Shown here: one piece after another, positions 1 to 64,000 of the stretch | How positions within the stretch are numbered: position 1 is the first letter of the stretch | Layout: each line of letters opens with the position of its first letter | IMG/VR virus record: IMGVR_UViG_3300021963_000029 | Coordinates: 116,815-180,814 of that record | Length of the DNA stretch: 64,000 nucleotides | Strand: one strand, 5' to 3' | DNA from: a virus | Notes under the pieces: generated by a model | The model's database searches: none | Told to the model about the DNA's origin: nothing | What the model saw: only the letters and a program-made list of their open reading frames with translations | Position numbers and translations under genes: made by a program

Positions 1-480
1 GGTAGCACAGGAGTTCCATTTTTTATAGGAGTTAATACAACCACTGTATATGCAGATACTTTAACTTATAGGGGTTATTCATATACTTCACCAAATCCAT
101 TTTCTGCCATTAATGGAACTCTCTCCTCTGGAAATGTTGGAGTTGGTACTGAAGATTTAACAGGTCAATCTTCACTTGGTGTCTATTATGGTGATGTTGG
201 TGTTGCTAGAACAACTCTGCCAGTAGCATCTTGTCCAACAGTTACAAGTTGTTCTGGATATGCAACATCAATCACAAATCTTACAACTCAGGTAACTTCT
301 CTCCAAACTCAAAGAAATGACTTAATTGTTAAAGTCAATTATTTGAAGAAAGAAAGGTCTAGATTCCAAATTAGAAAATATGGGTTTGATAGGCAAAAAG
401 AGGAATTGAATGCAGAGATTGCAACAAGCAATGCTATTCTAAGTTTCTTCCAAGACCCAGCAAATGAAGAATGGTTATAA
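1..480 (+). CDS. Virion structural protein, C-terminal part (cut by window edge)
   Basis: The frame is open from the first base to a TAA, giving the last 159 residues of a longer protein. The first ~90 residues are rich in Gly, Thr, Val and Ser with an alternating beta-type pattern. The last ~70 (around LQTQRNDLIVKVNYLKKE) are charged and heptad-like and probably form a coiled coil. Such composition is common in cyanomyovirus virion proteins, but I recognise no named family. It is the only plus-strand gene before 11.6 kb, and a hairpin with a T-run follows it. Confidence 0.7.
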   Translation, partial: GSTGVPFFIGVNTTTVYADTLTYRGYSYTSPNPFSAINGTLSSGNVGVGTEDLTGQSSLGVYYGDVGVARTTLPVASCPTVTSCSGYATSITNLTTQVTSLQTQRNDLIVKVNYLKKERSRFQIRKYGFDRQKEELNAEIATSNAILSFFQDPANEEWL

Positions 481-490
481 AAACCCTACA

Positions 491-515
491 GGCAATTTTT
501 TGCCAGAATTTTTTT
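491..515 (+). terminator. Hairpin plus T-run behind the first gene
   Basis: GGCAA-TTTT-TTGCC forms a 5-bp stem directly after the stop codon, followed by AGAATTTTTTT. It fits a weak factor-independent terminator for the plus-strand gene. Read on the other strand the same hairpin is followed by TGTAGGGTTTTT, so it may also stop transcription coming from the tRNA-Leu side. Confidence 0.5.
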
Positions 516-550
516 CGCCCCTTTTTTGGAATTAAAGGTCAATTTTGAAA

Positions 551-634
551 TAGGAGTGGGGAGACTTGAACTCCCACGACCTTAAGGTCAACAGATTTTA
601 AGTCTGGTGTGTCTACCGATTCCACCACACTCCC
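551..634 (-). tRNA. tRNA-Leu(UAA)
   Basis: The minus strand folds into a full tRNA. The acceptor stem is GGGAGUG/CACUCCU, with a G-U closing pair and discriminator A. The anticodon stem-loop CCAGA-CUUAAAA-UCUGU gives anticodon UAA. A long variable arm (GACCUUAAGGUC) and a T-arm GGGAG-UUCAAGU-CUCCC follow, as expected of a class II leucine tRNA. CCA is not encoded. The UUA codon it reads is favoured in this AT-rich genome. Confidence 0.93.
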
Positions 635-731
635 AAGTGAGGACTTACCCAGCCTCAGGTTTCCCTTCACAGGCACGGTGCCTCTGCACTTCCTTCACAC
701 CTCAACAGTATAGAACAAACACTCTATCCTG
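635..731 (-). other. Non-coding, possibly structured stretch upstream of tRNA-Leu
   Basis: No frame is open here. On the minus strand, between the small gene and the tRNA, there is a strong inverted repeat (AGGCAC/GTGCCT), a second possible stem GAGG/CCUC, and two copies of TGTGAAGG. It is clearly more GC-rich than its surroundings. It may be part of the tRNA precursor or a separate structured RNA; I cannot assign a family. Confidence 0.35.
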
Positions 732-902
732 TCAACCCTCATAAGCAAGTTCACCCTTTAGTTCAGCAACCTTAGCAGTTGCAAAACACTCAACACAAGT
801 CCAGAAAGTTTCTCCACTTACCATATTTTCCTCACAAAAATGGGAAGCAACATCTTCAAGGATGCCATTGAGTTCATTGAGTTGGGTGCGATCAATCTGC
901 AT
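732..902 (-). CDS. Small cysteine-containing protein, unknown function
   Basis: A 56-residue frame begins MQIDRTQLNELNGILEDV and contains CEEN and a WTCVEC motif, so three cysteines in a short span could bind a metal or form a disulfide. It sits between the fibre protein gene and tRNA-Leu. No convincing Shine-Dalgarno sequence precedes the ATG. I do not recognise the family; codon pattern and acidic/amphipathic make-up suggest a real gene. Confidence 0.55.
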   Translation of the reverse strand: MQIDRTQLNELNGILEDVASHFCEENMVSGETFWTCVECFATAKVAELKGELAYEG

Positions 903-939
903 GATAGGTAGGGGTCTTGCTTACCTATCCATCATAGCA

Positions 940-1638
940 CTAGGAACAGCACTCTGCAAGTTTGGTGGACAGTTCAGCAACTGTCTGCTTTAGATCTTCT
1001 ATTTGCTTTTGTTGTTCTTTGACTGCTTCTACTAAAGCTGCTGTTATATGGGGATAATTTAAAACTTTAGTTCCTTCTGAATTTACCTTTACTAAATCAG
1101 AAAAAACTTCTTCAACTTCTTGGGCAATAAATCCAATTTCATGCCATCCATAATCAACTCTATCATATTCTACTCCTTTTAATTTTAAAACTTTTTCCAA
1201 TGATTTTTCAAGTGGTTTAATATTTGTCTTTAGTTTAATGTCTGATGGACTCAATTGTACTGGAGTTCCATTTTGAGTCAATCCCCCAATAATATCCAAC
1301 TGTCCAAAGAACTTTCCTTGAGGAGATGCTGCATTCCAAGTGGGAGTTCCTTCAAACTTTTTGATGATAGCATCTGCTTTGACACCAAGGTCTCCCTTCA
1401 ATCCAAAAGATGTACTAGCACCAAACTTTAAGTGAGATCCAAAAGCATTGGAAAGACCAAATGCATTATGAGCACCAATTTGATTAGTCAATCCATTTAA
1501 ATTGTTGACTCCAAAAGATTGTAGAGCAAATGGTTTTGTTGGGTCTAAAGATTGCCATGCTTCAATGGTTGCTGTAGCAGGAGCAGCAGCAAGACCTGCT
1601 TGTATACCTTCTGTTTCTATTGAATTAATGTATGCCAT
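940..1638 (-). CDS. Tail fibre or baseplate protein with S74-type intramolecular chaperone
   Basis: The protein has 232 residues. The first half contains short repeats ending in FG (NAFGLSNAFG, LKFGASTSFG), which suggest a trimeric beta structure. The C-terminal ~95 residues begin SPSDIKLKTNIKPLEKSLEKVLKLKG and continue with IGFIAQEVEEVF, the hallmark of the Peptidase_S74 chaperone domain, which trimerises phage fibres and often cuts itself off at the serine start of the domain. A coiled coil (EAVKEQQKQIEDLKQTV) ends the protein. It is coupled to the upstream gene by a one-base overlap, so it is probably a late gene product attached to the gp5 spike or baseplate. Confidence 0.8.
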   Translation of the reverse strand: MAYINSIETEGIQAGLAAAPATATIEAWQSLDPTKPFALQSFGVNNLNGLTNQIGAHNAFGLSNAFGSHLKFGASTSFGLKGDLGVKADAIIKKFEGTPTWNAASPQGKFFGQLDIIGGLTQNGTPVQLSPSDIKLKTNIKPLEKSLEKVLKLKGVEYDRVDYGWHEIGFIAQEVEEVFSDLVKVNSEGTKVLNYPHITAALVEAVKEQQKQIEDLKQTVAELSTKLAECCS

Positions 1639-2345
1639 TATAGACCTCCAAATACTACTGTTTCTATTAACTTATCTACAAACTCACCTAAACTAGTTGG
1701 GATTAGTGCAGACTTGGGTTCAATAATTGTAACTCCACCAGTTCCTTTCATATAGATTGGTCCTTTTGATGCTAAGATTAATTTATTTCTAGCACCAATA
1801 GCAACATTAGCTGCATTAATTCTTACACTATCCCCAGCTTCAATAATTATATTCTGAGCAGATCTGAATACAAATGCTTCATCTGCAGCAGTAGATTCAA
1901 ATCTAATTTCTCTTGCTGCTAAAGTTAAGATGCCATTACCAGCATCTATTCTTAAATTTTTCCCAGTACTCTTGATGTTTAATCCATCTTTTGCATTACT
2001 ATCAATGTTATCAGCAATGTCACATGGGTTGCTATGTAATTCAAACCCACCATCCTTGAATAGTTTTAGATGAGCACCAGATGTTGAGTGAAGTTCACAC
2101 TGTCTTAGTCTTCCTTTTTCTGTTGACTCACCAATGAAAAGAGTTCCATTTTGAGGATCACATAAAACATATCCTGATTTTTCTTCCTCTTCTGGTTTCT
2201 TAGGAGTTTCTGACTTGGGTTGCTTTGAAGTATCAGTAGTTCCTACTGCCTTATCTAAAGCAGTGGGTTTTGTATCATACCTGGGATCATAATTAGCTCT
2301 TGCATTTATATCCCTATCTCTAGGACTAATCTGTCTGGTTGCCAT
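1638..2345 (-). CDS. gp5-associated spike-like protein
   Basis: The protein has 235 residues. The N-terminal ~60 are polar and Pro/Lys/Glu-rich (a linker). The rest alternates short polar and hydrophobic strands (LRIDAGNGILTLAAREIRF, NIIIEAGDSVRINAANVAI), as in the beta-helical C-terminus of T4 gp5 and VgrG-type spikes. It lies immediately downstream of the gp5 gene and overlaps its stop by one base. My reading is that the beta-helical tip of the spike is encoded separately here; this rests on sequence pattern and neighbourhood only. Confidence 0.6.
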   Translation of the reverse strand: MATRQISPRDRDINARANYDPRYDTKPTALDKAVGTTDTSKQPKSETPKKPEEEEKSGYVLCDPQNGTLFIGESTEKGRLRQCELHSTSGAHLKLFKDGGFELHSNPCDIADNIDSNAKDGLNIKSTGKNLRIDAGNGILTLAAREIRFESTAADEAFVFRSAQNIIIEAGDSVRINAANVAIGARNKLILASKGPIYMKGTGGVTIIEPKSALIPTSLGEFVDKLIETVVFGGL

Positions 2346-4351
2346 TATCTATCAGCACAAAGAATTACTTTTTGAATTGGTCTTCTGTCTTCTGGAAGTT
2401 GACCAATCTCTACAAATTTAAGAACTGGTAACAGTATAGCACCTGATCCTGAATCTGTATTTATTACCAGTTTAGGAACAGTTCTGATGATACCTCCATT
2501 GACTATTTTAGTATCAATTATTCTACCATCAGGATCAACAACAGGGTAAATTTCTACACCAGTATCACAATAGAGATTGTAAATTAGATCTTCCTCTCTA
2601 TATCCAACTCCAGTGTTGATAATGATTACATCAGAAATATATGCAGTGTATTCTGTTCCATCATCTCCAACTGGATTTGTAGTGCAAGCATCACCTTCAG
2701 GAGAAACATATCCCATACCATTGCTATCCATGTAGACACTATCAATCTTCCCATCTTTAAGAATGACATTACCTCTAGCACCACCTCCAGTATTACATGC
2801 ATCTTCAAAGGTAACATAAGGAGCAGTAGTATAATTTGCACCAGGATCCTTGATGTTTACTCCCATGATTTGACCAAGAACATCCACAACAACTGCACCT
2901 GATCCACCACCTCCACCAAAACCACCAAAGAAAGTTACCTTTGGCAATCCACAGTTAAGAGTTGTGCCATCACAAGTTGCATAAGCAGCAAACTGTTCTT
3001 TAGTTAATCCTAGTTCAGCAAGAACATTATCACTTGGGGCACCTCCACTGTTTTGACCCAACCAACTTGCAAATTGTTTCTTGCCATCAGAGAATAGATT
3101 TCTTACTCCTTGAGCTGGTGAATAACTTAGTACCTTTTGGAAATTAACTGATCCTTTTGGAACATATCCCTTATTCATTTCATAATCAAATTCTTCCTTA
3201 CACTTTGCATCTTCACATGAGAAGAAAGAAAGAATTGTTTTTGCATAATTAATTGCCTTAGAAATGATCCCACTAACTTGTCCAATTCCCTGCCCTAAGA
3301 CTGAAGTTAGTTCTTGAATTGCAGGACCAATTGCTTTGCTGATTTCATTTCCAATGGTCTGCATCATGCTTCCAATGAATGACTCAACTGCACAAAGAGG
3401 AATTGCTACAACCTTTCCTACCATTTGTGCAAGGAAATCAAAGACAAAAGAAGAAATTTTCTTAAGGATATTTTGGAAAGTACACCAAATACCATCTACA
3501 ATTTTATCAGTTGCTAATTTCTTTGCAAGAATAGCATCCTTTGGTAATAGTTTTTCTATTATATTTTTTAGACCTTGATAGATCTGTTCTATAATAAAGT
3601 CTCTGGTCAGTTTAGTAAAATCTGCAAGTCCATCAGCAATAGCAGTGGTAGTTTCCTGAATTAATTCAGGAATATTTTGTATGAAATTTAGTGTTGGATT
3701 TACATAGATGTTAATATAGTTTTGAGCAGTATTCAAATAGTAGATAAACTTTCTAAGTGCTTGTGCAATCTTAGAAACTTTATCAGTTCCAGTTTTACAT
3801 GCAGAAACAGTTTGTACTACTGGTGCTGTTCCTGGTGCTGCTGCTGCTTGTTTTTGAGACTCCTTATTATCTGCAGTTCTTCCAGTTGATAGTGGAATAC
3901 CAGAGTCTTTTGGTTTAGTGCCATCAGCAGGTTTACTGGATGGATTAACTATCTGCTCTCCAGGTTTAAATGGTTTAAACCCATTTGTACCTAGGTCAAA
4001 AGTGTTTGGATGTTCAATGGATGCACCAGAGAATAATGCACCAATGATGACAGGTTGTTGCCCATCATCACCATCCATAAAGAATCCAACCACTGCTTCA
4101 GATCCTCTTGGGTTGAAGCTAGCACCAGATCCTCCTTCACCTGAACCAAAGTTCAAAGGAACTAGAACATGTGCCCAAGGTAGATCCTCATCCTTAACTA
4201 CACTTGAAGAATCAGGATGATGACCTATGATTCTAACCTTTGCCCTATATCCATTCTCAGTATTCTTGTACTTGGTAACTATACCAACAAACCATCTAAA
4301 GGAATCTCTTCCAATGAAATTAGGATTAATTAGGGATTGTTCTATTAGCAT
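2345..4351 (-). CDS. gp5: gp5-like baseplate hub protein without an obvious lysozyme domain
   Basis: The protein has 668 residues. Residues ~18-110 form the gp5/VgrG-type OB-fold (FVGIVTKYKNTENGYRAKVR, then PRGSEAVVGFFMDGDDGQQPVI, shortened here). The T4 lysozyme domain that follows the OB-fold in T4 gp5 is absent. In its place are a polar linker, a long helical region with hydrophobic stretches (residues ~200-380), and a C-terminal Gly-rich beta region (FFGGFGGGGGSGAVVVDVLG) with repeated GxGY(xx)(A/P)P-type units. It sits between a gp27-like hub gene and a spike-like gene, as expected for the central hub. Cyanomyovirus gp5 proteins are known to differ from T4 in this way. Confidence 0.8.
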   Translation of the reverse strand: MLIEQSLINPNFIGRDSFRWFVGIVTKYKNTENGYRAKVRIIGHHPDSSSVVKDEDLPWAHVLVPLNFGSGEGGSGASFNPRGSEAVVGFFMDGDDGQQPVIIGALFSGASIEHPNTFDLGTNGFKPFKPGEQIVNPSSKPADGTKPKDSGIPLSTGRTADNKESQKQAAAAPGTAPVVQTVSACKTGTDKVSKIAQALRKFIYYLNTAQNYINIYVNPTLNFIQNIPELIQETTTAIADGLADFTKLTRDFIIEQIYQGLKNIIEKLLPKDAILAKKLATDKIVDGIWCTFQNILKKISSFVFDFLAQMVGKVVAIPLCAVESFIGSMMQTIGNEISKAIGPAIQELTSVLGQGIGQVSGIISKAINYAKTILSFFSCEDAKCKEEFDYEMNKGYVPKGSVNFQKVLSYSPAQGVRNLFSDGKKQFASWLGQNSGGAPSDNVLAELGLTKEQFAAYATCDGTTLNCGLPKVTFFGGFGGGGGSGAVVVDVLGQIMGVNIKDPGANYTTAPYVTFEDACNTGGGARGNVILKDGKIDSVYMDSNGMGYVSPEGDACTTNPVGDDGTEYTAYISDVIIINTGVGYREEDLIYNLYCDTGVEIYPVVDPDGRIIDTKIVNGGIIRTVPKLVINTDSGSGAILLPVLKFVEIGQLPEDRRPIQKVILCADR

Positions 4352-4569
4352 CAGTCGTCGTACATCCTACACTCTAGTGCATTTGGATTTTCATCGCAGA
4401 ATAATTCAAGAGGAGATGGATCATGCTCATCATCTGGATGATTTGATGCATAAGATTCTAAAGATTCCAATTCATTTTCAATGTGTCTTCTTCTTTGGGA
4501 AGAAATCATTGGGTCAGAAAGTTCTGACTTATCTTTTTCTATGTGATCTTTGATGTTTTTAAATGTCAT
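4351..4569 (-). CDS. Small acidic conserved cyanophage protein
   Basis: A 72-residue acidic, mainly helical protein that ends SPLELFCDENPNALECRMYDD, a C-terminal pattern I associate with conserved cyanomyovirus proteins of unknown role. It lies between gp27-like and gp5 genes and overlaps both neighbours (4 bases with the gp27-like gene, 1 base with gp5), so it is co-translated with hub components. A hub assembly or scaffolding role is a guess from location. Confidence 0.65.
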   Translation of the reverse strand: MTFKNIKDHIEKDKSELSDPMISSQRRRHIENELESLESYASNHPDDEHDPSPLELFCDENPNALECRMYDD

Positions 4570-5840
4570 TTTGCTACTCCATAAGAGTCTCTTACTAGTT
4601 CTAATCCAGTGAGACCTTTATCAGTGAAAGAATGCTTTAGTTTACTTATAATATATTTACCAGATTTGCTTTCGTCTTTTAAACCTTGTTCATCAGTATT
4701 CTTTGTAATTTTTCCAAAGTCAAGATTGATAACATCTCCCACTGTTAACCCCAAGTTTAGGGGTATAGTTATATTTAACGACTGACTAAACAATAAATTG
4801 TATCTTGACACACCTTGTGCCTGATATTCCATTCTTTTATCTGGTGCTTCTAACTTACCAGTTTTATCCATCTGTCCATTGTCAAGCATTCTAACCATTA
4901 ATCTTGAAGGACTATCTTGTAATCCTTTTGGTATTTCTGGAGAATTATCTTTATCAGAAGAATGATTCATGATCTCATAACTGTCTGATAACTTATAAAC
5001 ATTAGAATAAAATTTTCTAGTGTTAGTATCAAAGAAATAGTTTACACTAGAGTACATCCCTATTCTTAAATTGTCTAAAATGTTTACATTCTTATTAAAA
5101 ACAGGTGGAGAAGTAATCTTGAAATTTAATTTAGGATCAGCAGGTGCTGCTGTTATTTCTTTGTAAAAATATGTTTCCTTTGCTGGTCTATTAGAATCAA
5201 ACAAAGAATCTACACTCTTAAAGTTGTATCCATCTTTGTTCTCAAAAAATAAAAATCCTGCAGTACCTTGTGTATTTCCTGACTTTCCTCTTTCTACTTG
5301 TGGTATTCCTTTAGGACATAACCATCCCAACACAGTGAATGGTTTCCTTGCATTGGACATGAAAGAATATTTGTTTATGGTCTTTTCTATATTGCTGCTA
5401 TTATATCTTGTTGTCTTTAACTCATCTTTTAAAATTTTAGATACTGTATTATCTAATGTATTATCATATCTCTTAAACAATCTAGATGTTTCATTGACAA
5501 ACACTTCACTTGGAACTAAATCTAAGGTGAATAATTCTTTTGTAGATTCTGTCGTAGAGTTTCCAATATTATAAACATAATAGATGTTATCTGATTCATC
5601 AAAAGTCAATCTTAATTTAGTTGCATCTTGCTCAATAACTAATCTTACTATCTCTCCCCCTCTCAGTTTTAATTTGGAAAGGATGCCACCAGTGTTAATT
5701 ACTGCCAAAGAAAAATATGTAACTGGAGATGTAATACTCTCAGTATATTCCATAGAAGAAATTGATTGAGATATATCAATAAATCCTTCCCCAGTTCCTA
5801 TGGAACATTCTATAATTTTGTAATTAAAATATGATGCCAT
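4566..5840 (-). CDS. gp27: gp27-like baseplate hub subunit
   Basis: The protein has 424 residues, close to T4 gp27 (391). It begins with strand-rich sequence (FIDISQSISSMEYTESIT, SPVTYFSLAVINTGG) and contains YSFMSNARKPFTVLGWLCP, similar to the N-R-P-F...W-L-(C)-P segment of gp27-type hub proteins. The C-terminus (NITIPLNLGLTVGDVINLDF, then GKYIISKLKHSF) resembles the tube-like domain of gp27 and gpD. The adjacent gp5 gene supports a gp27-gp5 hub complex. The identification rests on pattern and order, not alignment. Confidence 0.68.
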   Translation of the reverse strand: MASYFNYKIIECSIGTGEGFIDISQSISSMEYTESITSPVTYFSLAVINTGGILSKLKLRGGEIVRLVIEQDATKLRLTFDESDNIYYVYNIGNSTTESTKELFTLDLVPSEVFVNETSRLFKRYDNTLDNTVSKILKDELKTTRYNSSNIEKTINKYSFMSNARKPFTVLGWLCPKGIPQVERGKSGNTQGTAGFLFFENKDGYNFKSVDSLFDSNRPAKETYFYKEITAAPADPKLNFKITSPPVFNKNVNILDNLRIGMYSSVNYFFDTNTRKFYSNVYKLSDSYEIMNHSSDKDNSPEIPKGLQDSPSRLMVRMLDNGQMDKTGKLEAPDKRMEYQAQGVSRYNLLFSQSLNITIPLNLGLTVGDVINLDFGKITKNTDEQGLKDESKSGKYIISKLKHSFTDKGLTGLELVRDSYGVAK

Positions 5841-7792
5841 TAACCTAAAGAGTTATAGTAGAGTTTTTTCAATAACATTTTATCTGCATCACTTTGAATA
5901 TTTAGAGATGGTGACCCACCTGAAGAAACATATTGAATCTGTGGTGGCATGACAGGAATTGGAACTTGAACAGTTTGTGGTGGTAATTCTGACATAGCCA
6001 TTGTATAACTTTTTGATTTTACCAAGATTGATTGTAAAAGAGGAACATCAACATTCTTTAGGGGATCTCCTCCACTTGCAGTAAAATTATTATCTAAGGG
6101 GATAACAGCTTCTGTGCCATGCAAAAATTCAAAGTAACCAGACTTTGGACCTACTGATATGCCACCTTCATTCTTTCCTTCTTTCGCTCTTTCAATAGAA
6201 AGAGGAGATGAAATTCTATTTTTAACACCTCTAACTACTGGAAGAGGATCAGTTGGAGTTTTTCCATCAGGATAAACCTCAAAGTGTAGGTGTGTATTGC
6301 CACCATCTGGATACAAAGTAGCTATTTGTTGTCCACCATAAACTACTTGCCCAACTGAAACACTAGGAACAACATGAACATATCTTGTTACTAGTCCACC
6401 ACCATGATCTATTTCAACAACTCCTCTATATCCATTATTAGCTGCCTTAATTACTTTTCCTGTTTTATATGCAGCAACTGCAGCTTCTAGTGGTCCACTC
6501 CAATGAGTCATATCTAATCCAGCATGAGATCTACTTCCTCCATCTCTTGATGCTCCAAAACCTTGACTTGCACTGACCCTTCCTTGAGTTCCAACATCGC
6601 CTCCAGGTAAAGGCATAAAAGTATCACCAGAAATTGGACCATCATATGCTCCTCCTGGGGGAATATTAGGTGCTGCCATTGGAGCACCTTCATTATATGG
6701 GTCAGAAGTGCTAACTGCTCCAGTAAAATTTAAAGCAAATCTTTCAAATTTAACCAATGCTTTTTCATAACTTACAAGAGTTTTTCCAAAAGTTAAATTA
6801 CCACTTCCTTCTACTAATGCCTTCTGTTTTTCTGTTTGTGTTTTTAGTTTATCTTTGTTTTTATTTTTATTTTTTTCTTCTTCTGCAGCACTAACCCCAA
6901 GTAAATCTCTAGTAAGGTTAGTTAAATCTAATGCAAATGATGCAATGGATGCCAGTCCTGCAAGTGGAAGACCTATGCCTGTTGCTGCAGATCCAGCAGC
7001 AAAAGCATCTAAAGCAGCACCAGTCCCTGCTATTGCAGCACCAGTCTGATCTCCTGCCTGTGCTCTAAATGCAGCATCAGCAGCACCAACAACTGCACCA
7101 ACACCAGGAATAATTGAAGCACCAAATTTTCCAAATGCTTTTGCTGTTCTTCCTCCTTGAGTTGCAGTTTGAACTGCATTTCCTCCTTGTCTTGATCTTT
7201 TAAGAGCATCATTACCAAATCTTTTTTTAAAAGAATCATCACCATATCTAGATCTATATCTTTCCTGTGCGCCAGTAGATACTCTTCTTCCAGTAGCATC
7301 AAATCCTCTTCTAACTTTTGGTCCTTTATTGAAAAAAGCATCTCCTGCCATTCCTAACAACCCAGGACCTAATAATGCTGCAGCAGCAACCATTCCTGGT
7401 GACAATGCACCAAGGAAGTCTCCCTGCATTAATTTGTCTACTGAATTAAATGCTGCCAGTGCACCAAGTGATTTTAAAAAATCATCTGATGCTCCTGCAG
7501 TAAAAAAAGTCCCTTTAAACTTAGGTAAAGTTATTCCTTTTGGTTTTTGTTTTTGCTTTTTCCTATACTTATTGTCATTTTCTTTTTGGATAGAATCTAA
7601 TCTTTTTTTGTATCTGTTTAAAACAGACAGTTGAGTTTTTCTTTGATATATTCCATTCTCAAAAGTTTTTCTTAGAGCAATAGAAGTCTTTTTAGTTTTG
7701 GTAGAAACTTTAACTAAAGGACTAATTGTAGTTACTTTAGCAACTACTGTTGGGGTTTCTTTTGGTTTTGCTAGTAAAGTTTGTGCGTCCAT
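5840..7792 (-). CDS. Large tail hub protein with M23 metallopeptidase domain
   Basis: The protein has 650 residues. Residues 1-110 are basic and coiled; ~90-170 hold a hydrophobic module (SLGALAAFNSVDKLMQGDF, then Ala/Gly-rich). A second Ala/Gly-rich hydrophobic stretch follows at ~220-300. Residues ~400-515 form an M23 (LytM-type) endopeptidase domain with the zinc motifs HAGLD and HLHFEV and the intervening RYVHV. This domain cuts peptide cross-links of peptidoglycan. The C-terminus contains YFEFLHGTEAVIPLDN, typical of tail tape-measure or hub proteins. It lies next to a hub protein with a transglycosylase domain that shares the hydrophobic module. Confidence 0.82.
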   Translation of the reverse strand: MDAQTLLAKPKETPTVVAKVTTISPLVKVSTKTKKTSIALRKTFENGIYQRKTQLSVLNRYKKRLDSIQKENDNKYRKKQKQKPKGITLPKFKGTFFTAGASDDFLKSLGALAAFNSVDKLMQGDFLGALSPGMVAAAALLGPGLLGMAGDAFFNKGPKVRRGFDATGRRVSTGAQERYRSRYGDDSFKKRFGNDALKRSRQGGNAVQTATQGGRTAKAFGKFGASIIPGVGAVVGAADAAFRAQAGDQTGAAIAGTGAALDAFAAGSAATGIGLPLAGLASIASFALDLTNLTRDLLGVSAAEEEKNKNKNKDKLKTQTEKQKALVEGSGNLTFGKTLVSYEKALVKFERFALNFTGAVSTSDPYNEGAPMAAPNIPPGGAYDGPISGDTFMPLPGGDVGTQGRVSASQGFGASRDGGSRSHAGLDMTHWSGPLEAAVAAYKTGKVIKAANNGYRGVVEIDHGGGLVTRYVHVVPSVSVGQVVYGGQQIATLYPDGGNTHLHFEVYPDGKTPTDPLPVVRGVKNRISSPLSIERAKEGKNEGGISVGPKSGYFEFLHGTEAVIPLDNNFTASGGDPLKNVDVPLLQSILVKSKSYTMAMSELPPQTVQVPIPVMPPQIQYVSSGGSPSLNIQSDADKMLLKKLYYNSLG

Positions 7793-7795
7793 TTA

Positions 7796-9811
7796 TTATC
7801 CAATAGCTCCAAGTATTCCCATCTGAGTTTCATAACTATACATATCAGATCTGTTGCTTGCACTAACACTTGCCAAAGCAGAACTCCCTGCTGGGTTAGC
7901 AGAACCAAGACCATCTGCTCCTGCCATTTGAGGAACTGGGATCACAGCAACTCTAGGTCCTGACCCTGCACTAGAAGATAATTGTCTTCCTTGTGGTCTT
8001 GCTGGTTGTGCTGGAGGGGCAGGTTGAGCAGGAGGAGGTGGAGCAGATCTTGCACCTAAACTTCTTCTACCTTCTTGTAAATCTCCTTGAGTGACTTTAG
8101 AATTAGTAGTCCAAGCAGACCATCCTGAACCTCTCAATACTTTTAAAGCTGCCTGAGCATTAGTCACTGGATCCTTTAGTTGCTCATAATTTGTAATTCC
8201 AAATTCTTGCATTCTTGCTGGTCCAAGTCTTCCTATCATATTAATTTGCCACAGACCATATGAATTGTCAGATCCTCCTCTGAGATAACTATCATTGTGA
8301 GCACCAGCTCTACCACCAGATTCATACTTTGCAATAGCAGCTAATCTTACTGCTTCCTCATCAGTAGCTCCAACTTTTTTAGCAAGATCTACAAGTTGTG
8401 CATTATTAAATTGAGGACCAGTGACAGTACCTCTCATTGATGGATCCATGTTAACTTCACCTGTTCCAATAGGAGGATTAGGTGTTTGTTGTGCACCTGC
8501 TCCTCCTCCACCGCCTCCACCACCCCCACGATCTTTCTTAGTTAGAAGTAGTTCTACTGCCTTTTCAAATTTTTCATTTAAAGTTTGAAACTTTTTAAGA
8601 TCAGTTTGTGTTATAGTTCCTATTGCATCTGAAGTTAATGCTTTTTGCTCTGCAGTAACCTCTTCAAGTCTTGTTTGTGAGGCATCAACTTCTCCTTCTT
8701 CTCCTTGTGATGCTGCAAAAGCACCACCCAAAGCAAGAGCACCAGTGCCAAGTGCTGCCATCTTACCAAACTTACCTATACCAATACCAGGACCTCTTGA
8801 CATTCCTCCAGGGACTCTTGGTGTTCTAGCACCAAACATATTTTTACCAAATCCTTTGAGCAGACTTTTTAATACTGCTCCAGCAACCATTGCTCCTATC
8901 TGAGGTAGGAAAGTAATTCCTATACCCATAAAGGATTTAAAAACTTGTCCCCAGTCTCCTCTAACTAAAGCATCTAATAAATTAAATGCTGCTAATGATC
9001 TAATGGCACCACCAACTCCAGAAAAGAAATTACCAACAAATGGTTTTATAATATCTTTTAATTCTTTTTTATTATCTCCAAGATCTTTTCTTGGAAGTTT
9101 TCTTCCTCTATTTGCTACTCTCTTTCTATAGTCTTCTATTTCTTTTTTATTAGTTTCTTTAGTTTGCTTATAGTCTTCTTCTATTATTTCTTTAATTCTA
9201 TCTAAGTTGTCTCCAATTTGAACAAGATCTAAAGTTAATCTTCCTAATGAAGATGAAATTGCTTTTGGAGCTACTGGTCCTTGAGATTCTTCTGAAGTAG
9301 CTGCCTGAGAAACCCCTGCAGGAACAGCTCTTTTGGGAACTATCCCTGTCATTCTGGTAGTTTTTAATGCTACTTTTCTTCCAGGTCTAAAGGTAGATTC
9401 AGGTCTAGAAATAAATGATTGTGCTTTCTGTTTTTTTTGTTCTTGTATTTCTTTTAATCTAGATTCTATTGCAGCATCTTCAATCTTTTGATTGGTTTGT
9501 TGCTGGAATGGTTTCTCAAGAAACTCTTCTACCAACCATTTCTGATATGCTTCATTGTTATATGCTCCACCATACTTATCATTTTGATTTAGTTGTGGAT
9601 ACTTACCATACTTCTTGATATTTGCAATCAATCTATCTGCATCAGCATTACTAAGTTTTGTATAAGATGTAAAGTTCTCTCTTAACCCTTCAACTTGTCT
9701 ACCAGTTAATCTACCTTTTAATCTTGCCCAAGTTATTTCACCAACCTTATTAGCAGGCCAATAAGGTTGCTGTGGATCTAATATTCCTTCTGGTGGTGAT
9801 GTAATATTCAT
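7796..9811 (-). CDS. Large tail hub protein with lytic transglycosylase/lysozyme-like domain
   Basis: The protein has 671 residues. A polar N-terminal third is followed at ~265-350 by a hydrophobic module (SLAAFNLLDALVRGDWGQVF) like that of its downstream neighbour. A poly-Gly linker leads to a lysozyme-like domain at ~480-580: AAIAKYESGGRAGAHN contains the catalytic Glu of the SLT fold and NSYGLWQIN is its usual partner motif. The end is Pro/Ala/Ser-rich. It probably cuts glycan strands during DNA entry. The start codon overlaps the stop of the upstream frame (ATGA). Confidence 0.82.
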   Translation of the reverse strand: MNITSPPEGILDPQQPYWPANKVGEITWARLKGRLTGRQVEGLRENFTSYTKLSNADADRLIANIKKYGKYPQLNQNDKYGGAYNNEAYQKWLVEEFLEKPFQQQTNQKIEDAAIESRLKEIQEQKKQKAQSFISRPESTFRPGRKVALKTTRMTGIVPKRAVPAGVSQAATSEESQGPVAPKAISSSLGRLTLDLVQIGDNLDRIKEIIEEDYKQTKETNKKEIEDYRKRVANRGRKLPRKDLGDNKKELKDIIKPFVGNFFSGVGGAIRSLAAFNLLDALVRGDWGQVFKSFMGIGITFLPQIGAMVAGAVLKSLLKGFGKNMFGARTPRVPGGMSRGPGIGIGKFGKMAALGTGALALGGAFAASQGEEGEVDASQTRLEEVTAEQKALTSDAIGTITQTDLKKFQTLNEKFEKAVELLLTKKDRGGGGGGGGGAGAQQTPNPPIGTGEVNMDPSMRGTVTGPQFNNAQLVDLAKKVGATDEEAVRLAAIAKYESGGRAGAHNDSYLRGGSDNSYGLWQINMIGRLGPARMQEFGITNYEQLKDPVTNAQAALKVLRGSGWSAWTTNSKVTQGDLQEGRRSLGARSAPPPPAQPAPPAQPARPQGRQLSSSAGSGPRVAVIPVPQMAGADGLGSANPAGSSALASVSASNRSDMYSYETQMGILGAIG

Positions 9812-9993
9812 CTATTTGCTTTAGCAGCTTTTTCTTCCTCTTCTCTTATATAATTTTCTAACAGGGAAAGATAAATCTCTCTTTCCCATGGAATCATATT
9901 TTCAATCTCTGTCAAAGAGTATTTATGATGCTGCATCAAGGCAAAATTAGTTCTATAGTATGCCTCTAGATCTTCATGACCAAGGACTAACCG
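9808..9993 (-). CDS. Tail-assembly-chaperone-like frame, probably read by -1 frameshift from gp26
   Basis: This frame is open through the end of gp26 and has no ATG at its head. Entering it by a -1 slip at the end of gp26 adds 61 residues (from RLVLGHEDLEAYYRT to EEEEKAAKANR) to about 241 residues of gp26. It contains IENMIPWEREIYLSLLENYI, a pattern (PWER-hydrophobic-Y...L...I) I associate with small assembly-chaperone domains of myoviruses. An internal ATG at 9936 could also give a free 42-residue product. It ends with an ATGA overlap onto the next hub gene. T4 has gp51 at this position, but T4 gp51 is much longer. Confidence 0.6.
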   Translation of the reverse strand, partial: RLVLGHEDLEAYYRTNFALMQHHKYSLTEIENMIPWEREIYLSLLENYIREEEEKAAKANR

Positions 9994-10715
9994 AAAAAAC
10001 TGGACAATCCCTCCAGAACAATCTCATTGTCTTTTCCAGTAACTGGATTCTTGACTGTCATAGTGTGAGTTAGTTTTGGCATAGTATCAAAGAAAGTTTC
10101 AATTTGTTTAAATTGATTTGAATCAAAAGTTTCCAACCACTCTACCAATTCTTTTTTGGTTACGTCACTACCAGACCAAGTTTCATCTGCAGTGTATACC
10201 ATATCAATACATGATGCAACAATTTCAAAAGACTTATTGATAGTTTCTTTGCTACTGTTAGCATTAAAATTAAAGTTATTATCAATAAACTCTTGGAGAG
10301 ATGGGTACTTCATCTTCACCATAATTTTATCATCTACTTTGATTTCAGATGTATGTTCCTCTGGGAACTTAACTTCAATGTCTGTAATGTCAACAGAACA
10401 TTCTACTTGGGTTTCTCCATCATCAGGACAAGTGATTACAAGTTCTACTGCTTCCCCAACAGACTTTGCTCTGATGTTCAGGAACAGATACTCAATATCA
10501 AAACTTGGAAGAGTATCAATTCTAATTCCTTTTGTTAAGACACATTCCTTCAAAACATTTTTAACTGCTCTGGTGATCTCTTCAGAACTATTGCTCTCCA
10601 TAGCAAGGATAAGAATCTTTTCCTCTTTGACTAGGAAAGGTCTATATGAAATTTTCTTTTTGTTTGAAGGTAAAATCAACTCATAAGTTGGAGTTGCAAT
10701 CTTTGGTAAAGGCAT
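9987..10715 (-). CDS. gp26: gp26-like baseplate hub/tail assembly protein (T4_baseplate family)
   Basis: The protein has 242 residues (T4 gp26 has 208). It begins MPLPKIATPTYELILPSNKK and continues YRPFLVKEEKILILAMES, the conserved start of the gp26/T4_baseplate family; the cysteine-containing ITCPDDGETQ region follows at ~110. It lies between the gp54-like gene and the lysozyme-domain hub gene, in an order similar to T4 26-51-27. Its last codons contain a -1 slippery heptamer that would fuse it to a short chaperone-like domain, suggesting it works like the G protein of lambda rather than as a fixed hub subunit. Confidence 0.78.
   Translation of the reverse strand: MPLPKIATPTYELILPSNKKKISYRPFLVKEEKILILAMESNSSEEITRAVKNVLKECVLTKGIRIDTLPSFDIEYLFLNIRAKSVGEAVELVITCPDDGETQVECSVDITDIEVKFPEEHTSEIKVDDKIMVKMKYPSLQEFIDNNFNFNANSSKETINKSFEIVASCIDMVYTADETWSGSDVTKKELVEWLETFDSNQFKQIETFFDTMPKLTHTMTVKNPVTGKDNEIVLEGLSSFFG
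9993..9999 (-). other. Canonical -1 slippery heptamer T_TTT_TTC
   Basis: In the gp26 frame the codons read AGT TTT TTC GGT TAG, so the heptamer U_UUU_UUC lies exactly in the X_XXY_YYZ register two codons before the stop. After a -1 slip the next codon is CGG and the frame stays open for 61 residues. Frameshifting in paired tail assembly chaperone genes is known in many tailed phages (lambda G/GT and relatives). Whether it happens here is inferred. Confidence 0.55.
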
Positions 10716-10743
10716 AATGTCCTATAGATTTCAGTAATGTTAT

Positions 10744-11604
10744 TTAGTTGGTTGGTGCTGGTGGTCCTTGTAGTGCAGGAGTTACAGGGGATCCACTTCT
10801 ATTCTGAGATCTCAATCTCATCTCTCTAAGTTCATCTATTTGTTGCTGTAAACTTGGAAGTTGTGGATATCCATCAGGGAACTCTGCCTCTGAAGCACCA
10901 GCAGTTCCTGTAGGAGCAGCTGGTGCATTACCTCCAGGTCCAATTACAGTTCCAGATGGTGATCCATTTTCTTCTACTCCAGGATCAGTGCCAAGTGCAA
11001 ATCTATTTGATTGGTAGTTATAAACATCATAGTTAAATGTAACTGTCGTCTTTAGTATACTTGCTCCATCATATGAAACTGGAATAGAAATTAAATTAGA
11101 TGGAAAAGCATTTCTTAAAGTATAAGTAACACTCTTTGCTGGAGGACCATAGACTCCTTCCTTTACAAGTCTTTGATCTTTCTGTCTAAACTGCCTTTCA
11201 AATTTAGTGATAATAACTTCACGTTCATATGAAGATGCATAGTTATGTCTTACATAGGAATTACTTACTGATCCTACATTTACAGAAACACTATTCATCC
11301 ATGCTTCAAAATAGTTGATAACATCATAATTTTGATCAACATAGAAACTTACATCTACTGGAGGATAAACTCTCTTAGTTGGATATTGCTCAGTCCTACC
11401 CATTCTATCACCATAAACTTGTCCCAGTTCATATGAAGTTCCTGGCAACACAGCATCATAAGCTAAAAAATTAATTGTACTATTGCTTACACCACCAAAT
11501 TCTCCTGCAACAAACACATCAAATGTATTTGTTAGTGCAGGTTTAAATTTTTTTACCAGTTCATCAGTTTTAAAATATAGATTTGTGTATGGGTTAACTG
11601 CCAT
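10744..11604 (-). CDS. gp54: gp54-like baseplate-tail tube junction protein
   Basis: The protein has 286 residues (T4 gp54 has 320). The core has the tail-tube fold pattern: FDVFVAGEFGGVSNSTINFL, then TKRVYPPVDVSFYVDQNYDV and FEAWMNSV, and a C-terminal VTFNYDVYNYQSN. The last ~80 residues are Pro/Gly/Ser-rich and disordered. gp48 and gp54 both have this tube-like core in T4. Since gp48 is recognised on the opposite strand nearby, gp54 is the best fit. It is divergent from gp4, with starts only 32 bases apart. Confidence 0.62.
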   Translation of the reverse strand: MAVNPYTNLYFKTDELVKKFKPALTNTFDVFVAGEFGGVSNSTINFLAYDAVLPGTSYELGQVYGDRMGRTEQYPTKRVYPPVDVSFYVDQNYDVINYFEAWMNSVSVNVGSVSNSYVRHNYASSYEREVIITKFERQFRQKDQRLVKEGVYGPPAKSVTYTLRNAFPSNLISIPVSYDGASILKTTVTFNYDVYNYQSNRFALGTDPGVEENGSPSGTVIGPGGNAPAAPTGTAGASEAEFPDGYPQLPSLQQQIDELREMRLRSQNRSGSPVTPALQGPPAPTN

Positions 11605-11611
11605 CTAAATA
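11604..11611 (+). promoter_or_regulatory. Possible late promoter (TCTAAATA) ahead of gp4
   Basis: TCTAAATA lies 25 bases upstream of the preferred gp4 start and differs from the T4 late consensus TATAAATA at one position. It overlaps the start codon of the divergent gp54-like gene. gp4 and the tail genes behind it are late genes in T4, which fits. Confidence 0.4.
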
Positions 11612-11635
11612 GTGAGAGTGTCCTATATTATATGT

Positions 11636-12070
11636 ATGAGCTATAAAGGAAGATTTAAACCTTCCTTCCCACAAAAATATATTGGAGATCAACAAAATAT
11701 AATCTACAGGTCTTTGTGGGAATTGAAGTTTATGAACTACTGTGATAAGAATGAAAATATTTTAAAGTGGTCAAGTGAAGAGATTTGGATTCCATACTTA
11801 TCTCCATTAGATAATAGAATACACAAATACTTTCCTGACTTTTATATCAAATACATTGACAAAAATAAAGTTACTAAAGAAAGTTTAATAGAAGTTAAAC
11901 CAAAGAGACAAGTTAATGGTCCCTCTGTTGGAAAGAGAGTCACAAAAAAACAACTTGTTGAGATGAAAGAGTTCTCAAAGAACCAAGCAAAATGGAAAGC
12001 TGCCAAAGAATTCTGTGCTGATAGAAGATGGGAATTTCAAATTTTAACGGAGGATAATCTTGGCATATAA
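11636..12070 (+). CDS. gp4: gp4 head completion protein
   Basis: The protein has 144 residues from the preferred ATG (T4 gp4 has 150). The start MSYKGRF matches the T4 gp4 start (MSGYQGKF type) better than the GTG 24 bases upstream. Hallmarks are YIGDQQNIIYRSLWELKFM, ILKWSSEEIWIPY and HKYFPDFYI, the last being a nuclease-fold D-x-Y motif with ESLIEVKPK as the E-x-K strand. The protein seals the filled head and is thought to trim or bind the DNA end. Its stop overlaps the TTG start of the next gene by 11 bases. Confidence 0.88.
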   Translation: MSYKGRFKPSFPQKYIGDQQNIIYRSLWELKFMNYCDKNENILKWSSEEIWIPYLSPLDNRIHKYFPDFYIKYIDKNKVTKESLIEVKPKRQVNGPSVGKRVTKKQLVEMKEFSKNQAKWKAAKEFCADRRWEFQILTEDNLGI

Positions 12071-12617
12071 GACTATCTTTGAACAAGTCAAAGAAAAAGC
12101 ACAAGGCAATCCTACAAGAGAGTGGTATAGAACAGAAGTCTTTGCCGCTAAAACTATCCAGTATGAAAATGATCCTGGTAAATTAGTAACAGAAGAAAGA
12201 GTTGATGAACAAGGTGATGTTCTTAAAAGAGACAAAAATGTAATGAGGGTTTACCCCAGACTATTCAGTCTGATGTTGTATAGTTACAAAGCAAAATATA
12301 GAGAAGACCTTCCTTACTATGACAAATATCCGTTGGCATTTGTCCTTGATGTAAACCCAAGGTCGTTCTTTGCTGTCAATCTACATTACTATACACCATC
12401 ACAAAGAATAGGAATAGTTCAAAGTTTAGCAGAAAATAAGATTCCAAGATTTGAAAAAGGAGCACATAAATATTTACTATCAGAGGTAAAAACTCCATAC
12501 TTACATCTTGCAGAACAAGAATGGGAAACAATATGTGCCTTACCACTAGAAGAATTTGTTATGGACTTGGGTGGAGTAGAGATACCAATTCCATCAAATA
12601 AGGTGTGGGGTAGATAA
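12060..12617 (+). CDS. gp2-like DNA end protector (tentative)
   Basis: The protein has 185 residues. It starts at TTG, which is supported by a strong GGAGG eight bases upstream; no ATG is suitably placed. The central segment YPLAFVLDVNPRSFFAVNLHYY resembles a motif found in proteins annotated as T4-type DNA end protector gp2, which binds the packaged DNA end and blocks RecBCD. It lies directly after gp4, a usual partner of gp2. T4 gp2 is longer (274), so this remains tentative. Confidence 0.5.
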   Translation: MAYKTIFEQVKEKAQGNPTREWYRTEVFAAKTIQYENDPGKLVTEERVDEQGDVLKRDKNVMRVYPRLFSLMLYSYKAKYREDLPYYDKYPLAFVLDVNPRSFFAVNLHYYTPSQRIGIVQSLAENKIPRFEKGAHKYLLSEVKTPYLHLAEQEWETICALPLEEFVMDLGGVEIPIPSNKVWGR

Positions 12618-14339
12618 ATGGCAACAACATTACCAGCAGGATGGAGTAAAAATACAGCAGATGGAGCTATATCCCAAGGAATTCCAAATGAATATCAGGC
12701 AGGATTTCCTGGATTATTTGGGCAAAAATGGGTAGTTAATGTTAATACTCAAACAGGACAAAGACAAATATATTCTGACAATGGATTGTTTGGAAGAAGT
12801 CTTGTTGCCACAGTCAATGCTAATGGAACTGTAACAAAAAACCAACCAAATTACAACAATATAGCAGAATTACCAAGTGGACAATCAAGATTAAAATTAG
12901 CTATTGATACCAGTAGAGACTTTGCAAATAAAATTGTAGGGTCTGTTGGAACTGAACAACAAAAAACAGGTCTTGCAAATCAAAAAGAATATGGAAAATT
13001 AAAATCTGGACTTCAAGGGAATCAAGGACCTGCATCTCCAGGTGGAGGATCTCAAGACACAGGAGGTCCAAATGCTGGTGCTCAGGGAGCACAAGGTGCT
13101 CAAGGTGTTCCTACAGAACAAGCATTAGGAACATTTAGAGATGTCTCTAACTTCCAGTCTACTACCAGTGCGGATAGCTATGGAACTGCATGGAGATATC
13201 CTGAAAATATGAATGGTAACCAAGATTTCATGATGATATCTGCATACAAATATCAAGTTGCTGATGTCTTTGCAGGGTCTGATGGAACATCAAATATTAA
13301 TTCAGGACAAATATTTGGAGGTGCAAACATATCATCAAGAGCAAATCAAACTAAAGAAAGACTTGGACAAGTTATACTTCCAATGCCTGCAAATATTTCA
13401 GAAGCAAATCAAACTGGATGGGGAGAAGATACTTTAAGTGGATTAACTGCAGGAATGATGGGAGCTGCTACAGGAGCAGTAAAATCTATTGCTCAAGGTG
13501 ATTTATTTGGGGCAGGATCAGTTACAATTGATACTGCAAAAGCTGTTTTAAATGATAAAAACCCAGCAAAAGGAACAATACAGCAGTTGTTAACTCTAAA
13601 TGCTGCTGCAGCTGCTATTAAAAAACTTGGGTTGCAAGTAAACACAGAGGCATATAGATCAAGGGTTACAGGAACAGTTATAAATCCCAACCTTGAGATG
13701 CTTTTCAATGGTCCTAAACTAAGAGCATTTCAATTTACATATAAACTTGCTCCAAGAAGTCCAAGTGAAGCAAAACAAATTAGAGGTATTATTAAATTCT
13801 TCAAGAAAGCAATGGCTCCAAGAAGAGCAACAGTAGGAGAGGATGCATTTTTCCTTGGTGCTCCTGATGTGTTCCAGATTAAATTTATGAATGGTAAAAG
13901 AGAACACCCAGGACTCCCAAGTTTAAAGACATGTGCTTTAGTTAACTTCAGCGTTAACTATACTGCAGATGGTTTTTACTCTGCTTATCTAGATGGTCAA
14001 CCTATATCAGTTGAAATTAGTATGAGCTTTGCTGAACTTACTCCAATATATAATGATAACTATGGAATTGTCAATGGTGATGATGTTGGATTTGGTGATG
14101 TTGATGTTGATCAATTAGAAAATCCAAGATTTCCAGTGAATGATATAAATCAACAACAAAATGCAGCAAATAATTCTCAACCTAGAAGACAAGATCCATC
14201 TCAACCAGGAGCAGGAACTGCAGCAGGATCTCCAGTACCTCCTCTTGTAACTGGAGTTGATGATACTGTAGGATCTCCAAACAATAGACCACCTTTAGCA
14301 GGATCTCCAGGATCATCATTAGCACTACCAGCAAACTAA
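12618..14339 (+). CDS. gp48: gp48 baseplate tail tube cap
   Basis: The protein has 573 residues, longer than T4 gp48 (364). The N-terminal ~170 residues are Gly/Gln/Asn-rich with GAQGAQGAQG. The conserved core lies at ~210-500: LFNGPKLRAFQFTYKLAPRS, EAKQIRGIIKFFKKAMAPRR, FFLGAPDVFQIKFMNG and ALVNFSVNYTADG, all typical of gp48. gp48 caps the baseplate and starts tail tube growth with gp54. The C-terminal ~70 residues are Pro/Gln/Ser-rich. It abuts the gp2-like gene and is followed by gp53 with no gap. Confidence 0.85.
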   Translation: MATTLPAGWSKNTADGAISQGIPNEYQAGFPGLFGQKWVVNVNTQTGQRQIYSDNGLFGRSLVATVNANGTVTKNQPNYNNIAELPSGQSRLKLAIDTSRDFANKIVGSVGTEQQKTGLANQKEYGKLKSGLQGNQGPASPGGGSQDTGGPNAGAQGAQGAQGVPTEQALGTFRDVSNFQSTTSADSYGTAWRYPENMNGNQDFMMISAYKYQVADVFAGSDGTSNINSGQIFGGANISSRANQTKERLGQVILPMPANISEANQTGWGEDTLSGLTAGMMGAATGAVKSIAQGDLFGAGSVTIDTAKAVLNDKNPAKGTIQQLLTLNAAAAAIKKLGLQVNTEAYRSRVTGTVINPNLEMLFNGPKLRAFQFTYKLAPRSPSEAKQIRGIIKFFKKAMAPRRATVGEDAFFLGAPDVFQIKFMNGKREHPGLPSLKTCALVNFSVNYTADGFYSAYLDGQPISVEISMSFAELTPIYNDNYGIVNGDDVGFGDVDVDQLENPRFPVNDINQQQNAANNSQPRRQDPSQPGAGTAAGSPVPPLVTGVDDTVGSPNNRPPLAGSPGSSLALPAN

Positions 14340-14340
14340 T

Positions 14341-15111
14341 ATGACATACTTCAGAAACTTCTCAGAACTTCTATACCAATCACCACTATCAAATAGAACA
14401 TCTTCTTATGACTATGTAAGAGCAAAAAATATATTTCGTAGAGCAAAGATCAGAGAAGATATATTCCAAGCAGCAGTTGCATTTGATAAGTATAAAATTG
14501 TTGGAGAAGAAAGACCAGATCAAGTATCTAAAAAAGTCTATGGTAGTTCTGAATATGATTGGGTAATTTTATTATCCAATAACATCATTAACATCAGAGA
14601 AGAATGGCCTTTATCTGACTCTGAGTTTAATACTTACATAGCAACAAAGTATACTGCAGCAGAACTAGGAGCAGTTCATCACTATGAGACTGTTGCATAC
14701 TTTGATACAAGAGGAAAATTAATTGTCCCAGCTGGCAAAACAGTAGACTCTAATTTTAGTGTAACCTACTTTGACTATGATGTACAAGATCAAGAGATTG
14801 TTGGAGAACCATATACCTTTGATTCATCCACAACTAAATTTGATTCTAATCTAGTTAGATTTGATATGGATGAACAGATTGTAATAAGACAAGGAAAACC
14901 ATACACAATTAACCCAGTAAAATCAGTTAGTGTTTATGAGTATGAGATTGCTAAAAATGAAGAGAAGAGAACAATCTTTGTACTCAAACCAAGGTATCTA
15001 CAGACAATTATAGATGATCTAAATGAGATCATGAACTATGGATTCTCATCTCAGTATGTAGATAAGAAAACTAAAAAGGGAGATGAACTAAGAGTCATCT
15101 CCCCAAGATAA
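14341..15111 (+). CDS. gp53: gp53 baseplate wedge protein
   Basis: The protein has 256 residues (T4 gp53 has 196). FDKYKIVGEERPDQVSKKVY followed by YDWVILLSNN matches the gp53 motif in T4 (PEELANAIYGNPQLYWVLLM type), a LysM-like region. The end LQTIIDDLNEIMNYGFSSQY corresponds to the T4 DINSFMNDLIRIMEKSYG region. It completes the wedge before hub joining. The gene is convergent with gp32, which begins one base after its stop on the opposite strand; there is no terminator between them. Confidence 0.85.
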   Translation: MTYFRNFSELLYQSPLSNRTSSYDYVRAKNIFRRAKIREDIFQAAVAFDKYKIVGEERPDQVSKKVYGSSEYDWVILLSNNIINIREEWPLSDSEFNTYIATKYTAAELGAVHHYETVAYFDTRGKLIVPAGKTVDSNFSVTYFDYDVQDQEIVGEPYTFDSSTTKFDSNLVRFDMDEQIVIRQGKPYTINPVKSVSVYEYEIAKNEEKRTIFVLKPRYLQTIIDDLNEIMNYGFSSQYVDKKTKKGDELRVISPR

Positions 15112-16032
15112 TCATTCTTCAGCCAGTCTCTGGAAGTAACTCAGAGCATCATCATCTTCATCATCAGAAGAGGATGAAGGACTTTGTTTTTGAGTCCCAC
15201 CATACTTTCCCTGCAGGACCTCTTCATTTGTAGGGACAGGACCACGATCCTCATCCTCATCATCAAATGATTCATCTTGCTTAGGAGCAACCTTCTTACC
15301 AAGAACTGCTTTCAGACGAGCATCAAGTTGCTCATAGGACTTAAAGGTTTCTGGTTTGACAAACTCTTGCAGAGAATAAGACTTCTTCCAGATTGCTTCA
15401 AGCACATCATCATCAAAGTCACCAAGCACAGAGGTTGATTCAAACTCAGACTTGTCATAGTTCCAGTAACCATCTTTCTTGGTGATCTTCACTTTGAAGT
15501 TAGCACCATTCCAGAAGTCAAAAGGATCAATGGGAGTCTCATCATCAAACTCAGGTTGCATTGCAGCAGAGATCTTATCAAAGATCTTCTTGCCATACTT
15601 GAACAGGAACACCTTACCTTCATTCTCAGGGTGTGCCTTGTCACTCACAACATAGATGTTGCTGTAGTAAGAAAGTTTACGCTTCCTTTGACGAACAATT
15701 TCTTGGTTTGCTTTGCTGCCAGTGTTCCACAGTTCACGATTTGCTTCACACACTGGGCACTGCTGACCAATGGTGGTGAGACAGTTATCAATGAACCAAC
15801 CACCAGTCCCTTGGAAGGCATGGTTGTACACCTTTGCCCAAGGAAGTTCTTCACCCTCAGGGGCAGGAAGGAATCGAATAACTGCAAATCCATTACCTGC
15901 TTTGTCCACTTCAGGTTTCCACAGACGATCATCAGTGGAACCACTTGAAGTATTCATCTTCTCTACTTCTTGTACCAGTTTAGAAGTCAGAGAACCAAGC
16001 TTGGATTGTTTTTTAAGATCGGCAAATGCCAT
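15112..16032 (-). CDS. gp32: gp32 single-stranded DNA-binding protein
   Basis: The protein has 306 residues (T4 has 301). The N-terminal domain holds basic KKQSKLGSLTSKL (LAST-type). The core has WKPEVDKAGNGFAVIRFLP and a zinc site formed by HAF...C...CPVC, as in T4 gp32. The C-terminus is strongly acidic (SDDEDDDALSYFQRLAEE), the part that recruits other replication proteins. It coats ssDNA during replication and repair. The start is preceded by a sigma70-type promoter and a leader with repeated AATCC that may serve as an autoregulatory site. Confidence 0.95.
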   Translation of the reverse strand: MAFADLKKQSKLGSLTSKLVQEVEKMNTSSGSTDDRLWKPEVDKAGNGFAVIRFLPAPEGEELPWAKVYNHAFQGTGGWFIDNCLTTIGQQCPVCEANRELWNTGSKANQEIVRQRKRKLSYYSNIYVVSDKAHPENEGKVFLFKYGKKIFDKISAAMQPEFDDETPIDPFDFWNGANFKVKITKKDGYWNYDKSEFESTSVLGDFDDDVLEAIWKKSYSLQEFVKPETFKSYEQLDARLKAVLGKKVAPKQDESFDDEDEDRGPVPTNEEVLQGKYGGTQKQSPSSSSDDEDDDALSYFQRLAEE

Positions 16033-16081
16033 TTGGATTACCTCGGATTAATTGGATTGATCTGATTAGGATCAGAGGACT
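16033..16081 (-). promoter_or_regulatory. gp32 leader with AATCC repeats
   Basis: On the mRNA strand the ~50 bases before the gp32 ATG contain CTGAT-CCTA-ATCAG (a small hairpin) followed by three AATCC units, CAATCCAATTAATCCGAGG then TAATCC. T4 gp32 represses its own translation by binding its leader cooperatively. The repeats could be the binding track here, but this is inference. Confidence 0.4.
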
Positions 16082-16110
16082 ATCCTACCATGGGCAGGAT
16101 CCTCTGTCAA
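16082..16110 (-). promoter_or_regulatory. Sigma70-type promoter for gp32
   Basis: TTGACA and TAGGAT are separated by exactly 17 bases on the minus strand, about 50 bases upstream of the gp32 start. The -35 is perfect and the -10 matches 4 of 6. A host-sigma promoter fits early or middle expression of gp32. Confidence 0.5.
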
Positions 16111-16116
16111 TGCTAT

Positions 16117-16452
16117 TTATCTGCCTCTCTGAGCAGTCTTTCTGAGTCCATCAATGGTTTGCCTCATAGAGGAGAATACCATGGAGATATCAGGGTTAGG
16201 ACCAAACCCTAAGATCTTTGCAGACTCTACCATCTGCTCCTTCATTTTAACTGCATCAGGATCATCAGAAAGAGACAGTCTAGTATACAGAATTTGTTGC
16301 TTCTCCAGCAGATCATCAAGAAGATTAATGTGTGCTAACTTCTCATCTACATCCATATCAAAGAAAGAAGGGATCTCCTTGACAATCTTTCTTTGAATTT
16401 CTGCAATCTCGTCCATTTCTTTTTGGACCATTTCTGAATTGAAAAATGACAT
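16117..16452 (-). CDS. Conserved DUF1825-like protein
   Basis: The protein has 111 residues, all-helical and amphipathic. It begins MSFFNSEMVQKEMDEIAEIQ and contains LLEKQQILYTRLSLSDDPDA, a pattern shared with the DUF1825 family of cyanobacteria and their phages. The function is unknown. It lies between gp59 and gp32 and is one base from the gp59 stop, so it is probably co-expressed with replication genes and may contact them. Confidence 0.65.
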   Translation of the reverse strand: MSFFNSEMVQKEMDEIAEIQRKIVKEIPSFFDMDVDEKLAHINLLDDLLEKQQILYTRLSLSDDPDAVKMKEQMVESAKILGFGPNPDISMVFSSMRQTIDGLRKTAQRGR

Positions 16453-16453
16453 C

Positions 16454-17047
16454 TCAATCTCCTATAATTGTGCCCTTTAAAATCTTCTTATATCTGAACA
16501 CATCGATATTTAGAAATGGTGTGTACTTCCTAATCTTTAAGGACACAGATTCCCAAATAGGATCTAAAAGTTTCTTGTCAAAATTATTCCTGATCAGGAA
16601 TATTCTATCATAGATCACTAGTGTTTCAGGTGAAATGTTCCCGCTCAGGAACTTTTTTAATACAGGTGGATGACCCTTAGAACAATCAAATGCTTGGTCT
16701 AAAGTATACTCAGAGAACAAAGTCTCAGACTCTTGGGTAAAAATATACTGCAGACTCTGCTGCCTCTTGACCCACTCCTTGTAGTAACCTTCCCCTGCTC
16801 TGATGACATTACCAATCCAAAGACTGTTGGGATCATCTGCTTCTACAAAATTAGCGATGTAGAAGTTTTTAATCTCCTCATCGCTCTTTTGTCTGCTAAG
16901 TTTTTCAAACCAATACTTGTCTTTTCTTTTATTGAATGTCTCTACTGATGCTCTAGACTTACCTGCATATTTGTGATAATCATATTTCTCTTTACTAAAA
17001 TGATTTTTCAATGCAAGGTATTGCTTGTAAGCATCAAAAGGTGTCAT
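16454..17047 (-). CDS. gp59: gp59 helicase loader
   Basis: The protein has 197 residues (T4 has 217). It begins MTPFDAYKQYLALKNHFSKE, with YDYHKYAGKSRAS and FYIANFV, close to T4 gp59 (TPFDVFKLYVALKGHFTNPN-type start). It loads the gp41 helicase onto gp32-coated DNA and organises forks. The basic N-terminal half binds DNA. Its ATG overlaps the stop of gp33 by four bases, keeping the T4-like 33-59-32 order. Confidence 0.9.
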   Translation of the reverse strand: MTPFDAYKQYLALKNHFSKEKYDYHKYAGKSRASVETFNKRKDKYWFEKLSRQKSDEEIKNFYIANFVEADDPNSLWIGNVIRAGEGYYKEWVKRQQSLQYIFTQESETLFSEYTLDQAFDCSKGHPPVLKKFLSGNISPETLVIYDRIFLIRNNFDKKLLDPIWESVSLKIRKYTPFLNIDVFRYKKILKGTIIGD

Positions 17048-17301
17048 AGTAAAAGCTTTGCCCTAGAGGTTCTTTTTAAAAAATTTAAATTGATAGCATC
17101 ACACTTAAGTTTTTCTTTGAGTGGTTTGCTGACTAACTTGCCAACAGATTCTACTTCAATGTTGTTCTGATCGCAATAATGAATGATTGCATCAATGTAA
17201 TTCATGTCCTTGTTGACCTTGACTAGTTCCTCAATAATCTGAGAGAACTTTGCTTGGCACAAAAACTTTGATTCTAATGCTGACTTTAATTTACTTTCCA
17301 T
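17044..17301 (-). CDS. gp33: gp33 late transcription coactivator
   Basis: The protein has 85 residues (T4 gp33 has 112). FSQIIEELVKVNKDMNYIDAI shortened here as FSQIIEELVKVN...NYIDAI and the IEVESVGKLVSKPLKEKLK segment match the gp33 core, which links sigma gp55 and RNA polymerase beta flap to the sliding clamp at TATAAATA promoters. It lies directly before gp59 as in T4. The end is basic and hydrophobic (RAKLLL) and could be the clamp-binding tail. Confidence 0.75.
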   Translation of the reverse strand: MESKLKSALESKFLCQAKFSQIIEELVKVNKDMNYIDAIIHYCDQNNIEVESVGKLVSKPLKEKLKCDAINLNFLKRTSRAKLLL

Positions 17302-17971
17302 ATTCCTTTAGTTTAAACTCTATGAAATCTTTAACATATTGTGAGAGAAGTTTAATGTATTTCATTTTATCATACTCTTCATAAACAACACAATCACCAT
17401 CTTCACATGCCATAAGAATGACAAGTTTTTTAACAGGAATATCAGTCAGTTCATAGAACATGCAAGCATAAGCTGCTGCCTGAACAAAATAATGTTCAAT
17501 CCATTCCCTAGGTTTTGCTTTTTTTGAGGTTTTAAAATCTATGATTGCCAGTTCACCATTATATTCAGCAATGCAGTCAACTGTTCCTGCTATACCTAAC
17601 TGCTTACTGTATAATGAAGTTTCAAGTGCATAGATATTATTTATCTTATCTAATTCCTTCCCCATGATTTGAAATAACATTTCAGACATGGGATTAACAT
17701 CACTATTACAATCTAGATTTTTGAGGTACTGTTCACACAGGGTGTGCATTTCAGTACCACGTCTAGTTGCTTGTTTGTTAACTCTATTTGCTTCCTCTTC
17801 TCCTACCCTTTTTCTCCACTGCTCAAAGATATGTTTGTTGTGGTGACTGGTAACAGAGGTGATGGAGACTAACTTTAGAAGTTCATCCCCATCAGGAATT
17901 TTGTAGTACCTTACACCATCAATGGTCTCCCTCTCTAATTGAGGGAGACTAATATCAACATGATTGAACAT
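17291..17971 (-). CDS. PD-(D/E)XK exonuclease (RecB/Cas4/MGME1-like)
   Basis: The protein has 226 residues. The catalytic core is GIAGTVDCIAEY then LAIIDFKTSKKAK (D...D-x-K) and QAAAYACMFYEL, the typical motifs of the PD-(D/E)XK exonucleases. An earlier conserved RRGTEMHTLCEQYL helix supplies the GxxxH element seen in RecB-like and MGME1-like enzymes. It probably degrades or trims DNA ends in recombination or host DNA breakdown. It overlaps gp33 by 11 bases and shares one base with the PhoH gene. Confidence 0.85.
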   Translation of the reverse strand: MFNHVDISLPQLERETIDGVRYYKIPDGDELLKLVSITSVTSHHNKHIFEQWRKRVGEEEANRVNKQATRRGTEMHTLCEQYLKNLDCNSDVNPMSEMLFQIMGKELDKINNIYALETSLYSKQLGIAGTVDCIAEYNGELAIIDFKTSKKAKPREWIEHYFVQAAAYACMFYELTDIPVKKLVILMACEDGDCVVYEEYDKMKYIKLLSQYVKDFIEFKLKEYGK

Positions 17972-18729
17972 TAAAAACCTGCTGCCAATTTATTAACAAT
18001 GTAAGATTTAACTAGACCAGATCTAACAATATCATCAACACCAAATTCAATAGTCTCAAATTCTGGCATTCTATTAATGATCTTCATGAAATCCATGATT
18101 CCATTTCTTTCATTAGTCTTTGTAAGATCTGATTGAGTGGCATCACCACAGAACATAATTCTGGAGTTATCACCAACTCTTGTAATTATACTATCAAGTT
18201 CATGGAAGTTCAAGTTTTGACACTCATCTACAATGATGATTGAGTTATCAAGAGTTGTTCCTCTAATAAAAGAAGTGCTCCAGAAAGTAATAGTTTCCTG
18301 TGACTTCAGGTTACCATAGAGCATTTCAAAGTCTGCATCAGATGGCATCTCAAACATGTACTTAACCATGTTCTTATATGGAATCTGATAGAGAGCAGAC
18401 TTGTCATCATGATCCCCAGGAAGGAAACCAATCTCTCTTGTTGCTACTAGAGATCTAACAATAACAATCTTTTGATATGGAGTGATCTCACTCATCACAT
18501 CTTTCAGTGCCAAATACAGAGCACAGAAAGTTTTACCAGTACCAGCACAACCATACACAAACAGATGTTTATCTGAATTGTATGCTTCAAACAGTTTTTC
18601 TTGATTGCTTGTAACTGGAGTAATGTCTAAAAGAAGATCAGTATTGATTGGTTTTCTTCTTTTCATTTGCTTTGCAGTCATGCCAATGCCAATTGGCTGC
18701 AAATCATTGCCTCTTCTTTTTCTTGCCAT
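17971..18729 (-). CDS. phoH: PhoH-like P-loop ATPase
   Basis: The protein has 252 residues. Walker A is VYGCAGTGKTFCALYLAL and Walker B is IIIVDECQNLNF; FCGDATQSDL and RNGIMDFMKIINRM complete the PhoH/SF1-like signature. PhoH proteins are nearly universal in cyanomyoviruses; the biochemical role is uncertain, with suggestions of RNA-linked helicase or nuclease-associated activity. It sits between an exonuclease and a small conserved gene, with one-base overlaps on both sides. Confidence 0.92.
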   Translation of the reverse strand: MARKRRGNDLQPIGIGMTAKQMKRRKPINTDLLLDITPVTSNQEKLFEAYNSDKHLFVYGCAGTGKTFCALYLALKDVMSEITPYQKIVIVRSLVATREIGFLPGDHDDKSALYQIPYKNMVKYMFEMPSDADFEMLYGNLKSQETITFWSTSFIRGTTLDNSIIIVDECQNLNFHELDSIITRVGDNSRIMFCGDATQSDLTKTNERNGIMDFMKIINRMPEFETIEFGVDDIVRSGLVKSYIVNKLAAGF

Positions 18730-18971
18730 TAGATTTTCTTTACACGAGAACCAGGGGATTTTGATGCTTTTGCTAGGACGTCATTCCATCCAGGATTCTT
18801 GGAGATTAATTTGTTTCTCCAATCTCCAACTTCTCCTGGACTTGCACATCCTTCTGACCAATCACGCTTCCACTCAGGATTGTCTTTATACCACTGAGTA
18901 ATATCATGAACACTCATCTCTACTTCTTTCTTTTCCCCAGTCTCTACATGGATAACAGGATAAATTGCCAT
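18729..18971 (-). CDS. Small conserved cyanophage protein
   Basis: An 80-residue protein starting MAIYPVIHVETGEKKEVEMS, with WYKDNPEWKRDWSEGCASPG in the middle and a basic end. It lies between thyX and phoH in an operon. I recall similar proteins next to phoH in other cyanomyoviruses, without known function. The first 20 residues look like a beta hairpin; no metal-binding cysteine pair is present. Confidence 0.65.
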   Translation of the reverse strand: MAIYPVIHVETGEKKEVEMSVHDITQWYKDNPEWKRDWSEGCASPGEVGDWRNKLISKNPGWNDVLAKASKSPGSRVKKI

Positions 18972-18996
18972 AGGTTATTAATAATGTATAAAATAT

Positions 18997-19686
18997 TTAT
19001 TCTATGAGAAGGGATGGAGCATCTGAACACTCACTACATTTATCTCTTGTCCAACCAAGTGCTTCAGAAACAGTGGGGAACTGGCAAGTGAAAATGCACT
19101 TTGCTAATTCTGCAATTTCCATATGTTCTTTCTGGGTTCCATTGGCAGAACGCAGATTGATATAATGAATCCATGACCTGCATGATCCAGTCATGTAAAT
19201 TCTTGTTGGGGTTGCAAGGGGAAGAACAAAACGAGCACACTCCTTTGCCACACCATGATCAAGAAGAGTTTTATACAGACCATTCGCTGCTGCAAAGTGC
19301 TCAGCAATACGACTTTGAAGAGTAAGTTTTTCATACTCACCAATATCATCAATAGAATTTTGACGATTCTTTGTGTCTTGTCTTCTAAGATCTGGAACAG
19401 GAATGTGTTCAGTCAGAAGACTTGTATCAGCATACCTTTGTGAAAATTCTTGAAATGTAAATGACCTATGACGTAAGATTTGAGCTGCTATGCCACGATT
19501 AGTTTCAATCTCAAGGGTCATAGTAGATTGCTCAAACACAGACCAATGATTGTGCTTAATACAATAACGTAGCAAACCTGCATAGTTTTCATTATCTTGA
19601 TTTGCTGGATTAGAAACCCTAGCAATATATGCCATTGTTTGTTCTGCATCTGGAGTAACTGAAATGAGTTTAACTTTCTGAGTCAT
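18997..19686 (-). CDS. thyX: ThyX flavin-dependent thymidylate synthase
   Basis: The protein has 229 residues. The signature is RHRSFTFQEFSQRY (the ThyX motif RHR...S), preceded by HNHWSVFEQSTMTLEIET and followed by YMTGSCRSWIHYINLRS, which carry FAD- and dUMP-binding residues. It makes dTMP from dUMP using methylene-tetrahydrofolate and FAD. Its first 17 bases overlap the end of the upstream small gene. Together with RNR and glutaredoxin it supplies dNTPs. Confidence 0.95.
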   Translation of the reverse strand: MTQKVKLISVTPDAEQTMAYIARVSNPANQDNENYAGLLRYCIKHNHWSVFEQSTMTLEIETNRGIAAQILRHRSFTFQEFSQRYADTSLLTEHIPVPDLRRQDTKNRQNSIDDIGEYEKLTLQSRIAEHFAAANGLYKTLLDHGVAKECARFVLPLATPTRIYMTGSCRSWIHYINLRSANGTQKEHMEIAELAKCIFTCQFPTVSEALGWTRDKCSECSDAPSLLIE

Positions 19687-19831
19687 CCTTTTCCCCTTTC
19701 ATATGTTTAAACTTGAGCGCTTTTTGAGCAATCTTTTTTGCCTTTCTCATGTACTTGAGCTCTTGCTCATCATACAACCAAGGTTGCTTCAAAGCAACCT
19801 TAGAGAGCTTTATGGTGTCTTGAAACCTCAT
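19670..19831 (-). CDS. Small basic conserved protein upstream of thyX
   Basis: The frame encodes 53 residues, MRFQDTIKLSKVALKQPWLY then a Lys-rich helix (KYMRKAKKIAQKALKFKHM). It starts within an ATGA-type overlap with the gene before it (the bases TGATG) and runs 17 bases into thyX. The pattern KLSKVALKQP resembles small conserved cyanophage proteins at this place. The basic helix suggests nucleic-acid binding; function unknown. Confidence 0.62.
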   Translation of the reverse strand: MRFQDTIKLSKVALKQPWLYDEQELKYMRKAKKIAQKALKFKHMKGEKDDSES

Positions 19832-19983
19832 CAGTATACCTCATCATAGTCTTCAGTAAAAGGAGTTACCATAGCATTTTCTTCTGTTGTAATTTGCATA
19901 GGAGGTCCTTCTATTTCATACTTTAAAGATTGCACTAGAAGTTCCATGTTTCTAACAATCATTCTAACCTTTTCTCTATCCAT
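19831..19983 (-). CDS. Small acidic protein of unknown function
   Basis: A 50-residue frame begins MDREKVRMIVRNMELLVQSL and ends acidic (TEDYDEVY). It is linked to the next gene by a one-base overlap of stop and start. A terminator-like hairpin lies just upstream. I do not recognise it. Confidence 0.5.
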   Translation of the reverse strand: MDREKVRMIVRNMELLVQSLKYEIEGPPMQITTEENAMVTPFTEDYDEVY

Positions 19984-20013
19984 AAAAATGTATAGTCTCA
20001 ATCAATTTTACAT

Positions 20014-20040
20014 AAAAAAAGGGGGAAAGTCAATCCCCCC
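20014..20040 (-). terminator. Rho-independent terminator
   Basis: On the minus strand GGGGG-ATTGACTTT-CCCCC is followed by TTTTTTT, a classic terminator placed after the riboswitch-controlled peptide genes. It separates them from the thyX operon. Confidence 0.75.
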
Positions 20041-20048
20041 TTTTAATC

Positions 20049-20150
20049 TTAGGCAACTTGTGGTTGCTTTGCCATGTTAATTTGTGCAGCATGAAGGAGT
20101 TTTTCCTTCTTATCTTTTCTCTTAAGATATCTTACAAAATAGGTATTCAT
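20049..20150 (-). CDS. Mini-protein behind the DUF4278-like gene
   Basis: The frame encodes 33 residues, MNTYFVRYLKRKDKKEKLLH then AAQINMAKQPQVA. An AGGA sequence precedes the ATG, and the start overlaps the upstream stop (ATGA), so it is translated with the DUF4278-like gene. The basic N-terminal helix suggests contact with nucleic acid or membrane. No family recognised. Confidence 0.55.
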   Translation of the reverse strand: MNTYFVRYLKRKDKKEKLLHAAQINMAKQPQVA

Positions 20151-20311
20151 TTTGCTTCCTCCCAATTCCAGTTATTGCATGGACGATAGGCAACACCACG
20201 ATACTTATTATGTGGATGTGCTGGTGCATGGGTCTCAGAATACCAATGTAGATATTCTTCTTTGGGTGCATCAGTATTATACTTGCACCCACGATATGTG
20301 GCTTGTGACAT
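20147..20311 (-). CDS. DUF4278-like small protein under riboswitch control
   Basis: The frame encodes 54 residues: MSQATYRGCKYNTDAPKEEY, a middle part, and NKYRGVAYRPCNNWNWEEAK. Two YRGxxY units are the mark of DUF4278-type proteins of cyanobacteria and cyanophages. AAGGAG lies seven bases before the ATG. Directly upstream is a glutamine-riboswitch-like RNA; short YRG proteins are, from memory, typical of the genes behind the downstream-peptide class of this RNA. The molecular role is unknown; a link to nitrogen status is inferred. Confidence 0.72.
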   Translation of the reverse strand: MSQATYRGCKYNTDAPKEEYLHWYSETHAPAHPHNKYRGVAYRPCNNWNWEEAK

Positions 20312-20318
20312 GGATTTG

Positions 20319-20338
20319 CTCCTTTACTAATGTAAAAG
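20319..20338 (-). promoter_or_regulatory. Anti-Shine-Dalgarno hairpin of the riboswitch
   Basis: On the mRNA CUUUUAC-AUUA-GUAAAGG can pair over seven base pairs and covers most of the AAGGAG ribosome site of the DUF4278-like gene. Its first bases (CUUU) can pair instead with AAAG at the 5' end of the aptamer, so the two structures exclude each other. Confidence 0.55.
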
Positions 20339-20400
20339 TGCGTTCCTTCGGTATCCCTACTTCCGTTTGCTATTTGCAAATAGCAAATGAACGTGCTTTA
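20333..20400 (-). ncRNA. Glutamine-riboswitch-like RNA (glnA / downstream-peptide class)
   Basis: On the minus strand the RNA contains CGUUCA, a perfect 22-bp inverted repeat (TTTGCTATTTG and its complement), then ACGGAAGUAGGGAUACCGAAGGAACG. The ACGGAAGUAGG and CCGAAGGAACGC blocks are the conserved core of the glnA and downstream-peptide RNA motifs, which bind L-glutamine. CGUUC and GAACG close the outer stem. It ends just before the ribosome site of a DUF4278-like gene. Identification is by recalled consensus. Confidence 0.8.
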
Positions 20401-20435
20401 TCTATAAGGATAATTTTGTAATTTTTGATACAGTT

Positions 20436-20762
20436 TTAATCTCTCTGTCTCCAATCATCTGGTTTGTCTCTGCCATCAGTGAAGAAATCTACAATCTCAT
20501 CTACACTATTGAATCTATTGACACCAAATCTTTCATTTCCTGTGCCACCAATGTCAAGTTGATTCAAAAAATCATCCATATCTCCTTCCTTCATGTCAGG
20601 ATTTTCTGCTGTTCTTCTTGCTTGTCTAAGTATTGTTCCAGCAGTTCTATTTACCTTTGCTAATTTCTCTGCCCATATCATGTCTTCTAAACTTACTTCC
20701 TCATGCTTAACTATTCTTTCACAGATTGCTTCTAGACGAAGACGATATTGGGTAGAAAGCAT
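20436..20762 (-). CDS. Conserved cyanophage protein of unknown function
   Basis: The protein has 108 residues. It begins MLSTQYRLRLEAICERIVKH, has a helical core (MIWAEKLAKVNRTAGTILRQ) and ends FFTDGRDKPDDWRQRD, a pattern I recall in other cyanomyoviruses near speD and thyX. AGGAGAG precedes the start, and an ACTAAATA late-promoter-like box lies 21 bases upstream of it. Function unknown. Confidence 0.7.
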   Translation of the reverse strand: MLSTQYRLRLEAICERIVKHEEVSLEDMIWAEKLAKVNRTAGTILRQARRTAENPDMKEGDMDDFLNQLDIGGTGNERFGVNRFNSVDEIVDFFTDGRDKPDDWRQRD

Positions 20763-20783
20763 ACAACTCTCCTGATATACTGG

Positions 20784-20791
20784 TATTTAGT
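20784..20791 (-). promoter_or_regulatory. Late-promoter-like box ACTAAATA
   Basis: ACTAAATA lies between the speD stop and the next gene on the minus strand and keeps the TAAATA core of the T4 late promoter TATAAATA. It is 21 bases upstream of an ATG with a good ribosome site. Confidence 0.35.
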
Positions 20792-20792
20792 G

Positions 20793-21119
20793 TTATCTCT
20801 CTATGTAACTGAGGGTATGACTTTGAGCAAAAAGTTGATGAATGATCATATCGCATCCAATCTTTGGGTTACAATCTCCACATGTGTAAACATCTACTGC
20901 TGCCTTACCTTCTTCTGGCCATGTATGGATACTAATATGACTTTCAGAAAGCAAACAAATCACAGTGACTCCTTGTGGATCAAACTTTTTTGAGATAGTC
21001 TGAACCACAGTTGCACCGCTTGCTATTGCTGCACACTCTAATAGATCTATAAGACATTGTTCATTATCTAAAAGAACAAATGAGCAACCATATAAGTTTA
21101 ACAGATAATGTTTGCCCAT
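20793..21119 (-). CDS. speD: S-adenosylmethionine decarboxylase (SpeD)
   Basis: The protein has 108 residues, the length of small bacterial/archaeal-type SpeD. LLSESHISIHTWPE contains the serine that becomes the pyruvoyl group after self-cleavage, and AAVDVYTCGDCNP carries the catalytic cysteine. It makes decarboxylated SAM for spermidine synthesis. Many cyanomyoviruses carry speD; polyamines may assist DNA packaging or host photosystem stability. It follows an 84-residue unknown gene by one base. Confidence 0.93.
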   Translation of the reverse strand: MGKHYLLNLYGCSFVLLDNEQCLIDLLECAAIASGATVVQTISKKFDPQGVTVICLLSESHISIHTWPEEGKAAVDVYTCGDCNPKIGCDMIIHQLFAQSHTLSYIER

Positions 21120-21120
21120 T

Positions 21121-21375
21121 TCACTTCTTCTTTTTGCTAGTTGTTGACCCCCAAAGTTTAGGGTTTACTCTTCCTTCTGTTTGTTTAAAACTAATTAAAT
21201 CTTCTCTATATTTGTCCCAGTAATAATCAAAGATATCTACTTTTTTATTTGCAATTACAATGTCATAAGTATTTTGATCATTATCATAATACTCAACTAT
21301 GTACGCAGTATATGGTAATGACCTATCATTAGCAAGTTCTGGGTCACAATTTTTGTGAATAATTCTTACTGTCAA
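21121..21375 (-). CDS. Small conserved protein upstream of speD
   Basis: An 84-residue protein, MTVRIIHKNCDPELANDRSL at the start, then a beta-rich centre with AYIVEYYDNDQNTYDIVIAN and a basic end (WGSTTSKKKK). It is one base from speD, so they are co-transcribed. I recall similar proteins in cyanomyoviruses but know no function. Confidence 0.65.
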   Translation of the reverse strand: MTVRIIHKNCDPELANDRSLPYTAYIVEYYDNDQNTYDIVIANKKVDIFDYYWDKYREDLISFKQTEGRVNPKLWGSTTSKKKK

Positions 21376-21392
21376 TTCCTGTGCCTCCCACC

Positions 21393-21830
21393 TTATGATG
21401 AGAATGCTATCTCAGGAAATGCATCTTGCACTACTGCCTTAGTAATTTTAAACCTTTTATGGATCTGCTTATCCTTCATAAGACAAACAAGTTCTGCTTC
21501 AGAAGAATGAAGTGCTTCTAGAAGCTGAATAAACATAATTTCTTTTTTCATCTTTGTGGTGTTAGTAACACCTTTAACAAAGTGATTAAACTTTCTCCAT
21601 TCATGAGAAAGTTTACTATGTTCTGTTCCCTCAGGGGCATCATTTGGAGTGTAAGGCACATCCCCATCAGGAAGATCTGACTGGACCTTATCCTCAAAAT
21701 TCCAAATAAGAACTGCTCTTAGAGCAGGTGTATCATAGTGTCTTAAAATTTGTATTTTTTCGTCTCTAGTTTTAGCATTAGAAACTCTTTGAATAACTTC
21801 AGACACCAATTGATTTGGTGGCAATTTCAT
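21393..21830 (-). CDS. DUF6433-like conserved protein
   Basis: The protein has 145 residues, mostly helical. The N-terminal half contains LVSEVIQRVSNAKTRDEKIQ and ILRHYDTPALRAVLIWNF, which match the pattern (K-x2-K...L..HD.P.LR..L...F) of the DUF6433 family found in T4-like marine phages. Function unknown; homologues often lie near nucleotide-metabolism genes. Confidence 0.65.
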   Translation of the reverse strand: MKLPPNQLVSEVIQRVSNAKTRDEKIQILRHYDTPALRAVLIWNFEDKVQSDLPDGDVPYTPNDAPEGTEHSKLSHEWRKFNHFVKGVTNTTKMKKEIMFIQLLEALHSSEAELVCLMKDKQIHKRFKITKAVVQDAFPEIAFSS

Positions 21831-21846
21831 AAATTCATCTCCTTAA

Positions 21847-22062
21847 TTAATCTTCAGGTTCGTCCTCCTCTAGATCTCCTTCAAATCTAAAGGCAATAAT
21901 TTCATCAGGAATAACATTTCCATCTTCATCATACATCTCAGGATGTAACTTAGCAATCTGTTGAGACCAAGTATGTTCTCTATAAACCCATCCAACTAAT
22001 CCCCCAACCACCATTGACATTACAAAAAACATTACAGAAAAAACTAGGGTAACTGCTATCAT
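21847..22062 (-). CDS. Small single-pass membrane protein
   Basis: The protein has 71 residues. Residues ~4-26 (VTLVFSVMFFVMSMVVGGLV) are a membrane segment; the rest is an acidic tail (DGNVIPDEIIAFRFEGDLEE). Such a topology could suit a membrane-anchored phage factor. It lies between glutaredoxin and the DUF6433-like gene. I do not recognise the family. Confidence 0.6.
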   Translation of the reverse strand: MIAVTLVFSVMFFVMSMVVGGLVGWVYREHTWSQQIAKLHPEMYDEDGNVIPDEIIAFRFEGDLEEDEPED

Positions 22063-22092
22063 TGTCCTACTCCTTATTGACTGGGTTTCCTT

Positions 22093-22278
22093 ATGTTTAA
22101 GGAAAAATTAAAGGAGATGGTTACTTCCCTTTTAAAGAAGGAAACCATCTTTTCAAAATTAAATGAAAATGTTTTTGGATTTGGTCTCCTCCTTCTTAAA
22201 ATTAGTTCAACACCCCTGTTAATATCAGGAGTACTTGCATTATTTATAGGGGTCATCAAAGGAGATTTTGTTCCATAA
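22093..22278 (+). CDS. Possible small plus-strand membrane protein
   Basis: A 61-residue plus-strand frame starts MFKEKLKEMVTSLLKKETIF (basic, amphipathic) and ends with a strongly hydrophobic stretch ISSTPLLISGVLALFIGVI. It fills a gap between two minus-strand genes and overlaps the glutaredoxin end by 23 bases. The minus-strand frame here looks less protein-like. There is no good ribosome site, and no known family is recognised, so it is uncertain. Confidence 0.35.
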   Translation: MFKEKLKEMVTSLLKKETIFSKLNENVFGFGLLLLKISSTPLLISGVLALFIGVIKGDFVP

Positions 22279-22504
22279 GATACTTTACTGTATCTGAACA
22301 CCCACCAAGATGGGTTTCTCCCATGACAACTTGAGGGAAAGTAGATCCCTCCCCAAACTCTGCATAGAATTCTTCTCTGGTAAAATCAGTTCCTAACTCA
22401 TAACAAATTACAGGAGAACCTTTTCTAACACTAAGGTCAGATAGGACTGCCTTAACTTTATCACAATAAGGACAACCCTTTTTGCTGTAAACTGTGAAAT
22501 TCAT
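22256..22504 (-). CDS. nrdC: Glutaredoxin
   Basis: The protein has 82 residues with the redox motif CPYC at residues ~11-14 (KKGCPYCDKVKAVL), the cis-proline STFPQVV and the GGCSDT glutathione-binding turn. It reduces disulfides, in T4-like phages mainly those of ribonucleotide reductase. The RNR genes lie far away at 57-61 kb on the same strand. Confidence 0.9.
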   Translation of the reverse strand: MNFTVYSKKGCPYCDKVKAVLSDLSVRKGSPVICYELGTDFTREEFYAEFGEGSTFPQVVMGETHLGGCSDTVKYLMEQNLL

Positions 22505-22508
22505 AACT

Positions 22509-23774
22509 TTAAATTCTTACTGGATGTGGTCTACGTTTGTCTGATTTAACAGCACATAACCATGCTGTTGTTACTGCTATATTATCTTCCCACCAATTAG
22601 TTTCAAGTCTAAACTCTTGGAATCTAATTGTGGTGTTTCTAATAAATTGTGCTTTGTCTGCTCTGGTGTAATACCAGAAACTATTTTGATTCCAAAAACT
22701 CACATGGGTTGGATCTTGCCATGCTCCTCTACCATCAGTAGAAGGAACTTCAATGAATGCCCAACCACCATCACAAAGAACCCTGTGGATCTCACTCATT
22801 GATTTGACTGGATCCTTTAGGTGCTCAAGTACATGACTTGCATTGATAACACCAACACTATTATCTGGCAGAGGAATACCATCATTAAGATCACAAATAA
22901 TGTCAGCACCACACTGATCAATTGTCACATATCCTGGTCTTGGGAAAAGACCACCACCAATATCAACTTTCATCAGACCTTTTAGATCTGCATCTCTTTC
23001 TGCAAGAGCTTGTCCATATTGATGGAACAGTTCAAATGTTTTAATTTGAATGTCATCAATTCTTTCAGTTTGTGTGTTGTTGTTATCAGGAAGCCATCTA
23101 TAATAATATAGGATCTTATCAATGAAGTGAAACTTAGTATTCAAATAAGATCTAATTACTAATTCATGATCATCACAAATATTCAGATCAGGATTATGTC
23201 CACCAATCTGATGATAGAAACTGGTTCTCCATGCTCTTACATGATCAGGAGCATACCAAATAATACCAATACTATGACTAGTAGCAGGAAAACTGTCAAT
23301 CTTCATGAACTGTTCTCCTCTGAATTCCACCCACTTATGGGTCCACCCATTAGCAGCATTCCAAGGGATTTTATATTCATCCCCTCTCATATCATAAAGA
23401 AGATCTTCACTGTATGCAAATCCAACCTCAGGATCTTGGAAAGCATTATTAAGTTCTTCAAGACAATCTAAAGTCAACAGATCATCATGATCTACTTCAA
23501 CAAGAACATCTCCCCTTCCTAAAAAGAAAGCTTTGTTTTTAATAAACCCAACATTTGGATTAGTAATACCAGTGTGAATTCTAACCTTAGGGTGATCTCT
23601 AATTTCTTGAGGAATATGATGGAGTTTACAATCTCCATTTAAATACAAAACCCATTCCCAATTTTCATAGGTTTGGTCACGAATAGTTTCATACAATTCC
23701 AATAAGAAAGGCATGTTCTTAGAGCTATGCTCTGGTGTGATGATGCTAAATTTGTGATTAATCATATCAATCAA
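22509..23774 (-). CDS. Glycosyltransferase family 2 - methyltransferase fusion
   Basis: The protein has 421 residues with two domains. Residues ~5-240 are a GT-A glycosyltransferase: FSIITPEHSSKNMPFLLELY at the start, then VLVEVDHDDLLTLDCLEEL with the DHDD metal motif and NICDDHELVIRSYLN. Residues ~265-420 are a class I SAM methyltransferase: VDIGGGLFPRPGYVTID, NASHVLEHLKDPVKSMSEIH and LCDGGWAFIEVPS. The fusion suggests that a sugar is added and then methylated on one surface glycan. It overlaps the oxygenase-like gene upstream by eight bases. Confidence 0.85.
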   Translation of the reverse strand: MIDMINHKFSIITPEHSSKNMPFLLELYETIRDQTYENWEWVLYLNGDCKLHHIPQEIRDHPKVRIHTGITNPNVGFIKNKAFFLGRGDVLVEVDHDDLLTLDCLEELNNAFQDPEVGFAYSEDLLYDMRGDEYKIPWNAANGWTHKWVEFRGEQFMKIDSFPATSHSIGIIWYAPDHVRAWRTSFYHQIGGHNPDLNICDDHELVIRSYLNTKFHFIDKILYYYRWLPDNNNTQTERIDDIQIKTFELFHQYGQALAERDADLKGLMKVDIGGGLFPRPGYVTIDQCGADIICDLNDGIPLPDNSVGVINASHVLEHLKDPVKSMSEIHRVLCDGGWAFIEVPSTDGRGAWQDPTHVSFWNQNSFWYYTRADKAQFIRNTTIRFQEFRLETNWWEDNIAVTTAWLCAVKSDKRRPHPVRI

Positions 23775-24348
23775 AAAAGAAAATGTGAAATAGTCTAGAG
23801 TCTTCTATCTGTGTCCCAAAGTATTCTGATGCAGCATGAATACATTTAGCATCAAATATAACCAACCTATTAAAAATATTCCCAACTACATCTACTAATC
23901 TAAATTTAGTTTTATCATAAAACCCACCAGTAAATGCTTGATCAGAGTTAGGATCTGATTCCTGTCTAGCCCCATTTTCATGAGCATAAAAAGATGTTCC
24001 ACACTGATATGGAGCATTAGGTGTTAAGTATACCATGCCAGCCCAGGTTTGTAAATCCCAGTGGTAAACTAAAGAATCTTGGGGAGTGCAGTATTGGAAC
24101 TTTCCACACATGCCATACTCTTCCCAAACTTTAAGTTTGGTTCCCATAATTGCTTCTATTGCTCTTTTTGTTCCTGGAACAAAATGTTGATCTATAGTTC
24201 TTCTACCTTTATACCATTCAGATTGATCTTCATATTGTTGCTGCAAAGCGTATTCTCTTACAGCATAAGGATCAGAATAAAAGTTATCAACTATCCAAAT
24301 CTTTTTATTGTATGATGGATTGACTGTACTATTTGTTAAGAACTTCAT
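23767..24348 (-). CDS. 2OG-Fe(II) oxygenase-like protein (DUF6445-like)
   Basis: The protein has 193 residues. It has the pattern VYHWDLQTWAGMVYLTPNAP, CGTSFYAHENG and FNRLVIFDAKCIHAASEYFG, consistent with the H-x-D...H metal triad of the double-stranded beta-helix oxygenases. It starts with WIVDNFYSDPYAVREYAL, a segment also found in the second copy at 26.2 kb. Such genes are common among cyanophages and alternate here with glycosyltransferases; a target (glycan, protein or small molecule) cannot be told from sequence. Confidence 0.7.
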   Translation of the reverse strand: MKFLTNSTVNPSYNKKIWIVDNFYSDPYAVREYALQQQYEDQSEWYKGRRTIDQHFVPGTKRAIEAIMGTKLKVWEEYGMCGKFQYCTPQDSLVYHWDLQTWAGMVYLTPNAPYQCGTSFYAHENGARQESDPNSDQAFTGGFYDKTKFRLVDVVGNIFNRLVIFDAKCIHAASEYFGTQIEDSRLFHIFFFD

Positions 24349-25483
24349 TATTATACCTCTCTATTTTTTCCATTGCTACATTCTTTAAATGCTCTAGGTA
24401 ATTTCCTGTATCATAATAACAGTTATTGTCAATCAAAAACATAAATTCAGGGAAAGGATTTTTTCTTTCTTCTGTTGTGATGTAGTTTAACATTCCTATG
24501 GCAGTTGTTGGATCATCCTGTTCCAAACAAATTTCAATTAATCTAACTAAATGTTCATTCCTTCTGGGACAAAACTTTCCAGCTCTATTAAAAAACTCAA
24601 TGGAAGTTTCTAAGTCTCCAAGTTCTTTAGAAACATGGGCACAAAGATACATGGCAAAATAACCAAATTCATCTATCCTAGTTGGAACAGAAGTTTCTCT
24701 ATATCCTTCATGGTTATGACAAACATATTCATAAAAATAATAGACTGCTCTTCTAGCATACTCTTCTTGTTGACTTTTTCCTAAAGGAAAATTGTTATAA
24801 AAATGGGCATCAAAATAACTCTTACCAACATACCAAAAATGATAGTTGTCTGTTAGTAATGTATTTTCTCTTATTAACTGCTCTTCTAATTTAAGAGCAT
24901 CACTTACATACTTTGTTGGACTAGAATAACTTTCACCATCATTAGTCCCTATGTGCCTGAAAGATTTAGGAAGATTAACTCTTTGGAAGTTCTCTCCAAT
25001 ACCATCAATCTCTAGAGAAATTGTTTCATGAATTAAATCATGATTAAATTTCCAAGGCATTCTGGAATTCCAAATCCATGCTCTGTAGTAGGTAATACCT
25101 GGAGCAATAGATGGGACATGAAAACTTTGAATGGAAGTATCATTAAAAATTGTCCAATCAAAATCATTATCAACTTCCATATATTCATCACAGTCCATTT
25201 TCATGATCCAATCACAACCATGGTCTGTCTTTAAGCATGTCTGTAATAGATGATCTCTATTCCATCCAAAGCTTACCCACCCCTCATCAACTTGATAGAT
25301 GAATCCTGGAACTGGGTGCTCTTCAAAAAAATCCCTAACAACTTCTGGGGTTCCATCTGTTGATCCATTGTCCTGAAATACCCAGTAATCAATATACTTA
25401 TAAGAAGATTCCAACATCCTGCGAATGGTTTTTGCCTCATTCTTGAACATTGTAATCATTACAATTTTAGTTGTCTTGTTCAT
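24329..25483 (-). CDS. Glycosyltransferase family 2 with helical C-terminal part
   Basis: The protein has 384 residues. The N-terminal domain is GT2-type: IVMITMFKNEAKTIRRMLES, QDNGSTDGTPEVV and WIMKMDCDEYMEVD with a D-C-D-E metal motif. Residues ~245-375 are helical and TPR-like (LCAHVSKELGDLETSIEFFN, LEQDDPTTAIGMLNY). This layout is common in multidomain glycosyltransferases of marine phages. It overlaps neighbours on both sides. Confidence 0.82.
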   Translation of the reverse strand: MNKTTKIVMITMFKNEAKTIRRMLESSYKYIDYWVFQDNGSTDGTPEVVRDFFEEHPVPGFIYQVDEGWVSFGWNRDHLLQTCLKTDHGCDWIMKMDCDEYMEVDNDFDWTIFNDTSIQSFHVPSIAPGITYYRAWIWNSRMPWKFNHDLIHETISLEIDGIGENFQRVNLPKSFRHIGTNDGESYSSPTKYVSDALKLEEQLIRENTLLTDNYHFWYVGKSYFDAHFYNNFPLGKSQQEEYARRAVYYFYEYVCHNHEGYRETSVPTRIDEFGYFAMYLCAHVSKELGDLETSIEFFNRAGKFCPRRNEHLVRLIEICLEQDDPTTAIGMLNYITTEERKNPFPEFMFLIDNNCYYDTGNYLEHLKNVAMEKIERYNNEVLNK

Positions 25484-26181
25484 GCAGATCTTCTCTCAAT
25501 TAATTCTAAGATTTCAGGATTGTATCTTTGATCACCATATGGAGAATACAATGCTCTCTTTCTTTCCTCTACATCAGGAGGTGGATCAGTCAAATAATAA
25601 AAAGCAATACTCTTTCTATACGCTCCTTCAGGACATGTTAATGGTTCTGGGAATCCATGCCATGATTTTTGAGTAGTATCAAAAAGAACTGCTCTATTAA
25701 ATACATTTTCTATGACAACTCTTTTGTCTTTTGGTCTATTAATTCTAGTATCATGTGTCCAAAGTTCTAGTCCACCTCCCCATTCAGGATTCCAATCTTC
25801 TGTTAAGTATAAAATTAAATTTAATTTTCTTTGAAGATTTAATTTTGGATGAAGAGAGTAGTCTAGATGCACATTTAGTTTACCACCTGTCCCATGAATA
25901 TGCCACCCAGCTCCATGTAATCCTATATCAGGGTAAAGACTTTTGATTCCAGTTAGGTCTTTAATCTTTTGTACAAATTCTGATGAAGCAAGATACATGA
26001 AGAACTGATATGTCTTAGGAGGAAACTCCCACCAGTCATTGCATGTTTTTTTATTCTCTAATGCATTGTCATAGCAATACCATTTAGGATAATTGTAATC
26101 CATGAACTCACTAGAAAGTTGTCTAGCAATTTCTACAGAAGTAAAATTATCAATTACCCAATAATCAAAAGGTTCTTTCAT
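25480..26181 (-). CDS. 2OG-Fe(II) oxygenase (prolyl 4-hydroxylase-like)
   Basis: The protein has 233 residues. The metal-binding motif is NVHLDYSLHP (H-x-D) with the distal histidine in KSWHGFPEPL, and the 2-oxoglutarate-binding arginine in YRKSIAFYYLT. The beta-strand WGGGLELWT completes the family pattern. It hydroxylates a protein, nucleotide or sugar in the host; the target is unknown. It shares 4 bases with the glycosyltransferase and one base with the oxygenase-like gene upstream. Confidence 0.85.
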   Translation of the reverse strand: MKEPFDYWVIDNFTSVEIARQLSSEFMDYNYPKWYCYDNALENKKTCNDWWEFPPKTYQFFMYLASSEFVQKIKDLTGIKSLYPDIGLHGAGWHIHGTGGKLNVHLDYSLHPKLNLQRKLNLILYLTEDWNPEWGGGLELWTHDTRINRPKDKRVVIENVFNRAVLFDTTQKSWHGFPEPLTCPEGAYRKSIAFYYLTDPPPDVEERKRALYSPYGDQRYNPEILELIERRSA

Positions 26182-26747
26182 CAGTATACTGTATTAAAGA
26201 AAAATGTTTGGAACAATCTACCACTGCTCATATCAGATCCAAAGTAATCTATAGAAGCATGATACAAACTTCCTGGATATAAGATCAATCTATTATATAC
26301 ATTCCCTATTCTATCAACTATTTCCCATTTAGTCATGTCATATGCATCTTCACCATGATCTTGATGCCCTACAGATCTCCTTTCACCAGATGCTTTATGT
26401 TTGTATAGTGCAGTACCACCACTTAGGGGAGCATCTGGAGTTAGATAACAAACCCCAGCCCACATATTATTATAATCAGAGTGGATCCAAGTCCTATCCA
26501 TTGATGTGCATAACTGAAATGCTCCAGTGTATCCATCTCCCTGTTCATTGAGTAACCAATCAGTTACTCCTCCTGCTGCATGAGATACTAAAGCATTAAT
26601 AACTTCCTTAAGACTATCATTAAGAAATGATTTTGTCCTAAGTCCAGGATAATTTCCTCTAACAGAAAACTCTTGGGATAAAGCAAATGCCCTTACATCA
26701 TCTGGATTATTATAAAAATCATCAGCAATAATAAGATTAACCTTCAT
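26181..26747 (-). CDS. Second DUF6445-like oxygenase-type protein
   Basis: The protein has 188 residues and resembles the one at 23.8 kb. Shared elements are ADDFYNNPDDVRAFALSQEF at the start, WIHSDYNNMWAGVCYLTPDA, GGTALYKHK and YNRLILYPGSLYHASIDYFG. The H-S-D and the distal H agree with the iron triad. Two diverged copies flanking the canonical oxygenase suggest an old duplication. Confidence 0.7.
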   Translation of the reverse strand: MKVNLIIADDFYNNPDDVRAFALSQEFSVRGNYPGLRTKSFLNDSLKEVINALVSHAAGGVTDWLLNEQGDGYTGAFQLCTSMDRTWIHSDYNNMWAGVCYLTPDAPLSGGTALYKHKASGERRSVGHQDHGEDAYDMTKWEIVDRIGNVYNRLILYPGSLYHASIDYFGSDMSSGRLFQTFFFNTVY

Positions 26748-27495
26748 TCCAATATGCTCCTGTTCTAGAACAATATTTTACATTAGGATCTATAGTTTTA
26801 AATCCTTCCCATCCAGGTTCTCCTTCTGCAACTCTCTTGCCATGAAAGTAATCACCAATATGATTGACCATCATGCCTCCTTCACTGGTCTTCAAAAGAC
26901 CAGCACCTAAACCATACTTTCCTGCAAGATACTGAGCAATAACAGACTCTGAAGGATTGTATCCTGTCTCTTCTAAGATAGGTTCTTTAGCAATCCATGC
27001 TGGATACAATGACATCAACATCCAAAAATATGGAGTTGCTTTTTCATATCTATAATTCTTAAAGATTACATCATCTTCTTTTGCACCAATATCTTCTGTC
27101 TCAAAAGTATACCAATTGTTTCTCTTCAATTGTATTTGAGAAAGAGTATTATCCTGTTGGAGAAGTTCAATCATATCCATTATTTTTAATGGATACATTA
27201 CTTCAACATCATCTTCATGATGAAAGATATAATCATAGTCTCTTTGTTTAACCAAATCAAAAAGTTCTTGCCAGGTTTTTGTAATACCTTGATTTTGTTC
27301 ATGGAAAATAACTTCATTGTATCCATGAGATATTACAAATTCTGCCAGAGATTCATTGTCTCTACCAATAGGATAATCATCAATAAAAAGATGATGTACA
27401 TCCAATCCACTAAAGTCTAACTTTTTGTTTGCATCAAATGTTTTCTTAAGGAACTCTACCCTATTGGTAGAGAAAACTACATGAAGTAATTTCAT
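26737..27495 (-). CDS. Glycosyltransferase (GT-A fold)
   Basis: The protein has 252 residues. It starts MKLLHVVFSTNRVEFLKKTF and contains YDYIFHHEDDVEVMYPLK, an E-D-D motif typical of GT-A transferases, with HEQNQGITKTWQELFDLV ahead of it. The end holds GGMMVNHIGDYFHG. It is the first gene of the glycosyltransferase/oxygenase operon. The sugar donor cannot be told from sequence. Confidence 0.72.
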   Translation of the reverse strand: MKLLHVVFSTNRVEFLKKTFDANKKLDFSGLDVHHLFIDDYPIGRDNESLAEFVISHGYNEVIFHEQNQGITKTWQELFDLVKQRDYDYIFHHEDDVEVMYPLKIMDMIELLQQDNTLSQIQLKRNNWYTFETEDIGAKEDDVIFKNYRYEKATPYFWMLMSLYPAWIAKEPILEETGYNPSESVIAQYLAGKYGLGAGLLKTSEGGMMVNHIGDYFHGKRVAEGEPGWEGFKTIDPNVKYCSRTGAYWNEG

Positions 27496-27665
27496 TGGGA
27501 TTCCATACTATCTGTATTATGTATCTTGATATTATTGTGCTTCCTCGCACAAATACCACGTGCATATGCACGTGTCATGCTGTTCAAATTAGAGCATGGT
27601 TGTTGAGATTCTCCACAGTAAGGACAAACTGATTCCTTTGGATCATCATACTTAAACTTGGTCAT
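27492..27665 (-). CDS. Small putative zinc-binding protein
   Basis: The frame encodes 57 residues. CPYCGESQQPC followed by a later ...GICARKH gives four cysteines suitable for a small zinc site. It overlaps both neighbours by ATGA junctions, so it is embedded in the operon. An 18-bp perfect palindrome lies inside its coding sequence (see findings). Function unknown. Confidence 0.6.
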   Translation of the reverse strand: MTKFKYDDPKESVCPYCGESQQPCSNLNSMTRAYARGICARKHNNIKIHNTDSMESQ

Positions 27666-27991
27666 ACTACAACAGGTTGTCCTTCACCTTCTGGAAGACT
27701 AATTTGTGGAAGTTTATTTCCTCTACCCCTTAAATTCCAAGGATCAACACCCTCTGGAATTGGATCATCCCACTTACCACCCAAATCAACAATCTCATTT
27801 GTTGGTAATGCTTTAGGAACTTCAACATCAATCACTGGACTCATGAGTGTTTTGTTTTTTACAACTTCACGATTTGGCGTGTCCAGTCTCATCACCATTT
27901 TTGCATCTTCAAAACTACCACAATCACAAATTTTTTTATGAGTTCTTCTTTCTCTTACTGTGAAATAATCTTCACTGTTGTACTTGTTCAT
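27662..27991 (-). CDS. Conserved hypothetical protein
   Basis: The protein has 109 residues. It starts MNKYNSEDYFTVRERRTHKK and has ICDCGSFEDA; the rest is Pro/Gly-rich with WDDPIPEGVDPWNLRGRG. A short beta domain with a CxC element is followed by a disordered tail. No family recognised. It overlaps the small gene upstream by 20 bases. Confidence 0.55.
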   Translation of the reverse strand: MNKYNSEDYFTVRERRTHKKICDCGSFEDAKMVMRLDTPNREVVKNKTLMSPVIDVEVPKALPTNEIVDLGGKWDDPIPEGVDPWNLRGRGNKLPQISLPEGEGQPVVV

Positions 27992-28100
27992 CTTCCTGTT
28001 CTTTTTCTTTATTATAGAGTGGTTGTGGTTTCCTGTAAAGGTTAGGCCAGGTATCCCTGATAATTTCTGCTAGTTTGTAAGGTGTTTCTGAAGTAATCAT
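27972..28100 (-). CDS. Mini-protein downstream of psbD
   Basis: A 42-residue frame reads MITSETPYKLAEIIRDTWPN then a charged Gln/Glu/Lys tail. It begins eight bases after the psbD terminator T-run and overlaps the next gene. The ribosome site is poor. It is kept because the coding pattern is good and the gap would otherwise be empty. Confidence 0.45.
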   Translation of the reverse strand: MITSETPYKLAEIIRDTWPNLYRKPQPLYNKEKEQEDEQVQQ

Positions 28101-28107
28101 ATCGACT

Positions 28108-28130
28108 AAAAAGGGGGTGAACCCACCCCC
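28108..28130 (-). terminator. Terminator behind psbD
   Basis: GGGGGTG-GGTT-CACCCCC followed by TTTTT on the minus strand lies 13 bases after the psbD stop. It is a strong rho-independent terminator that separates the photosystem genes from the next operon. Confidence 0.88.
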
Positions 28131-28142
28131 ATCTTGAGTAGT

Positions 28143-29204
28143 TTACAGAGCATTGCCTCTTGGCAACACTTCCTCTGGGAACACAAAGTTCTCATGAGGT
28201 TGATCTACAGGTGCCATCCAAGCACGTAGACCTTCATTAAGCAAAATGTTCTTAGTATAGAAGGTTTCAAACTCTGGATCCTCTGCTGCTCTAATCTCCT
28301 GACTCACAAAATCATAAGCACGAAGATTAAGGGCAAGACCAATGATACCAATACTGGAAGTCCAAAGACCCATGACAGGTACAAAGAGCATAAAGAAATG
28401 AAGCCAACGCTTGTTACTAAAAGCAATCCCAAAGATCTGCGACCAGAATCTGTTTGCAGTGACCATAGAATAAGTTTCTTCTTCCTGCGTAGGCTCAAAA
28501 GCCTTAAAAGTGTTTGCTTGTTCACTATCTTCAAATAGAGTGTTTTCTACAGTAGCTCCATGAATTGCACAGAGCAGTGCTCCACCCAGTATACCAGCAA
28601 CTCCCATCATATGGAAGGGGTTGAGGGTCCAGTTGTGGAAACCCTGAAGGAACAGAAGGAACCTGAAGATCGCAGCAACACCAAAAGAAGGTGCAAAGAA
28701 CCAACTAGACTGTCCCAGTGGATACATCAGAAATACTGAGACAAACACTGCAATAGGACCAGAGAAAGCAATAGCATTATAAGGTCTAATACCTACAAGT
28801 CTTGCAATTTCAAATTGCCTAAGCATGAATCCAATCAAACTAAAGGCCCCATGGAGTGCCACAAAAGGCCAGAGTCCCCCAAGTTGGAACCACCTGACGA
28901 TATCCCCTTGAGCCTCAGGACCCCAGAGCAGAAGAAGAGAATGACCCATAGAATCTGCTGGAGTAGAAACTGCTGCAGTAAGAAAGTTTGCACCCTCAAG
29001 ATAGCTGGACGCAAGACCATGAGTGTACCAACTCGTAACGAAAGTTGTCCCAGTAAGCCAACCACCAAGAGCAAGGTAAGCAGTGGGAAAAAGAAGAAGT
29101 CCAGACCAGCCAACAAAAACGAAACGATCTCTTTTAAGCCAGTCATCAAGTACATCAAACCATCCTCTCTGTGAAATTGGTTGTGAAAGTGTAGATGAAA
29201 CCAT
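28143..29204 (-). CDS. psbD: Photosystem II reaction centre D2 protein (PsbD)
   Basis: The full-length 353-residue D2 protein begins [20 protein letters not shown] and ends [10 protein letters not shown]. It has five membrane segments, the ligand histidines in [20 protein letters not shown] and [16 protein letters not shown], and the iron/quinone region FAVAA-like [10 protein letters not shown]. It binds cofactors of the PSII core in host thylakoids with D1. GGAGG lies seven bases before the ATG. It is downstream of psbA, from which it is separated by a terminator. No frameshift or intron is visible. Confidence 0.98.
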
Positions 29205-29219
29205 TAATACCTCCGAAAT

Positions 29220-29240
29220 AAAAAGGGGTCCTAAGACCCC
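29220..29240 (-). terminator. Terminator between psbA and psbD
   Basis: GGGGTC-TTAG-GACCCC followed by TTTTTATTT lies behind psbA on the minus strand, just before the psbD ribosome site. It probably ends most psbA transcripts, with some read-through giving psbD. Confidence 0.82.
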
Positions 29241-29263
29241 AATTTGTAGTTTTGTTTATTGTA

Positions 29264-30343
29264 TCAACCAATTGCAGGTGCAGTGAGAGCAACAGGAGTT
29301 GCTTCAGAAGCAGCAAGGTCAAGAGGGAAGTTGTGAGCATTTCTTTCATGCATTACTTCCATACCCAGACCAGCACGATTGAGGACATCTGCCCAAGTGT
29401 TAATCACTTTACCTTGAGAATCAACAATAGACTGGTTGAAGTTGAAACCATTGAGGTTGAATGCCATGGTGCTAACACCAAGAGCAGTGAACCAAATGCC
29501 AACTACAGGCCATGCAGCAAGGAAGAAGTGAAGTGAACGAGAGTTGTTGAATGATGCATACTGGAAGATCAGACGACCAAAGTATCCATGAGCAGCAACA
29601 ATGTTATAGGTCTCTTCTTCTTGACCAAACTTGTAACCATAGTTCTGTGACTCATTCTCAGTGGTTTCACGAACCAGTGAAGAGGTTACCAGAGAACCAT
29701 GCATAGCAGAGAACAGAGAACCACCAAACACACCAGCAACTCCAAGCATATGGAAGGGGTGCATCAGGATGTTATGTTCTGCCTGGAACACAAGCATGTA
29801 GTTGAAAGTACCAGAAATACCCAGAGGCATTGCATCAGAGAAAGAACCCTGACCAAAAGGATACACCAGGAACACTGCAGAAGCAGCAGCAACAGGTGCA
29901 GAGTAAGCAACACAGATCCAAGGACGCATACCAAGTCTGTAAGAAAGTTCCCACTCACGACCCATGTAAGCATAGATACCAATCAGGAAGTGGAACACAA
30001 CCAGTTGGAAAGGTCCACCATTGTAGAGCCACTCATCAAGAGAAGCAGCTTCCCAAATGGGGTAAAAGTGCAGTCCAATAGCATTGGAGGAAGGAATTAC
30101 AGCACCAGAAATAATGTTGTTTCCATACATGAGAGAACCAGCAACTGGTTCACGAATACCATCAATGTCTACAGGAGGTGCAGCAATAAAAGCAACAATA
30201 AAGCAAATTGTTGCAGCAAGCAGACAGGGGATCATCAGAACCCCAAACCAACCTACATATAGGCGATTGTCTGTTGAAGTAACCCAGTTACAGAATTGAT
30301 CCCAGGTGTTAGTAGATTGTCTTTGAGCAATTGTAGCAGTCAT
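29264..30343 (-). CDS. psbA: Photosystem II reaction centre D1 protein (PsbA)
   Basis: The full 359-residue D1 precursor begins [20 protein letters not shown] and ends [22 protein letters not shown] (shown in part), with the processing site after LDLA and the seven-residue shorter tail usual in marine cyanobacteria. All helices, the Tyr-Z region and manganese ligands near [11 protein letters not shown] are present. [10 protein letters not shown] has Glu at the position equal to 130, as in high-light D1:2 forms. Phage D1 replaces host D1 lost to photodamage. No clear Shine-Dalgarno sequence precedes the ATG; the leader is long and structured. Confidence 0.99.
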
Positions 30344-30500
30344 TTTTATTAAAAGAAAGTAAAACCATCAGGGAAATGGTGGAGTTACTATTCCCCAGTC
30401 ACCCTCAGACTGGGTATGAGAGACTGTGTTTTACCTCCCCATAGGTCTCGGTTAGGAAGAGGGCAACTGTTAAGAACTTGTTACATTCCTTAACTTGTTG
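30344..30500 (-). ncRNA. Structured psbA leader (PhotoRC-II-like candidate)
   Basis: The leader of ~150 bases between the promoter and psbA holds three helices on the RNA strand: GAGAC...GTCTC enclosing a purine-rich loop, the strong CCCAGTC-TGAGGGT-GACTGGG hairpin, and ACCAT-TTCCCTG-ATGGT just before a T-rich stretch. PhotoRC motifs are RNA structures reported upstream of psbA in marine cyanobacteria and their phages. I think this is one, but I cannot check the consensus. Confidence 0.5.
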
Positions 30501-30508
30501 ATATATTT

Positions 30509-30537
30509 ATCATACCAGACCTCTTCAAACATGTCAA
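30509..30537 (-). promoter_or_regulatory. Sigma70-type promoter of psbA
   Basis: Perfect TTGACA is followed after exactly 17 bases by TATGAT (5 of 6) on the minus strand. The same place also contains GATAAATA, a late-promoter-like box, so psbA may have both early and late transcription starts. The expected start lies ~155 bases before the ATG. Confidence 0.78.
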
Positions 30538-30540
30538 GGC

Positions 30541-30548
30541 AATAAATA
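30541..30548 (+). promoter_or_regulatory. Late-promoter-like box AATAAATA
   Basis: AATAAATA lies 23 bases before the start of the small basic gene on the plus strand and matches 7 of 8 bases of TATAAATA. It overlaps the -35 side of the divergent psbA promoter. Confidence 0.4.
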
Positions 30549-30571
30549 CAGGAGTAGCATAAGGATGTCTG

Positions 30572-30688
30572 ATGGCTAAGTCAGCTAACAAAGGTAAGAA
30601 GGGTAGTGCAGGTTCTGCAAACAATAAGAAGCAGAACTCAGGGAATGCTACTGCTAAGAAAGCAAAGAATGGCGGCAAGAAAAAATGA
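30572..30688 (+). CDS. Very basic 38-residue protein
   Basis: The frame reads MAKSANKGKKGSAGSANNKK then more Lys/Asn/Gly residues, ending NGGKKK; about 14 of 38 residues are lysine. AAGGA lies six bases before the ATG. Such a chain would be disordered and bind nucleic acid. Similar short Lys-rich proteins occur in cyanophages. It starts a plus-strand operon and joins the next gene by ATGA. Confidence 0.6.
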   Translation: MAKSANKGKKGSAGSANNKKQNSGNATAKKAKNGGKKK

Positions 30689-30864
30689 TTGAATTGGTTG
30701 CCTTCATGATTGTTGGTTATGTTGAGACTAGTCCTGGGCAATGTCAAATTGATTATTGGAGATATAATGACATTCATTCACTTACTGTCCCATGCCACGA
30801 GAATGGAACACTCCAAAGAGGGAGTGTTGGAATGCTCCCATCCATCAAATACTTAAAGCCATAG
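30685..30864 (+). CDS. Small protein, partly overlapping the next frame
   Basis: The frame encodes 59 residues, MIELVAFMIVGYVETSPGQC then QIDYWRYNDIH and VGMLPSIKYLKP. Its start is coupled to the previous stop (ATGA). The last 73 bases overlap the next gene in another frame. No family recognised. Confidence 0.5.
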   Translation: MIELVAFMIVGYVETSPGQCQIDYWRYNDIHSLTVPCHENGTLQRGSVGMLPSIKYLKP

Positions 30865-30983
30865 ACAACCACACAAGATTGTGGATGGAGACTGGTGATT
30901 ACTGGCATGAAGAACAAGCACAGATATTAAGAAAATATGTAAAAGATCTAAAAGTTTGGATCCATAGGCAAGAAGGAAAATAA
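30792..30983 (+). CDS. Small conserved-looking helical protein
   Basis: A 63-residue protein, MPREWNTPKRECWNAPIHQI at the start, continuing with LKAIDNHTRLWMETGDYWHE and ending KDLKVWIHRQEGK. The Trp-rich, helical pattern reminds me of small cyanophage proteins, but function is unknown. It overlaps the previous frame by 73 bases; both frames look coding. Confidence 0.55.
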   Translation: MPREWNTPKRECWNAPIHQILKAIDNHTRLWMETGDYWHEEQAQILRKYVKDLKVWIHRQEGK

Positions 30984-30991
30984 GATAAATA
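30984..30991 (+). promoter_or_regulatory. Late-promoter-like box GATAAATA
   Basis: GATAAATA lies 25 bases upstream of the first secreted-type protein and matches 7 of 8 positions of TATAAATA. Confidence 0.4.
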
Positions 30992-31016
30992 GTTGGCAAG
31001 AACTATACATAAGAAA

Positions 31017-31463
31017 ATGAAAAGACTTCTACTAGCCTTTTCGTTATTCTTTATCACCCCTGTAAGTGCTGCTGAAATTACATCAAGAATAACTGACTCT
31101 GTACAACTTAAGGTTGATGCTGCTGCTTCACAAGCATTAAGAGTAGGTGGACAATACTCAGTTTCTGGCACTAATATTCAATCCTCTACATTTGGTGGTG
31201 TAGGTGGTGCTGGCACATATTCAGTTAACACTGCTGGTCAAGCATTTACTTTCTCTGAAAGTTTAATTGAAGCAGATACTACACCTGCATCAGTGTCTAC
31301 TGGAGCAATTGCCCCCTATGGAAATATTACCTCTACTGCTGCTGGTTCTGCTGGAAGCCTTGCTGGTACTCTGTCTGGGACAGGGGTTCCTACAGTAACT
31401 GCTGGTGGTGCTGGTACAACAGCAACAGGTCAAAGATCTATTGAATTAAGCGTATTTAAATGA
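31017..31463 (+). CDS. Secreted beta-rich protein 1
   Basis: From the ATG at the preferred start the protein has 148 residues; an in-frame TTG 24 bases upstream would precede the signal peptide by 8 residues and is less likely. MKRLLLAFSLFFITPVSAAE is a clear Sec signal peptide with cleavage after SAA or VSA. The mature part is Gly/Thr/Ser/Ala-rich with SGTNIQSSTFGGVGGAGTYS, suggestive of a beta structure. A shared S(V/T)(S/T)GTNI unit occurs in the next gene. Role unknown; perhaps host-surface or virion adhesion. Confidence 0.72.
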   Translation: MKRLLLAFSLFFITPVSAAEITSRITDSVQLKVDAAASQALRVGGQYSVSGTNIQSSTFGGVGGAGTYSVNTAGQAFTFSESLIEADTTPASVSTGAIAPYGNITSTAAGSAGSLAGTLSGTGVPTVTAGGAGTTATGQRSIELSVFK

Positions 31464-31825
31464 GACTTATAACTCCTGCTCTGCTTACAGCAGCAGGAGT
31501 CATTTGTACTCCTGTTTATGCTGAGAGTGTTGTACCAAACTTCACCAGAGGAACCATCACTGCAACCACAGAAACAACAACAAAAGTTATAGAATCCATT
31601 CGTCAAGTTGAATATACAACTGGCACATCATACACTGTAACTGGCACCAACATTAACATTCCTAGTAATCCACAACCAGGAGCGAACTACACCATCATGA
31701 ACCAAGGTGCTCCATTCCAGTTCAGTGAAACCTATCTAGGACCTGGAGTGGCAAAAGAAACATGGATAGATCGCACCACAGAAAGTCAATCAGTTACAAA
31801 CTCTGTATCTGTCTTTACTCAATGA
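31460..31825 (+). CDS. Secreted beta-rich protein 2
   Basis: The protein has 121 residues. The N-terminus MRLITPALLTAAGVICTPVYA is a signal peptide with cleavage after VYA. The mature chain has YTVTGTNINIPSNPQPGANY and FQFSETYLGPGVAKE, parallel to the first secreted protein (SVSGTNIQSS, FTFSESL). The two are therefore probably related by duplication. They overlap by four bases (ATGA). Confidence 0.7.
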   Translation: MRLITPALLTAAGVICTPVYAESVVPNFTRGTITATTETTTKVIESIRQVEYTTGTSYTVTGTNINIPSNPQPGANYTIMNQGAPFQFSETYLGPGVAKETWIDRTTESQSVTNSVSVFTQ

Positions 31826-32307
31826 TGCTTCCTGCTTTTGCACAGCAAGCACCATCCAATACAAACATAGCAGGACCCTCTGCATCTGCCACTGGTAATG
31901 TAACCAACCAGGCAGTTCAAGTGCTACAGGGTCCTTTTGCTTTGAATACTTATGGTGGTGGTGTTAGTTGCCAAGGTCCTACCATGAGCTTTGCTCCATT
32001 TATATTAGGAACTGGTAATGGAAATGATGATCCAGCAACTTACAAATCCTACAGTGGCAACGCTGGGTTAAGTTTTGGTTTCAACTTTCCTCTTGATGGA
32101 TCACTACAAGAAATATGTAAGACAAGGGCAAAAGTTGAAATTGCCAGACAACAAGCTGAAGCAGATAAAGCAAGACTTGATTTTGAATTAGTTAGATTAT
32201 TGAAGTGTGGTGAGGCAATGAAGAATGGAATATCATTTCATCCTCAATCACCTTATCATAAAATCTGTGCGGATGTAGTTGTCAAATACCCACAAGCATC
32301 TAAATAA
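31762..32307 (+). CDS. Secreted protein 3 with out-of-frame start overlap
   Basis: The long form has 181 residues and starts 64 bases inside the preceding gene: a basic n-region (MDRSHHRKSISYK), a hydrophobic stretch LCICLYSMMLPAFA and a good cleavage site AFA-QQ. An alternative ATG at 31822 overlaps the previous stop but would leave only MMLPAFAQ. The mature protein contains LNTYGGGVSCQGPTMSFAPF, three or four cysteines and a charged C-terminal helix. Function unknown; it completes a set of three exported-type products. Confidence 0.65.
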   Translation: MDRSHHRKSISYKLCICLYSMMLPAFAQQAPSNTNIAGPSASATGNVTNQAVQVLQGPFALNTYGGGVSCQGPTMSFAPFILGTGNGNDDPATYKSYSGNAGLSFGFNFPLDGSLQEICKTRAKVEIARQQAEADKARLDFELVRLLKCGEAMKNGISFHPQSPYHKICADVVVKYPQASK

Positions 32308-32315
32308 AATTAAAA

Positions 32316-32486
32316 ATGTTTATAGCAAAAAGAATTGCTTTCATGAATGAAGTTTTGTACTTTGAAGAAGATACAAAATGGACTCCAGATAGATCAAAAG
32401 CAAAACAATTTAATACTAAAAAAGAAGCAATTAAAGAATCTGATAGAGCAGGTCTTTATGAAATTGTATTAGAGGAAGTAAAATGA
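32316..32486 (+). CDS. Small protein, unknown function
   Basis: A 56-residue frame, MFIAKRIAFMNEVLYFEEDT at the start with KWTPDRSKAKQFNTKKEAIK later. It fills the gap between the secreted proteins and the small membrane protein and joins the latter by ATGA. It has a beta-beta-alpha look. No family recognised. Confidence 0.55.
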   Translation: MFIAKRIAFMNEVLYFEEDTKWTPDRSKAKQFNTKKEAIKESDRAGLYEIVLEEVK

Positions 32487-32725
32487 AACAAGTAGCATTA
32501 GCATTATCAATTGTTAGTTTAAGTATCAGTGGGGCACTTTGTTATGGTGCTTATGTAACCTACCAGAAAGCACAAAAAATTCTTGACAATCCAGAGGAAT
32601 TTGTTGGTGCTGTAGTGGAGAAACAAGTCAACAAAGCATTTCAAAATCTACCTATTCCAGGATTAAAAGGGGGAACTTTAGAACTAGGATCTCTAAATAA
32701 AGAGAAGTTTAAATTACCATTCTAA
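32483..32725 (+). CDS. Small membrane-anchored protein
   Basis: The 80-residue protein has an N-terminal membrane segment (VALALSIVSLSISGALCYGA) and a soluble tail with FQNLPIPGLKGGTLELGSLN. It could be an uncleaved signal anchor. The layout resembles conserved cyanomyovirus proteins of unknown role. Its stop overlaps the ATG of the nuclease gene by one base. Confidence 0.62.
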   Translation: MKQVALALSIVSLSISGALCYGAYVTYQKAQKILDNPEEFVGAVVEKQVNKAFQNLPIPGLKGGTLELGSLNKEKFKLPF

Positions 32726-33153
32726 TGGCTGACAAAGATCCTTACATCTATAGAATAAGATCAGTCCACAAAGTAGTAGATGGAGACACTATTGACGCTG
32801 ATATTGATCTTGGTTTTGATATCTCCCTTACTAAGCGAATTCGTCTTGCTGGTATCGATACCCCAGAGAGCAGAACAACTGATGCAAATGAAAAGAAACT
32901 TGGTCTTGAAGTTAAGGAATGGCTCAAAGAAAGATTAAACTTTGCCAAAGATATTATTATCAAGACAGAGTTACCTGATAGTACAGAAAAGTATGGGCGT
33001 ATCATTGGACATCTGTATATTAATGGAGAAGAAGTATCAATCAATAATCAAATGATTGCTGAGGGATATGCTTGGGAATATGATGGAGGCACAAAGAAAA
33101 AAGATTTTAATTTACTCTTAGAAAAAAGAAAGGCTTACAAACAATCTCTCTAA
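32725..33153 (+). CDS. Thermonuclease (SNase-like)
   Basis: The protein has 142 residues and is a complete staphylococcal-nuclease-like domain: VVDGDTIDADIDLGF, then RIRLAGIDTPES with the catalytic Arg, and EKYGRIIGHLYING with the Arg near the second catalytic site; INNQMIAEGYAWEYDGG follows. It has no signal peptide, so it probably works inside the infected cell, perhaps in host DNA degradation. It lies just before the virion genes. Confidence 0.88.
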   Translation: MADKDPYIYRIRSVHKVVDGDTIDADIDLGFDISLTKRIRLAGIDTPESRTTDANEKKLGLEVKEWLKERLNFAKDIIIKTELPDSTEKYGRIIGHLYINGEEVSINNQMIAEGYAWEYDGGTKKKDFNLLLEKRKAYKQSL

Positions 33154-33180
33154 ATAATATTATTAAAGACTACAATATTA

Positions 33181-33519
33181 ATGACTGCTCCAGTAAAAAT
33201 AAATTTAGTTGTTAATCAAAAGTCTAGTTTTGTTGCAGGGTTCATTGTAACTGATCAAGATGATAATAAAATTGATTTAGCAGGATATAGTATTGAAGCA
33301 AAACTAAAAAAAGATTTTACTTCTCCATCCACTGTTAGCTTTGCAACAACTGCAATAGCACCAACAACAAATGGAAAGTTAGAAATTTCTTTAACACCCA
33401 ATCAAACTGCTCCTTTGAGTGGTACTTTCGTGTATGATGTAACTATTACTAATACATCAACCAATTTTAAAACTAGAATTGCTGAAGGAAATATCAGAGT
33501 AGATCCAGGTGTAACCTAA
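33181..33519 (+). CDS. Small fibre-associated beta-sandwich protein
   Basis: The protein has 112 residues with a beta-rich pattern: INLVVNQKSSFVAGFIVTDQ, IDLAGYSIEAKLKKDF, LEISLTPNQTAPLSGTFVYD. The arrangement resembles small phage domains that cap or attach receptor-binding proteins (BppU-like), an identification made only from pattern. It shares one base with the collagen-like gene, so the pair may form one fibre. Confidence 0.55.
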   Translation: MTAPVKINLVVNQKSSFVAGFIVTDQDDNKIDLAGYSIEAKLKKDFTSPSTVSFATTAIAPTTNGKLEISLTPNQTAPLSGTFVYDVTITNTSTNFKTRIAEGNIRVDPGVT

Positions 33520-34778
33520 TGCCAGACCCACAATATTTCAAAGTATCATTAATCCCAAATAAAAATTATGCTTCTGAAATAAGAGGTCAGGAGTATACAG
33601 CATCAATCACTCAAGGAGTTAGAGGACCTCAAGGGTTTCAAGGAGTTCAGGGCGCTCAAGGTCCTCCCTATGTAATTGGACCTCAAGGTTTTCAAGGAGA
33701 TTCTGGTCCTCAAGGTGTACAAGGACCACAAGGATTCCAAGGTCTTCAGGGATTCCAAGGAGAAGTTGGTAACATAGGACCACAAGGAATACAAGGTCCT
33801 CAAGGTCTTGGACCACAAGGGTTTACTGGACCACAAGGAGTTCAAGGACCACAAGGAGTTCAAGGACCTCAAGGATTTGGTCCTCAAGGTTCTCAAGGTA
33901 ACGCAGGACCTCAAGGTTCACAAGGATTTCAAGGAAATCAAGGATATGGTCCACAAGGACCACAAGGTTCAATTGGAAATATTGGACCTCAAGGTATACA
34001 AGGACCTCAAGGTGTTGGTCCCCAAGGACCTCTTGGTCCCCAAGGAGAAAGTGGACCTCAAGGAGTACAAGGTCCTCAAGGATATGGACCTCAAGGATCT
34101 ACTGGACCACAAGGTATCCAAGGTCCTCAGGGGGTACAAGGTCCTCAGGGATATGGACCTCAAGGTGAAAGAGGACCTCAAGGAATTATTGGACCTCAAG
34201 GCGCACAAGGAATAGGACCACAAGGATCTCAAGGATTCCAAGGGTTTATTGGTCTACAAGGAGCTCAAGGTTCTCCAGGAAATCCAGGATCTCAAGGAAT
34301 TCAAGGTCCTGTAGGAGAAAGAGGACCTCAAGGAGTACAAGGTCCACAAGGAGTACAAGGTCCACAAGGATTTGGACCTCAAGGTGCTCAAGGAGTACAA
34401 GGAGATCAGGGACTACTAGGACCTCAAGGTCCAGCTAATGGACCAATAGGTCCACAAGGTTCTCAAGGAATTCAAGGTGCCCCTGGAAGTCAAGGGTTAC
34501 CAGGGTTTCAAGGAAACTCAGGATTAGCAGGATCTCAAGGACCACAAGGACCAGTGGGACCTCAAGGGTTTAGTTATTTTATTCCCACAGCAACAGGAAT
34601 ACATACACTTTCTAATGTTGGCATTGGAACCACAAACGCAACATCAACATTAGTTGTAATTGGAGATGCTAAAGTTGGAATTAACACCTCACAAGGAGTA
34701 ATATTAACATCCCCAAATGGAACTCAATATAGATTGATAGTAGATAATTCTGGAAACTTATCTACTACATTAGTCTAA
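33519..34778 (+). CDS. Collagen-like tail fibre protein
   Basis: The protein has 419 residues. Residues ~1-33 form an N-terminal attachment segment. From ~34 to ~350 nearly every third residue is Gly, in GPQG, GFQG, GVQG and GIQG repeats, i.e. a collagen-type triple helix very rich in Gln. The last ~65 residues (GIHTLSNVGIGTTNATSTLV and after) are a small beta domain, probably for trimer folding or binding. Such fibres are common in marine phages. The repeats create long false frames on the opposite strand. Confidence 0.85.
   Translation: MPDPQYFKVSLIPNKNYASEIRGQEYTASITQGVRGPQGFQGVQGAQGPPYVIGPQGFQGDSGPQGVQGPQGFQGLQGFQGEVGNIGPQGIQGPQGLGPQGFTGPQGVQGPQGVQGPQGFGPQGSQGNAGPQGSQGFQGNQGYGPQGPQGSIGNIGPQGIQGPQGVGPQGPLGPQGESGPQGVQGPQGYGPQGSTGPQGIQGPQGVQGPQGYGPQGERGPQGIIGPQGAQGIGPQGSQGFQGFIGLQGAQGSPGNPGSQGIQGPVGERGPQGVQGPQGVQGPQGFGPQGAQGVQGDQGLLGPQGPANGPIGPQGSQGIQGAPGSQGLPGFQGNSGLAGSQGPQGPVGPQGFSYFIPTATGIHTLSNVGIGTTNATSTLVVIGDAKVGINTSQGVILTSPNGTQYRLIVDNSGNLSTTLV
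33618..34572 (+). repeat. Gly-x-Gln collagen-type repeat region
   Basis: Nine-base units resembling GGACCTCAA / GGTCCACAA repeat through ~950 bases and encode GPQ, GFQ, GVQ and GYG triplets. Interruptions such as GLGPQG break the strict triplet phase about every 10-16 units. The DNA repeats can recombine, so length may vary between strains. Confidence 0.8.
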
Positions 34779-35530
34779 GAGTGAAACTCTTTGTACTGCC
34801 TTTGTTTATCCTTTTTCTGTTCTTTCTTAAGTAACTTATTGACTTTCTTCAAGGACTGACTTTTCTCAAAAGCAAAGTATATCTGTAGTTCATATGGGGT
34901 AAGATCTCTACTCAGGAGTTTCTTACCCCTTACAAATATCTGTTGAACTACAGGTTTCATTTTGTTTACCATCCATTCCACCAAAGATTTGCCAATAAGA
35001 GCCGCAGCAACAGAGGCAGTAGCAGTAGTCCCAGCAAGAATAACCTGCTCTTTAGGTGGGATGGGGACTTGTCCAATAATTGGAACTTCAATTACAGGAA
35101 CTCCTAAGTTATTAGATGGTGGCAATCCATCAGAAGACTCTTGAGAGGGTGGGGGTTGAACAACCTGAGGCAGTTGAGGTACAGGGGTAGCATCAGGAAG
35201 TCCCCTATTTTTTTCTTGTTGTTCCTCTTCTTTCTTCTTTTGTTCTGCTTTTACAGCAGCATCAAACTCTTCCTGTGTTGGCACATCAATCACAGGATAA
35301 TTTATTGAAGGGTCTGGTGCCCTAAAAATAGGCAGTGTCAGACCCTGTGTTACAGGAAACTCAAACTTCTGGGCGGGTAGACGCTCTACTGTAGTCTGGG
35401 GAATCCCCTGGATCACAGTTGGGGCAACCTGCTGTTGAGGTATCTGCTGCTGCGATATCTGCTGGAGGTTCTGGTTCTGGAGTGGGTTCAACTCCTGTGA
35501 TATTGGGCTCCCTACGAGTTTGATCTCCAT
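34775..35530 (-). CDS. Pro/Gln-rich protein with membrane segment
   Basis: The start was set at the ATG giving MEIKLVGSPISQE, because AAGGAG lies at a normal distance; the ATG nine bases upstream touches it. The protein has ~251 residues: a Gln/Pro-rich N-terminus, a Lys/Glu helix (AAVKAEQKKKEEEQQEKNRG), a Pro-rich region, a hydrophobic stretch at ~165-185 (ILAGTTATASVAAALIGKSL) and a basic C-terminus. The layout is like spanin or anchor proteins, but no family is recognised. Its end is convergent with the collagen-like gene (4-base overlap); its start overlaps the next gene by ~170 bases in another frame. Confidence 0.6.
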   Translation of the reverse strand: MEIKLVGSPISQELNPLQNQNLQQISQQQIPQQQVAPTVIQGIPQTTVERLPAQKFEFPVTQGLTLPIFRAPDPSINYPVIDVPTQEEFDAAVKAEQKKKEEEQQEKNRGLPDATPVPQLPQVVQPPPSQESSDGLPPSNNLGVPVIEVPIIGQVPIPPKEQVILAGTTATASVAAALIGKSLVEWMVNKMKPVVQQIFVRGKKLLSRDLTPYELQIYFAFEKSQSLKKVNKLLKKEQKKDKQRQYKEFHS

Positions 35531-35696
35531 CTTTATCATCTCCTTTCTTCAGAGTGTCAACTCCAAAGGTTGCAGCTGCAGCAGTAAATACTGTAGCAAT
35601 AAATGTTGGGTCCATCTTAGCAAGAAGACCAGCATAAGATGCAGTGAGTAATGCTGCACTCCAGCTCAATACAGTAATTCTAACAATAGTGCTCAT
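35361..35696 (-). CDS. Two-helix membrane protein, holin-like
   Basis: The start was set at the ATG giving MSTIVRITVLSW, which has GGAAAG at a good distance; an upstream in-frame ATG at 35732 is possible. The protein has ~111 residues with two hydrophobic helices (ITVLSWSAALLTASYAGLLA and PTFIATVFTAAAATFGVDTL) and an acidic/Pro-rich tail. It resembles small phage holins in size and shape and lies in the same region as GH24 lysozyme. The last ~170 bases overlap the downstream gene in another frame. Confidence 0.55.
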   Translation of the reverse strand: MSTIVRITVLSWSAALLTASYAGLLAKMDPTFIATVFTAAAATFGVDTLKKGDDKDGDQTRREPNITGVEPTPEPEPPADIAAADTSTAGCPNCDPGDSPDYSRASTRPEV

Positions 35697-35754
35697 ACAT
35701 CTTTCCTTTTTCTGTGGCGTATCGCTCATCATTCTATGAATGAAGTTTCCTCTA

Positions 35755-35762
35755 TATTTAGG
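35755..35762 (-). promoter_or_regulatory. Late-promoter-like box CCTAAATA
   Basis: CCTAAATA lies 22 bases upstream of the longer start of the holin-like gene (minus strand) and keeps the TAAATA core of the late promoter. Confidence 0.3.
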
Positions 35763-35763
35763 A

Positions 35764-37395
35764 TTAGAATCTAAATTTAACTTTAACTGCTGCTGAGTTG
35801 TTTGTTAATCCATCAGCAACAGAATGAGTTCCCTCCACATATAGTACTTCTTTAACATCTATTGATGCAGTTGCACTATATGAATTGTCTGTAGCATAGG
35901 ATCCTTCTACACTCACTCCAATTACATCTTTCTTCTTGCCCCCAAATCTGGTTTCAAGTTTAAGACCTGCTTCACCAACATGAGTAGTTTCATTAACTGC
36001 TTCTACAGTTCTTGCTGATTCAGGAGAACCAGTTTCTGTATAAGCATCTCTTTTGATATTAGAAACAGTATAACCTAAGAATGGTTTAAACCATCCAGAG
36101 TTATTCACATACAATCTATTGTTAACCCACCATTGCTGACCATCAACCTTAGACCAATTACCAAACAGATACTCAACAGTTCTAGCAACATCATACTTAT
36201 CTTGAGAAGCACCAGCATTTGTAACAAGTGCTACATCTCTACCATGGAAACTATTAAAGATTCCCACATGCTGTCTCTTAAGGTGTGAGATGCTATCTAC
36301 ACCTTTGAGTTCAGAATAGATATCATTATATTGTGCGCCAACAGTCCATCCTTTTGTAAGTGCTAACTCTACACCACCACCAAATACTGTTGATTGTGCT
36401 TCATAACCATCAGCATTATAGGAATGCATGAATCTATTAGTTTCAAATATCCTAAACTTTTTCTTGTGGTTGACCAGTGGTTCATGATTAAGTGTGTTAT
36501 TGACAGCACCACTGATACCATCAAGAACTTCTAATTGATCAATACGACCAGAATATTCAGCATACTGATGAGAAACTGCAGACTGACTTGAACTACTTGT
36601 GGTAACTACTGGTGTTCCATTTGTGACTACAGTTGAGTTATCACTGTAAGTATCAGTAGTGACTGGTGTTGTTGTGGTAGTTGTTACTGTTGTAGCAGTG
36701 ACTGTGGTAGCAGCATCAAAGTTAAGTTTTTGTTTTCCACCACTCTCTGAAGTTGCATGAGTGATAACAGTGTTTGATGTAAATGTAGGAGCACCAACAT
36801 TTAAAACAACATTGTTAGTAACAACAGAACTTACAAGTGTTGGTGGTGGAGGTGTACCTCCAGTTTCATAAATGTCAAGGACTCCATTATTGTTAGCATC
36901 ACCAGAAAGAAGACCAGCAGATAAAGTTACAGTTCCTGTGCGAATAACTTGTGATGATGGATCCCAATCCATCGTTGGTTGAGCAATAGGATTATAAGTG
37001 AATTGATAGTCTCCTGCTGTTAAACCATTAAAGGTTACACCCTGCCAGGTGTAACTCTGAGTTATTCCATAAGCTGCTGATGGATCTCCATAAGGGATTA
37101 AGTTAGTTCCATCAGACATAAAATAGTTTGTACCAGGAATTAATCCTGTTGGTTCAGTATTTGAAAGTAAAGTCCAGTTAACTGTTGTTGGTGAAAATGC
37201 AGTTCCATTGACACCTTGAAGAGTCATAGAACCTTCTGTAAAATTAGTTCCAGCGTGCCAGGAACCATACCAGAAAGTTACTGTTCCATTGCCCCCACCA
37301 ACATATCCTAAAGAGTTGGTGTGTGCTAATGCTGCTGTTGGCACTCCAAATAAGAGCACAGAGGTCGCAGCAAGCGCCTTTTGTGTGATAGACAT
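35764..37395 (-). CDS. Outer-membrane-type protein with C-terminal beta-barrel
   Basis: The protein has 543 residues. MSITQKALAATSVLLFGVPT...ALA is a signal peptide. Residues ~20-190 form a beta-rich passenger with GDANNNGVLDIYETGG (an EF-hand/dockerin-like calcium loop) before a Pro-rich hinge. Residues ~190-270 are Thr/Val-rich. Residues ~310-543 are a barrel of alternating strands (GWTVGAQYNDIYSEL, AALKLETRFGG-like) ending VKVKFRF with the terminal Phe needed for BAM insertion. It would place a phage protein in the host outer membrane or be related to an autotransporter. Few phages encode such a protein. Confidence 0.75.
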   Translation of the reverse strand: MSITQKALAATSVLLFGVPTAALAHTNSLGYVGGGNGTVTFWYGSWHAGTNFTEGSMTLQGVNGTAFSPTTVNWTLLSNTEPTGLIPGTNYFMSDGTNLIPYGDPSAAYGITQSYTWQGVTFNGLTAGDYQFTYNPIAQPTMDWDPSSQVIRTGTVTLSAGLLSGDANNNGVLDIYETGGTPPPPTLVSSVVTNNVVLNVGAPTFTSNTVITHATSESGGKQKLNFDAATTVTATTVTTTTTTPVTTDTYSDNSTVVTNGTPVVTTSSSSQSAVSHQYAEYSGRIDQLEVLDGISGAVNNTLNHEPLVNHKKKFRIFETNRFMHSYNADGYEAQSTVFGGGVELALTKGWTVGAQYNDIYSELKGVDSISHLKRQHVGIFNSFHGRDVALVTNAGASQDKYDVARTVEYLFGNWSKVDGQQWWVNNRLYVNNSGWFKPFLGYTVSNIKRDAYTETGSPESARTVEAVNETTHVGEAGLKLETRFGGKKKDVIGVSVEGSYATDNSYSATASIDVKEVLYVEGTHSVADGLTNNSAAVKVKFRF

Positions 37396-37482
37396 AAAAA
37401 TACAGTGGTGTTGGTTATTGTGATTCTCTAGAATCTACAAAGACCAACCCACTGTGGAGTGGTTCAACTCAATGGTTGAAAC
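37396..37482 (-). promoter_or_regulatory. Leader of the barrel protein gene with two hairpins
   Basis: On the RNA strand TTCAAC-CATTGA-GTTGAA and CCACT-CCAC-AGTGG form two hairpins between the lysozyme gene and the barrel gene. A late-promoter-like box lies at the 5' end. The hairpins may protect the message; no ribosome site is visible close to the ATG. Confidence 0.35.
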
Positions 37483-37490
37483 TATTTAGT
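37483..37490 (-). promoter_or_regulatory. Late-promoter-like box ACTAAATA
   Basis: ACTAAATA follows the lysozyme stop codon directly on the minus strand and precedes the barrel gene by ~88 bases. Confidence 0.3.
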
Positions 37491-38161
37491 TATCCCTTCT
37501 TCCAAGCTTCCCCTTCTGCTTTTCTTCTTCTAGCAAGACCTGCCTCTACATTTGAACCAGGATTTCTGTAAAGATATAAAGCATCAGGAACTTGATCCCA
37601 TTCCTTATTCTTCAGGCGTTTAGTAATAGTATTAAAGTTATCACCACCGTAAAAACCGGCACCAAGATTATAAGCAAAGCTGAGCAGAGCGCCTCTTTTT
37701 CCATCTGACATTTCACTCCAATGTGGGATTTTTCTAAGGGATGGGAGAAACTGATTCTTGCACTGACTAATCAACAACTCATCTGCTTCCTGTTGAGTGA
37801 TTGTGTCACCCATTTGGAATGGAGATCCATCCTTTTTACGAGTTGATCCCCAGCCAATTGTGATTGGAAGTCCACCTGTAAGAGGATCAGGGTATGCCTT
37901 GAGATGGCATCCCTCAAATTCCTTGATGAGTTTAATGCCTGTCATAGGCATATCATCACCACCTGCAACAGGAGCAGAAGCTGCAGCAGCAGGAGCTGGT
38001 GCAGCATTACCCTTTTTTCCTCTGTAGATCTCCGCCCAGTCAACATTGTCCTCAAGGAACTTAACCGGTAGGTTATCCTCTAACCACTGTACTGCTTTAA
38101 CATGATTAGGGTTCTTCTCATCATAGAATTTGAAGAAGTTGTGTAAATCTATTCTTGCCAT
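37490..38161 (-). CDS. GH24 lysozyme (endolysin) with LHNFF N-terminal domain
   Basis: The start giving MARIDLHNFFKFYD is supported by AGGAG at good distance; the upstream extension lies within the previous gene. The protein has 223 residues. Residues 1-48 are a small domain repeated in the protease upstream. A Pro/Ala linker follows. Residues ~80-223 are a T4/P22-type lysozyme: IKEFEGCHLKAYPDPLTGG contains the catalytic Glu, ITIGWGST the Thr region, and RRRKAEGEAWKKG ends the fold. It cuts glycan strands at lysis. There is no signal peptide, so a holin or other route is needed. Confidence 0.88.
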   Translation of the reverse strand: MARIDLHNFFKFYDEKNPNHVKAVQWLEDNLPVKFLEDNVDWAEIYRGKKGNAAPAPAAAASAPVAGGDDMPMTGIKLIKEFEGCHLKAYPDPLTGGLPITIGWGSTRKKDGSPFQMGDTITQQEADELLISQCKNQFLPSLRKIPHWSEMSDGKRGALLSFAYNLGAGFYGGDNFNTITKRLKNKEWDQVPDALYLYRNPGSNVEAGLARRRKAEGEAWKKG

Positions 38162-38175
38162 TGTTTGTTCTCCTA

Positions 38176-38847
38176 TCAGTCGAAAATTCTTCCCCAACCA
38201 TCGTTGCCACCTGGACACCAACGATGCTTAAGAACTGCTTTTGTGTAAATGGTCTTCTTACCATTTGTCACTGGACCAGTATAGTTATCATTCAGAGAAC
38301 CATATGGATCATTGACATAATATCCTTTGCCATCTGGAGTCTTTCCAATTACAACACACATGTGCCCACCAGTAGGTGCAGAAAGAGAACCCCTATGGAG
38401 TATGCCAATAACAACGGGCTTTCCAGAGTCCAAACTTTTATCAATATCAGCAAAAGATAGATTGTAACTAAAGTGTGACTTAACACCATAACCTGCCAAA
38501 ACCTTCGTCTGTACGGCATGGTCAGTTGTATCGCCAATTGCAAATACTTTCTTAACATATTCGTCATCGCCTTTGATTGAACCAGGCTTTAGAAAAGCAA
38601 GACACATAGCACAAGAAGAACTGTTACAAGTTCTGTGTGCATCTCTGTAGTTGTCTACTTGGTTAAAGTATGGAACTGCAAGAACCTCTGGAGTTGGTGG
38701 TTTGGTTCTGAAAATTCCAATCCAATCTGTCTCTGAATCATCCATGAATTCAGCAGGGAGGTTATCCTCTAACCACTGTACTGCTGCTACATGATTCGCA
38801 TTACCATCATCATAATACTTGAAAAAGTTATGAAGATCTAAAGTCAT
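38176..38847 (-). CDS. C39-like cysteine peptidase with LHNFF N-terminal domain
   Basis: The protein has 223 residues. Residues 1-48 (LDLHNFFKYYDDGNANHVAA and on) match the first domain of the lysozyme downstream at most positions. The rest is papain-like: RTCNSSSCAMCLAFL with the candidate catalytic Cys, GGHMCVVIGKTPDG with His, and YYVNDPYGSLNDN with Asp, all typical of C39-like peptidases. It probably cleaves peptidoglycan peptides or a protein partner. Together with the lysozyme it forms a two-gene lysis set. Confidence 0.8.
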   Translation of the reverse strand: MTLDLHNFFKYYDDGNANHVAAVQWLEDNLPAEFMDDSETDWIGIFRTKPPTPEVLAVPYFNQVDNYRDAHRTCNSSSCAMCLAFLKPGSIKGDDEYVKKVFAIGDTTDHAVQTKVLAGYGVKSHFSYNLSFADIDKSLDSGKPVVIGILHRGSLSAPTGGHMCVVIGKTPDGKGYYVNDPYGSLNDNYTGPVTNGKKTIYTKAVLKHRWCPGGNDGWGRIFD

Positions 38848-38869
38848 TATCCTCGTAATAGCACTGAGC

Positions 38870-38877
38870 TATTTAGC
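38870..38877 (-). promoter_or_regulatory. Late-promoter-like box GCTAAATA
   Basis: GCTAAATA lies 22 bases upstream of the C39-like gene on the minus strand, directly after the peroxiredoxin terminator. A late start is expected for lytic enzymes. Confidence 0.4.
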
Positions 38878-38887
38878 TTTAGGCATT

Positions 38888-38909
38888 AAAAAACCCCCTA
38901 TAGGGGGTT
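38888..38909 (-). terminator. Terminator behind the peroxiredoxin gene
   Basis: AACCCCC-TA-TAGGGGGTT, an almost perfect palindrome, is followed on the minus strand by TTTTTT. It ends the hli/ferredoxin/peroxiredoxin transcript before the lysis genes. Confidence 0.85.
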
Positions 38910-38914
38910 CACTA

Positions 38915-39442
38915 TTATACAGGAGAAAGTTCTCTTGTTTTAGATTTCACATATTCAAATACTTTCTCTGGAGTAGTCTCCTCATAAGGGTCTGATGTGG
39001 CATTATCTCTTTGACCACCTTCCAAGAATAGTTTCTCGATGACTCCATTATCCACAACCATAGCATAACGCCAAGAGCGATCACCGAAACCAAGGTTAGA
39101 CTTACTGACAAGCATTCCCATAGAACGTGTGAAGTATGCATTGCCATCTGGGATGAGTTTTACATTCTTGATATTCTGATCTTGTGCCCAGGCATTCATT
39201 ACGAAACCATCATTAACAGAAACACAATAGATGCCATCAATCCCAAGAGCCACAAAATCATCGTACTTCTCTTCAAATCCAGGGAGTTGATAAGCAGAGC
39301 AAGTAGGAGTAAATGCACCAGGGAGAGAGAATACAATAACACGCTTACCATCAAATAGATCAGCAGATGTTCTATTTACAAACTCACCATTTTCTCTGAA
39401 TACAAATTCTACTTGAGGAATTTGGTAACTTTCTTTACGCAT
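38915..39442 (-). CDS. Peroxiredoxin (Prx5-like)
   Basis: The start giving MRKESYQIPQ has GGAGG five bases ahead; an in-frame ATG 15 bases earlier lacks such spacing. The protein has ~175 residues. LPGAFTPTCSAYQLPGFEEK holds the peroxidatic Cys in the P-x3-T-x2-C motif and DRSWRYAMVVDNGVIEKLF the conserved Arg. It reduces peroxides made by photosynthetic electron flow, probably using glutaredoxin or thioredoxin. It lies behind hli and petF, so it fits a photo-oxidative stress operon. Confidence 0.88.
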   Translation of the reverse strand: MRKESYQIPQVEFVFRENGEFVNRTSADLFDGKRVIVFSLPGAFTPTCSAYQLPGFEEKYDDFVALGIDGIYCVSVNDGFVMNAWAQDQNIKNVKLIPDGNAYFTRSMGMLVSKSNLGFGDRSWRYAMVVDNGVIEKLFLEGGQRDNATSDPYEETTPEKVFEYVKSKTRELSPV

Positions 39443-39453
39443 ACTTACCTCCA

Positions 39454-39573
39454 TCAAAAAACTCCAGGAATAATCTGTCCAGTGACAAGATAAGAAACTA
39501 CTCCAGCAACAAATCCAAGCATTGCCAGACGAGCATTGAGGATCTCTGCCTCAGGGGTAAAACCGAATTTCAT
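39454..39573 (-). CDS. hli: High-light-inducible protein (Hli) 1
   Basis: The 39-residue frame reads [20 protein letters not shown] then a hydrophobic FVAGVVSYLVTGQ. E-x2-N-x-R-x-A-M-x-G is the chlorophyll-binding motif of one-helix Hli proteins. It protects photosystems from excess light. It overlaps the gene upstream by ATGA. Confidence 0.92.
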   Translation of the reverse strand: MKFGFTPEAEILNARLAMLGFVAGVVSYLVTGQIIPGVF

Positions 39574-39767
39574 TTTTGTTCTCCTTGATAGGGGTGTTGT
39601 TGTTTAAGGTTTGGATCTGGTTTAGAATCCACTTTTTCTTTTACAGGTTTGATGACAATGAACTTGTCATTCTTTAAAGTGCCTGCCACTTTTACTTCAA
39701 GTTCTAGATTATTCCAATCTAAACTTTGGAGGGCAACACCAAGTTGCCCAAGCATTCCAGCACTCAC
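39570..39767 (-). CDS. Small conserved protein between ferredoxin and Hli
   Basis: The 65-residue protein starts [20 protein letters not shown] and continues with a beta-rich [20 protein letters not shown] and a polar tail. It overlaps petF by four bases and hli by four bases. Known cyanophage operons have small genes at this position, but I do not recognise a function. Confidence 0.6.
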
Positions 39768-40057
39768 AGGTTCTCTTCCTGCTCAGTGAGGATCACACAA
39801 TCAGACTTGGGATATGCTACACAAAGGAGAGCAAATCCTTCTGCCATCTGATCATCATCAAGGAAAGATTGTTCTTCATTATCAATCTCACCAGAAACAA
39901 CTTTGCCAGCACATGAAGAACATGCACCTGCTTTACAAGAATAAGGAAGATCAATATCTGCTTCTTCAGCAGCTTCAAGAATATATTGATCTTCAGCACA
40001 CTGAATAGTGGTTTCAGTGCCGTCAGGAGATTGAAGAGTAATATTGTAAGTAGTCAT
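39764..40057 (-). CDS. petF: Ferredoxin [2Fe-2S] (PetF)
   Basis: The 97-residue plant-type ferredoxin has the cluster motif [16 protein letters not shown] with the fourth Cys in [13 protein letters not shown]. The start [16 protein letters not shown] is typical. It accepts electrons from photosystem I and passes them to reductases, e.g. for nucleotide or pigment synthesis. It sits between two hli-containing units in one operon. Confidence 0.96.
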
Positions 40058-40143
40058 TAGTAAGTTTCGGAAAGTTTTTCTACAGATACTGCCAACAAAA
40101 CAAAGAAGGCAATACTAATAATTGTAAAGATGAATGAAGTCAT
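40057..40143 (-). CDS. 28-residue single-helix membrane peptide
   Basis: The frame reads [20 protein letters not shown] then VEKLSETY: one membrane helix and a short polar tail. It is linked to petF by a TAATG junction and lies after hli. The size and make-up are like the small subunits of photosynthetic complexes (Psb/Pet peptides), but no specific family can be claimed. Confidence 0.5.
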
Positions 40144-40156
40144 TGTCAATCAATTG

Positions 40157-40351
40157 TCAGAAGATTCCGAAGAAGAGGTTGCCAGTGAGTACATAAGAAA
40201 GAGCACCAGCAACAATGCCGACCATAGCCCAGCGTCCATTATACTTCTCCTTTACTTGGTTGGGGGTATCCATACCATAGTTTTGATAGTACATGGTAGG
40301 TTCTTTGGCAAACATATTCTGTTGACCAAGTTCATTAGTTGTTACAGTCAT
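40157..40351 (-). CDS. hli: High-light-inducible protein (Hli) 2
   Basis: The 64-residue protein ends with EKYNGRWAMVGIVAGALSYV, the Hli motif with chlorophyll-binding N-G-R-x-A-M-x-G, and one membrane helix. The N-terminal extension (NELGQQNMFAKEPTMYYQNY) is longer than in Hli 1. It leads the hli-petF-hli-peroxiredoxin operon. Confidence 0.92.
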   Translation of the reverse strand: MTVTTNELGQQNMFAKEPTMYYQNYGMDTPNQVKEKYNGRWAMVGIVAGALSYVLTGNLFFGIF

Positions 40352-40388
40352 TTAACTTTTGTTTCAGATTGTTACAACAGTATATAGT

Positions 40389-40414
40389 AAAAATTAAGGG
40401 GAGTCAAGCTCCCC
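40389..40414 (-). terminator. Terminator behind the small barrel gene
   Basis: GGGGAG-CTTGA-CTCCCC followed by TTAATTTTT on the minus strand lies ~45 bases after the stop of the small barrel gene and before the hli operon. Confidence 0.65.
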
Positions 40415-40430
40415 CAGTAGTCATTTATAC

Positions 40431-40462
40431 CTAATATTGTTAGGAGACTCTAACAATATTAG
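40431..40462 (-). other. 13-bp inverted repeat over the stop codon of the small barrel gene
   Basis: CTAATATTGTTAG and CTAACAATATTAG are perfect inverted copies separated by six bases. The repeat covers the TAA stop. It is not followed by a T-run, so it could guard the 3' end of the message or be a protein site. Confidence 0.55.
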
Positions 40463-40827
40463 AAGGTATAGCGAACTTTTAGTTCACCACCCATGTCAAA
40501 TACATCCGTCACACCACCAAGTTCACCAGTAACTTTGGCTTTCAGAGCAAGTTTCTCAGCAAGAGGTGCAGTCACACCAACTTCACCAACAGTAACATAT
40601 TCATTACGAACAGAGGTTACAGTATTCCACTCATAACCAGGACCAATTTCAGCATAAACATTTACGCCTCCACCAACAGGTGCTTCATAACCAATACGAA
40701 GTTCAGTTTGGGCACCTTTGTAGTCACCACCAGATAGGGCAGTGGTGGTTTTAGACTCCACATAAGGAGCTGCCATAGCAGGAGCAGAAAGGAGAAGTGC
40801 TGTTGAACTTAAAATAATAGACTTCAT
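40459..40827 (-). CDS. Small outer-membrane beta-barrel-like protein
   Basis: The protein has 122 residues. MKSIILSSTALLLSAPAMAA is a signal peptide. The mature chain has alternating strands (TELRIGYEAPVGGGVNVYAE, GEVGVTAPLAEKLALKAKVT) and ends ELKVRYTF with a terminal Phe, as in OmpA/OmpW-type barrels. At ~100 mature residues it has room for only a few strands; it may form an oligomeric or partial barrel. It is the second phage gene here with outer-membrane features. Confidence 0.68.
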   Translation of the reverse strand: MKSIILSSTALLLSAPAMAAPYVESKTTTALSGGDYKGAQTELRIGYEAPVGGGVNVYAEIGPGYEWNTVTSVRNEYVTVGEVGVTAPLAEKLALKAKVTGELGGVTDVFDMGGELKVRYTF

Positions 40828-40851
40828 AAATTGTATTTTTTTCTAAACTAT

Positions 40852-40883
40852 AAAGACAGTCTAAGGTTTCTTAGACTGTCTTT
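40852..40883 (-). other. 14-bp perfect hairpin at the 5' end of the barrel message
   Basis: AAAGACAGTCTAAG and CTTAGACTGTCTTT are exact inverted copies with a 4-base loop. It begins directly after the -10 box of the predicted promoter, so it would be the first structure of the transcript and may protect it. It may also act as terminator for the polysaccharide operon that ends just upstream. Confidence 0.55.
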
Positions 40884-40912
40884 AGAATATAACATTTTCT
40901 TCAGATTGTCAA
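40884..40912 (-). promoter_or_regulatory. Sigma70-type promoter for the small barrel gene
   Basis: TTGACA and TATTCT are 17 bases apart on the minus strand and overlap the stop of the last polysaccharide gene. The -35 is perfect and the -10 matches 4 of 6. Confidence 0.5.
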
Positions 40913-41691
40913 CCTATCAGTGGTTCCCAGAATCCATAGAATTCATAATCTAACAATTCTTGTGTTCCAAGTTCTGGTGGTCTATTCTTCCAGAAGTTCA
41001 TAACACCTTCTACATTTTGTTTATGAAATACTTCAATATGATCCTGGTGAATACCAGAATCAAAGTCATACCTATAAGTAAACATAGGCATAGAATAAGT
41101 TACACCAGAGTTGTAGATAATTTCCTCTGATGTTGCTCTAGGTTTGATTTTCTGGTCAAGTCTATACTTGTCTCCTCTAATATGATGCTTGATTAATTTT
41201 TCAGCATGATGTCTAGTAATGACATAAAATGCTGCACAGAAATCATTAATCAATCTTGGGTGTAAGTTAGCCCTAAGATTCTTTGTACTCGTGATTGCAC
41301 ATTGTAATACATCCCAATCATATGGAACAGCAGAAAGATATCCGCCCCAAGTAAAAGGCCAATAAGGGACTGTATCAAATACAATGTCGTCTTCACAAAT
41401 AATAATGTAATCTAAATCTGTATTGTCATAGAAGTGCTTGATAGCCTTCAGATGTGACATTGTACACCCCAGTTCCCCTGGAGTCAATAGGTCTGGGAAT
41501 CTGCCCACAAGAAATTCAGAAACATCATTCTCTCCTCTAGCATCAATAGCAGAAATTCTGGTGTTTTCAATTCCATAAAAGTCAAACAGTTCATTCATAT
41601 GATCCTGTCTGTCAGTCTCTGTATCTAGATTGATCCACAATACAGGACCCATCCCTTTAAGTTTCTTTTTTATTGTAGAAGTATCTGTCAT
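40909..41691 (-). CDS. Glycosyltransferase family 25
   Basis: The start giving MTDTSTIKKK follows GGGGG at a better distance than the ATG 12 bases earlier. The protein has ~260 residues. VLWINLDTETDRQDHMNELF, ELGCTMSHLKAIKHFYDN and YIIICEDDIVFDTVPYWPFT are the three GT25 signatures (INLD...R, GCxxSH, EDD). GT25 enzymes add Gal or Glc in LPS and related glycans. It is the last gene of the polysaccharide operon and lies behind a second GT25. Confidence 0.88.
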   Translation of the reverse strand: MTDTSTIKKKLKGMGPVLWINLDTETDRQDHMNELFDFYGIENTRISAIDARGENDVSEFLVGRFPDLLTPGELGCTMSHLKAIKHFYDNTDLDYIIICEDDIVFDTVPYWPFTWGGYLSAVPYDWDVLQCAITSTKNLRANLHPRLINDFCAAFYVITRHHAEKLIKHHIRGDKYRLDQKIKPRATSEEIIYNSGVTYSMPMFTYRYDFDSGIHQDHIEVFHKQNVEGVMNFWKNRPPELGTQELLDYEFYGFWEPLIG

Positions 41692-42335
41692 GGTTTCCCC
41701 CACTGTGGATATCTATGGTGTTTTAAAAATGTATAATCTACATTTACTTTTTCAATATCTGAATAACTATTCCTTTGCCAAGTTAAGTGGGGAATAATTA
41801 CATATGCATTAATTTCTCTATGTGATTCTGCATAATGCACATCACATGGTTTAGTAATATCAATTAATTTATCAATAAACCTATCAAAAACTTTGCTGCT
41901 AAAAGCAACTGAGTGTGCTGCTAAGGTGTACTCACATTTATAAACATGATCAGAAACCTGCTTGAGGTTCATTCCATGGAAATGCTGTCCACCAAGATAT
42001 AACATATCCCAATCAGATGGAACTTCTGTAATGTATTGAGTGAACAATTCATTGACATTCTCATCAAACTGAATGTCATCTTCTAATAGAAGAAAACTAT
42101 TAAGACCTAATTGCTTGGCATACTTGATGCAAAAGAACTGAGATAGTGCACATCCAACTGCTCCTTCTTTAATCTCTGGAGGGAAATCCAGATTCATTTT
42201 AGCACCTTCAATGCCAGGAACTCTTTCAACATTAAAAGAATGTTTTGCAAATTCTTTCTGTGCTTCTTCCCATCTATCTGGTCTTGAATCTAGATTGATA
42301 CAAAAAGTTCTATCAAAGTAATCAGTTAGAATCAT
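41688..42335 (-). CDS. Glycosyltransferase family 25
   Basis: The start giving MILTDYFDRT has GGGAG five bases ahead. The protein has ~215 residues with TFCINLDSRPDRWEEAQKEF, AVGCALSQFFCIKYAKQLGL and FLLLEDDIQFDENVNELFTQ, the GT25 pattern. It is only distantly similar to its neighbour, so the two probably add different sugars or linkages. Overlaps both neighbours by a few bases. Confidence 0.88.
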   Translation of the reverse strand: MILTDYFDRTFCINLDSRPDRWEEAQKEFAKHSFNVERVPGIEGAKMNLDFPPEIKEGAVGCALSQFFCIKYAKQLGLNSFLLLEDDIQFDENVNELFTQYITEVPSDWDMLYLGGQHFHGMNLKQVSDHVYKCEYTLAAHSVAFSSKVFDRFIDKLIDITKPCDVHYAESHREINAYVIIPHLTWQRNSYSDIEKVNVDYTFLKHHRYPQWGKP

Positions 42336-43132
42336 AATGTCTCCCATCCTTCACAATAAAGATCTGATGTATCATGATCCATTAGAGAAGGTCCAAACCA
42401 AATCTTAGGAGCAATAACCTTTTCGCTCTTTGCCAACCATGCTCCCCACCAACTAAAGGAACTGTTAGCAATGATATGATACTTACACATAGACATAAAG
42501 CACATGTCATGCTTAGCAGAATTAGATTGTGATACAAAGAACCTATCTGGATCAAATACACTTTGCATCATACACCAATCAATGTCATCTGAGAATATCA
42601 ACACAGGAACATCTGGAAGTTTTTTCAATGCCTCTATGTAATACTCAATTGGGGGCACTGGATGAAAAGACTGAAGATGGAGATAATCACTTCTTCTAAT
42701 GTGCAAAGAAATCAATTCACTAGTTCCAATTTCATTGGTAATAATATCTTTGCAAGAATTTATAACATCTTCATCAAAGGTAAAGTCTTGTCTAATTTGA
42801 TCTTCAATGTGCTTGAAGTATTTCTCTGATTGAAAATAACCATAAAGATCTACATTATCTTCACAGTTATTAAATAGATACTCATCAAAATGAAATCCAG
42901 ATTCCTTTACCATCTTATTTGGTTCAAGGAATTTATCCACTTTACTAAGATCAAAAGCATTATGGATGTTAGTATCTGAATTCTTTACATTTGGATCACT
43001 AACCCCAAAAGAATATTCAGGAGGAATACAAAACCCAAGTCCTCTGTTAGCAGCAATACCTCTCAAAGAAGCATACTGAAACATTTGATTGCCTAACCTA
43101 CCAAGGTTTCCTAATTGGTTAAAAGAGATCAT
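42332..43132 (-). CDS. Alpha-1,2-fucosyltransferase-like (GT11)
   Basis: The protein has 266 residues. LGRLGNQMFQYASLRGIAAN is the GT11 N-terminal motif, and ISLHIRRSDYLHLQSF the HxRRxDY motif for GDP-fucose binding; SNSAKHDMCFMSMCKYHIIA and NSSFSWWGAWLAKSEKVIAP complete the family pattern. It transfers fucose from GDP-fucose, which the operon's own Gmd and Fcl can provide. Confidence 0.92.
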   Translation of the reverse strand: MISFNQLGNLGRLGNQMFQYASLRGIAANRGLGFCIPPEYSFGVSDPNVKNSDTNIHNAFDLSKVDKFLEPNKMVKESGFHFDEYLFNNCEDNVDLYGYFQSEKYFKHIEDQIRQDFTFDEDVINSCKDIITNEIGTSELISLHIRRSDYLHLQSFHPVPPIEYYIEALKKLPDVPVLIFSDDIDWCMMQSVFDPDRFFVSQSNSAKHDMCFMSMCKYHIIANSSFSWWGAWLAKSEKVIAPKIWFGPSLMDHDTSDLYCEGWETL

Positions 43133-43932
43133 TGTAGATAATTAATGTAAATAAAGTCTTCAAGAACTTCAATCTGTTTTACTCTTTCCAGATTGTCTTT
43201 GATAGCATCTAATTTGCTTTGATAGATCTCTTCAGATACTTCAAACTCTTCACTCAATTGAATGATGCCATCTTTGTTGAAATGATCTGCAATGTCAGGA
43301 GATCCCATATAAACAGGGATAGTACCAGTAGCAAAACAATCAAGAATCTTCTCTGTGTAGTATGATTCATAAACTCCATTCTCAATCACAACAGAGAACA
43401 TATAATCACAAAGACCTTGTTCTTTATCTGCAATCTCATTGAAACCTCTACCATAAAGATCTACTTGATCACCAATCCTTTCCACCCATTCAAGTCTAGT
43501 TTTCTGACCTTCAGTAAAAGACTTGTTAGATGAAATCATAGAAATCATTTTAGTCTTTTCATAGATCTTAGGTTCTTTAATCCAGAACCCTTGAGCAGGA
43601 CACCATTTAAATCTTGGATCCAAATCAAGAAGTTCTTTATCATGAGTAAAAATGTACTTGAATACTTTAAAGTATTCTTCTAAGTTAGATTTGATTTCAT
43701 CAGAAATACCTGGAACTACAAATCTAGATTCAAGCAACCATCCATACTTAATACCTTCAACCTTATCAGTGAATGCTTGGTTGATATTTTGATCTACATA
43801 AACAGTCTCATCTGCAGACAGATCAAAGACCCATTCTACATACTTAGATTCTTTACCATGAACTGAGTATCCTTTGTTTCCACCAGTAAGATGTGTAAAG
43901 GAGTTGCCTACTAAATTAATCTTGTGTTTCAT
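43129..43932 (-). CDS. Fucosyltransferase-like (GT10 family)
   Basis: The protein has 267 residues. IFTHDKELLDLDPRFKWCPA and YMFSVVIENGVYESYYTEKI followed by LDCFATGTIPVYMGSPDIAD are typical for GT10 alpha-1,3/1,4-fucosyltransferases. The E..Y.TEK...A...G..PVY.G motif is complete. Two fucosyltransferase families in one operon suggest a glycan with more than one fucose linkage. Confidence 0.85.
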   Translation of the reverse strand: MKHKINLVGNSFTHLTGGNKGYSVHGKESKYVEWVFDLSADETVYVDQNINQAFTDKVEGIKYGWLLESRFVVPGISDEIKSNLEEYFKVFKYIFTHDKELLDLDPRFKWCPAQGFWIKEPKIYEKTKMISMISSNKSFTEGQKTRLEWVERIGDQVDLYGRGFNEIADKEQGLCDYMFSVVIENGVYESYYTEKILDCFATGTIPVYMGSPDIADHFNKDGIIQLSEEFEVSEEIYQSKLDAIKDNLERVKQIEVLEDFIYINYLQ

Positions 43933-44764
43933 AGTTGATATAATTTTTATTTTTTAAATCAGGAATCTTACTTTCAAAGAAAGGATACATCATCCACTGT
44001 GGAGATTTTAGCACATAGTCAGGAGTAATTTCAAGTGCAGTATTATATCCAATGTCAACTTTAATTTGTCCTTCCCAATGGACACCAGGAATTCCATATC
44101 CCCACTTCTTAATAAAAACATTCATAGAAGTATTATGATGCTCTAAAGATTTCATATGATGAGGATCTGATCTATTGAAACCAGAGAATCTTTCAAAATC
44201 TACAAAATCAAAATGAATTCTATTATGGACTCTATGATGGAGAGGATCATTGACAGAACTATGCTCTTTGTTGTAAATCAATTGCCTCAAAAAATAATCA
44301 CAGTCTTGCCATCCAATGTTGCAAAATCTCTCATCCCAAAGTCCTACAGATCTAATTGCATCAATAGTATAACTGTGGAATGCATCACCACAACCATAAG
44401 AAATAAAACTATACTTCTGGTGATATTCAATTAAAGTATCAATAACATCTTCATTATACTCAACATCATTCTGAGACAAGATTACAATATCTGAATCAGG
44501 TTCATCTACACTTTTAAATCCTTCTATAAGACACTCATTCCAATTTCTTGCAAGGTGTCCTGTAGAAAAACTTGGTCTTGTTTGATTGGTAACTACTTTG
44601 ATTGGAAGATTAATATCATCTAAAATAACAGGAGCATCTTTAAAATTATTGATTACTGTTATTTCGCAGTCATACTTTTTGATACCACTTTTTTCAAAAC
44701 TCTTTAATGTCTTGTTTAATTCAAGATCATTATCATAAGTTACAAAGTATGCTTTAATTTTCAT
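43916..44764 (-). CDS. Glycosyltransferase family 2
   Basis: The protein has 282 residues. It starts MKIKAYFVTYDNDLELNKTL, then CEITVINNFKDAP and DIVILSQNDVEYNEDVIDTL with an N-D-V metal motif, and has WDERFCNIGWQDCDYFLRQL. The later part carries many His residues. It overlaps the GT10 gene by 17 bases. Donor sugar unknown. Confidence 0.78.
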   Translation of the reverse strand: MKIKAYFVTYDNDLELNKTLKSFEKSGIKKYDCEITVINNFKDAPVILDDINLPIKVVTNQTRPSFSTGHLARNWNECLIEGFKSVDEPDSDIVILSQNDVEYNEDVIDTLIEYHQKYSFISYGCGDAFHSYTIDAIRSVGLWDERFCNIGWQDCDYFLRQLIYNKEHSSVNDPLHHRVHNRIHFDFVDFERFSGFNRSDPHHMKSLEHHNTSMNVFIKKWGYGIPGVHWEGQIKVDIGYNTALEITPDYVLKSPQWMMYPFFESKIPDLKNKNYINYETQD

Positions 44765-45498
44765 AGGATACAGATAGCAGTGTCTTGAACCATATTGTCA
44801 TGGTAATACTCATCATTCCATTCTTCAAAGTCCCACTTGATCAATTCAAGTTCATCATAAAATTGTCGTACATCCTTAAGTCTAATGTCCCATACATTAT
44901 CAATAACAATAAGAGTATCTTTGTCTGCAACTGATTGAGCAACTTCAAAATCTCTCTTGACTCCTTCATAAGAATGATCCCCATCTACAAAGATAAGATC
45001 ATATCTTCCACCAAAATCTTTAGATGCTTCTTTCAGAATAGCAATATTCTTTTCGGAAATCTCTTCATTAGTGTAGTTAACAAAATCACCAAAAGGAAGA
45101 TCTACTTTATATTTCCAATCATCATAATCAGAATGATGAGGATACCAATATCTGGCATTGATTCTATCTGAGTGTGGAAGGTATGCAATCTGTCCATCAT
45201 AACCACCTTTCCTAATGTCAAAAGAATCAATCACACCATATCCATCATCACCATAAAGTTCATCCATAGCATATGCCATAGCATTAGAACTTTCATAATG
45301 CCAAGATCCAATCTCAAGAACAGTCTTTGCCTCAACCATCTTAACTAGAGTAGCAAGACAATTCCTACAATGAGTTGATGCACCTTCATACTTAAATCCT
45401 TGAAGGATTCCATTCTCAGGTCCTTTGTCTACATAATAATTTTTGAACTCATTCTTAATGAACTCAACTTTATTTGCATAACCTTTGTAACTCATCAA
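44761..45498 (-). CDS. Class I SAM methyltransferase (Methyltransf_24-like)
   Basis: The protein has 245 residues. KTVLEIGSWHYESSNAMAYA is the SAM-binding motif I; YDLIFVDGDHSYEGVKRDFE followed by DTLIVIDNVWD is characteristic of the Methyltransf_24/cephalosporin-hydroxylase group. The target is probably a sugar or nucleotide-sugar of the glycan. It overlaps its neighbours by four bases. Confidence 0.82.
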   Translation of the reverse strand: MMSYKGYANKVEFIKNEFKNYYVDKGPENGILQGFKYEGASTHCRNCLATLVKMVEAKTVLEIGSWHYESSNAMAYAMDELYGDDGYGVIDSFDIRKGGYDGQIAYLPHSDRINARYWYPHHSDYDDWKYKVDLPFGDFVNYTNEEISEKNIAILKEASKDFGGRYDLIFVDGDHSYEGVKRDFEVAQSVADKDTLIVIDNVWDIRLKDVRQFYDELELIKWDFEEWNDEYYHDNMVQDTAICIL

Positions 45499-46139
45499 AG
45501 TAATCCTCTTTTATTAAAAGCGTTTAGAATGGTTGGCATTGCCCTTTGTGACAAATGCATGTGAGATCCTTCCCAGTCATCTAGAAAATCTGGAATGGTT
45601 TTCATATCATCAGTAACCATATCATAGAAAATAGACACAAACTTAAATCCTTCCCTTAAACAAGCAAGTTGCAAAGCTATATTAAAAGCAAATGTAACCC
45701 AGTTTCTTTCTTGGTTTGTACCAAAAGAAGGTCCACCTGTATATTCTTTTTCTTCAGACCAAGAAGCAATAGGACCCCAAATAATAATTTGGACCCCATA
45801 CTTTTTGTAATATGTAAGAGCATTGATATACCTATCAACGCATTCTACCACAAGATCATTGACAGGTCTATCTTGCATCTTTGCCTGCTTAATCAAATGT
45901 GCCCTAATATCAACTTCACCAAAACAAAACATCAATTGATCATCAGAACCAAGATCCAATGAACCAATTAAGGAATCTAAGATAGGTTGCTTGTTTGCTA
46001 TTTGATATGCTGTGGCAGGACCAATTCTATAACTTGTAAAGTAAGGAAGTTTGTTTGCTGCTGGTTCTGGCCAACAGGGTTGCATTGCTTCCTCACCACT
46101 GAATACTGCTGAGTGACTATCACCAATACAATGAATCAT
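45495..46139 (-). CDS. SGNH/GDSL-type hydrolase-like protein
   Basis: The protein has 214 residues. MIHCIGDSHSAVFSGEEAMQ contains the GDSH block with the catalytic Ser; FCFGEVDIRAHL resembles the GxND-type block III and GSHMHLSQRAMPTILNAF the D/S-x2-H block V. It may remove or transfer acetyl groups on the glycan. It is embedded between a methyltransferase and a glycosyltransferase-like gene. Confidence 0.7.
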   Translation of the reverse strand: MIHCIGDSHSAVFSGEEAMQPCWPEPAANKLPYFTSYRIGPATAYQIANKQPILDSLIGSLDLGSDDQLMFCFGEVDIRAHLIKQAKMQDRPVNDLVVECVDRYINALTYYKKYGVQIIIWGPIASWSEEKEYTGGPSFGTNQERNWVTFAFNIALQLACLREGFKFVSIFYDMVTDDMKTIPDFLDDWEGSHMHLSQRAMPTILNAFNKRGLL

Positions 46140-47098
46140 TTTAATTTACCAAGAATGCTGTCTACAAAATCTACTTCATAAGTGTAACCATCTTCCATCC
46201 CTATGTTCCAAACATTTTTGTTACCATAGATGGTGTTGTAAATGGTATGAATGCCAAATCCATTTTCAACATAAAGAAATTTTTTGTTATATCTTTCTCT
46301 ATAGATGTTTAATTGAATCTCATCAAATGAGTCATAAGAACCAACCTCTAGTAATTTTCTCCAATCCTCAGTTTTAATTATAAAAGTGCTGGTTGTATAA
46401 TAAGGTTCTTTAAATTCTTTAATAGTGTAGTCATGCTTTGATACAAGTCTATCAAAGTTTTCTACAATATAATTGTTTAATAATAACTGAGCATTAGCAC
46501 AAATTCTAATGGGGTGAATTCCCTTTAAGTATGTATTCAGGTTTGAAACTCCCTCAAAAAATGCCTCTGAATCCCAGGTGTGGGCATTGATTGTATATGC
46601 ATTGAGAGGAGTATAGTTTGCTCCCCACAATCCATTTGGCATCTCTTGATGTAGATAACAACTGTGGATTGCTTCTCTAACTTTTGGATCTTTGATGAAT
46701 GACTTTACAAACCTGTCTGTATGAGGAATGCCATTTGACAGCATTGGAGTAAGAACAAAATTATCTTCATCATCTAAAACATCTATGTTCTCAATAATGT
46801 AATCCCAAACATGATTACTAATAAAACAATCCTCATCAAGTTTGACAGAATACTTATTAGTTTCAGATAAAATTGCATCAATCTTTTGCATGTAGTTGAG
46901 TTCTACATCTGGAAAAATCAATACTTGATAATCAAATCCTTCAAGATAAGACTCCCAATCAAGAGGTCTTGTAGCAAGAATATTAATTTTTACTTTCTCT
47001 TTATTCTCTGGTTTAATTTTATTGAGAAAATGTGATGTTATCTCCCAATACTTATGGAAGTCTCTTCTATGATGAGACAAATAATTGATGGTAATCAT
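46136..47098 (-). CDS. Glycosyltransferase-like protein
   Basis: The protein has 320 residues. It begins MITINYLSHHRRDFHKYWEI and contains KYSVKLDEDCFISNHVWDYI with D-E-D, a GT-A type metal motif. The C-terminal part is aromatic-rich (HTIYNTIYGNKNVWNIGMED). It seems a transferase of unknown family. It overlaps both neighbours by four bases. Confidence 0.62.
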   Translation of the reverse strand: MITINYLSHHRRDFHKYWEITSHFLNKIKPENKEKVKINILATRPLDWESYLEGFDYQVLIFPDVELNYMQKIDAILSETNKYSVKLDEDCFISNHVWDYIIENIDVLDDEDNFVLTPMLSNGIPHTDRFVKSFIKDPKVREAIHSCYLHQEMPNGLWGANYTPLNAYTINAHTWDSEAFFEGVSNLNTYLKGIHPIRICANAQLLLNNYIVENFDRLVSKHDYTIKEFKEPYYTTSTFIIKTEDWRKLLEVGSYDSFDEIQLNIYRERYNKKFLYVENGFGIHTIYNTIYGNKNVWNIGMEDGYTYEVDFVDSILGKLK

Positions 47099-47775
47099 GG
47101 AACCTTAGACAGATTTACAATGTTCAATTCATCTTGCTTGAATGATAAGATCTTTTTAAATCCACAATAAGCAAAAAGTTCTTCTACTAATTCTATAGTA
47201 AAAGTGTGATGATGTACAACTCTGGTTAAATGATTAATTTCACATAGTTCATAAAACTGATGATGTCCACCATAACTCCAATCATGGAGTTCTTTCTGTT
47301 CTTCTATATGGGTCTTATCATCCTCTCCCACATCTTCAATATAATCTGCAATCAAATGATCTATGGTTGTTAGTGGTCTATTCCTATCAAAACAATATTG
47401 ATAGTCTGGTATAATGGTTAGAATATAACTACCTGAATTTAAAATATATTTCTCCCACATCTTTAAAGTATGAATTGGATTTGCAAAGTGCTCTATTGCA
47501 TGAGAGGTAACCACAAAATCATACTTCTTTAACTTCTTTAGTTGATCCTCATTTGTACAATCAACATCATATTGCCTACCAAGTTTTCCTCCATACAAAA
47601 AATTAGATCCTAGATTAGTTTGGAAATAATTATTCTTAATGATGTTGCCACCATCTAGATGCACATGTGGATACAAGTGCATACCATACTGAGGACTTGA
47701 AAACAGTTCAGTAGGACCACCAAACTCAATTCCAGACTTATCTCTTAATGAGTTTATAACTAATTCAAAGGACAT
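47095..47775 (-). CDS. SAM-dependent methyltransferase
   Basis: The protein has 226 residues. SGIEFGGPTELF replaces the usual motif I (a G-G-P variant), and YDFVVTSHAIEHFANPIHTL is the strong motif of type 11 methyltransferases (S-H-x-I-E-H). YILTIIPDYQYCFDRNRPLT follows. It probably methylates a sugar. Starts inside the previous gene by 16 bases. Confidence 0.75.
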   Translation of the reverse strand: MSFELVINSLRDKSGIEFGGPTELFSSPQYGMHLYPHVHLDGGNIIKNNYFQTNLGSNFLYGGKLGRQYDVDCTNEDQLKKLKKYDFVVTSHAIEHFANPIHTLKMWEKYILNSGSYILTIIPDYQYCFDRNRPLTTIDHLIADYIEDVGEDDKTHIEEQKELHDWSYGGHHQFYELCEINHLTRVVHHHTFTIELVEELFAYCGFKKILSFKQDELNIVNLSKVP

Positions 47776-48629
47776 AATACATTTATATTGTAGGGCAATT
47801 CTTTAACTAGGAAATATTTTTTTGCTATGCTTAATGAAGGATAGTAAATTAAATTATGGAATGGTTCTATATCTATAAACACATTCTGTTCCCCAATGTG
47901 GGGATAGGGGGAAAGTATAACTTCTTCTAAAATTCTTTCTTTAGGCAATCTAGTCAACAAGTAATAAAAAGTATCTGGGGTATCACAGTGATATTTACCA
48001 AAGGGATGTTTTTCTGGATAGAACTGTTGCTCTAGCAACTGAGTAATGTGGTAGGGTTCTGTAGCATCATATCCAAGATCAATTTTATTACCAACCTGAA
48101 CTCCAACATAACCAGCAGCAGTGCATTGATCCCCTATTTTCATCTCACCATCATGATCATCAGTAAACTCCCACTCAATCTGCTTTAGAACTTCTGCCTT
48201 TGCAAACCAAAGAGGAGCTCTAATATGACTTTCATGTGGGTATCTCTTGTGACCATTAAAGATTTGACTGGCACCAAATCCAATCTTGTCATGTAGATCA
48301 AGAGTCTTTACAATTTCCCTCAACCAATATTCTCTTTTTAAAATAACATCATCAGATATGAATACAAAATATTCATAGTCATCTTGATACTTATAGAAGT
48401 AATGCCTGTAAGCACCAAATGCTCTATGAGGTATATCCCTACCATTCACTATCTTGTTATGGATGATCATCCTACCATTAGGATTTTTTAAATTAGTAGG
48501 AACACCCAAATAATCTCTATGAACAATAATCAAATCATGAGGGTAACCTGCATCACAATTAAAATAAGATGGCCAAAACAAGTCTCCTTGCTTTGCACCA
48601 CCTAACATTATGACAGCAACTTTTTTCAT
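47760..48629 (-). CDS. Glycosyltransferase-like protein
   Basis: The protein has 289 residues. It begins MKKVAVIMLGGAKQGDLFWP and contains YEYFVFISDDVILKREYWLR with an S-D-D motif typical of GT-A enzymes, later RAPLWFAKAEVLKQIEWEF and GDQCTAAGYVGVQVGNKID. Donor and product unknown. It overlaps both neighbours. Confidence 0.65.
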   Translation of the reverse strand: MKKVAVIMLGGAKQGDLFWPSYFNCDAGYPHDLIIVHRDYLGVPTNLKNPNGRMIIHNKIVNGRDIPHRAFGAYRHYFYKYQDDYEYFVFISDDVILKREYWLREIVKTLDLHDKIGFGASQIFNGHKRYPHESHIRAPLWFAKAEVLKQIEWEFTDDHDGEMKIGDQCTAAGYVGVQVGNKIDLGYDATEPYHITQLLEQQFYPEKHPFGKYHCDTPDTFYYLLTRLPKERILEEVILSPYPHIGEQNVFIDIEPFHNLIYYPSLSIAKKYFLVKELPYNINVLCPLN

Positions 48630-49312
48630 TGTACCATCCTAAGTTTTTGAATTGTTTCCTCACCAGCAACATTAAAAGCAGGATCTTTAAATTTCAAAGA
48701 TCTTACTGTTGAGTATGGGTTCATAGAGAATCCATATCTAATTCTAGCTTTCTTAGACCACTCTACATCTTCACCTTGACCCCAACAAAGATCATCATTT
48801 AAAGGGCACTCTGCCATAACCTGTTTCTTAGCAACCCAATAAGTTCCAGAAATATACTGATACTTTGAAAGGTGAGTCATGTCATATGGAATCAGACACT
48901 CTCTGTTTGGGAGAACTATGCTATCCATAAAGTTATCATTGTGAGGCCAAATAACCCAATCTCTAAATCTTGAATAGTCTGGGTTCACAAACTTATTCAT
49001 ACAGATCTTAAAGTCTTCTCCATACTGAAGAAACCCTTGATACCAATCATCTTCAAATACAACATAGTCATGAGAATAAACTATGTTGTCATACCTGGCA
49101 TTAATAGTAATTAAATTCTTCTTTCTAGTAATCCATGCTTGTCTAACACTCTCATCAAATGGAATAATAAAAGTATTAGTTCTGGAAACATTACTATTAC
49201 CAACTACAAGAATCTGATATTCTGGTATGTTTTGTTTCTCAATGCTATCAATGACAGCATTAAGAGAGTCATCTGAATTACCAGCAGTAATAATTCCAAA
49301 AGTAAATTTCAT
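48626..49312 (-). CDS. Glycosyltransferase family 2-like
   Basis: The protein has 228 residues. FTFGIITAGNSDDSLNAVID and EYQILVVGNSNVS are the GT2 start; YVVFEDDWYQGFLQYGEDFK has the E-D-D metal motif, and WGQGEDVEWSKKARIRYGFS the G-x-E-D-x-E/D motif near the acceptor site. Its start overlaps the GDPD-like gene upstream by four bases. Confidence 0.78.
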   Translation of the reverse strand: MKFTFGIITAGNSDDSLNAVIDSIEKQNIPEYQILVVGNSNVSRTNTFIIPFDESVRQAWITRKKNLITINARYDNIVYSHDYVVFEDDWYQGFLQYGEDFKICMNKFVNPDYSRFRDWVIWPHNDNFMDSIVLPNRECLIPYDMTHLSKYQYISGTYWVAKKQVMAECPLNDDLCWGQGEDVEWSKKARIRYGFSMNPYSTVRSLKFKDPAFNVAGEETIQKLRMVQ

Positions 49313-49773
49313 GCTAGATACCCAATATAATCACTACAAATTCCATAACAATCATATGCTCTGAGATCTACAAACTCATCAATATTTTTGTTCCACTCTG
49401 GCATGACTATAACTGATCTAGGAGTATATGGGAATCCAGGATAAGTCCAAATTTTATTGGTGCTGGTTAAAGTATACTCATCACTCTGGTGCCAGAAATA
49501 ATTAAATCCACTAGTTCCATGAGAGAACTCATAAAGTGCCTCAAGATTCTTACAATGAATCCAAAGATATTCTTTATACTTACCCAACCAAAACCAATCA
49601 ACTTGATATTCAGGAGTATCATGACCAAGATACAGTTTATTATCAAGTCTACTGTATCTAACATCAATCTCTACATTGAATCCCTGTGCAATTGCTTGCT
49701 CAATATACTCAGGGTGATTTTCTTTTGATAGGTCAGGTCCAGTAATGTTCCCCCTATGTGCAATCAGTTTCAT
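49309..49773 (-). CDS. Glycerophosphodiesterase-like protein
   Basis: The protein has 154 residues. KLIAHRGNITGPDLSKENHP, NVEIDVRYSRLDNKLYLGHD together give the H-R-G, E-x-D and G-H-D motifs of the GDPD TIM barrel. It is shorter than usual (~240), so part of the barrel is missing or reduced. Related proteins occur in capsular polysaccharide loci. Possible role: removal or transfer of a phosphoglycerol unit. Confidence 0.75.
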   Translation of the reverse strand: MKLIAHRGNITGPDLSKENHPEYIEQAIAQGFNVEIDVRYSRLDNKLYLGHDTPEYQVDWFWLGKYKEYLWIHCKNLEALYEFSHGTSGFNYFWHQSDEYTLTSTNKIWTYPGFPYTPRSVIVMPEWNKNIDEFVDLRAYDCYGICSDYIGYLA

Positions 49774-51137
49774 TCTTTGTAGTGCTCCAAGAAATAATTC
49801 AAGTCTTCAGGTGTACCAATGCCCCACATACCATCTTTTTCAATTTCCTTGATGCGAATTTTCTTCCCATCAGAAATTGCTTCATTGAATACTGGGCAGA
49901 CATAGAATTCATTATTGACTCTAATGTCTTTGTTGATCATCTGTTCTGCATACTTTACATAGTCAGAACCTTTCTTCCAATAGTAGATACCAACAGTTGC
50001 ATGTTCAGAAATAGGTTTCTTCTCAGCAACTTCTTCTACATATCCATCTTCACCCAACTTAGCATAAGACCATTTAGGGTGAGTTGCAGGGAATGTTAGG
50101 ATACCACCATCACATTCTCCATTCTGGAATGCATAAAGTGTTTCATTAGAATCCCAAACAACAAACTGATCTGAGTTTGCCATGACAAGAGGTTCATCAT
50201 TATTGATAAACTCTTTGGCAAGAAGAGTTGTACAAGCAGCACCTTCAGTAATGCCATCAACCTGAACAATGTTACAACCAGGAGCAATCAGTGGAAGCAG
50301 ATAGTTCAAGTTATATTTTTCATAGTGTTCCTTCTGAACAATAAAGGTATAGTTTGCTTTGATGTTGAGGTTCTCAACCACAACCTGAATCATAGGTTTG
50401 CCTCTGACTTCAATCAAAGGTTTAGGGAAGGTGTATCCCTGACTAGCAAATCTACTACCAGCACCTGCCATAGGAATCAATACATTCATGGTTTTACTCT
50501 CCCATGCAACTTTTTGTTTTGTTCCATTCAAAATCTTTTTGATTCTATTGATCTTTTCTTGATTGAGATCTTTTCTATTTTCTACAGGTACAAGATGTGC
50601 TTTGCTATCAAGAGCACCCTGCCTACCAATATGACTGTCTTCAATAATCACAGTGTCAGCAGGAAGAGCACCAAGAGCAGTCATACACTTCCAGTACATT
50701 GCTGGGAATGGTTTGTTCCTGACTACATCTTCATTGGACACATACATGTCCACAAACTCTAATACTCCTAATCTCAATAAAATGATTTTAACAGTATTCC
50801 TAATAGAATTAGATGCCACTGCAATCTTGTAACCAGAATCCACAAGTTGCTGGAAGTATCCCATCAACTCATAGTCTTTTGCCACACAGTCATTAAAGAT
50901 CTTAAGAGTTGCCTCTTGCTTATCTTGCCAGATCTGATCATAGAGTTCTACAGGCAATCCCTTGTTCTTAGTAAGAAGTTCCAGTTTTGCTCTGGTAGGG
51001 AGACCATCATAGATGCTCACATGTTCTTCTCTACTGATGGCATACTTGTCCCCAAGTGCCTGGTTCAGTGCTTCATAATGATAGTCCTTACTATCAATAA
51101 GAACACCATCTAAATCAAAGATTACTAGTTTGCTCAT
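49770..51137 (-). CDS. HAD phosphatase - sugar nucleotidyltransferase fusion
   Basis: The start giving [20 protein letters not shown] is chosen because it begins the HAD domain; the upstream extension lies inside fcl. The protein has ~455 residues. Residues 1-205 are a HAD hydrolase (DLDG, VASNS, KPFPAMYW, IIEDSHIG). Residues ~215-455 are a nucleotidyltransferase: MNVLIPMAGAGSRFASQGYT, FPKPLIEVRGKPMI and NSDQFVVWD. Such fusions can make an NDP-sugar from a sugar phosphate and remove a second phosphate. It probably supplies a donor for the operon; which sugar is unknown. Confidence 0.85.
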   Translation of the reverse strand: MSKLVIFDLDGVLIDSKDYHYEALNQALGDKYAISREEHVSIYDGLPTRAKLELLTKNKGLPVELYDQIWQDKQEATLKIFNDCVAKDYELMGYFQQLVDSGYKIAVASNSIRNTVKIILLRLGVLEFVDMYVSNEDVVRNKPFPAMYWKCMTALGALPADTVIIEDSHIGRQGALDSKAHLVPVENRKDLNQEKINRIKKILNGTKQKVAWESKTMNVLIPMAGAGSRFASQGYTFPKPLIEVRGKPMIQVVVENLNIKANYTFIVQKEHYEKYNLNYLLPLIAPGCNIVQVDGITEGAACTTLLAKEFINNDEPLVMANSDQFVVWDSNETLYAFQNGECDGGILTFPATHPKWSYAKLGEDGYVEEVAEKKPISEHATVGIYYWKKGSDYVKYAEQMINKDIRVNNEFYVCPVFNEAISDGKKIRIKEIEKDGMWGIGTPEDLNYFLEHYKE

Positions 51138-52071
51138 TCTTGTACCACTCATATGTTTCATAGATTCCTTGTCTAAGTCCAATCTTAGGACTCCAACCAA
51201 GTGATTTAATTTTATCTACATTTAATACTTTTCTAGGTGTTCCATTAGGTTTGGAATCATCCCACATTGTTACCCCACCATACCCAACAATAATAGAGAT
51301 AAGTCTTGTTAGTTCTTTGATGGATATATCTTCTCCAGTTCCAACATTAATAATTTCAGAATCATTATATGAAATCATACATCTAAAACAAGCTTCTGCC
51401 AAGTCATCAACATGCAGAAACTCTCTCATTGGAGATCCATCTCCCCAACATTCAACAAAGGATGTATTTGATTCCTTTGCCTCATGAAACTTTCTAATCA
51501 GTGCAGGAAGCACATGAGAACTATTCAGATCAAAATTATCATTGGGACCATAGAGATTAGTAGGCATCAATGAGATAGCATTGAATCCATACTGTTCTCT
51601 GTATGCCTGACAGAGTTTAATGCCAGCAATCTTGGCAATAGCATAAGCATCATTTGTTGGTTCTAAAGGACCACCAAGAAGATCATCTTCAATGATTGGC
51701 ATGTGCTCTGGCCATCTTGGATAGATGCAAGAAGACCCAAGAAAAACAAGTTTCTTTACATCATTCACCATAGAGTAATGGATGATGTTGTTCTGAATCA
51801 TTAGATTCTGATACAGAAAATCGCCCTTGTATGTTTTGTTTGCCATGATGCCACCAACTTTAGCAGCAGCAACAAACACATACTCAGGTTTGTTTTTTTC
51901 AAAGTATTCTTTAGTTTCTTCTTGATCAGTAAAGTCAACTTGATTACGAGTTGCCTCAGTAACATAGTAACCTTTACTCTTCAAGTTTCTCACAATTGCT
52001 GATCCAACCATTCCTTTGGCACCAGCAACCATAATCTTAGAATCACTGTCCATAAATGCACATGTCCTCAA
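51115..52071 (-). CDS. fcl: GDP-L-fucose synthase (Fcl/WcaG)
   Basis: The protein has 318 residues; an in-frame ATG at 52053 could be the true start. [20 protein letters not shown] is the NADP-binding G-x2-G-x2-G motif; FLGSSCIYP and [20 protein letters not shown] contain the catalytic Ser-Tyr-Lys. [20 protein letters not shown] and [18 protein letters not shown] are the family signatures. It converts GDP-4-keto-6-deoxymannose to GDP-L-fucose. It overlaps gmd by 29 bases at its start. Confidence 0.96.
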
Positions 52072-53044
52072 TCAATTGATCAAATGTAATTTTAGGTTCC
52101 CAACCTAATTCAACTTTTGCCTTAGTGGCATCACCTAATAAAGTCTCTACTTCAGCAGGTCTAAAATATTTAGGATCTACTCTGACCACCTCTTTTCCAG
52201 TGTTAGTATCAATCCCAACCTCATCCAAATATTCACCTTTCCACTCAATATTAAATCCAAAGTAAGGTGCTGCTTTTTCTACAAACTCTCTAACTGAATA
52301 CTGGTGTCCAGTTGCAATAACATAATCATCTGGATAGTTTTGTTGCAACATTAACCACATTGCTTCTGCATAATCTTTAGCATGACCCCAATCCCTTTGA
52401 GCATTAAGGTTACCCAAATACAGAGTATCCTGTAATCCAGAAGTCATTCTAGAAAATGCCCTAACAATCTTTCTGGTTACAAAGGTCTCACCTCTTCTAG
52501 GTGACTCATGGTTAAACAGAATGCCAGTACAAGCATACATGTCATATGCCTCTCTGTAGTTCTTTGTAATCCAGTAAGCATATAACTTAGCAACACCATA
52601 AGGAGATCTAGGATAAAAAGGTGTTGTCTCTTTCTGTGGAATCTCTTGGACAAGTCCATAGAGTTCAGATGTAGATGCTTGATAGATTCTAGTCTTCTCT
52701 TCCATACCAAGCAGTCTAACTGCTTCTAGAACTCTTAAAGTACCAACTCCATCAACATCAGCAGTGTACTCAGGCATCTCAAAAGACACCTTTACATGAC
52801 TCTGTGCAGCAAGATTGTAGATCTCATCTGGTTGTACTTGCTGAATAACTCTTACAAGATTGGTAGAATCAGTAAGGTCACCGTAATGGAGAGTAATAGA
52901 ATCATAGATATGGTCAATACGATGAGTATTAATAAGGGATGCTCGTCTGACAATGCCATGAACTTTATAACCTTTTTCAAGTAGTAATTCAGCAAGATAA
53001 GATCCGTCCTGTCCAGTAATACCAGTAATAAGTGCAGTCTTCAT
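52043..53044 (-). CDS. gmd: GDP-mannose 4,6-dehydratase (Gmd)
   Basis: The start giving [20 protein letters not shown] is chosen over the ATG 48 bases upstream because it begins the Rossmann motif. The protein has 333 residues. [40 protein letters not shown] and [19 protein letters not shown] (Tyr-Lys pair) are typical; [17 protein letters not shown] is the Gmd fingerprint. It makes GDP-4-keto-6-deoxymannose, the substrate of Fcl. It is the first gene of the polysaccharide operon, behind a promoter and structured RNA. Confidence 0.97.
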
Positions 53045-53063
53045 ATAACAAGTACTTTTTTCT

Positions 53064-53092
53064 ATTATACAAAAAAAGGTGGGTTTATGCAA
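53064..53092 (-). promoter_or_regulatory. Sigma70-type promoter of the polysaccharide operon
   Basis: TTGCAT and TATAAT are exactly 17 bases apart on the minus strand, ~20 bases before the gmd start. The -35 lies in the loop and arm of the terminator just upstream, and the T-run is the spacer. Thus termination and initiation share the same DNA. Confidence 0.6.
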
Positions 53093-53098
53093 CCCACC
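53071..53098 (-). terminator. Terminator between the structured RNA and gmd
   Basis: GGTGGGTT-GCATA-AACCCACC followed by TTTTTTT on the minus strand is a strong rho-independent terminator. It ends the tRNA/structured RNA transcript directly before gmd. Confidence 0.88.
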
Positions 53099-53298
53099 TT
53101 ATGTAACTCAGGCTCGCCACCAATTCTTTGACTGGAAATTGGAAACCAGGCGGGAGTAAGATCCCATCCGCACCACTTGCTTTTTGTGGAAGCAAGAAAC
53201 CTAAAGGAGGTCATTAGACTCCACCAGGGTTGTTTAAGTCTCTCCATGACTAGGGGGTTCATCCCGACCAGGGTGCTTTTAAAGTCATCCCAAGACTA
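53099..53298 (-). ncRNA. Multi-helix RNA between tRNA-Ile and gmd (manA/wcaG-type candidate)
   Basis: This 200-base gap lies between tRNA-Ile and a terminator. On the minus strand it folds into at least three helices: a nested pair GUCAU/AUGAC and AGACU/AGUCU, a 7-bp hairpin CUUGCUU-CCACAAA-AAGCAAG, and CCAAUU/AAUUGG. ACCAGG occurs three times (plus-strand reading). A 65-residue minus-strand frame exists but is Trp/Cys-rich and runs into the terminator. RNA motifs called manA and wcaG are known from cyanophages near tRNAs and sugar genes; I cannot tell which, if either. Confidence 0.55.
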
Positions 53299-53370
53299 TG
53301 GGAATACTGGGAGTTGAACCCAGACTAAGCCCTTATAAGGAGCCCGCTCTAACCATTAAGCTATACTCCC
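53299..53370 (-). tRNA. tRNA-Ile(UAU)
   Basis: Acceptor stem GGGAGUA/UAUUCCC, D-arm GCUU...GAGC, anticodon arm GGCUC-CUUAUAA-GGGCU (anticodon UAU with two wobble pairs), T-arm CUGGG-UUCAACU-CCCAG, discriminator A. CCA is not encoded. UAU reads AUA directly; most bacteria use a modified CAU tRNA instead, so this form is uncommon in hosts and suits the AT-rich phage codons. Confidence 0.88.
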
Positions 53371-53382
53371 AAGAAATGAGGA

Positions 53383-53559
53383 TTAGCAACCCTCTTCATG
53401 ATCAAAATAACTATCATAGTAGTCATTGTAATCATCATATGGAATGAGAACACAGTCAGTATTATCTGGTGTGCGTATCAAAAAGTGTTCTCCATCTGCA
53501 ACTTTATCCATTACTTGATCAAAGTTTTCTTCTAGTTCTTCCAAAGTAATCTCTGTCAT
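53383..53559 (-). CDS. Phd/YefM antitoxin-like small protein
   Basis: The 58-residue protein starts MTEITLEELEENFDQVMDKV and continues HFLIRTPDNTDCVLIPYDDY, the beta-alpha-alpha-beta pattern of Phd/YefM antitoxins (xI(S)x2E(A/L)...L...V..GE...I....  VLIPxxDY). It ends acidic. AGGAG precedes the start. No partner toxin gene is evident next to it, so it may block a host toxin or be a conserved orphan. Confidence 0.65.
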   Translation of the reverse strand: MTEITLEELEENFDQVMDKVADGEHFLIRTPDNTDCVLIPYDDYNDYYDSYFDHEEGC

Positions 53560-53669
53560 TTCTCCTGTTTATGTACTAGCATTATACCCATGATGGGTAG
53601 GATTGTCAATCCTGCACCACACAGTCCCAACCATATTGGACTGGATGCAAGTGCTTCAATTATATGCAT
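53556..53669 (-). CDS. Mini membrane protein
   Basis: A 37-residue frame, MHIIEALASSPIWLGLCGAG and then LTILPIMGIMLVHKQEK: one membrane segment plus a basic tail. It is joined to the antitoxin-like gene by ATGA and overlaps the next mini-gene by 14 bases. Function unknown. Confidence 0.5.
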   Translation of the reverse strand: MHIIEALASSPIWLGLCGAGLTILPIMGIMLVHKQEK

Positions 53670-53742
53670 TATGTAGTCCCCAATAAACAAAAAGTCCAAT
53701 AGATGAAAATACTAAACCTGCCTTAATGAGAAGGTGGTTCAT
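53656..53742 (-). CDS. Mini membrane protein
   Basis: A 28-residue frame, MNHLLIKAGLVFSSIGLFVY then WGLHNAYN: one membrane helix. It overlaps neighbours at both ends (14 and 20 bases), which supports coupled translation but also limits confidence. Confidence 0.42.
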   Translation of the reverse strand: MNHLLIKAGLVFSSIGLFVYWGLHNAYN

Positions 53743-53848
53743 CCTTCATTTCCTCTGCTGCTAATTTAAGTATACTGTAAATGATGTAAGCTGTTCCAGT
53801 TAGACCAGTGCCAAGAATTATAAGTACTCCCCAGGGAAACTCATTCAT
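53723..53848 (-). CDS. Mini membrane protein
   Basis: A 41-residue frame, MNEFPWGVLIILGTGLTGTA then YIIYSILKLAAEEMKDEPPSH in part: a membrane helix followed by an acidic tail. It overlaps the upstream gene by eight bases and the downstream one by 20. No family known. Confidence 0.5.
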   Translation of the reverse strand: MNEFPWGVLIILGTGLTGTAYIIYSILKLAAEEMKDEPPSH

Positions 53849-53954
53849 CTTCTTCATCTTCATATGTGGATGGTTCTTCAAAAAGTTCATCCATTTTTTG
53901 ATTTAATATTCTTTTTTGTAGGTTTTGTATATCTTCTTCTGTAAGAGATATCAT
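53841..53954 (-). CDS. Small acidic protein
   Basis: A 37-residue frame, MISLTEEDIQNLQKRILNQK then MDELFEEPSTYEDEEDE. A helix followed by an acidic tail. Starts in an ATGA overlap with the membrane protein before it. Role unknown. Confidence 0.5.
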   Translation of the reverse strand: MISLTEEDIQNLQKRILNQKMDELFEEPSTYEDEEDE

Positions 53955-54130
53955 TTGTCCTTAAGTAGTTCTTCTAATCTTTGACGCATATTTATGCTTT
54001 CCTGTTTCATATAGTCTCTAAGGGAATATCCTTTTTGACCTTTCATAATACAGGTGCCTTGATAAAACATCGTGGCAGCAAATACTAAAAGGAAAACAAT
54101 ACCAATTATTTCAGGGTAATGTTGAGCCAT
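53951..54130 (-). CDS. Small single-pass membrane protein
   Basis: The start giving MAQHYPEIIGIVFLLVFAAT is preferred because the upstream extension is Cys-rich and lies within the next gene. The protein has 59 residues: one membrane helix followed by an amphipathic helix (RDYMKQESINMRQRLEELLK). It is part of the chain of overlapping mini-genes. Confidence 0.58.
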   Translation of the reverse strand: MAQHYPEIIGIVFLLVFAATMFYQGTCIMKGQKGYSLRDYMKQESINMRQRLEELLKDK

Positions 54131-54324
54131 GGTAGTACAGGGGGAATAACCCCAATGAGTCTTAAAAGTCCTTCTGCAAATAATGCTAGAACAACCCAAC
54201 CCACACACATACTAATTATACTAGCATTTCTATTGTGTTTTCTTATAGCAGCATCAATCATTTCTTGACACTCTCTATATGTAACCAGATGTTCTGGATT
54301 TAATTGTGTCATCCTATGTGCCAT
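54106..54324 (-). CDS. Small membrane protein with N-terminal helix
   Basis: The start giving MAHRMTQLNPEHLV has GGGGAG seven bases ahead, stronger than the ATG 12 bases downstream. The protein has 72 residues: a soluble helix (YRECQEMIDAAIRKHNRNAS) and a membrane segment (IISMCVGWVVLALFAEGLL), ending Pro-rich. It overlaps its neighbours by 16 and 25 bases. Confidence 0.58.
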   Translation of the reverse strand: MAHRMTQLNPEHLVTYRECQEMIDAAIRKHNRNASIISMCVGWVVLALFAEGLLRLIGVIPPVLPWLNITLK

Positions 54325-54470
54325 TTTAAGTCTCCCCAAAATTTATCCATAGGATCAACTCCAGTTTTTACAACTTCACAAGCTCTTTTATAAAACATAT
54401 TGTCTGTATTACCAGACTCTTCAAAGGTTTTTTTAATTTTCACCCAATTTTCATAGGTGTGCTTGTCCAT
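54309..54470 (-). CDS. Small soluble protein
   Basis: A 53-residue frame, MDKHTYENWVKIKKTFEESG, then NMFYKRACEVVKTGVDPMDK and FWGDLKWHIG. It is Lys/Trp-rich and helical, similar in make-up to small conserved cyanophage proteins. It is the first gene of the mini-gene chain, with AT-rich DNA and a possible weak promoter upstream. Confidence 0.58.
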   Translation of the reverse strand: MDKHTYENWVKIKKTFEESGNTDNMFYKRACEVVKTGVDPMDKFWGDLKWHIG

Positions 54471-54536
54471 TTGATTTAGACATAGTACTACTATATACTA
54501 GTCAGGAATTTTCAGTTGTCAGGTTATGTGTGTATT

Positions 54537-54692
54537 TCAAAACTTTTTAAGATGATCCTCTAGTCTATGCAACAGTTTTTCCATCTTGGGCATATCAGGC
54601 ACTTCAAGATTTGAGACATAGAGATACTCATCTAATGCAATGGTGAGCAGTTCAATATCTCCTTTGGAAAGAGTTGGGGATTCCCAGGTCAT
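54537..54692 (-). CDS. Small helical protein
   Basis: A 51-residue frame, MTWESPTLSKGDIELLTIAL then DEYLYVSNLEVPDMPKMEKL and LHRLEDHLKKF. It is joined to the zinc-ribbon gene by ATGA. Function unknown. Confidence 0.55.
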   Translation of the reverse strand: MTWESPTLSKGDIELLTIALDEYLYVSNLEVPDMPKMEKLLHRLEDHLKKF

Positions 54693-54940
54693 CTAATTTC
54701 AAACTCCAGTTTTCTAACTTTACGATTTTTTCTTGATTCTTGGAAAGCAAGATCTTCTCTACTTAATACAGAGTTACTTTCCTTCTTTAGTATATTACTG
54801 ACTATCTCCACCTTTGTCAAGTCAATAGCAGTAATAGTTTCACCTTTAATAGACGTTAAATTATCACACCCACAACATCTAGTTTGTGATGGGTGTGATT
54901 CTAATATTGAATTGCAATTTTTGCATCTTATTTTTAACAT
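54689..54940 (-). CDS. Small zinc-ribbon protein
   Basis: The protein has 83 residues. IRCKNCNSILESHPSQTRCC followed by GCDNL gives two C-x2-C knuckles for one zinc ion. The C-terminal half is basic and helical (FQESRKNRKVRKLEFEIR). It may bind nucleic acid or RNA polymerase; it lies right after tRNA-Gly. Confidence 0.65.
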   Translation of the reverse strand: MLKIRCKNCNSILESHPSQTRCCGCDNLTSIKGETITAIDLTKVEIVSNILKKESNSVLSREDLAFQESRKNRKVRKLEFEIR

Positions 54941-54958
54941 GGTCTTACATAAGTAGCA

Positions 54959-55029
54959 AGCGGGTAAGGGGATTCGAACCCCTGACTACAACTTGGAAGG
55001 ATGGTATGTTACCACTACACCATACCCGC
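54959..55029 (-). tRNA. tRNA-Gly(UCC)
   Basis: Acceptor stem GCGGGUA/UACCCGC, D-arm GUGU...ACAU, anticodon loop CUUCCAA (UCC), T-arm AGGGG-UUCGAAU-CCCCU, discriminator U. The anticodon stem (CCAUC/GUUGU) has two mismatches, U-U and C-U, so function may be weakened. CCA is not encoded. Confidence 0.85.
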
Positions 55030-55067
55030 ATATTTAAGGAGGTAGGGGAGTTATCTCCCCCAAGGAC

Positions 55068-55730
55068 TCAAACCTCCACTGTAACTAGACGATTAGCATA
55101 TTCATAGGCATAGTTTGTTCTAGCACCATGAATACCCCAACCAATCCAGCTATAAGCATAATCCATATATCTGTCAATGGATTTTCCAGGGACTTTCATC
55201 CTATCTTCTATTCTCTTCCATTGGACTTCATTTGTCAAGTATTTAAGTTGGGTTTGCATTTCAGATGGATTGCCACCATATCTTTTAGCAAAATCACCCA
55301 ATCCATAATACCTATTGGCAGATGTCCATTGAATCAGACCATAACCACGCCAGCAGTTATGATAACTGGTTCTGCTACCACCTTCACAAACATTAGGCAC
55401 AAACATAGATTCCTGCTTAATGTTGCCCATGATAGTAGCAAGGGCATTTCTGTCTTTGATTCCTTGGTCCTGAAAAAATTGCAGGGCAAGGTTTTCATGT
55501 TCTGAACACCCTTTACAAATTAGCCTTTTCTCTTTTGGCTTTGGTAGTGCAACCTCTCGGATTGCTGTCTTCTTTTCATCTACAAGATCAAACTCTTTAA
55601 TAATAGAATAAGGTTTTGTTTCCACTGGAGGTGGAGGACCTTGCATCTTGTAGTTTAGGAATGGCAGTGATGCCGTACTGGTTGTAACCGTTGCCAAGAG
55701 AGGCAGGGCTACTGTAAAGATTGATTGCAT
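55068..55730 (-). CDS. Phage tail lysozyme-like protein with signal peptide
   Basis: The protein has 220 residues. MQSIFTVALPLLATVTTSTA is a signal-peptide-like start. A Pro/Lys linker follows. Residues ~80-215 form a lysozyme-like domain of the phage_lysozyme2 type: FFQDQGIKDRNALATIMGNI, KQESMFVPNVCEGG with the catalytic Glu, and YGLIQWTSANRYYGL. Export could let it act in the periplasm. Its leader holds two alternative hairpins. It differs from the GH24 and transglycosylase enzymes elsewhere in the window. Confidence 0.82.
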   Translation of the reverse strand: MQSIFTVALPLLATVTTSTASLPFLNYKMQGPPPPVETKPYSIIKEFDLVDEKKTAIREVALPKPKEKRLICKGCSEHENLALQFFQDQGIKDRNALATIMGNIKQESMFVPNVCEGGSRTSYHNCWRGYGLIQWTSANRYYGLGDFAKRYGGNPSEMQTQLKYLTNEVQWKRIEDRMKVPGKSIDRYMDYAYSWIGWGIHGARTNYAYEYANRLVTVEV

Positions 55731-55759
55731 TTAAATTGATTGAACTCTACATCCTAATA

Positions 55760-55789
55760 GAGAAAGCGCACTTCCCCTTTCTCAAGGGG
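55760..55789 (-). promoter_or_regulatory. Two alternative leader hairpins before the lysozyme-like gene
   Basis: On the RNA strand CCCCUU-GAGA-AAGGGG (GNRA tetraloop) overlaps a second possible stem GAGAAAG/CUUUCUC. Both cannot form together because GAGA and AAG are shared. Such pairs occur in attenuators and translational switches. The role here is inferred. Confidence 0.4.
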
Positions 55790-55803
55790 CAATCTCCTAG
55801 GCT

Positions 55804-55832
55804 CTAATATCATTGTCAATGACTAATGACAA
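55804..55832 (-). promoter_or_regulatory. Weak sigma70-type promoter before the lysozyme-like gene
   Basis: TTGTCA and TATTAG are 17 bases apart on the minus strand. A TTGACA also lies 12 bases further downstream without a good -10. The location, between two genes and before the leader hairpins, fits. Confidence 0.3.
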
Positions 55833-55861
55833 AACCATAATATCAGTCTATTTAGGACTTG

Positions 55862-56047
55862 TCAATATTGGTCCAAATAATCCAAAGACAATACTTCAAT
55901 GTCTTCTTTCTGAATGACCCAATCTCTAATTTCATCATAGAGTGCTTGAGCATCCTTTGATCTACCTTCTGCACAAAGATCATGCATTCTATCAATGATA
56001 TCATCAACACCCTTTTGACAAAGATCCTTCATTTGAGTTGGGGTCAT
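55862..56047 (-). CDS. Small acidic helical protein
   Basis: The start giving MTPTQMKDLCQKGVDDIIDR has AGGAAAG ahead; the upstream extension lies in the previous gene. The protein has 61 residues and is helical and acidic (SLDYLDQY at the end). It overlaps the GIY-YIG-like gene by 44 bases. No family recognised. Confidence 0.55.
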   Translation of the reverse strand: MTPTQMKDLCQKGVDDIIDRMHDLCAEGRSKDAQALYDEIRDWVIQKEDIEVLSLDYLDQY

Positions 56048-56471
56048 AATAATCTTTCCTAAAGTACCTGGATAGAATGTTGCTATTATAGTACTTGGGG
56101 ATACCAATGTCAAGGGATTCAGTCAGTACATTATTCAAGAACAGTTGTCTTGTCTCTTCGTAATTGCACTTTCCTTTTGTTTTATGGAGGCTAAGTATGC
56201 TTCTGTTGCAGGATGACTTGCCCCATTTGTCAACATCCTCTTTGAGTTCTGGACAGGATCCATAATACTTTTTCCAGTCAGACTCTGACTTAACCTTTCT
56301 AGATTTTCCTCTTGGTGTGCGGTATGACCAGAAATACTTTCTACCAATATAGTCACGATTAGTTGGATTGCAGTGTATAAGATAAACAAAACCAAAATAA
56401 TCTTGAATATGATCTGTATCAAATACTTCCCCATTGTACATCCAAGGGTTATCGTAGCTCATATATCTCAT
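56004..56471 (-). CDS. GIY-YIG-like nuclease-fold protein
   Basis: The protein has 155 residues. FGFVYLIHCNPTNRDYIGRK corresponds to the G-(F/I)-Y...Y-I-G motif with the two beta strands of the GIY-YIG fold; the Arg of YIGRK stands where YIGK/R is expected. KKYYGSCPELKEDVDKWGKS and LHKTKGKCNYEETRQLFLNN follow, as in T4-type Seg-related proteins. It could be a nuclease or a mobile element remnant; a free-standing homing endonuclease is possible. A GATAAATA box lies 15 bases ahead of the start. Confidence 0.65.
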   Translation of the reverse strand: MRYMSYDNPWMYNGEVFDTDHIQDYFGFVYLIHCNPTNRDYIGRKYFWSYRTPRGKSRKVKSESDWKKYYGSCPELKEDVDKWGKSSCNRSILSLHKTKGKCNYEETRQLFLNNVLTESLDIGIPKYYNSNILSRYFRKDYYDPNSNEGSLSKGC

Positions 56472-56486
56472 AGTATAATGAGCTAT

Positions 56487-56494
56487 TATTTATC
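56487..56494 (-). promoter_or_regulatory. Late-promoter-like box GATAAATA
   Basis: GATAAATA lies 15 bases upstream of the GIY-YIG-like gene on the minus strand; 7 of 8 positions match TATAAATA. Confidence 0.35.
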
Positions 56495-56515
56495 TTGAAC
56501 CCTTACAGAGTTATT

Positions 56516-56659
56516 CTATTTACTTTCTGAGTTCTTGTCAACTCCAGATTTCTTCTCTCTGATCTTGGCAATCAGGGCATTGAGCTTCTCCCTCTTGGCA
56601 ACCTGAGAGGGTTTCCTGCCCTTCCTAGGACCCTCTGGAGGGGTTAACTCCTCATTCAT
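56516..56659 (-). CDS. Small basic protein
   Basis: A 47-residue frame, MNEELTPPEGPRKGRKPSQV then AKREKLNALIAKIREKKSGV in the middle. It is basic, with an AT-hook-like GRKP. It joins the virion protein gene by ATGA. A DNA-binding role is possible. Confidence 0.58.
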   Translation of the reverse strand: MNEELTPPEGPRKGRKPSQVAKREKLNALIAKIREKKSGVDKNSESK

Positions 56660-57606
56660 CTCTCTACCCCATATCTTCTGTCAGACTTAGAGGTATCCAT
56701 TCTCTCCTTTGCTTGCTTAGTAGCAGTAGCATACATTACTTCTTTTGCTCTCTTGCCATATCTTTCTTTGAACCCAGCAGCAGACTTCTTCATTCCCTTC
56801 ACAAGTCTTTCCTTCTCTGCTTTTTCTGTAGGATCAAGTGCTCTTTCATCTAGGTGATCTGCAGCCCTATATCCTTTGTGACCTGCTTTATAATTTTGAT
56901 ATGCTTTTGTATTTGCTTTTTTATCAGCATTTGTTACTACCATTCTGTCATCTTTTGGTTCCTTCTTCTCTCCACCATAAACTGCTTCACCAACACAGTT
57001 AGGAACTTCCTTTCCACCCTTCATTTTAGTAGGAGGATTGCCAAGTTTCTTGCCAGTCCAGCACTTACTTGCACCAACATTCTTTCTTGCTTGTCTGATA
57101 CCTTCAATGATTTGATCTAGTTCCTCTACATTAAGAGTCTTAGGATATCCCTTTTCTCCTGGTCTAGCAGGTCTTTCTCCACGCTTTCTCTTATCATGAA
57201 TGTTATCCCAAAGACCTCTCTTCTCTTCTAAGTCTTCAGAAGATTCTCTGATCTTCTTTTTATTTTTTACTTCCTTTGCTTTGGCAAGAGTTCTTTCTCT
57301 TGCTGCTTCTCTTTCTTTTTGGGGAATTTCAAATCCTTTAATATCCATAGTTCCTTCATCAACTAGATCACCATCTAGTTCAACAGAGTCTGCCATCCCA
57401 TGAATATGCTTACCTCTTGACTTCTTATCTTCTCTTTCAGCAGATCTTGCCTCAGATCCTGCATACTTAGATGCAACCTTAGGATCCATTCTGCTTGCTT
57501 TTTTATCAGCAACCTCTGCTCTTCTCAATGCTCTTTCTTCTGGATCCATTCTTTCATCCAGTTGATTCTCATAAATTGCTAGATAAGCTTCTCTTAGATC
57601 TTTCAT
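56656..57606 (-). CDS. Late virion protein, charged and Lys-rich
   Basis: The start giving MKDLREAYLAIYENQLDERM is chosen; another ATG lies nine bases upstream. The protein has ~316 residues, highly charged, with repeated Glu/Lys helices. The N-terminal LREAYLAIYEN motif and the end KKSAAGFKERYGKRAKEVMY are patterns I recall in cyanophage capsid-associated structural proteins. QARKNVGASKCWTGKKLGNP and VPNCVGE lie in the middle. A perfect late promoter (TATAAATA) precedes it, supporting a virion role. Confidence 0.65.
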   Translation of the reverse strand: MKDLREAYLAIYENQLDERMDPEERALRRAEVADKKASRMDPKVASKYAGSEARSAEREDKKSRGKHIHGMADSVELDGDLVDEGTMDIKGFEIPQKEREAARERTLAKAKEVKNKKKIRESSEDLEEKRGLWDNIHDKRKRGERPARPGEKGYPKTLNVEELDQIIEGIRQARKNVGASKCWTGKKLGNPPTKMKGGKEVPNCVGEAVYGGEKKEPKDDRMVVTNADKKANTKAYQNYKAGHKGYRAADHLDERALDPTEKAEKERLVKGMKKSAAGFKERYGKRAKEVMYATATKQAKERMDTSKSDRRYGVER

Positions 57607-57627
57607 GACGCACAAAGACTTTTCAAC

Positions 57628-57635
57628 TATTTATA
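57628..57635 (-). promoter_or_regulatory. Late promoter TATAAATA
   Basis: A perfect T4-type late promoter on the minus strand, 21 bases before the virion gene start. Its first T is the end of the T-run of the nrdB terminator, so the two signals touch. Late promoters are read by gp55-gp33 RNA polymerase; gp33 is encoded in this window. Confidence 0.75.
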
Positions 57636-57658
57636 AAAAAAGAGGGGCATAACCCCTC
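57635..57658 (-). terminator. Terminator behind nrdB
   Basis: GAGGGG-TTATG-CCCCTC followed by TTTTTTT on the minus strand overlaps the nrdB stop codon and directly precedes the late promoter. It ends the middle-type nrd transcript. Confidence 0.85.
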
Positions 57659-58787
57659 AGAGTTGGAAACCAGCAAAGGTATCCTTCTTTACATCTTGTT
57701 TGATTCCACCAACAACATAGGATTCAACTTCTGTTTCTTGTGGTGCAACCTGTAGTCCCTTAGAAGAAATCCAGTGTTCAGTCCAAGGAAGAGGGTTATT
57801 CTTTGCAGGAATATCATAAATTGGTTTAAGTCCAATAGCACGCATTCTTCTATTAGCAATCCACTCAACATAACTGTTAAGCAGTTTGTCATTCAGACCA
57901 ATCATAGATCCATCCTTGAACAGATACTGTGCCCAGGACTTCTCTTGATCTACACAATTTTTAAATGCACTGGTTACCCAATCTTGCTCTTCTTTAGCAA
58001 TTTGCTGCATCTCTGGATCATCCCCTTCATTCCACTTATTGAGGATGTTTTGAGTAATGACAAGGTGCTGATTTTCATCTCTGGCGATGAGAGAGATAAT
58101 TTTAGCGGATCCTTCCATAAGTTTGAGTTCACCAAATGCAAAGCTGCAAGCGAACGAGACATAAAACCTGATACCTTCGAGAATGTTGACATTGGCAATT
58201 GCTCTGTAAAGTTTCCTCTTTAATTCAATTCTTTCTTCCCTTGCAAAACCTGCACCTTCTTGTGCATACAACCAAGCATTAGATGTTCCATACTGCTGTG
58301 CAGAGTTGATGAAATCATCATATGCACCAGTGACAGAAGATGCTCTTTCAAGAATCCTTTCGTTATTTAAGATAGTATCAAATACTTCTGTAGGATCAGA
58401 GTAAACATTCTTAATGATATAAGTATAGGATCTGGAGTGAATCATCTCCATGAACTCCCATACAGTCATACATGCTTCCAGTTCAGGAAGAGAACAGTAT
58501 GGAATGAATGCCATACCAGGACCTCTTCCTTGAACTGAATCAAGAAGGATTTGGTACTTTAGATTGGATGTAAAGATGTGCTTTTGTTCAGGTCTTAGAG
58601 TCTGATAATCAGCACGATCTTTCTGGAGAGAAACCTCTTCAGGTCTCCAAAAATAACCCAGTTGCTGTTGAGTCAGTTTATCAAAGACAGGATACTTATA
58701 TTGATCATACCTTTGAACACCAAGAGGGTTTCCAAAAAACATAGGTTGCTTTTTGAAATCCACAGGGGATGTATTGAATACTGTCAT
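57657..58787 (-). CDS. nrdB: Ribonucleotide reductase class I beta subunit (NrdB)
   Basis: The start giving MTVFNTSPVDFKKQPMFFGN matches the T4 NrdB start (STVFNTNPVDV type); a GTG at 58835 would add 16 residues and has a ribosome-site-like AAGGAGAGG. The protein has ~376 residues. PELEACMTVWEFMEMIHSRS and ARDENQHLVITQ hold the E-x2-H metal ligands. It carries the metal-radical cofactor for NrdA. It overlaps the end of nrdA only if the longer start is used. Confidence 0.96.
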   Translation of the reverse strand: MTVFNTSPVDFKKQPMFFGNPLGVQRYDQYKYPVFDKLTQQQLGYFWRPEEVSLQKDRADYQTLRPEQKHIFTSNLKYQILLDSVQGRGPGMAFIPYCSLPELEACMTVWEFMEMIHSRSYTYIIKNVYSDPTEVFDTILNNERILERASSVTGAYDDFINSAQQYGTSNAWLYAQEGAGFAREERIELKRKLYRAIANVNILEGIRFYVSFACSFAFGELKLMEGSAKIISLIARDENQHLVITQNILNKWNEGDDPEMQQIAKEEQDWVTSAFKNCVDQEKSWAQYLFKDGSMIGLNDKLLNSYVEWIANRRMRAIGLKPIYDIPAKNNPLPWTEHWISSKGLQVAPQETEVESYVVGGIKQDVKKDTFAGFQL

Positions 58788-58815
58788 ACCTTGGATGTTC
58801 TCTTCTGAATTGACT

Positions 58816-61116
58816 CTAAATTTTGCAACTGTCACAGTCTTCCTCTCCTTTTGAACTTAAGATTTCTTCAATTAAATCATTGATATTTTGTGATGGTTCC
58901 TTAATTTCATCTGTCTTATTATCATAAGTGTTTTGATAATAAGAAGTTTTCCATCCATACTTATATGTATTGAGAAGATCTTGTGCCATTACTGACACAG
59001 GAACTTCATTATTTTCGTAATTCTCTGGATTATAGGACCAGTTTCCAGAAATCGCTTGATCAAAGAACTTTTGCATAACTGCAACAATATTAATATACCC
59101 AGTATTGCTAGGCATATCCCAAAGGAGCGTGTAATTGTTCTTAAGTGCTTGGTACTGTGGAACAATTTGCTTAAGGGGTCCTTTCTTGCTCTTTTTAATA
59201 GACAAGAATCCTCTAGGTGGTTCGATTCCATTGGTTGCATTTGACACAACGGAACTGCTCTCTGAAGGCATCTGTGCCGACAATGTGCTATGTCTAAGTC
59301 CATGTGCCTGAATCTCGGCACGTAAAGTCTCCCAATCATGCTGGTATGGAATTGAAGTTAGTTCATCTACATCCTTTTTGTATGTATCAATAGGCAAAAT
59401 ACCATCAGCATACTTAGTCCTTGAGAAATATTCACAAGCACCTTTTTCTTTAGCAACCTGATTAGATGCCTTAAGCAGATAATATTGGAATGACTCAGAC
59501 AGTCCATGAACTGCATCCCATGCCTCTTGAGAATCATATCTGAATCCAAGTTTGGCAAGATAGTGTGCAAGTCCAATATAACCAATACCTAGGGATCTAC
59601 GTGCCTTTGTAGATTTCTCTGCAGCAATGACAGGATAGTCCTGATAATCAATCAGTTCTTCCAAACCTCTTACAGACAGTTCACAAAGTTCTTCAAACTC
59701 TTCATCATCCTTGACCTTACCTACATTAACTGCAGACAGAATACAAAGGGCAATCTCACCATCAGGATCATCAATATGATTCAATGGTTTTGTTGGAAGA
59801 GTAATTTCTTGACACAGATTGCTCATCTCAATCTTATCCTTAAAGGAAGAGTGAGAGTTGCAATGGTCAATATTCATGATGTAGATTCTACCAGTTTCTG
59901 CTCTCTCTTTCAAGAGTGCCAGAAATAGTTCTTGACCCCCAATAGTTTTTCTTGGAATAGACTCATTTCGTTCTGCATCCAGATAAAGGTCGTCAAATCC
60001 ATCAAGCCCAAAATTAGCACTAAGCTCAGGAACATCATGTGGGCTGAAGAGTGAAATGTCTTGGTTCTTAATGAATCTTTCATAGAAGAGTTTGCTGATT
60101 TGAATTGAGTAATCTAGTTTTCTAACTCTATTGTCTTCTGTTCCTTTGTTGTTCTTAAGTACAATAATATCTTCTATCTCTTTGTGCCAGATTGGAAAGT
60201 GGACAGTAGCACTTCCACCACGAATCCCATTCTGTGTACAGCATCTAACAGTTGCTTCAAACTTTTTGAGGAATGGGACAACCCCTGTATGAGCAACTTC
60301 TCCCCCTCTGATCTTAGAGTTGATTGCACGGATTTTGCCTGCATTGATACCAATTCCTGCTCTTTGAGCAACATACCTACCAATTGCCATATCAGAACTG
60401 AAGATGCTGTCAAGGGAGTCATCAACATCAACAAGAACACAACTTGCAAATTGACGAAGTGGGGTTCTAACACCTGCCATGATTGGTGTAGGAATGTTGA
60501 TTTTGTGCTTTGAGATTGCATCATAGTATCTCTTTACATAGGAGAGTCTAGTTTCTTTTGGATACTTAGCAAAAATAGTTGCAGCAATCAACATGTACAT
60601 AAACTGTGGAGTCTCATAGACCTTTCCACTGCTTCTATCTTGTACAAGATATTTGTCTACTACTTGTCTGAGTCCAGCATAAGTGAATAGATAATCACGA
60701 TTATGGTTGATATGATGACCCAGTTTATTGAGTTCATCCTCACTATAGTTAGTCAAAATATCAGGATCATAAACACCTAGATTGACACAATTATTAACAT
60801 GGTCAAACAGTGATGGATGATCTTGAACTCTACCATAAAGAGACTTCCTTACAGCAAACAAAAGAAGTCTTGCTGCTACAAATTGATAGTTAGGATTATC
60901 AAGATCAATTAGATCTGATGCAGACCTAATCAAAATCTCTTGGATCTCTGCAGTGGTAATACCATCATAAAACTGAATACCAGAATGCATCTCAATCTGA
61001 GATGCAGATACACCAGCAATATCTTTACATGCTTCTTCTACCATCAGATGAAGCTTATTCAGATCCAGTGCCTCAATAGATCCATTTCTCTTAACTACTT
61101 TTGTTCCGTTGCTCAT
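58816..61116 (-). CDS. nrdA: Ribonucleotide reductase class I alpha subunit (NrdA)
   Basis: The start giving MSNGTKVVKRNGSIEALDLN matches the ATP-cone beginning; another ATG lies 12 bases upstream. The protein has ~766 residues. FASCVLVDVDDSLDSIF, SNLCQEITLPTKPLN and the C-terminal CDSC pair provide the redox cysteines; GIGYIGLAHYLAKLGF and PSESSSVVSNATNGIEPPRG are active-site signatures. It makes dNDPs with NrdB. Glutaredoxin (22.3 kb) could reduce it. It is the main middle gene of this block. Confidence 0.97.
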   Translation of the reverse strand: MSNGTKVVKRNGSIEALDLNKLHLMVEEACKDIAGVSASQIEMHSGIQFYDGITTAEIQEILIRSASDLIDLDNPNYQFVAARLLLFAVRKSLYGRVQDHPSLFDHVNNCVNLGVYDPDILTNYSEDELNKLGHHINHNRDYLFTYAGLRQVVDKYLVQDRSSGKVYETPQFMYMLIAATIFAKYPKETRLSYVKRYYDAISKHKINIPTPIMAGVRTPLRQFASCVLVDVDDSLDSIFSSDMAIGRYVAQRAGIGINAGKIRAINSKIRGGEVAHTGVVPFLKKFEATVRCCTQNGIRGGSATVHFPIWHKEIEDIIVLKNNKGTEDNRVRKLDYSIQISKLFYERFIKNQDISLFSPHDVPELSANFGLDGFDDLYLDAERNESIPRKTIGGQELFLALLKERAETGRIYIMNIDHCNSHSSFKDKIEMSNLCQEITLPTKPLNHIDDPDGEIALCILSAVNVGKVKDDEEFEELCELSVRGLEELIDYQDYPVIAAEKSTKARRSLGIGYIGLAHYLAKLGFRYDSQEAWDAVHGLSESFQYYLLKASNQVAKEKGACEYFSRTKYADGILPIDTYKKDVDELTSIPYQHDWETLRAEIQAHGLRHSTLSAQMPSESSSVVSNATNGIEPPRGFLSIKKSKKGPLKQIVPQYQALKNNYTLLWDMPSNTGYINIVAVMQKFFDQAISGNWSYNPENYENNEVPVSVMAQDLLNTYKYGWKTSYYQNTYDNKTDEIKEPSQNINDLIEEILSSKGEEDCDSCKI

Positions 61117-62138
61117 ACTCGTTTCCAACTAATAAGTTTTGTTTTTGCTTCTAGACCAGAATAGGTATTAGATTCTAGCAGATGATTTACATCATGTCCA
61201 GACAACACCATGTCATTAATATCTTTTTCTTTTATATCTTGTGGCCAAATAACTACAGGAAATTTCAAATCAATTGCCTTTTGGATCCTATCTACAATCT
61301 GTTTATTTCTCTTTTCATTATCATAGACCATCACAAAATCAACTTCAAAATTTGAGATAAAAAACATCCTATCAATATCAGCACCTACCATGGCAATGGC
61401 ATTGTCTAGGAACATACTATCAAATGGACCCTCTGTAATGTATACAGTCTTGTCCCAATCAACCCTATCTAATCCATATATTTTTGGATGGTGCTCATCT
61501 AGGATAATTGTAATGTATTTAATTTTTGATTTTGCATTTAAACTACGACCTTGAAACCCAAATAGTTTCCCATGGTTGATGAGTGGGATGATGATCCTTG
61601 GTTCATCTTGGTCTGTAGAATCAAATGTATGCTTTTGCTGGTTAGTCCAGTCTTTAAACTTTTCACAATAATATAGTTGATCATAAAACTTTTTTGGAAT
61701 TTGCCTCTGATCTACATACTGTCTTGCTGGATGTGTAATATTTAGATCTGCCAGGGTAGGTAAGTCTACAATTTTCAGAGTTTCAGAATTTTCAGATTTC
61801 TTGAAAAACTTTGGTTCCTGAAAATTCCAGTCTGGGTCTGCAGTGTTGGATCCTTTACCAGTCAATCCATTCTTATATCTTTCCATCACATACTGATCGT
61901 ACAGTGTGGTATCAAGATCCTTTAAAAAATGGGTAAATGACTTTGACACTCCACAGTTATGACACTTGAAGTTATGATCATTTTTAAATTTATAGATGTA
62001 CCCTCTTGCCTTATTCTTATGCCTCTGAGAATCTCCACAATAAGGACATCTAAAATTATATAAACCTGTCTTCTTCTGTGAGAACTTTTGCAATCTAGAA
62101 GAAACTAATCCAATATATTTGGAATCAACAATACTCAT
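61113..62138 (-). CDS. gp61: gp61 DNA primase
   Basis: The protein has ~341 residues (T4 has 342). YNFRCPYCGDSQRHKNKARG and FKCHNCGVSKSF form the zinc domain; YITEGPFDSMFLDNAIAMVG and DFVMVYDNEKRNKQIVDRIQ are the TOPRIM motifs with the E and D-N-D residues. It makes RNA primers with gp41. MMSI gives two possible starts; the second is used here. It overlaps nrdA by four bases. Confidence 0.93.
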   Translation of the reverse strand: MSIVDSKYIGLVSSRLQKFSQKKTGLYNFRCPYCGDSQRHKNKARGYIYKFKNDHNFKCHNCGVSKSFTHFLKDLDTTLYDQYVMERYKNGLTGKGSNTADPDWNFQEPKFFKKSENSETLKIVDLPTLADLNITHPARQYVDQRQIPKKFYDQLYYCEKFKDWTNQQKHTFDSTDQDEPRIIIPLINHGKLFGFQGRSLNAKSKIKYITIILDEHHPKIYGLDRVDWDKTVYITEGPFDSMFLDNAIAMVGADIDRMFFISNFEVDFVMVYDNEKRNKQIVDRIQKAIDLKFPVVIWPQDIKEKDINDMVLSGHDVNHLLESNTYSGLEAKTKLISWKRV

Positions 62139-62153
62139 CACAAAAGAAAGGTA

Positions 62154-62510
62154 CTACTTTGTCCTTTCCATCATAGGAGTTTGGGTGGGTCCTGTCAATA
62201 GTCTTGGACCAAATGCATTGATAACACCTACTAATGCAAGGATTACTGCTGCTACTCCACCTGCTTTCCATCTAAACTTATACAGGTCATCTATCTTAAC
62301 TTCTATATCATTTACTTTTGCACAAATATCATCATCTGCTTTAGATTGGACAGTAATTCTCTCATCATGCACTGCCAACATCTTACAGATATTTTGATTT
62401 GTTTCGCTCAAAGTTTGGATTGCAGTATCAACCTTGTCAATAATCTGCTCATGGGCTTTGAATCTTTCTTGCAGTACCGCAAGTTCTATTTTATTATCCT
62501 GTCCGAACAT
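62154..62510 (-). CDS. Coiled-coil membrane protein (XhlA-like)
   Basis: The protein has 118 residues. Residues ~1-80 form a long coiled coil (LQERFKAHEQIIDKVDTAIQ, TLSETNQNICKMLAVHDERI), then a membrane helix (GGVAAVILALVGVINAFG) and a short tail. The layout resembles XhlA/hemolysin-type lysis accessory proteins. A holin-partner role is possible; no catalytic motif is present. Confidence 0.6.
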   Translation of the reverse strand: MFGQDNKIELAVLQERFKAHEQIIDKVDTAIQTLSETNQNICKMLAVHDERITVQSKADDDICAKVNDIEVKIDDLYKFRWKAGGVAAVILALVGVINAFGPRLLTGPTQTPMMERTK

Positions 62511-62680
62511 TACTTTTTCTTCCTTAGTAACTCTCTAAAGAAGTAAGGAATTTTCTTATACTTTTTTAATCTCAAATCAACTGGAGGTTCATCAGGTGGT
62601 AATCCTGCTAACCCACCACCAGTGGCGGTCATATCTTCTCTGATAATATTTATTATCTTGTCTAATTTAGAAGGTTCCAT
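62510..62680 (-). CDS. Small protein with basic end
   Basis: The frame encodes 56 residues, MEPSKLDKIINIIREDMTAT, then a Gly/Pro-rich middle (GGGLAGLPPDEPPVDLR) and a Lys-rich end (KKYKKIPYFFRELLRKKK). The pattern with an N-terminal helix, GLPPDEPPVD and basic end resembles conserved small cyanophage proteins. It joins the next gene by TAATG. Confidence 0.6.
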   Translation of the reverse strand: MEPSKLDKIINIIREDMTATGGGLAGLPPDEPPVDLRLKKYKKIPYFFRELLRKKK

Positions 62681-62683
62681 GTT

Positions 62684-63055
62684 TTAAATTGCTTGCAATA
62701 TTTTTAAACATTCCTCATTAATAGGAATCTCATCAACAAAAGTTTTTGGATACTCTGGAACTCTGTTTAAAAATACCAAAAATGTTTTCATGGAAGGCCA
62801 AAGTTCTTTTTCTATTTTAAAGAACAATAAAGGAAGAGCAGCTTCATTAAAAATGTTAAACACGATAATAAAATGGTTAATCAGGAGACTTGTCTTTAAG
62901 TCTCCTGTCTTAACATATTTCCTTAATAGTTTTTTTATATATTTGAATCTGCTTAGGTCTTCAAAAAAATCCTCTTGCGTTACTGCTTGAGGATTGTCAT
63001 AATATTTTATGGCAAATAAAATATAATTATCTTCATTCAACTCATCAAACTTCAT
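62684..63055 (-). CDS. Conserved helical protein (DUF7207-like)
   Basis: The 123-residue protein begins MKFDELNEDNYILFAIKYYD and contains LSRFKYIKKLLRKYVKTGDL and LINHFIIVFNIFNEAALPLL. I recall this pattern as a conserved cyanomyovirus/T4-like family of unknown function (DUF7207-like). It lies between a structural gene and a small gene. Confidence 0.62.
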   Translation of the reverse strand: MKFDELNEDNYILFAIKYYDNPQAVTQEDFFEDLSRFKYIKKLLRKYVKTGDLKTSLLINHFIIVFNIFNEAALPLLFFKIEKELWPSMKTFLVFLNRVPEYPKTFVDEIPINEECLKILQAI

Positions 63056-63061
63056 AGATTA

Positions 63062-63949
63062 TCATGAATATGTTACTGTTACAGCAGCAGACTCAGCACT
63101 TACACCATCACCAGTGACAACAGCTCTGAAGCTGTATCCATTAGGTCTGGAAGATGTAATGTCTGTTGATGCGATCCCAAGAACAGGACCAGTAACATTG
63201 CTGAAGATAGAGTTGTTGGATAATGCAGTGTATCCAGCAGATACTGGGTATGCATACTGCCATTGAGTTGACAGACCAACATAAGGAGTTGCAAGAGCAA
63301 ATGCTGTTAGAGTTGTAGAAGCGGTGGTTGCAATTCCAACAACAGCAGTTGGTTGAGTTGTGAAATCAACAGTTCTATCTCCATAGTTGGTATCATCATT
63401 TGCATCACCAGTTGTACCATAAGTAGTACCTTGAACTGGAGGAAGATTAGTTGTAATACCAGACAATGCAACAAGAGTCTCAGACTTAACTCTTAAGTTA
63501 CCATGCATGTCAGTATAAGTATGAACTCCAACCCAACCAGCATGTGCTACTGCATACTTATATCCAGGGTCTCCATTTGAATAATCAGTATCTCTAACAG
63601 CAGCAGTCTCATAAATGTCAACACCAACAATTGTATTGCTTACACTGGTTGCCTGAAGATCATAGTTGCTATCTTGCATCAGGTACTTAGGTTGCTGTGA
63701 GCAAGTATATGCAACACCAGCAACAGCAACACCACTGAGGAATTGAGTTGAAGCAATTGAAACAGTGGTTGCATCAGTTACACTAGTAATAACTGCTTCA
63801 CCAATAGTATTACCAGCACCAACATAGATTACAGAGCCAACATATGCTGAAGAAAATGAAGTCCCAGAACCAGTTATTGTTTTAGTGGCATAAACGAGTG
63901 AGATAGTGCCAGGTGAATTAATACTATCTGCTGTTCCCCAAAGAGCCAT
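63062..63949 (-). CDS. Virion structural protein, beta-rich
   Basis: The 295-residue protein begins MALWGTADSINSPGTISLVY, with a repeated GTISLVYATKTITGSGTSF-type N-terminal domain and an Ig-like C-terminal part (NGYSFRAVVTGDGVSAESAA). The composition (Gly/Thr/Ala/Val) and a nearby perfect late promoter support a virion role. I recall homologues as structural proteins of cyanomyoviruses. Confidence 0.68.
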   Translation of the reverse strand: MALWGTADSINSPGTISLVYATKTITGSGTSFSSAYVGSVIYVGAGNTIGEAVITSVTDATTVSIASTQFLSGVAVAGVAYTCSQQPKYLMQDSNYDLQATSVSNTIVGVDIYETAAVRDTDYSNGDPGYKYAVAHAGWVGVHTYTDMHGNLRVKSETLVALSGITTNLPPVQGTTYGTTGDANDDTNYGDRTVDFTTQPTAVVGIATTASTTLTAFALATPYVGLSTQWQYAYPVSAGYTALSNNSIFSNVTGPVLGIASTDITSSRPNGYSFRAVVTGDGVSAESAAVTVTYS

Positions 63950-63984
63950 GTGCCTTACCTTGAATAAAATTTCTTTTCTTATGT

Positions 63985-63992
63985 TATTTATA
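63985..63992 (-). promoter_or_regulatory. Late promoter TATAAATA
   Basis: A perfect T4-type late promoter on the minus strand, 35 bases before the structural gene start. With the one before the charged virion gene it confirms that the phage uses TATAAATA for late transcription. Confidence 0.75.
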
Positions 63993-64000
63993 AAAATGGG

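Follow-up and report, generated by a model that had tools for sequence, protein, structure and literature searches.

The glutamine-riboswitch locus reported here lies on the minus strand of the window, that is, the whole 64,000-nt stretch of viral DNA that was analysed. Judged by its sequence, the window is of a T4-like cyanophage: its wider gene complement includes speD, thyX, an nrdC-like gene and other cyanophage genes. Further elements in the window are: PhotoRC-II and wcaG cis-regulatory RNAs, which are typical of T4-like cyanophages, at 30472-30380 (-) and 53204-53106 (-); tRNA genes at 551-634, 53299-53370 and 54959-55029; a 421-aa ORF at 22509-23774 (-), which gives the impression of a glycosyltransferase-methyltransferase fusion. 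The features of the locus itself are as follows:

20401..20406, minus strand: putative -10-like hexamer TATAGA, 7 nt before P1, proposed from the sequence and related leaders
20396..20399, minus strand: AAAG, 5' half of a previously proposed P1 extension, probably promoter or extreme 5' end
20337..20395, minus strand: glutamine-I (glnA) riboswitch aptamer, from the RF01739 match and the MFE fold
20393-20389/20345-20341, minus strand: aptamer P1
20387-20379/20374-20366, minus strand: aptamer P2, a perfect 9-bp hairpin
20357-20356/20351-20350, minus strand: aptamer P3, GG/CC with a GATA loop
20366-20355, minus strand: ACGGAAGTAGGG, named in the original prediction
20351-20341, minus strand: CCGAAGGAACG, likewise named there
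20338-20335, minus strand: CTTT, 3' half of the proposed extension
20321..20338, minus strand: anti-Shine-Dalgarno (anti-SD) hairpin CUUUUAC-AUUA-GUAAAGG, predicted SD pairing probability ~0.74
20319..20324, minus strand: Shine-Dalgarno sequence AAGGAG
20312..20314, minus strand: UCC box before the AUG, candidate OFF-state partner of the GGA in GAAGGAACG
20147..20311, minus strand: 54-aa DUF4278-related gene (MSQATYRG...), ATG at 20311
20049..20150, minus strand: 33-aa second gene, overlapping the 54-aa gene
20017..20044, minus strand: intrinsic terminator, 11 pairs followed by a T run, at the end of the unit

The Rfam family RF01739 (Glutamine/glnA) matched 20395-20337 (-) with 53.5 bits (E 6.2e-9; gathering score 35 bits) in a cmscan of the whole 64 kb, and model positions 1-53 were all aligned. 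In our own search of the 180.8-kb virus record this was the only RF01739 match (n=1). The covariance search with the glnA model, which the original prediction had proposed as a check, thus returned a full-length match above the gathering score; with both of its named strings present on the minus strand, its recognition of a glutamine-type riboswitch in a phage is borne out. The MFE structure of 20395-20333 is the three-helix aptamer P1/P2/P3, with core strands CGGAAGTA and GAAG, and the folding z-score of this single strand is -2.07. On its sequence, the element is a single canonical class I glutamine riboswitch aptamer of a T4-like cyanophage, and it would be expected to bind glutamine.

Transcription probably starts near 20395 (+/-2), judging from the sequence; the TATAGA at 20401..20406 was not among the hits of a generic sigma-70 scan. 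The start codon of the 54-aa gene follows P1 at a distance of 29 nt. Its product matches DUF4278 (PF14105) with 20.0 bits (E 9e-4), below the curated cut-off of 25.3, and phrog_5049 with E 6e-10; among 18 phage relatives of the protein, 14 match DUF4278 at E <= 0.01, the best with 5e-7. By sequence it is a relative of DUF4278 rather than a formal member, and to this extent the DUF4278-like downstream gene foreseen earlier is indeed present. A search for its function via solved structures gave no result. The 33-aa product of the second gene shares 58% identity with a protein whose gene, in other phages, comes immediately after a glnA aptamer. Since the locus has a probable promoter and a terminator of its own, the riboswitch and the two tiny genes appear to make up a short transcription unit of their own that encodes glutamine-linked mini-proteins.

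For comparison, leaders were gathered from at least 120 viral loci found by the canonical aptamer pattern and 80 loci found by protein; 90 distinct single-aptamer leaders were collected among the matches listed, and several unrelated small-gene families stand behind them. Folding of these leaders shows that, for most families of downstream genes, the SD is held in a hairpin, the 5' strand of which begins 0-2 nt after P1. The arms of this hairpin differ between families: CACCU/GGGUG; CAUCUUUCU/AGGAGGGUG; CACUUUUAC/GUAAAGG; CUCUUUA/UAAGGAG. Within the gene type of the window, the pairing is likewise kept through base changes (CUCUUUA/UAAGGAG, CUCUUUAAC/GUUAAGGAG, CUUUAC/GUAAAG and CUUUUAC/GUAAAGG), which upholds the earlier claim of a hairpin that hides the ribosome site. 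The hairpin is weak in the MKxKNNWQL gene group and missing from most of the Prochlorococcus-phage leaders inspected. Because SD-pairing hairpins recur behind P1 while their sequences vary, the anti-SD hairpin is, on the sequence comparison, a real conserved feature. Among the small proteins encoded directly after glnA aptamers are DUF7196-like ones (GTSGY...NKGK), unrelated to DUF4278, in L122, L014, L045 and others.

A link between this hairpin and the aptamer is suggested by the unconstrained fold of the window leader. In its MFE structure (-27.4 kcal/mol) the 3' strand of P1 pairs with the SD region, compared with -24.2 kcal/mol for the fold with P1 formed; the free fold lengthens the anti-SD hairpin by GC/GC and GGA/UCC. 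We defined a CC box as CCU, UCC or CCC within 9 nt of the AUG: it is present in 35/44 single leaders that belong to this gene type or to two related ones, in 69/77 composite leaders (described below) and in 2/38 control genes of these phages that have an identical SD, an enrichment that is to be read as a strong pattern and not as a p-value, because the leaders are related. As the box is missing from all 46 leaders of other gene types (0/46), the coupling of the CC box to the 3' strand is not general. When P1 is formed or the 3' strand hidden in an ensemble model, the mean SD pairing for this gene type falls from 0.72 to 0.68, a drop so slight that the model alone demonstrates no switch; the GGAACG strand is invariant, and its proposed pairing is therefore beyond covariation testing. 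These models give weak support to a coupling of the aptamer 3' strand to the start-codon region.

In the mechanism that we propose, a short mRNA for two very small proteins would begin directly with the riboswitch. Without glutamine, the aptamer 3' strand (GGA, GC) would pair with the start-codon region (GC, UCC) and make the anti-SD hairpin longer; with glutamine, the 3' strand would be pulled into P1, the hairpin would be shorter and the gene would be translated. The outcome would be translation switched ON at high host glutamine. We regard this overall reading, of a class I riboswitch with an SD hairpin, 3'-strand coupling and an ON response to high glutamine, as probable, and on our analysis the ON direction of the window switch, taken by itself, as fairly likely.

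An OFF switch, or an anti-SD hairpin independent of the aptamer, such that glutamine keeps translation off or matters little, would be in keeping with several of the same observations: the hairpin starts 0-2 nt after P1 and could stack on it; SD pairing is nearly unchanged when P1 is forced; the hairpin is clear of P1 both in the window and in most families. However, the cyanobacterial glutamine riboswitches that have been studied are ON switches before DUF4278 genes (PMC6316151), and we consider such a reading unlikely. More generally, in cyanobacteria glnA aptamers are found mainly with DUF4278 genes, whose expression is activated (PMC6316151), and translation is activated by glutamine (PMC6316151, PMC11288750).

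A different mechanism for ON regulation had been put forward in the original prediction: P1, stabilised by the ligand and lengthened by AAAG/CUUU, would capture the CUUU from the anti-SD hairpin and thereby free the SD. The window has the complementary strings, as do 5 other leaders of its gene type. Nevertheless, among the matches listed, full AAAG/CUUU pairing is found in just 6/26 leaders of the type and in 0/64 others. When P1 is forced, folding with the extension gives -22.7 kcal/mol, against -24.2 kcal/mol for the fold that retains the hairpin, so that the extension costs 1.5 kcal/mol relative to the hairpin. Moreover, an upstream promoter scan by consensus matching puts the end of a -10-like hexamer, or of a T4 late TATAAATA, 6-10 nt ahead of P1 (CGTTC) in most leaders; 25 leaders (e.g. 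L009, L014, L024, L045) have the T4-type late promoter TATAAATA, which ends 6-9 nt from the glnA aptamer. Given this spacing, transcription should begin at the edge of P1, without a 5' extension, and AAAG, at or upstream of the probable start, is probably untranscribed or hardly transcribed. Rarity, energetics and promoter geometry all speak against the extension as the switch, and capture of the CUUU by a longer P1 is very improbable. Hence, the mechanism first proposed for ON regulation is not supported, while its direction remains likely by homology with the cyanobacterial switches. As a separate observation, some phage glutamine riboswitches may belong to late transcripts and others to early ones.

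That the window RNA is a glutamine-II (Downstream-peptide) riboswitch, or a glnA variant for a different ligand, is a far-fetched reading: the two families have strands in common and were both named in the original prediction; yet RF01739 matches at full length, whereas RF01704 (Glutamine-II/Downstream-peptide) has no match at the gathering score within the 64-kb window, which makes the RNA a glutamine-I aptamer and removes the downstream-peptide half of the motif as first described. Scarcely credible is a non-working, decayed relic of a composite element, which precedes the same gene in many relatives and, in S-PM2, a related gene at the same position between speD and thymidylate synthase, since the core, P2 and P3 of the window aptamer are all intact and near-identical single aptamers precede the same gene in further contigs.

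This composite riboswitch is the form of leader seen in many orthologs of the window gene, with the layout CGTTCA-P2a-CGGAAGTAAG-CCGACTC-GGAACG-GAT-CGTTCA-P2b-CGCAAAAGCCGACT-GAAGGAACG. A scan with the composite pattern gave at least 120 further stretches, and parsing of the matches listed gave 151 distinct versions out of 183 loci, some of which overlap (same contigs). Representatives are:

L144:2878-2973: composite riboswitch
L003:3955-4055: composite riboswitch of S-PM2, flanked by speD and thymidylate synthase like the window locus
L325, about 1285-1745: composite riboswitch of P-SSM4
L325:1300-1713 (P-SSM4) and L326:1308-1717 (P-HM2), also L126, L131 and L134: ORFs embedded in the P2 loops

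In the composite, a glutamine-I core arises only when the 5' strand that comes first (GGAAGUA) is combined with the 3' strand that comes last (GAAG GAACG); RF01739 aligns L144 in this way at 44.3 bits, P3 carrying an insert of 48 nt. P3 is thus a long helix that spans the entire inner part, whose strands come in the order of a circularly permuted glutamine junction. Covariation is seen along this helix: each of the 76 distinct versions forms the pair c6-6 (U-A 50, G-C 22, A-U 2, U-G 2), against 54 in the best of 5000 shuffles; the pair c3-9 is formed in 76/76 as G-C, A-U or G-U; two P3 positions mostly carry an A.C or C.A mismatch. On a tree built from the downstream genes, changes of the 5' P3 base are matched by the 3' base in 8/8 supported independent contrasts (p 0.008), the best tree holding 21 independent P3 contrasts. 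RNAalifold, unprompted, predicted the outer P1, P2a, the inner GAACG/CGUUC hairpin and P2b; P3 was not predicted. Under the nested model 96.3% of the pairs are formed and covariation is 0.279, against 0.069 when shuffled and at most 0.058 when slid. A non-nested tandem was tried and rejected: its first strand set would be without GAAG and its second without GGAAGUA. The nested form is preferred over a tandem because the halves are incomplete, because RNAalifold gives nested P1s and because a covarying P3 joins the halves; as the P1 strands themselves do not vary, a kissing-tandem form is still conceivable, though less likely. It is therefore well supported that the composite is an outer glutamine-I aptamer with P3 extended into a second junction. 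Just ahead of the composite, inverted repeats (GGTCTATAATAGACC, GTGTTATAATTAACAC) lie over the -10 region in L003 before 3957 (S-PM2), L325-L327, L329 and L330; those of P-SSM4 and P-HM2 read GTA-N8-TAC, which is a form of NtcA sites.

The composite core is present in 46 phage records, a count that includes duplicate RefSeq/GenBank entries; its carriers include S-PM2, P-SSM2, P-SSM4, P-HM1/2, P-SSM7, Bellamy, P-TIM68 and S-SSM7. The exact pattern was found in 0 of 84,980 host genomes. Host copies were rejected: the few protein matches in MAGs or SAGs look like co-sequenced phage. Contigs (L336, L339, L340) in MAGs labelled Dehalococcoidia, Rhodospirillaceae and Acidimicrobiia carry the cyanophage gene and its leader, and are probably phage contamination of these bins. 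A literature search, with most subscription papers outside its reach, found no description of the composite, which is apparently a new, undescribed variant of the glutamine riboswitch.

Among the matches listed, an ORF opens P2b in 84/151 versions, P2a in 30 and both in 20. In most versions the P2b ORF encodes 50-53 aa (phrog_504); it starts in or beside the base of P2b and, in 82/84, ends with a TGA exactly across the border of P3 and GAAG. Its protein is evidently under selection, since third codon positions are the most variable and dN/dS is ~0.31 (a crude estimate, with the RNA core excluded). The P2a ORF starts 10-13 nt into the composite element and encodes about 66-70 aa, often signal-peptide-like, or phrog_6471. 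In P-SSM4 (PSSM4_169.2, 169.3), P-HM1/2, P-SSM7 and S-SSM7 the embedded ORFs are annotated as hypothetical. No P2-embedded ORF was found in the 135 single aptamers examined (0/135) or in a targeted scan of single aptamers, and the window's own virus record has no homolog of the embedded ORFs at E 0.1. We are aware of no riboswitch whose aptamer encloses conserved genes, and the literature search, with most subscription papers beyond reach, found none. In textbook cyanophages, the best-defined part of a riboswitch, the aptamer, is in many cases opened to house protein genes.

It is possible that embedded and downstream genes alternate in translation, because the embedded starts need P2 to be open and because ribosomes stopping at the TGA would cover P3 and P1. 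Glutamine binding would then silence the embedded genes and allow translation of the DUF4278-like gene downstream, while ribosomes on an embedded gene would disrupt the aptamer. Such a reciprocal toggle, set by glutamine, between genes inside and outside a two-junction composite is a tentative proposal, and the toggle function is speculation. As several of these phages and their hosts are in culture, the composite is directly testable.

Glutamine riboswitches have been described in T4-like cyanophages (PMC9964418, PMC9602691, PMC10665884), including S-CREM1 (PMC9964418; annotated in OP535465) and S-H34 (PMC10665884), and in Melnitz and Mosig, of pelagi- and methylophages (PMC9004378). Hence, a viral glutamine riboswitch is not new, and pairs of glnA and DUF4278 in cyanobacteria are likewise published. 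The window adds one phage to those that may sense host nitrogen status through RNA.

Compared with known systems, the window RNA resembles the glnA RNAs (RF01739) in its full-length match, its three helices and its core GGAAGUA and GAAG, and those of cyanobacteria also in the DUF4278-type gene downstream; it differs in being a phage copy, apparently with a short anti-SD hairpin as translational platform. The gifB riboswitch of Synechocystis, which controls IF17 (PMC6316151), shares the aptamer class and a DUF4278-type coding region, but the phage protein has 54 aa and aligns with only the DUF4278 part of IF17. IF17 is the cyanobacterial glutamine-synthetase inactivating factor and its DUF4278 part is dispensable for function (PMC6316151), so that a label of glutamine-synthetase inhibitor for the phage protein would be premature. 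The S-CREM1 glnA RNA is also from a cyanophage and its small downstream gene is 46% identical over 38 aa to that of the window; however, it has the composite nested form, annotated as one 99-nt glnA, whereas the window has the simple form. Glutamine-II (RF01704) shares the small downstream genes, and its strands CGUUCA, CGCA and GGAACG are similar to those of the composite's inner module; however, the window has no match to it at the gathering score, and the inner module would be circularly permuted and, with 23 bits, is below the gathering score. Finally, the tandem glnA RNAs (Weinberg 2010, PMC2864571) resemble the composite in having two glnA strand sets per leader, but in the composite the strands are interleaved, with a core made of the 5' strand of the first set and the 3' strand of the second, and the halves are joined by the covarying P3.
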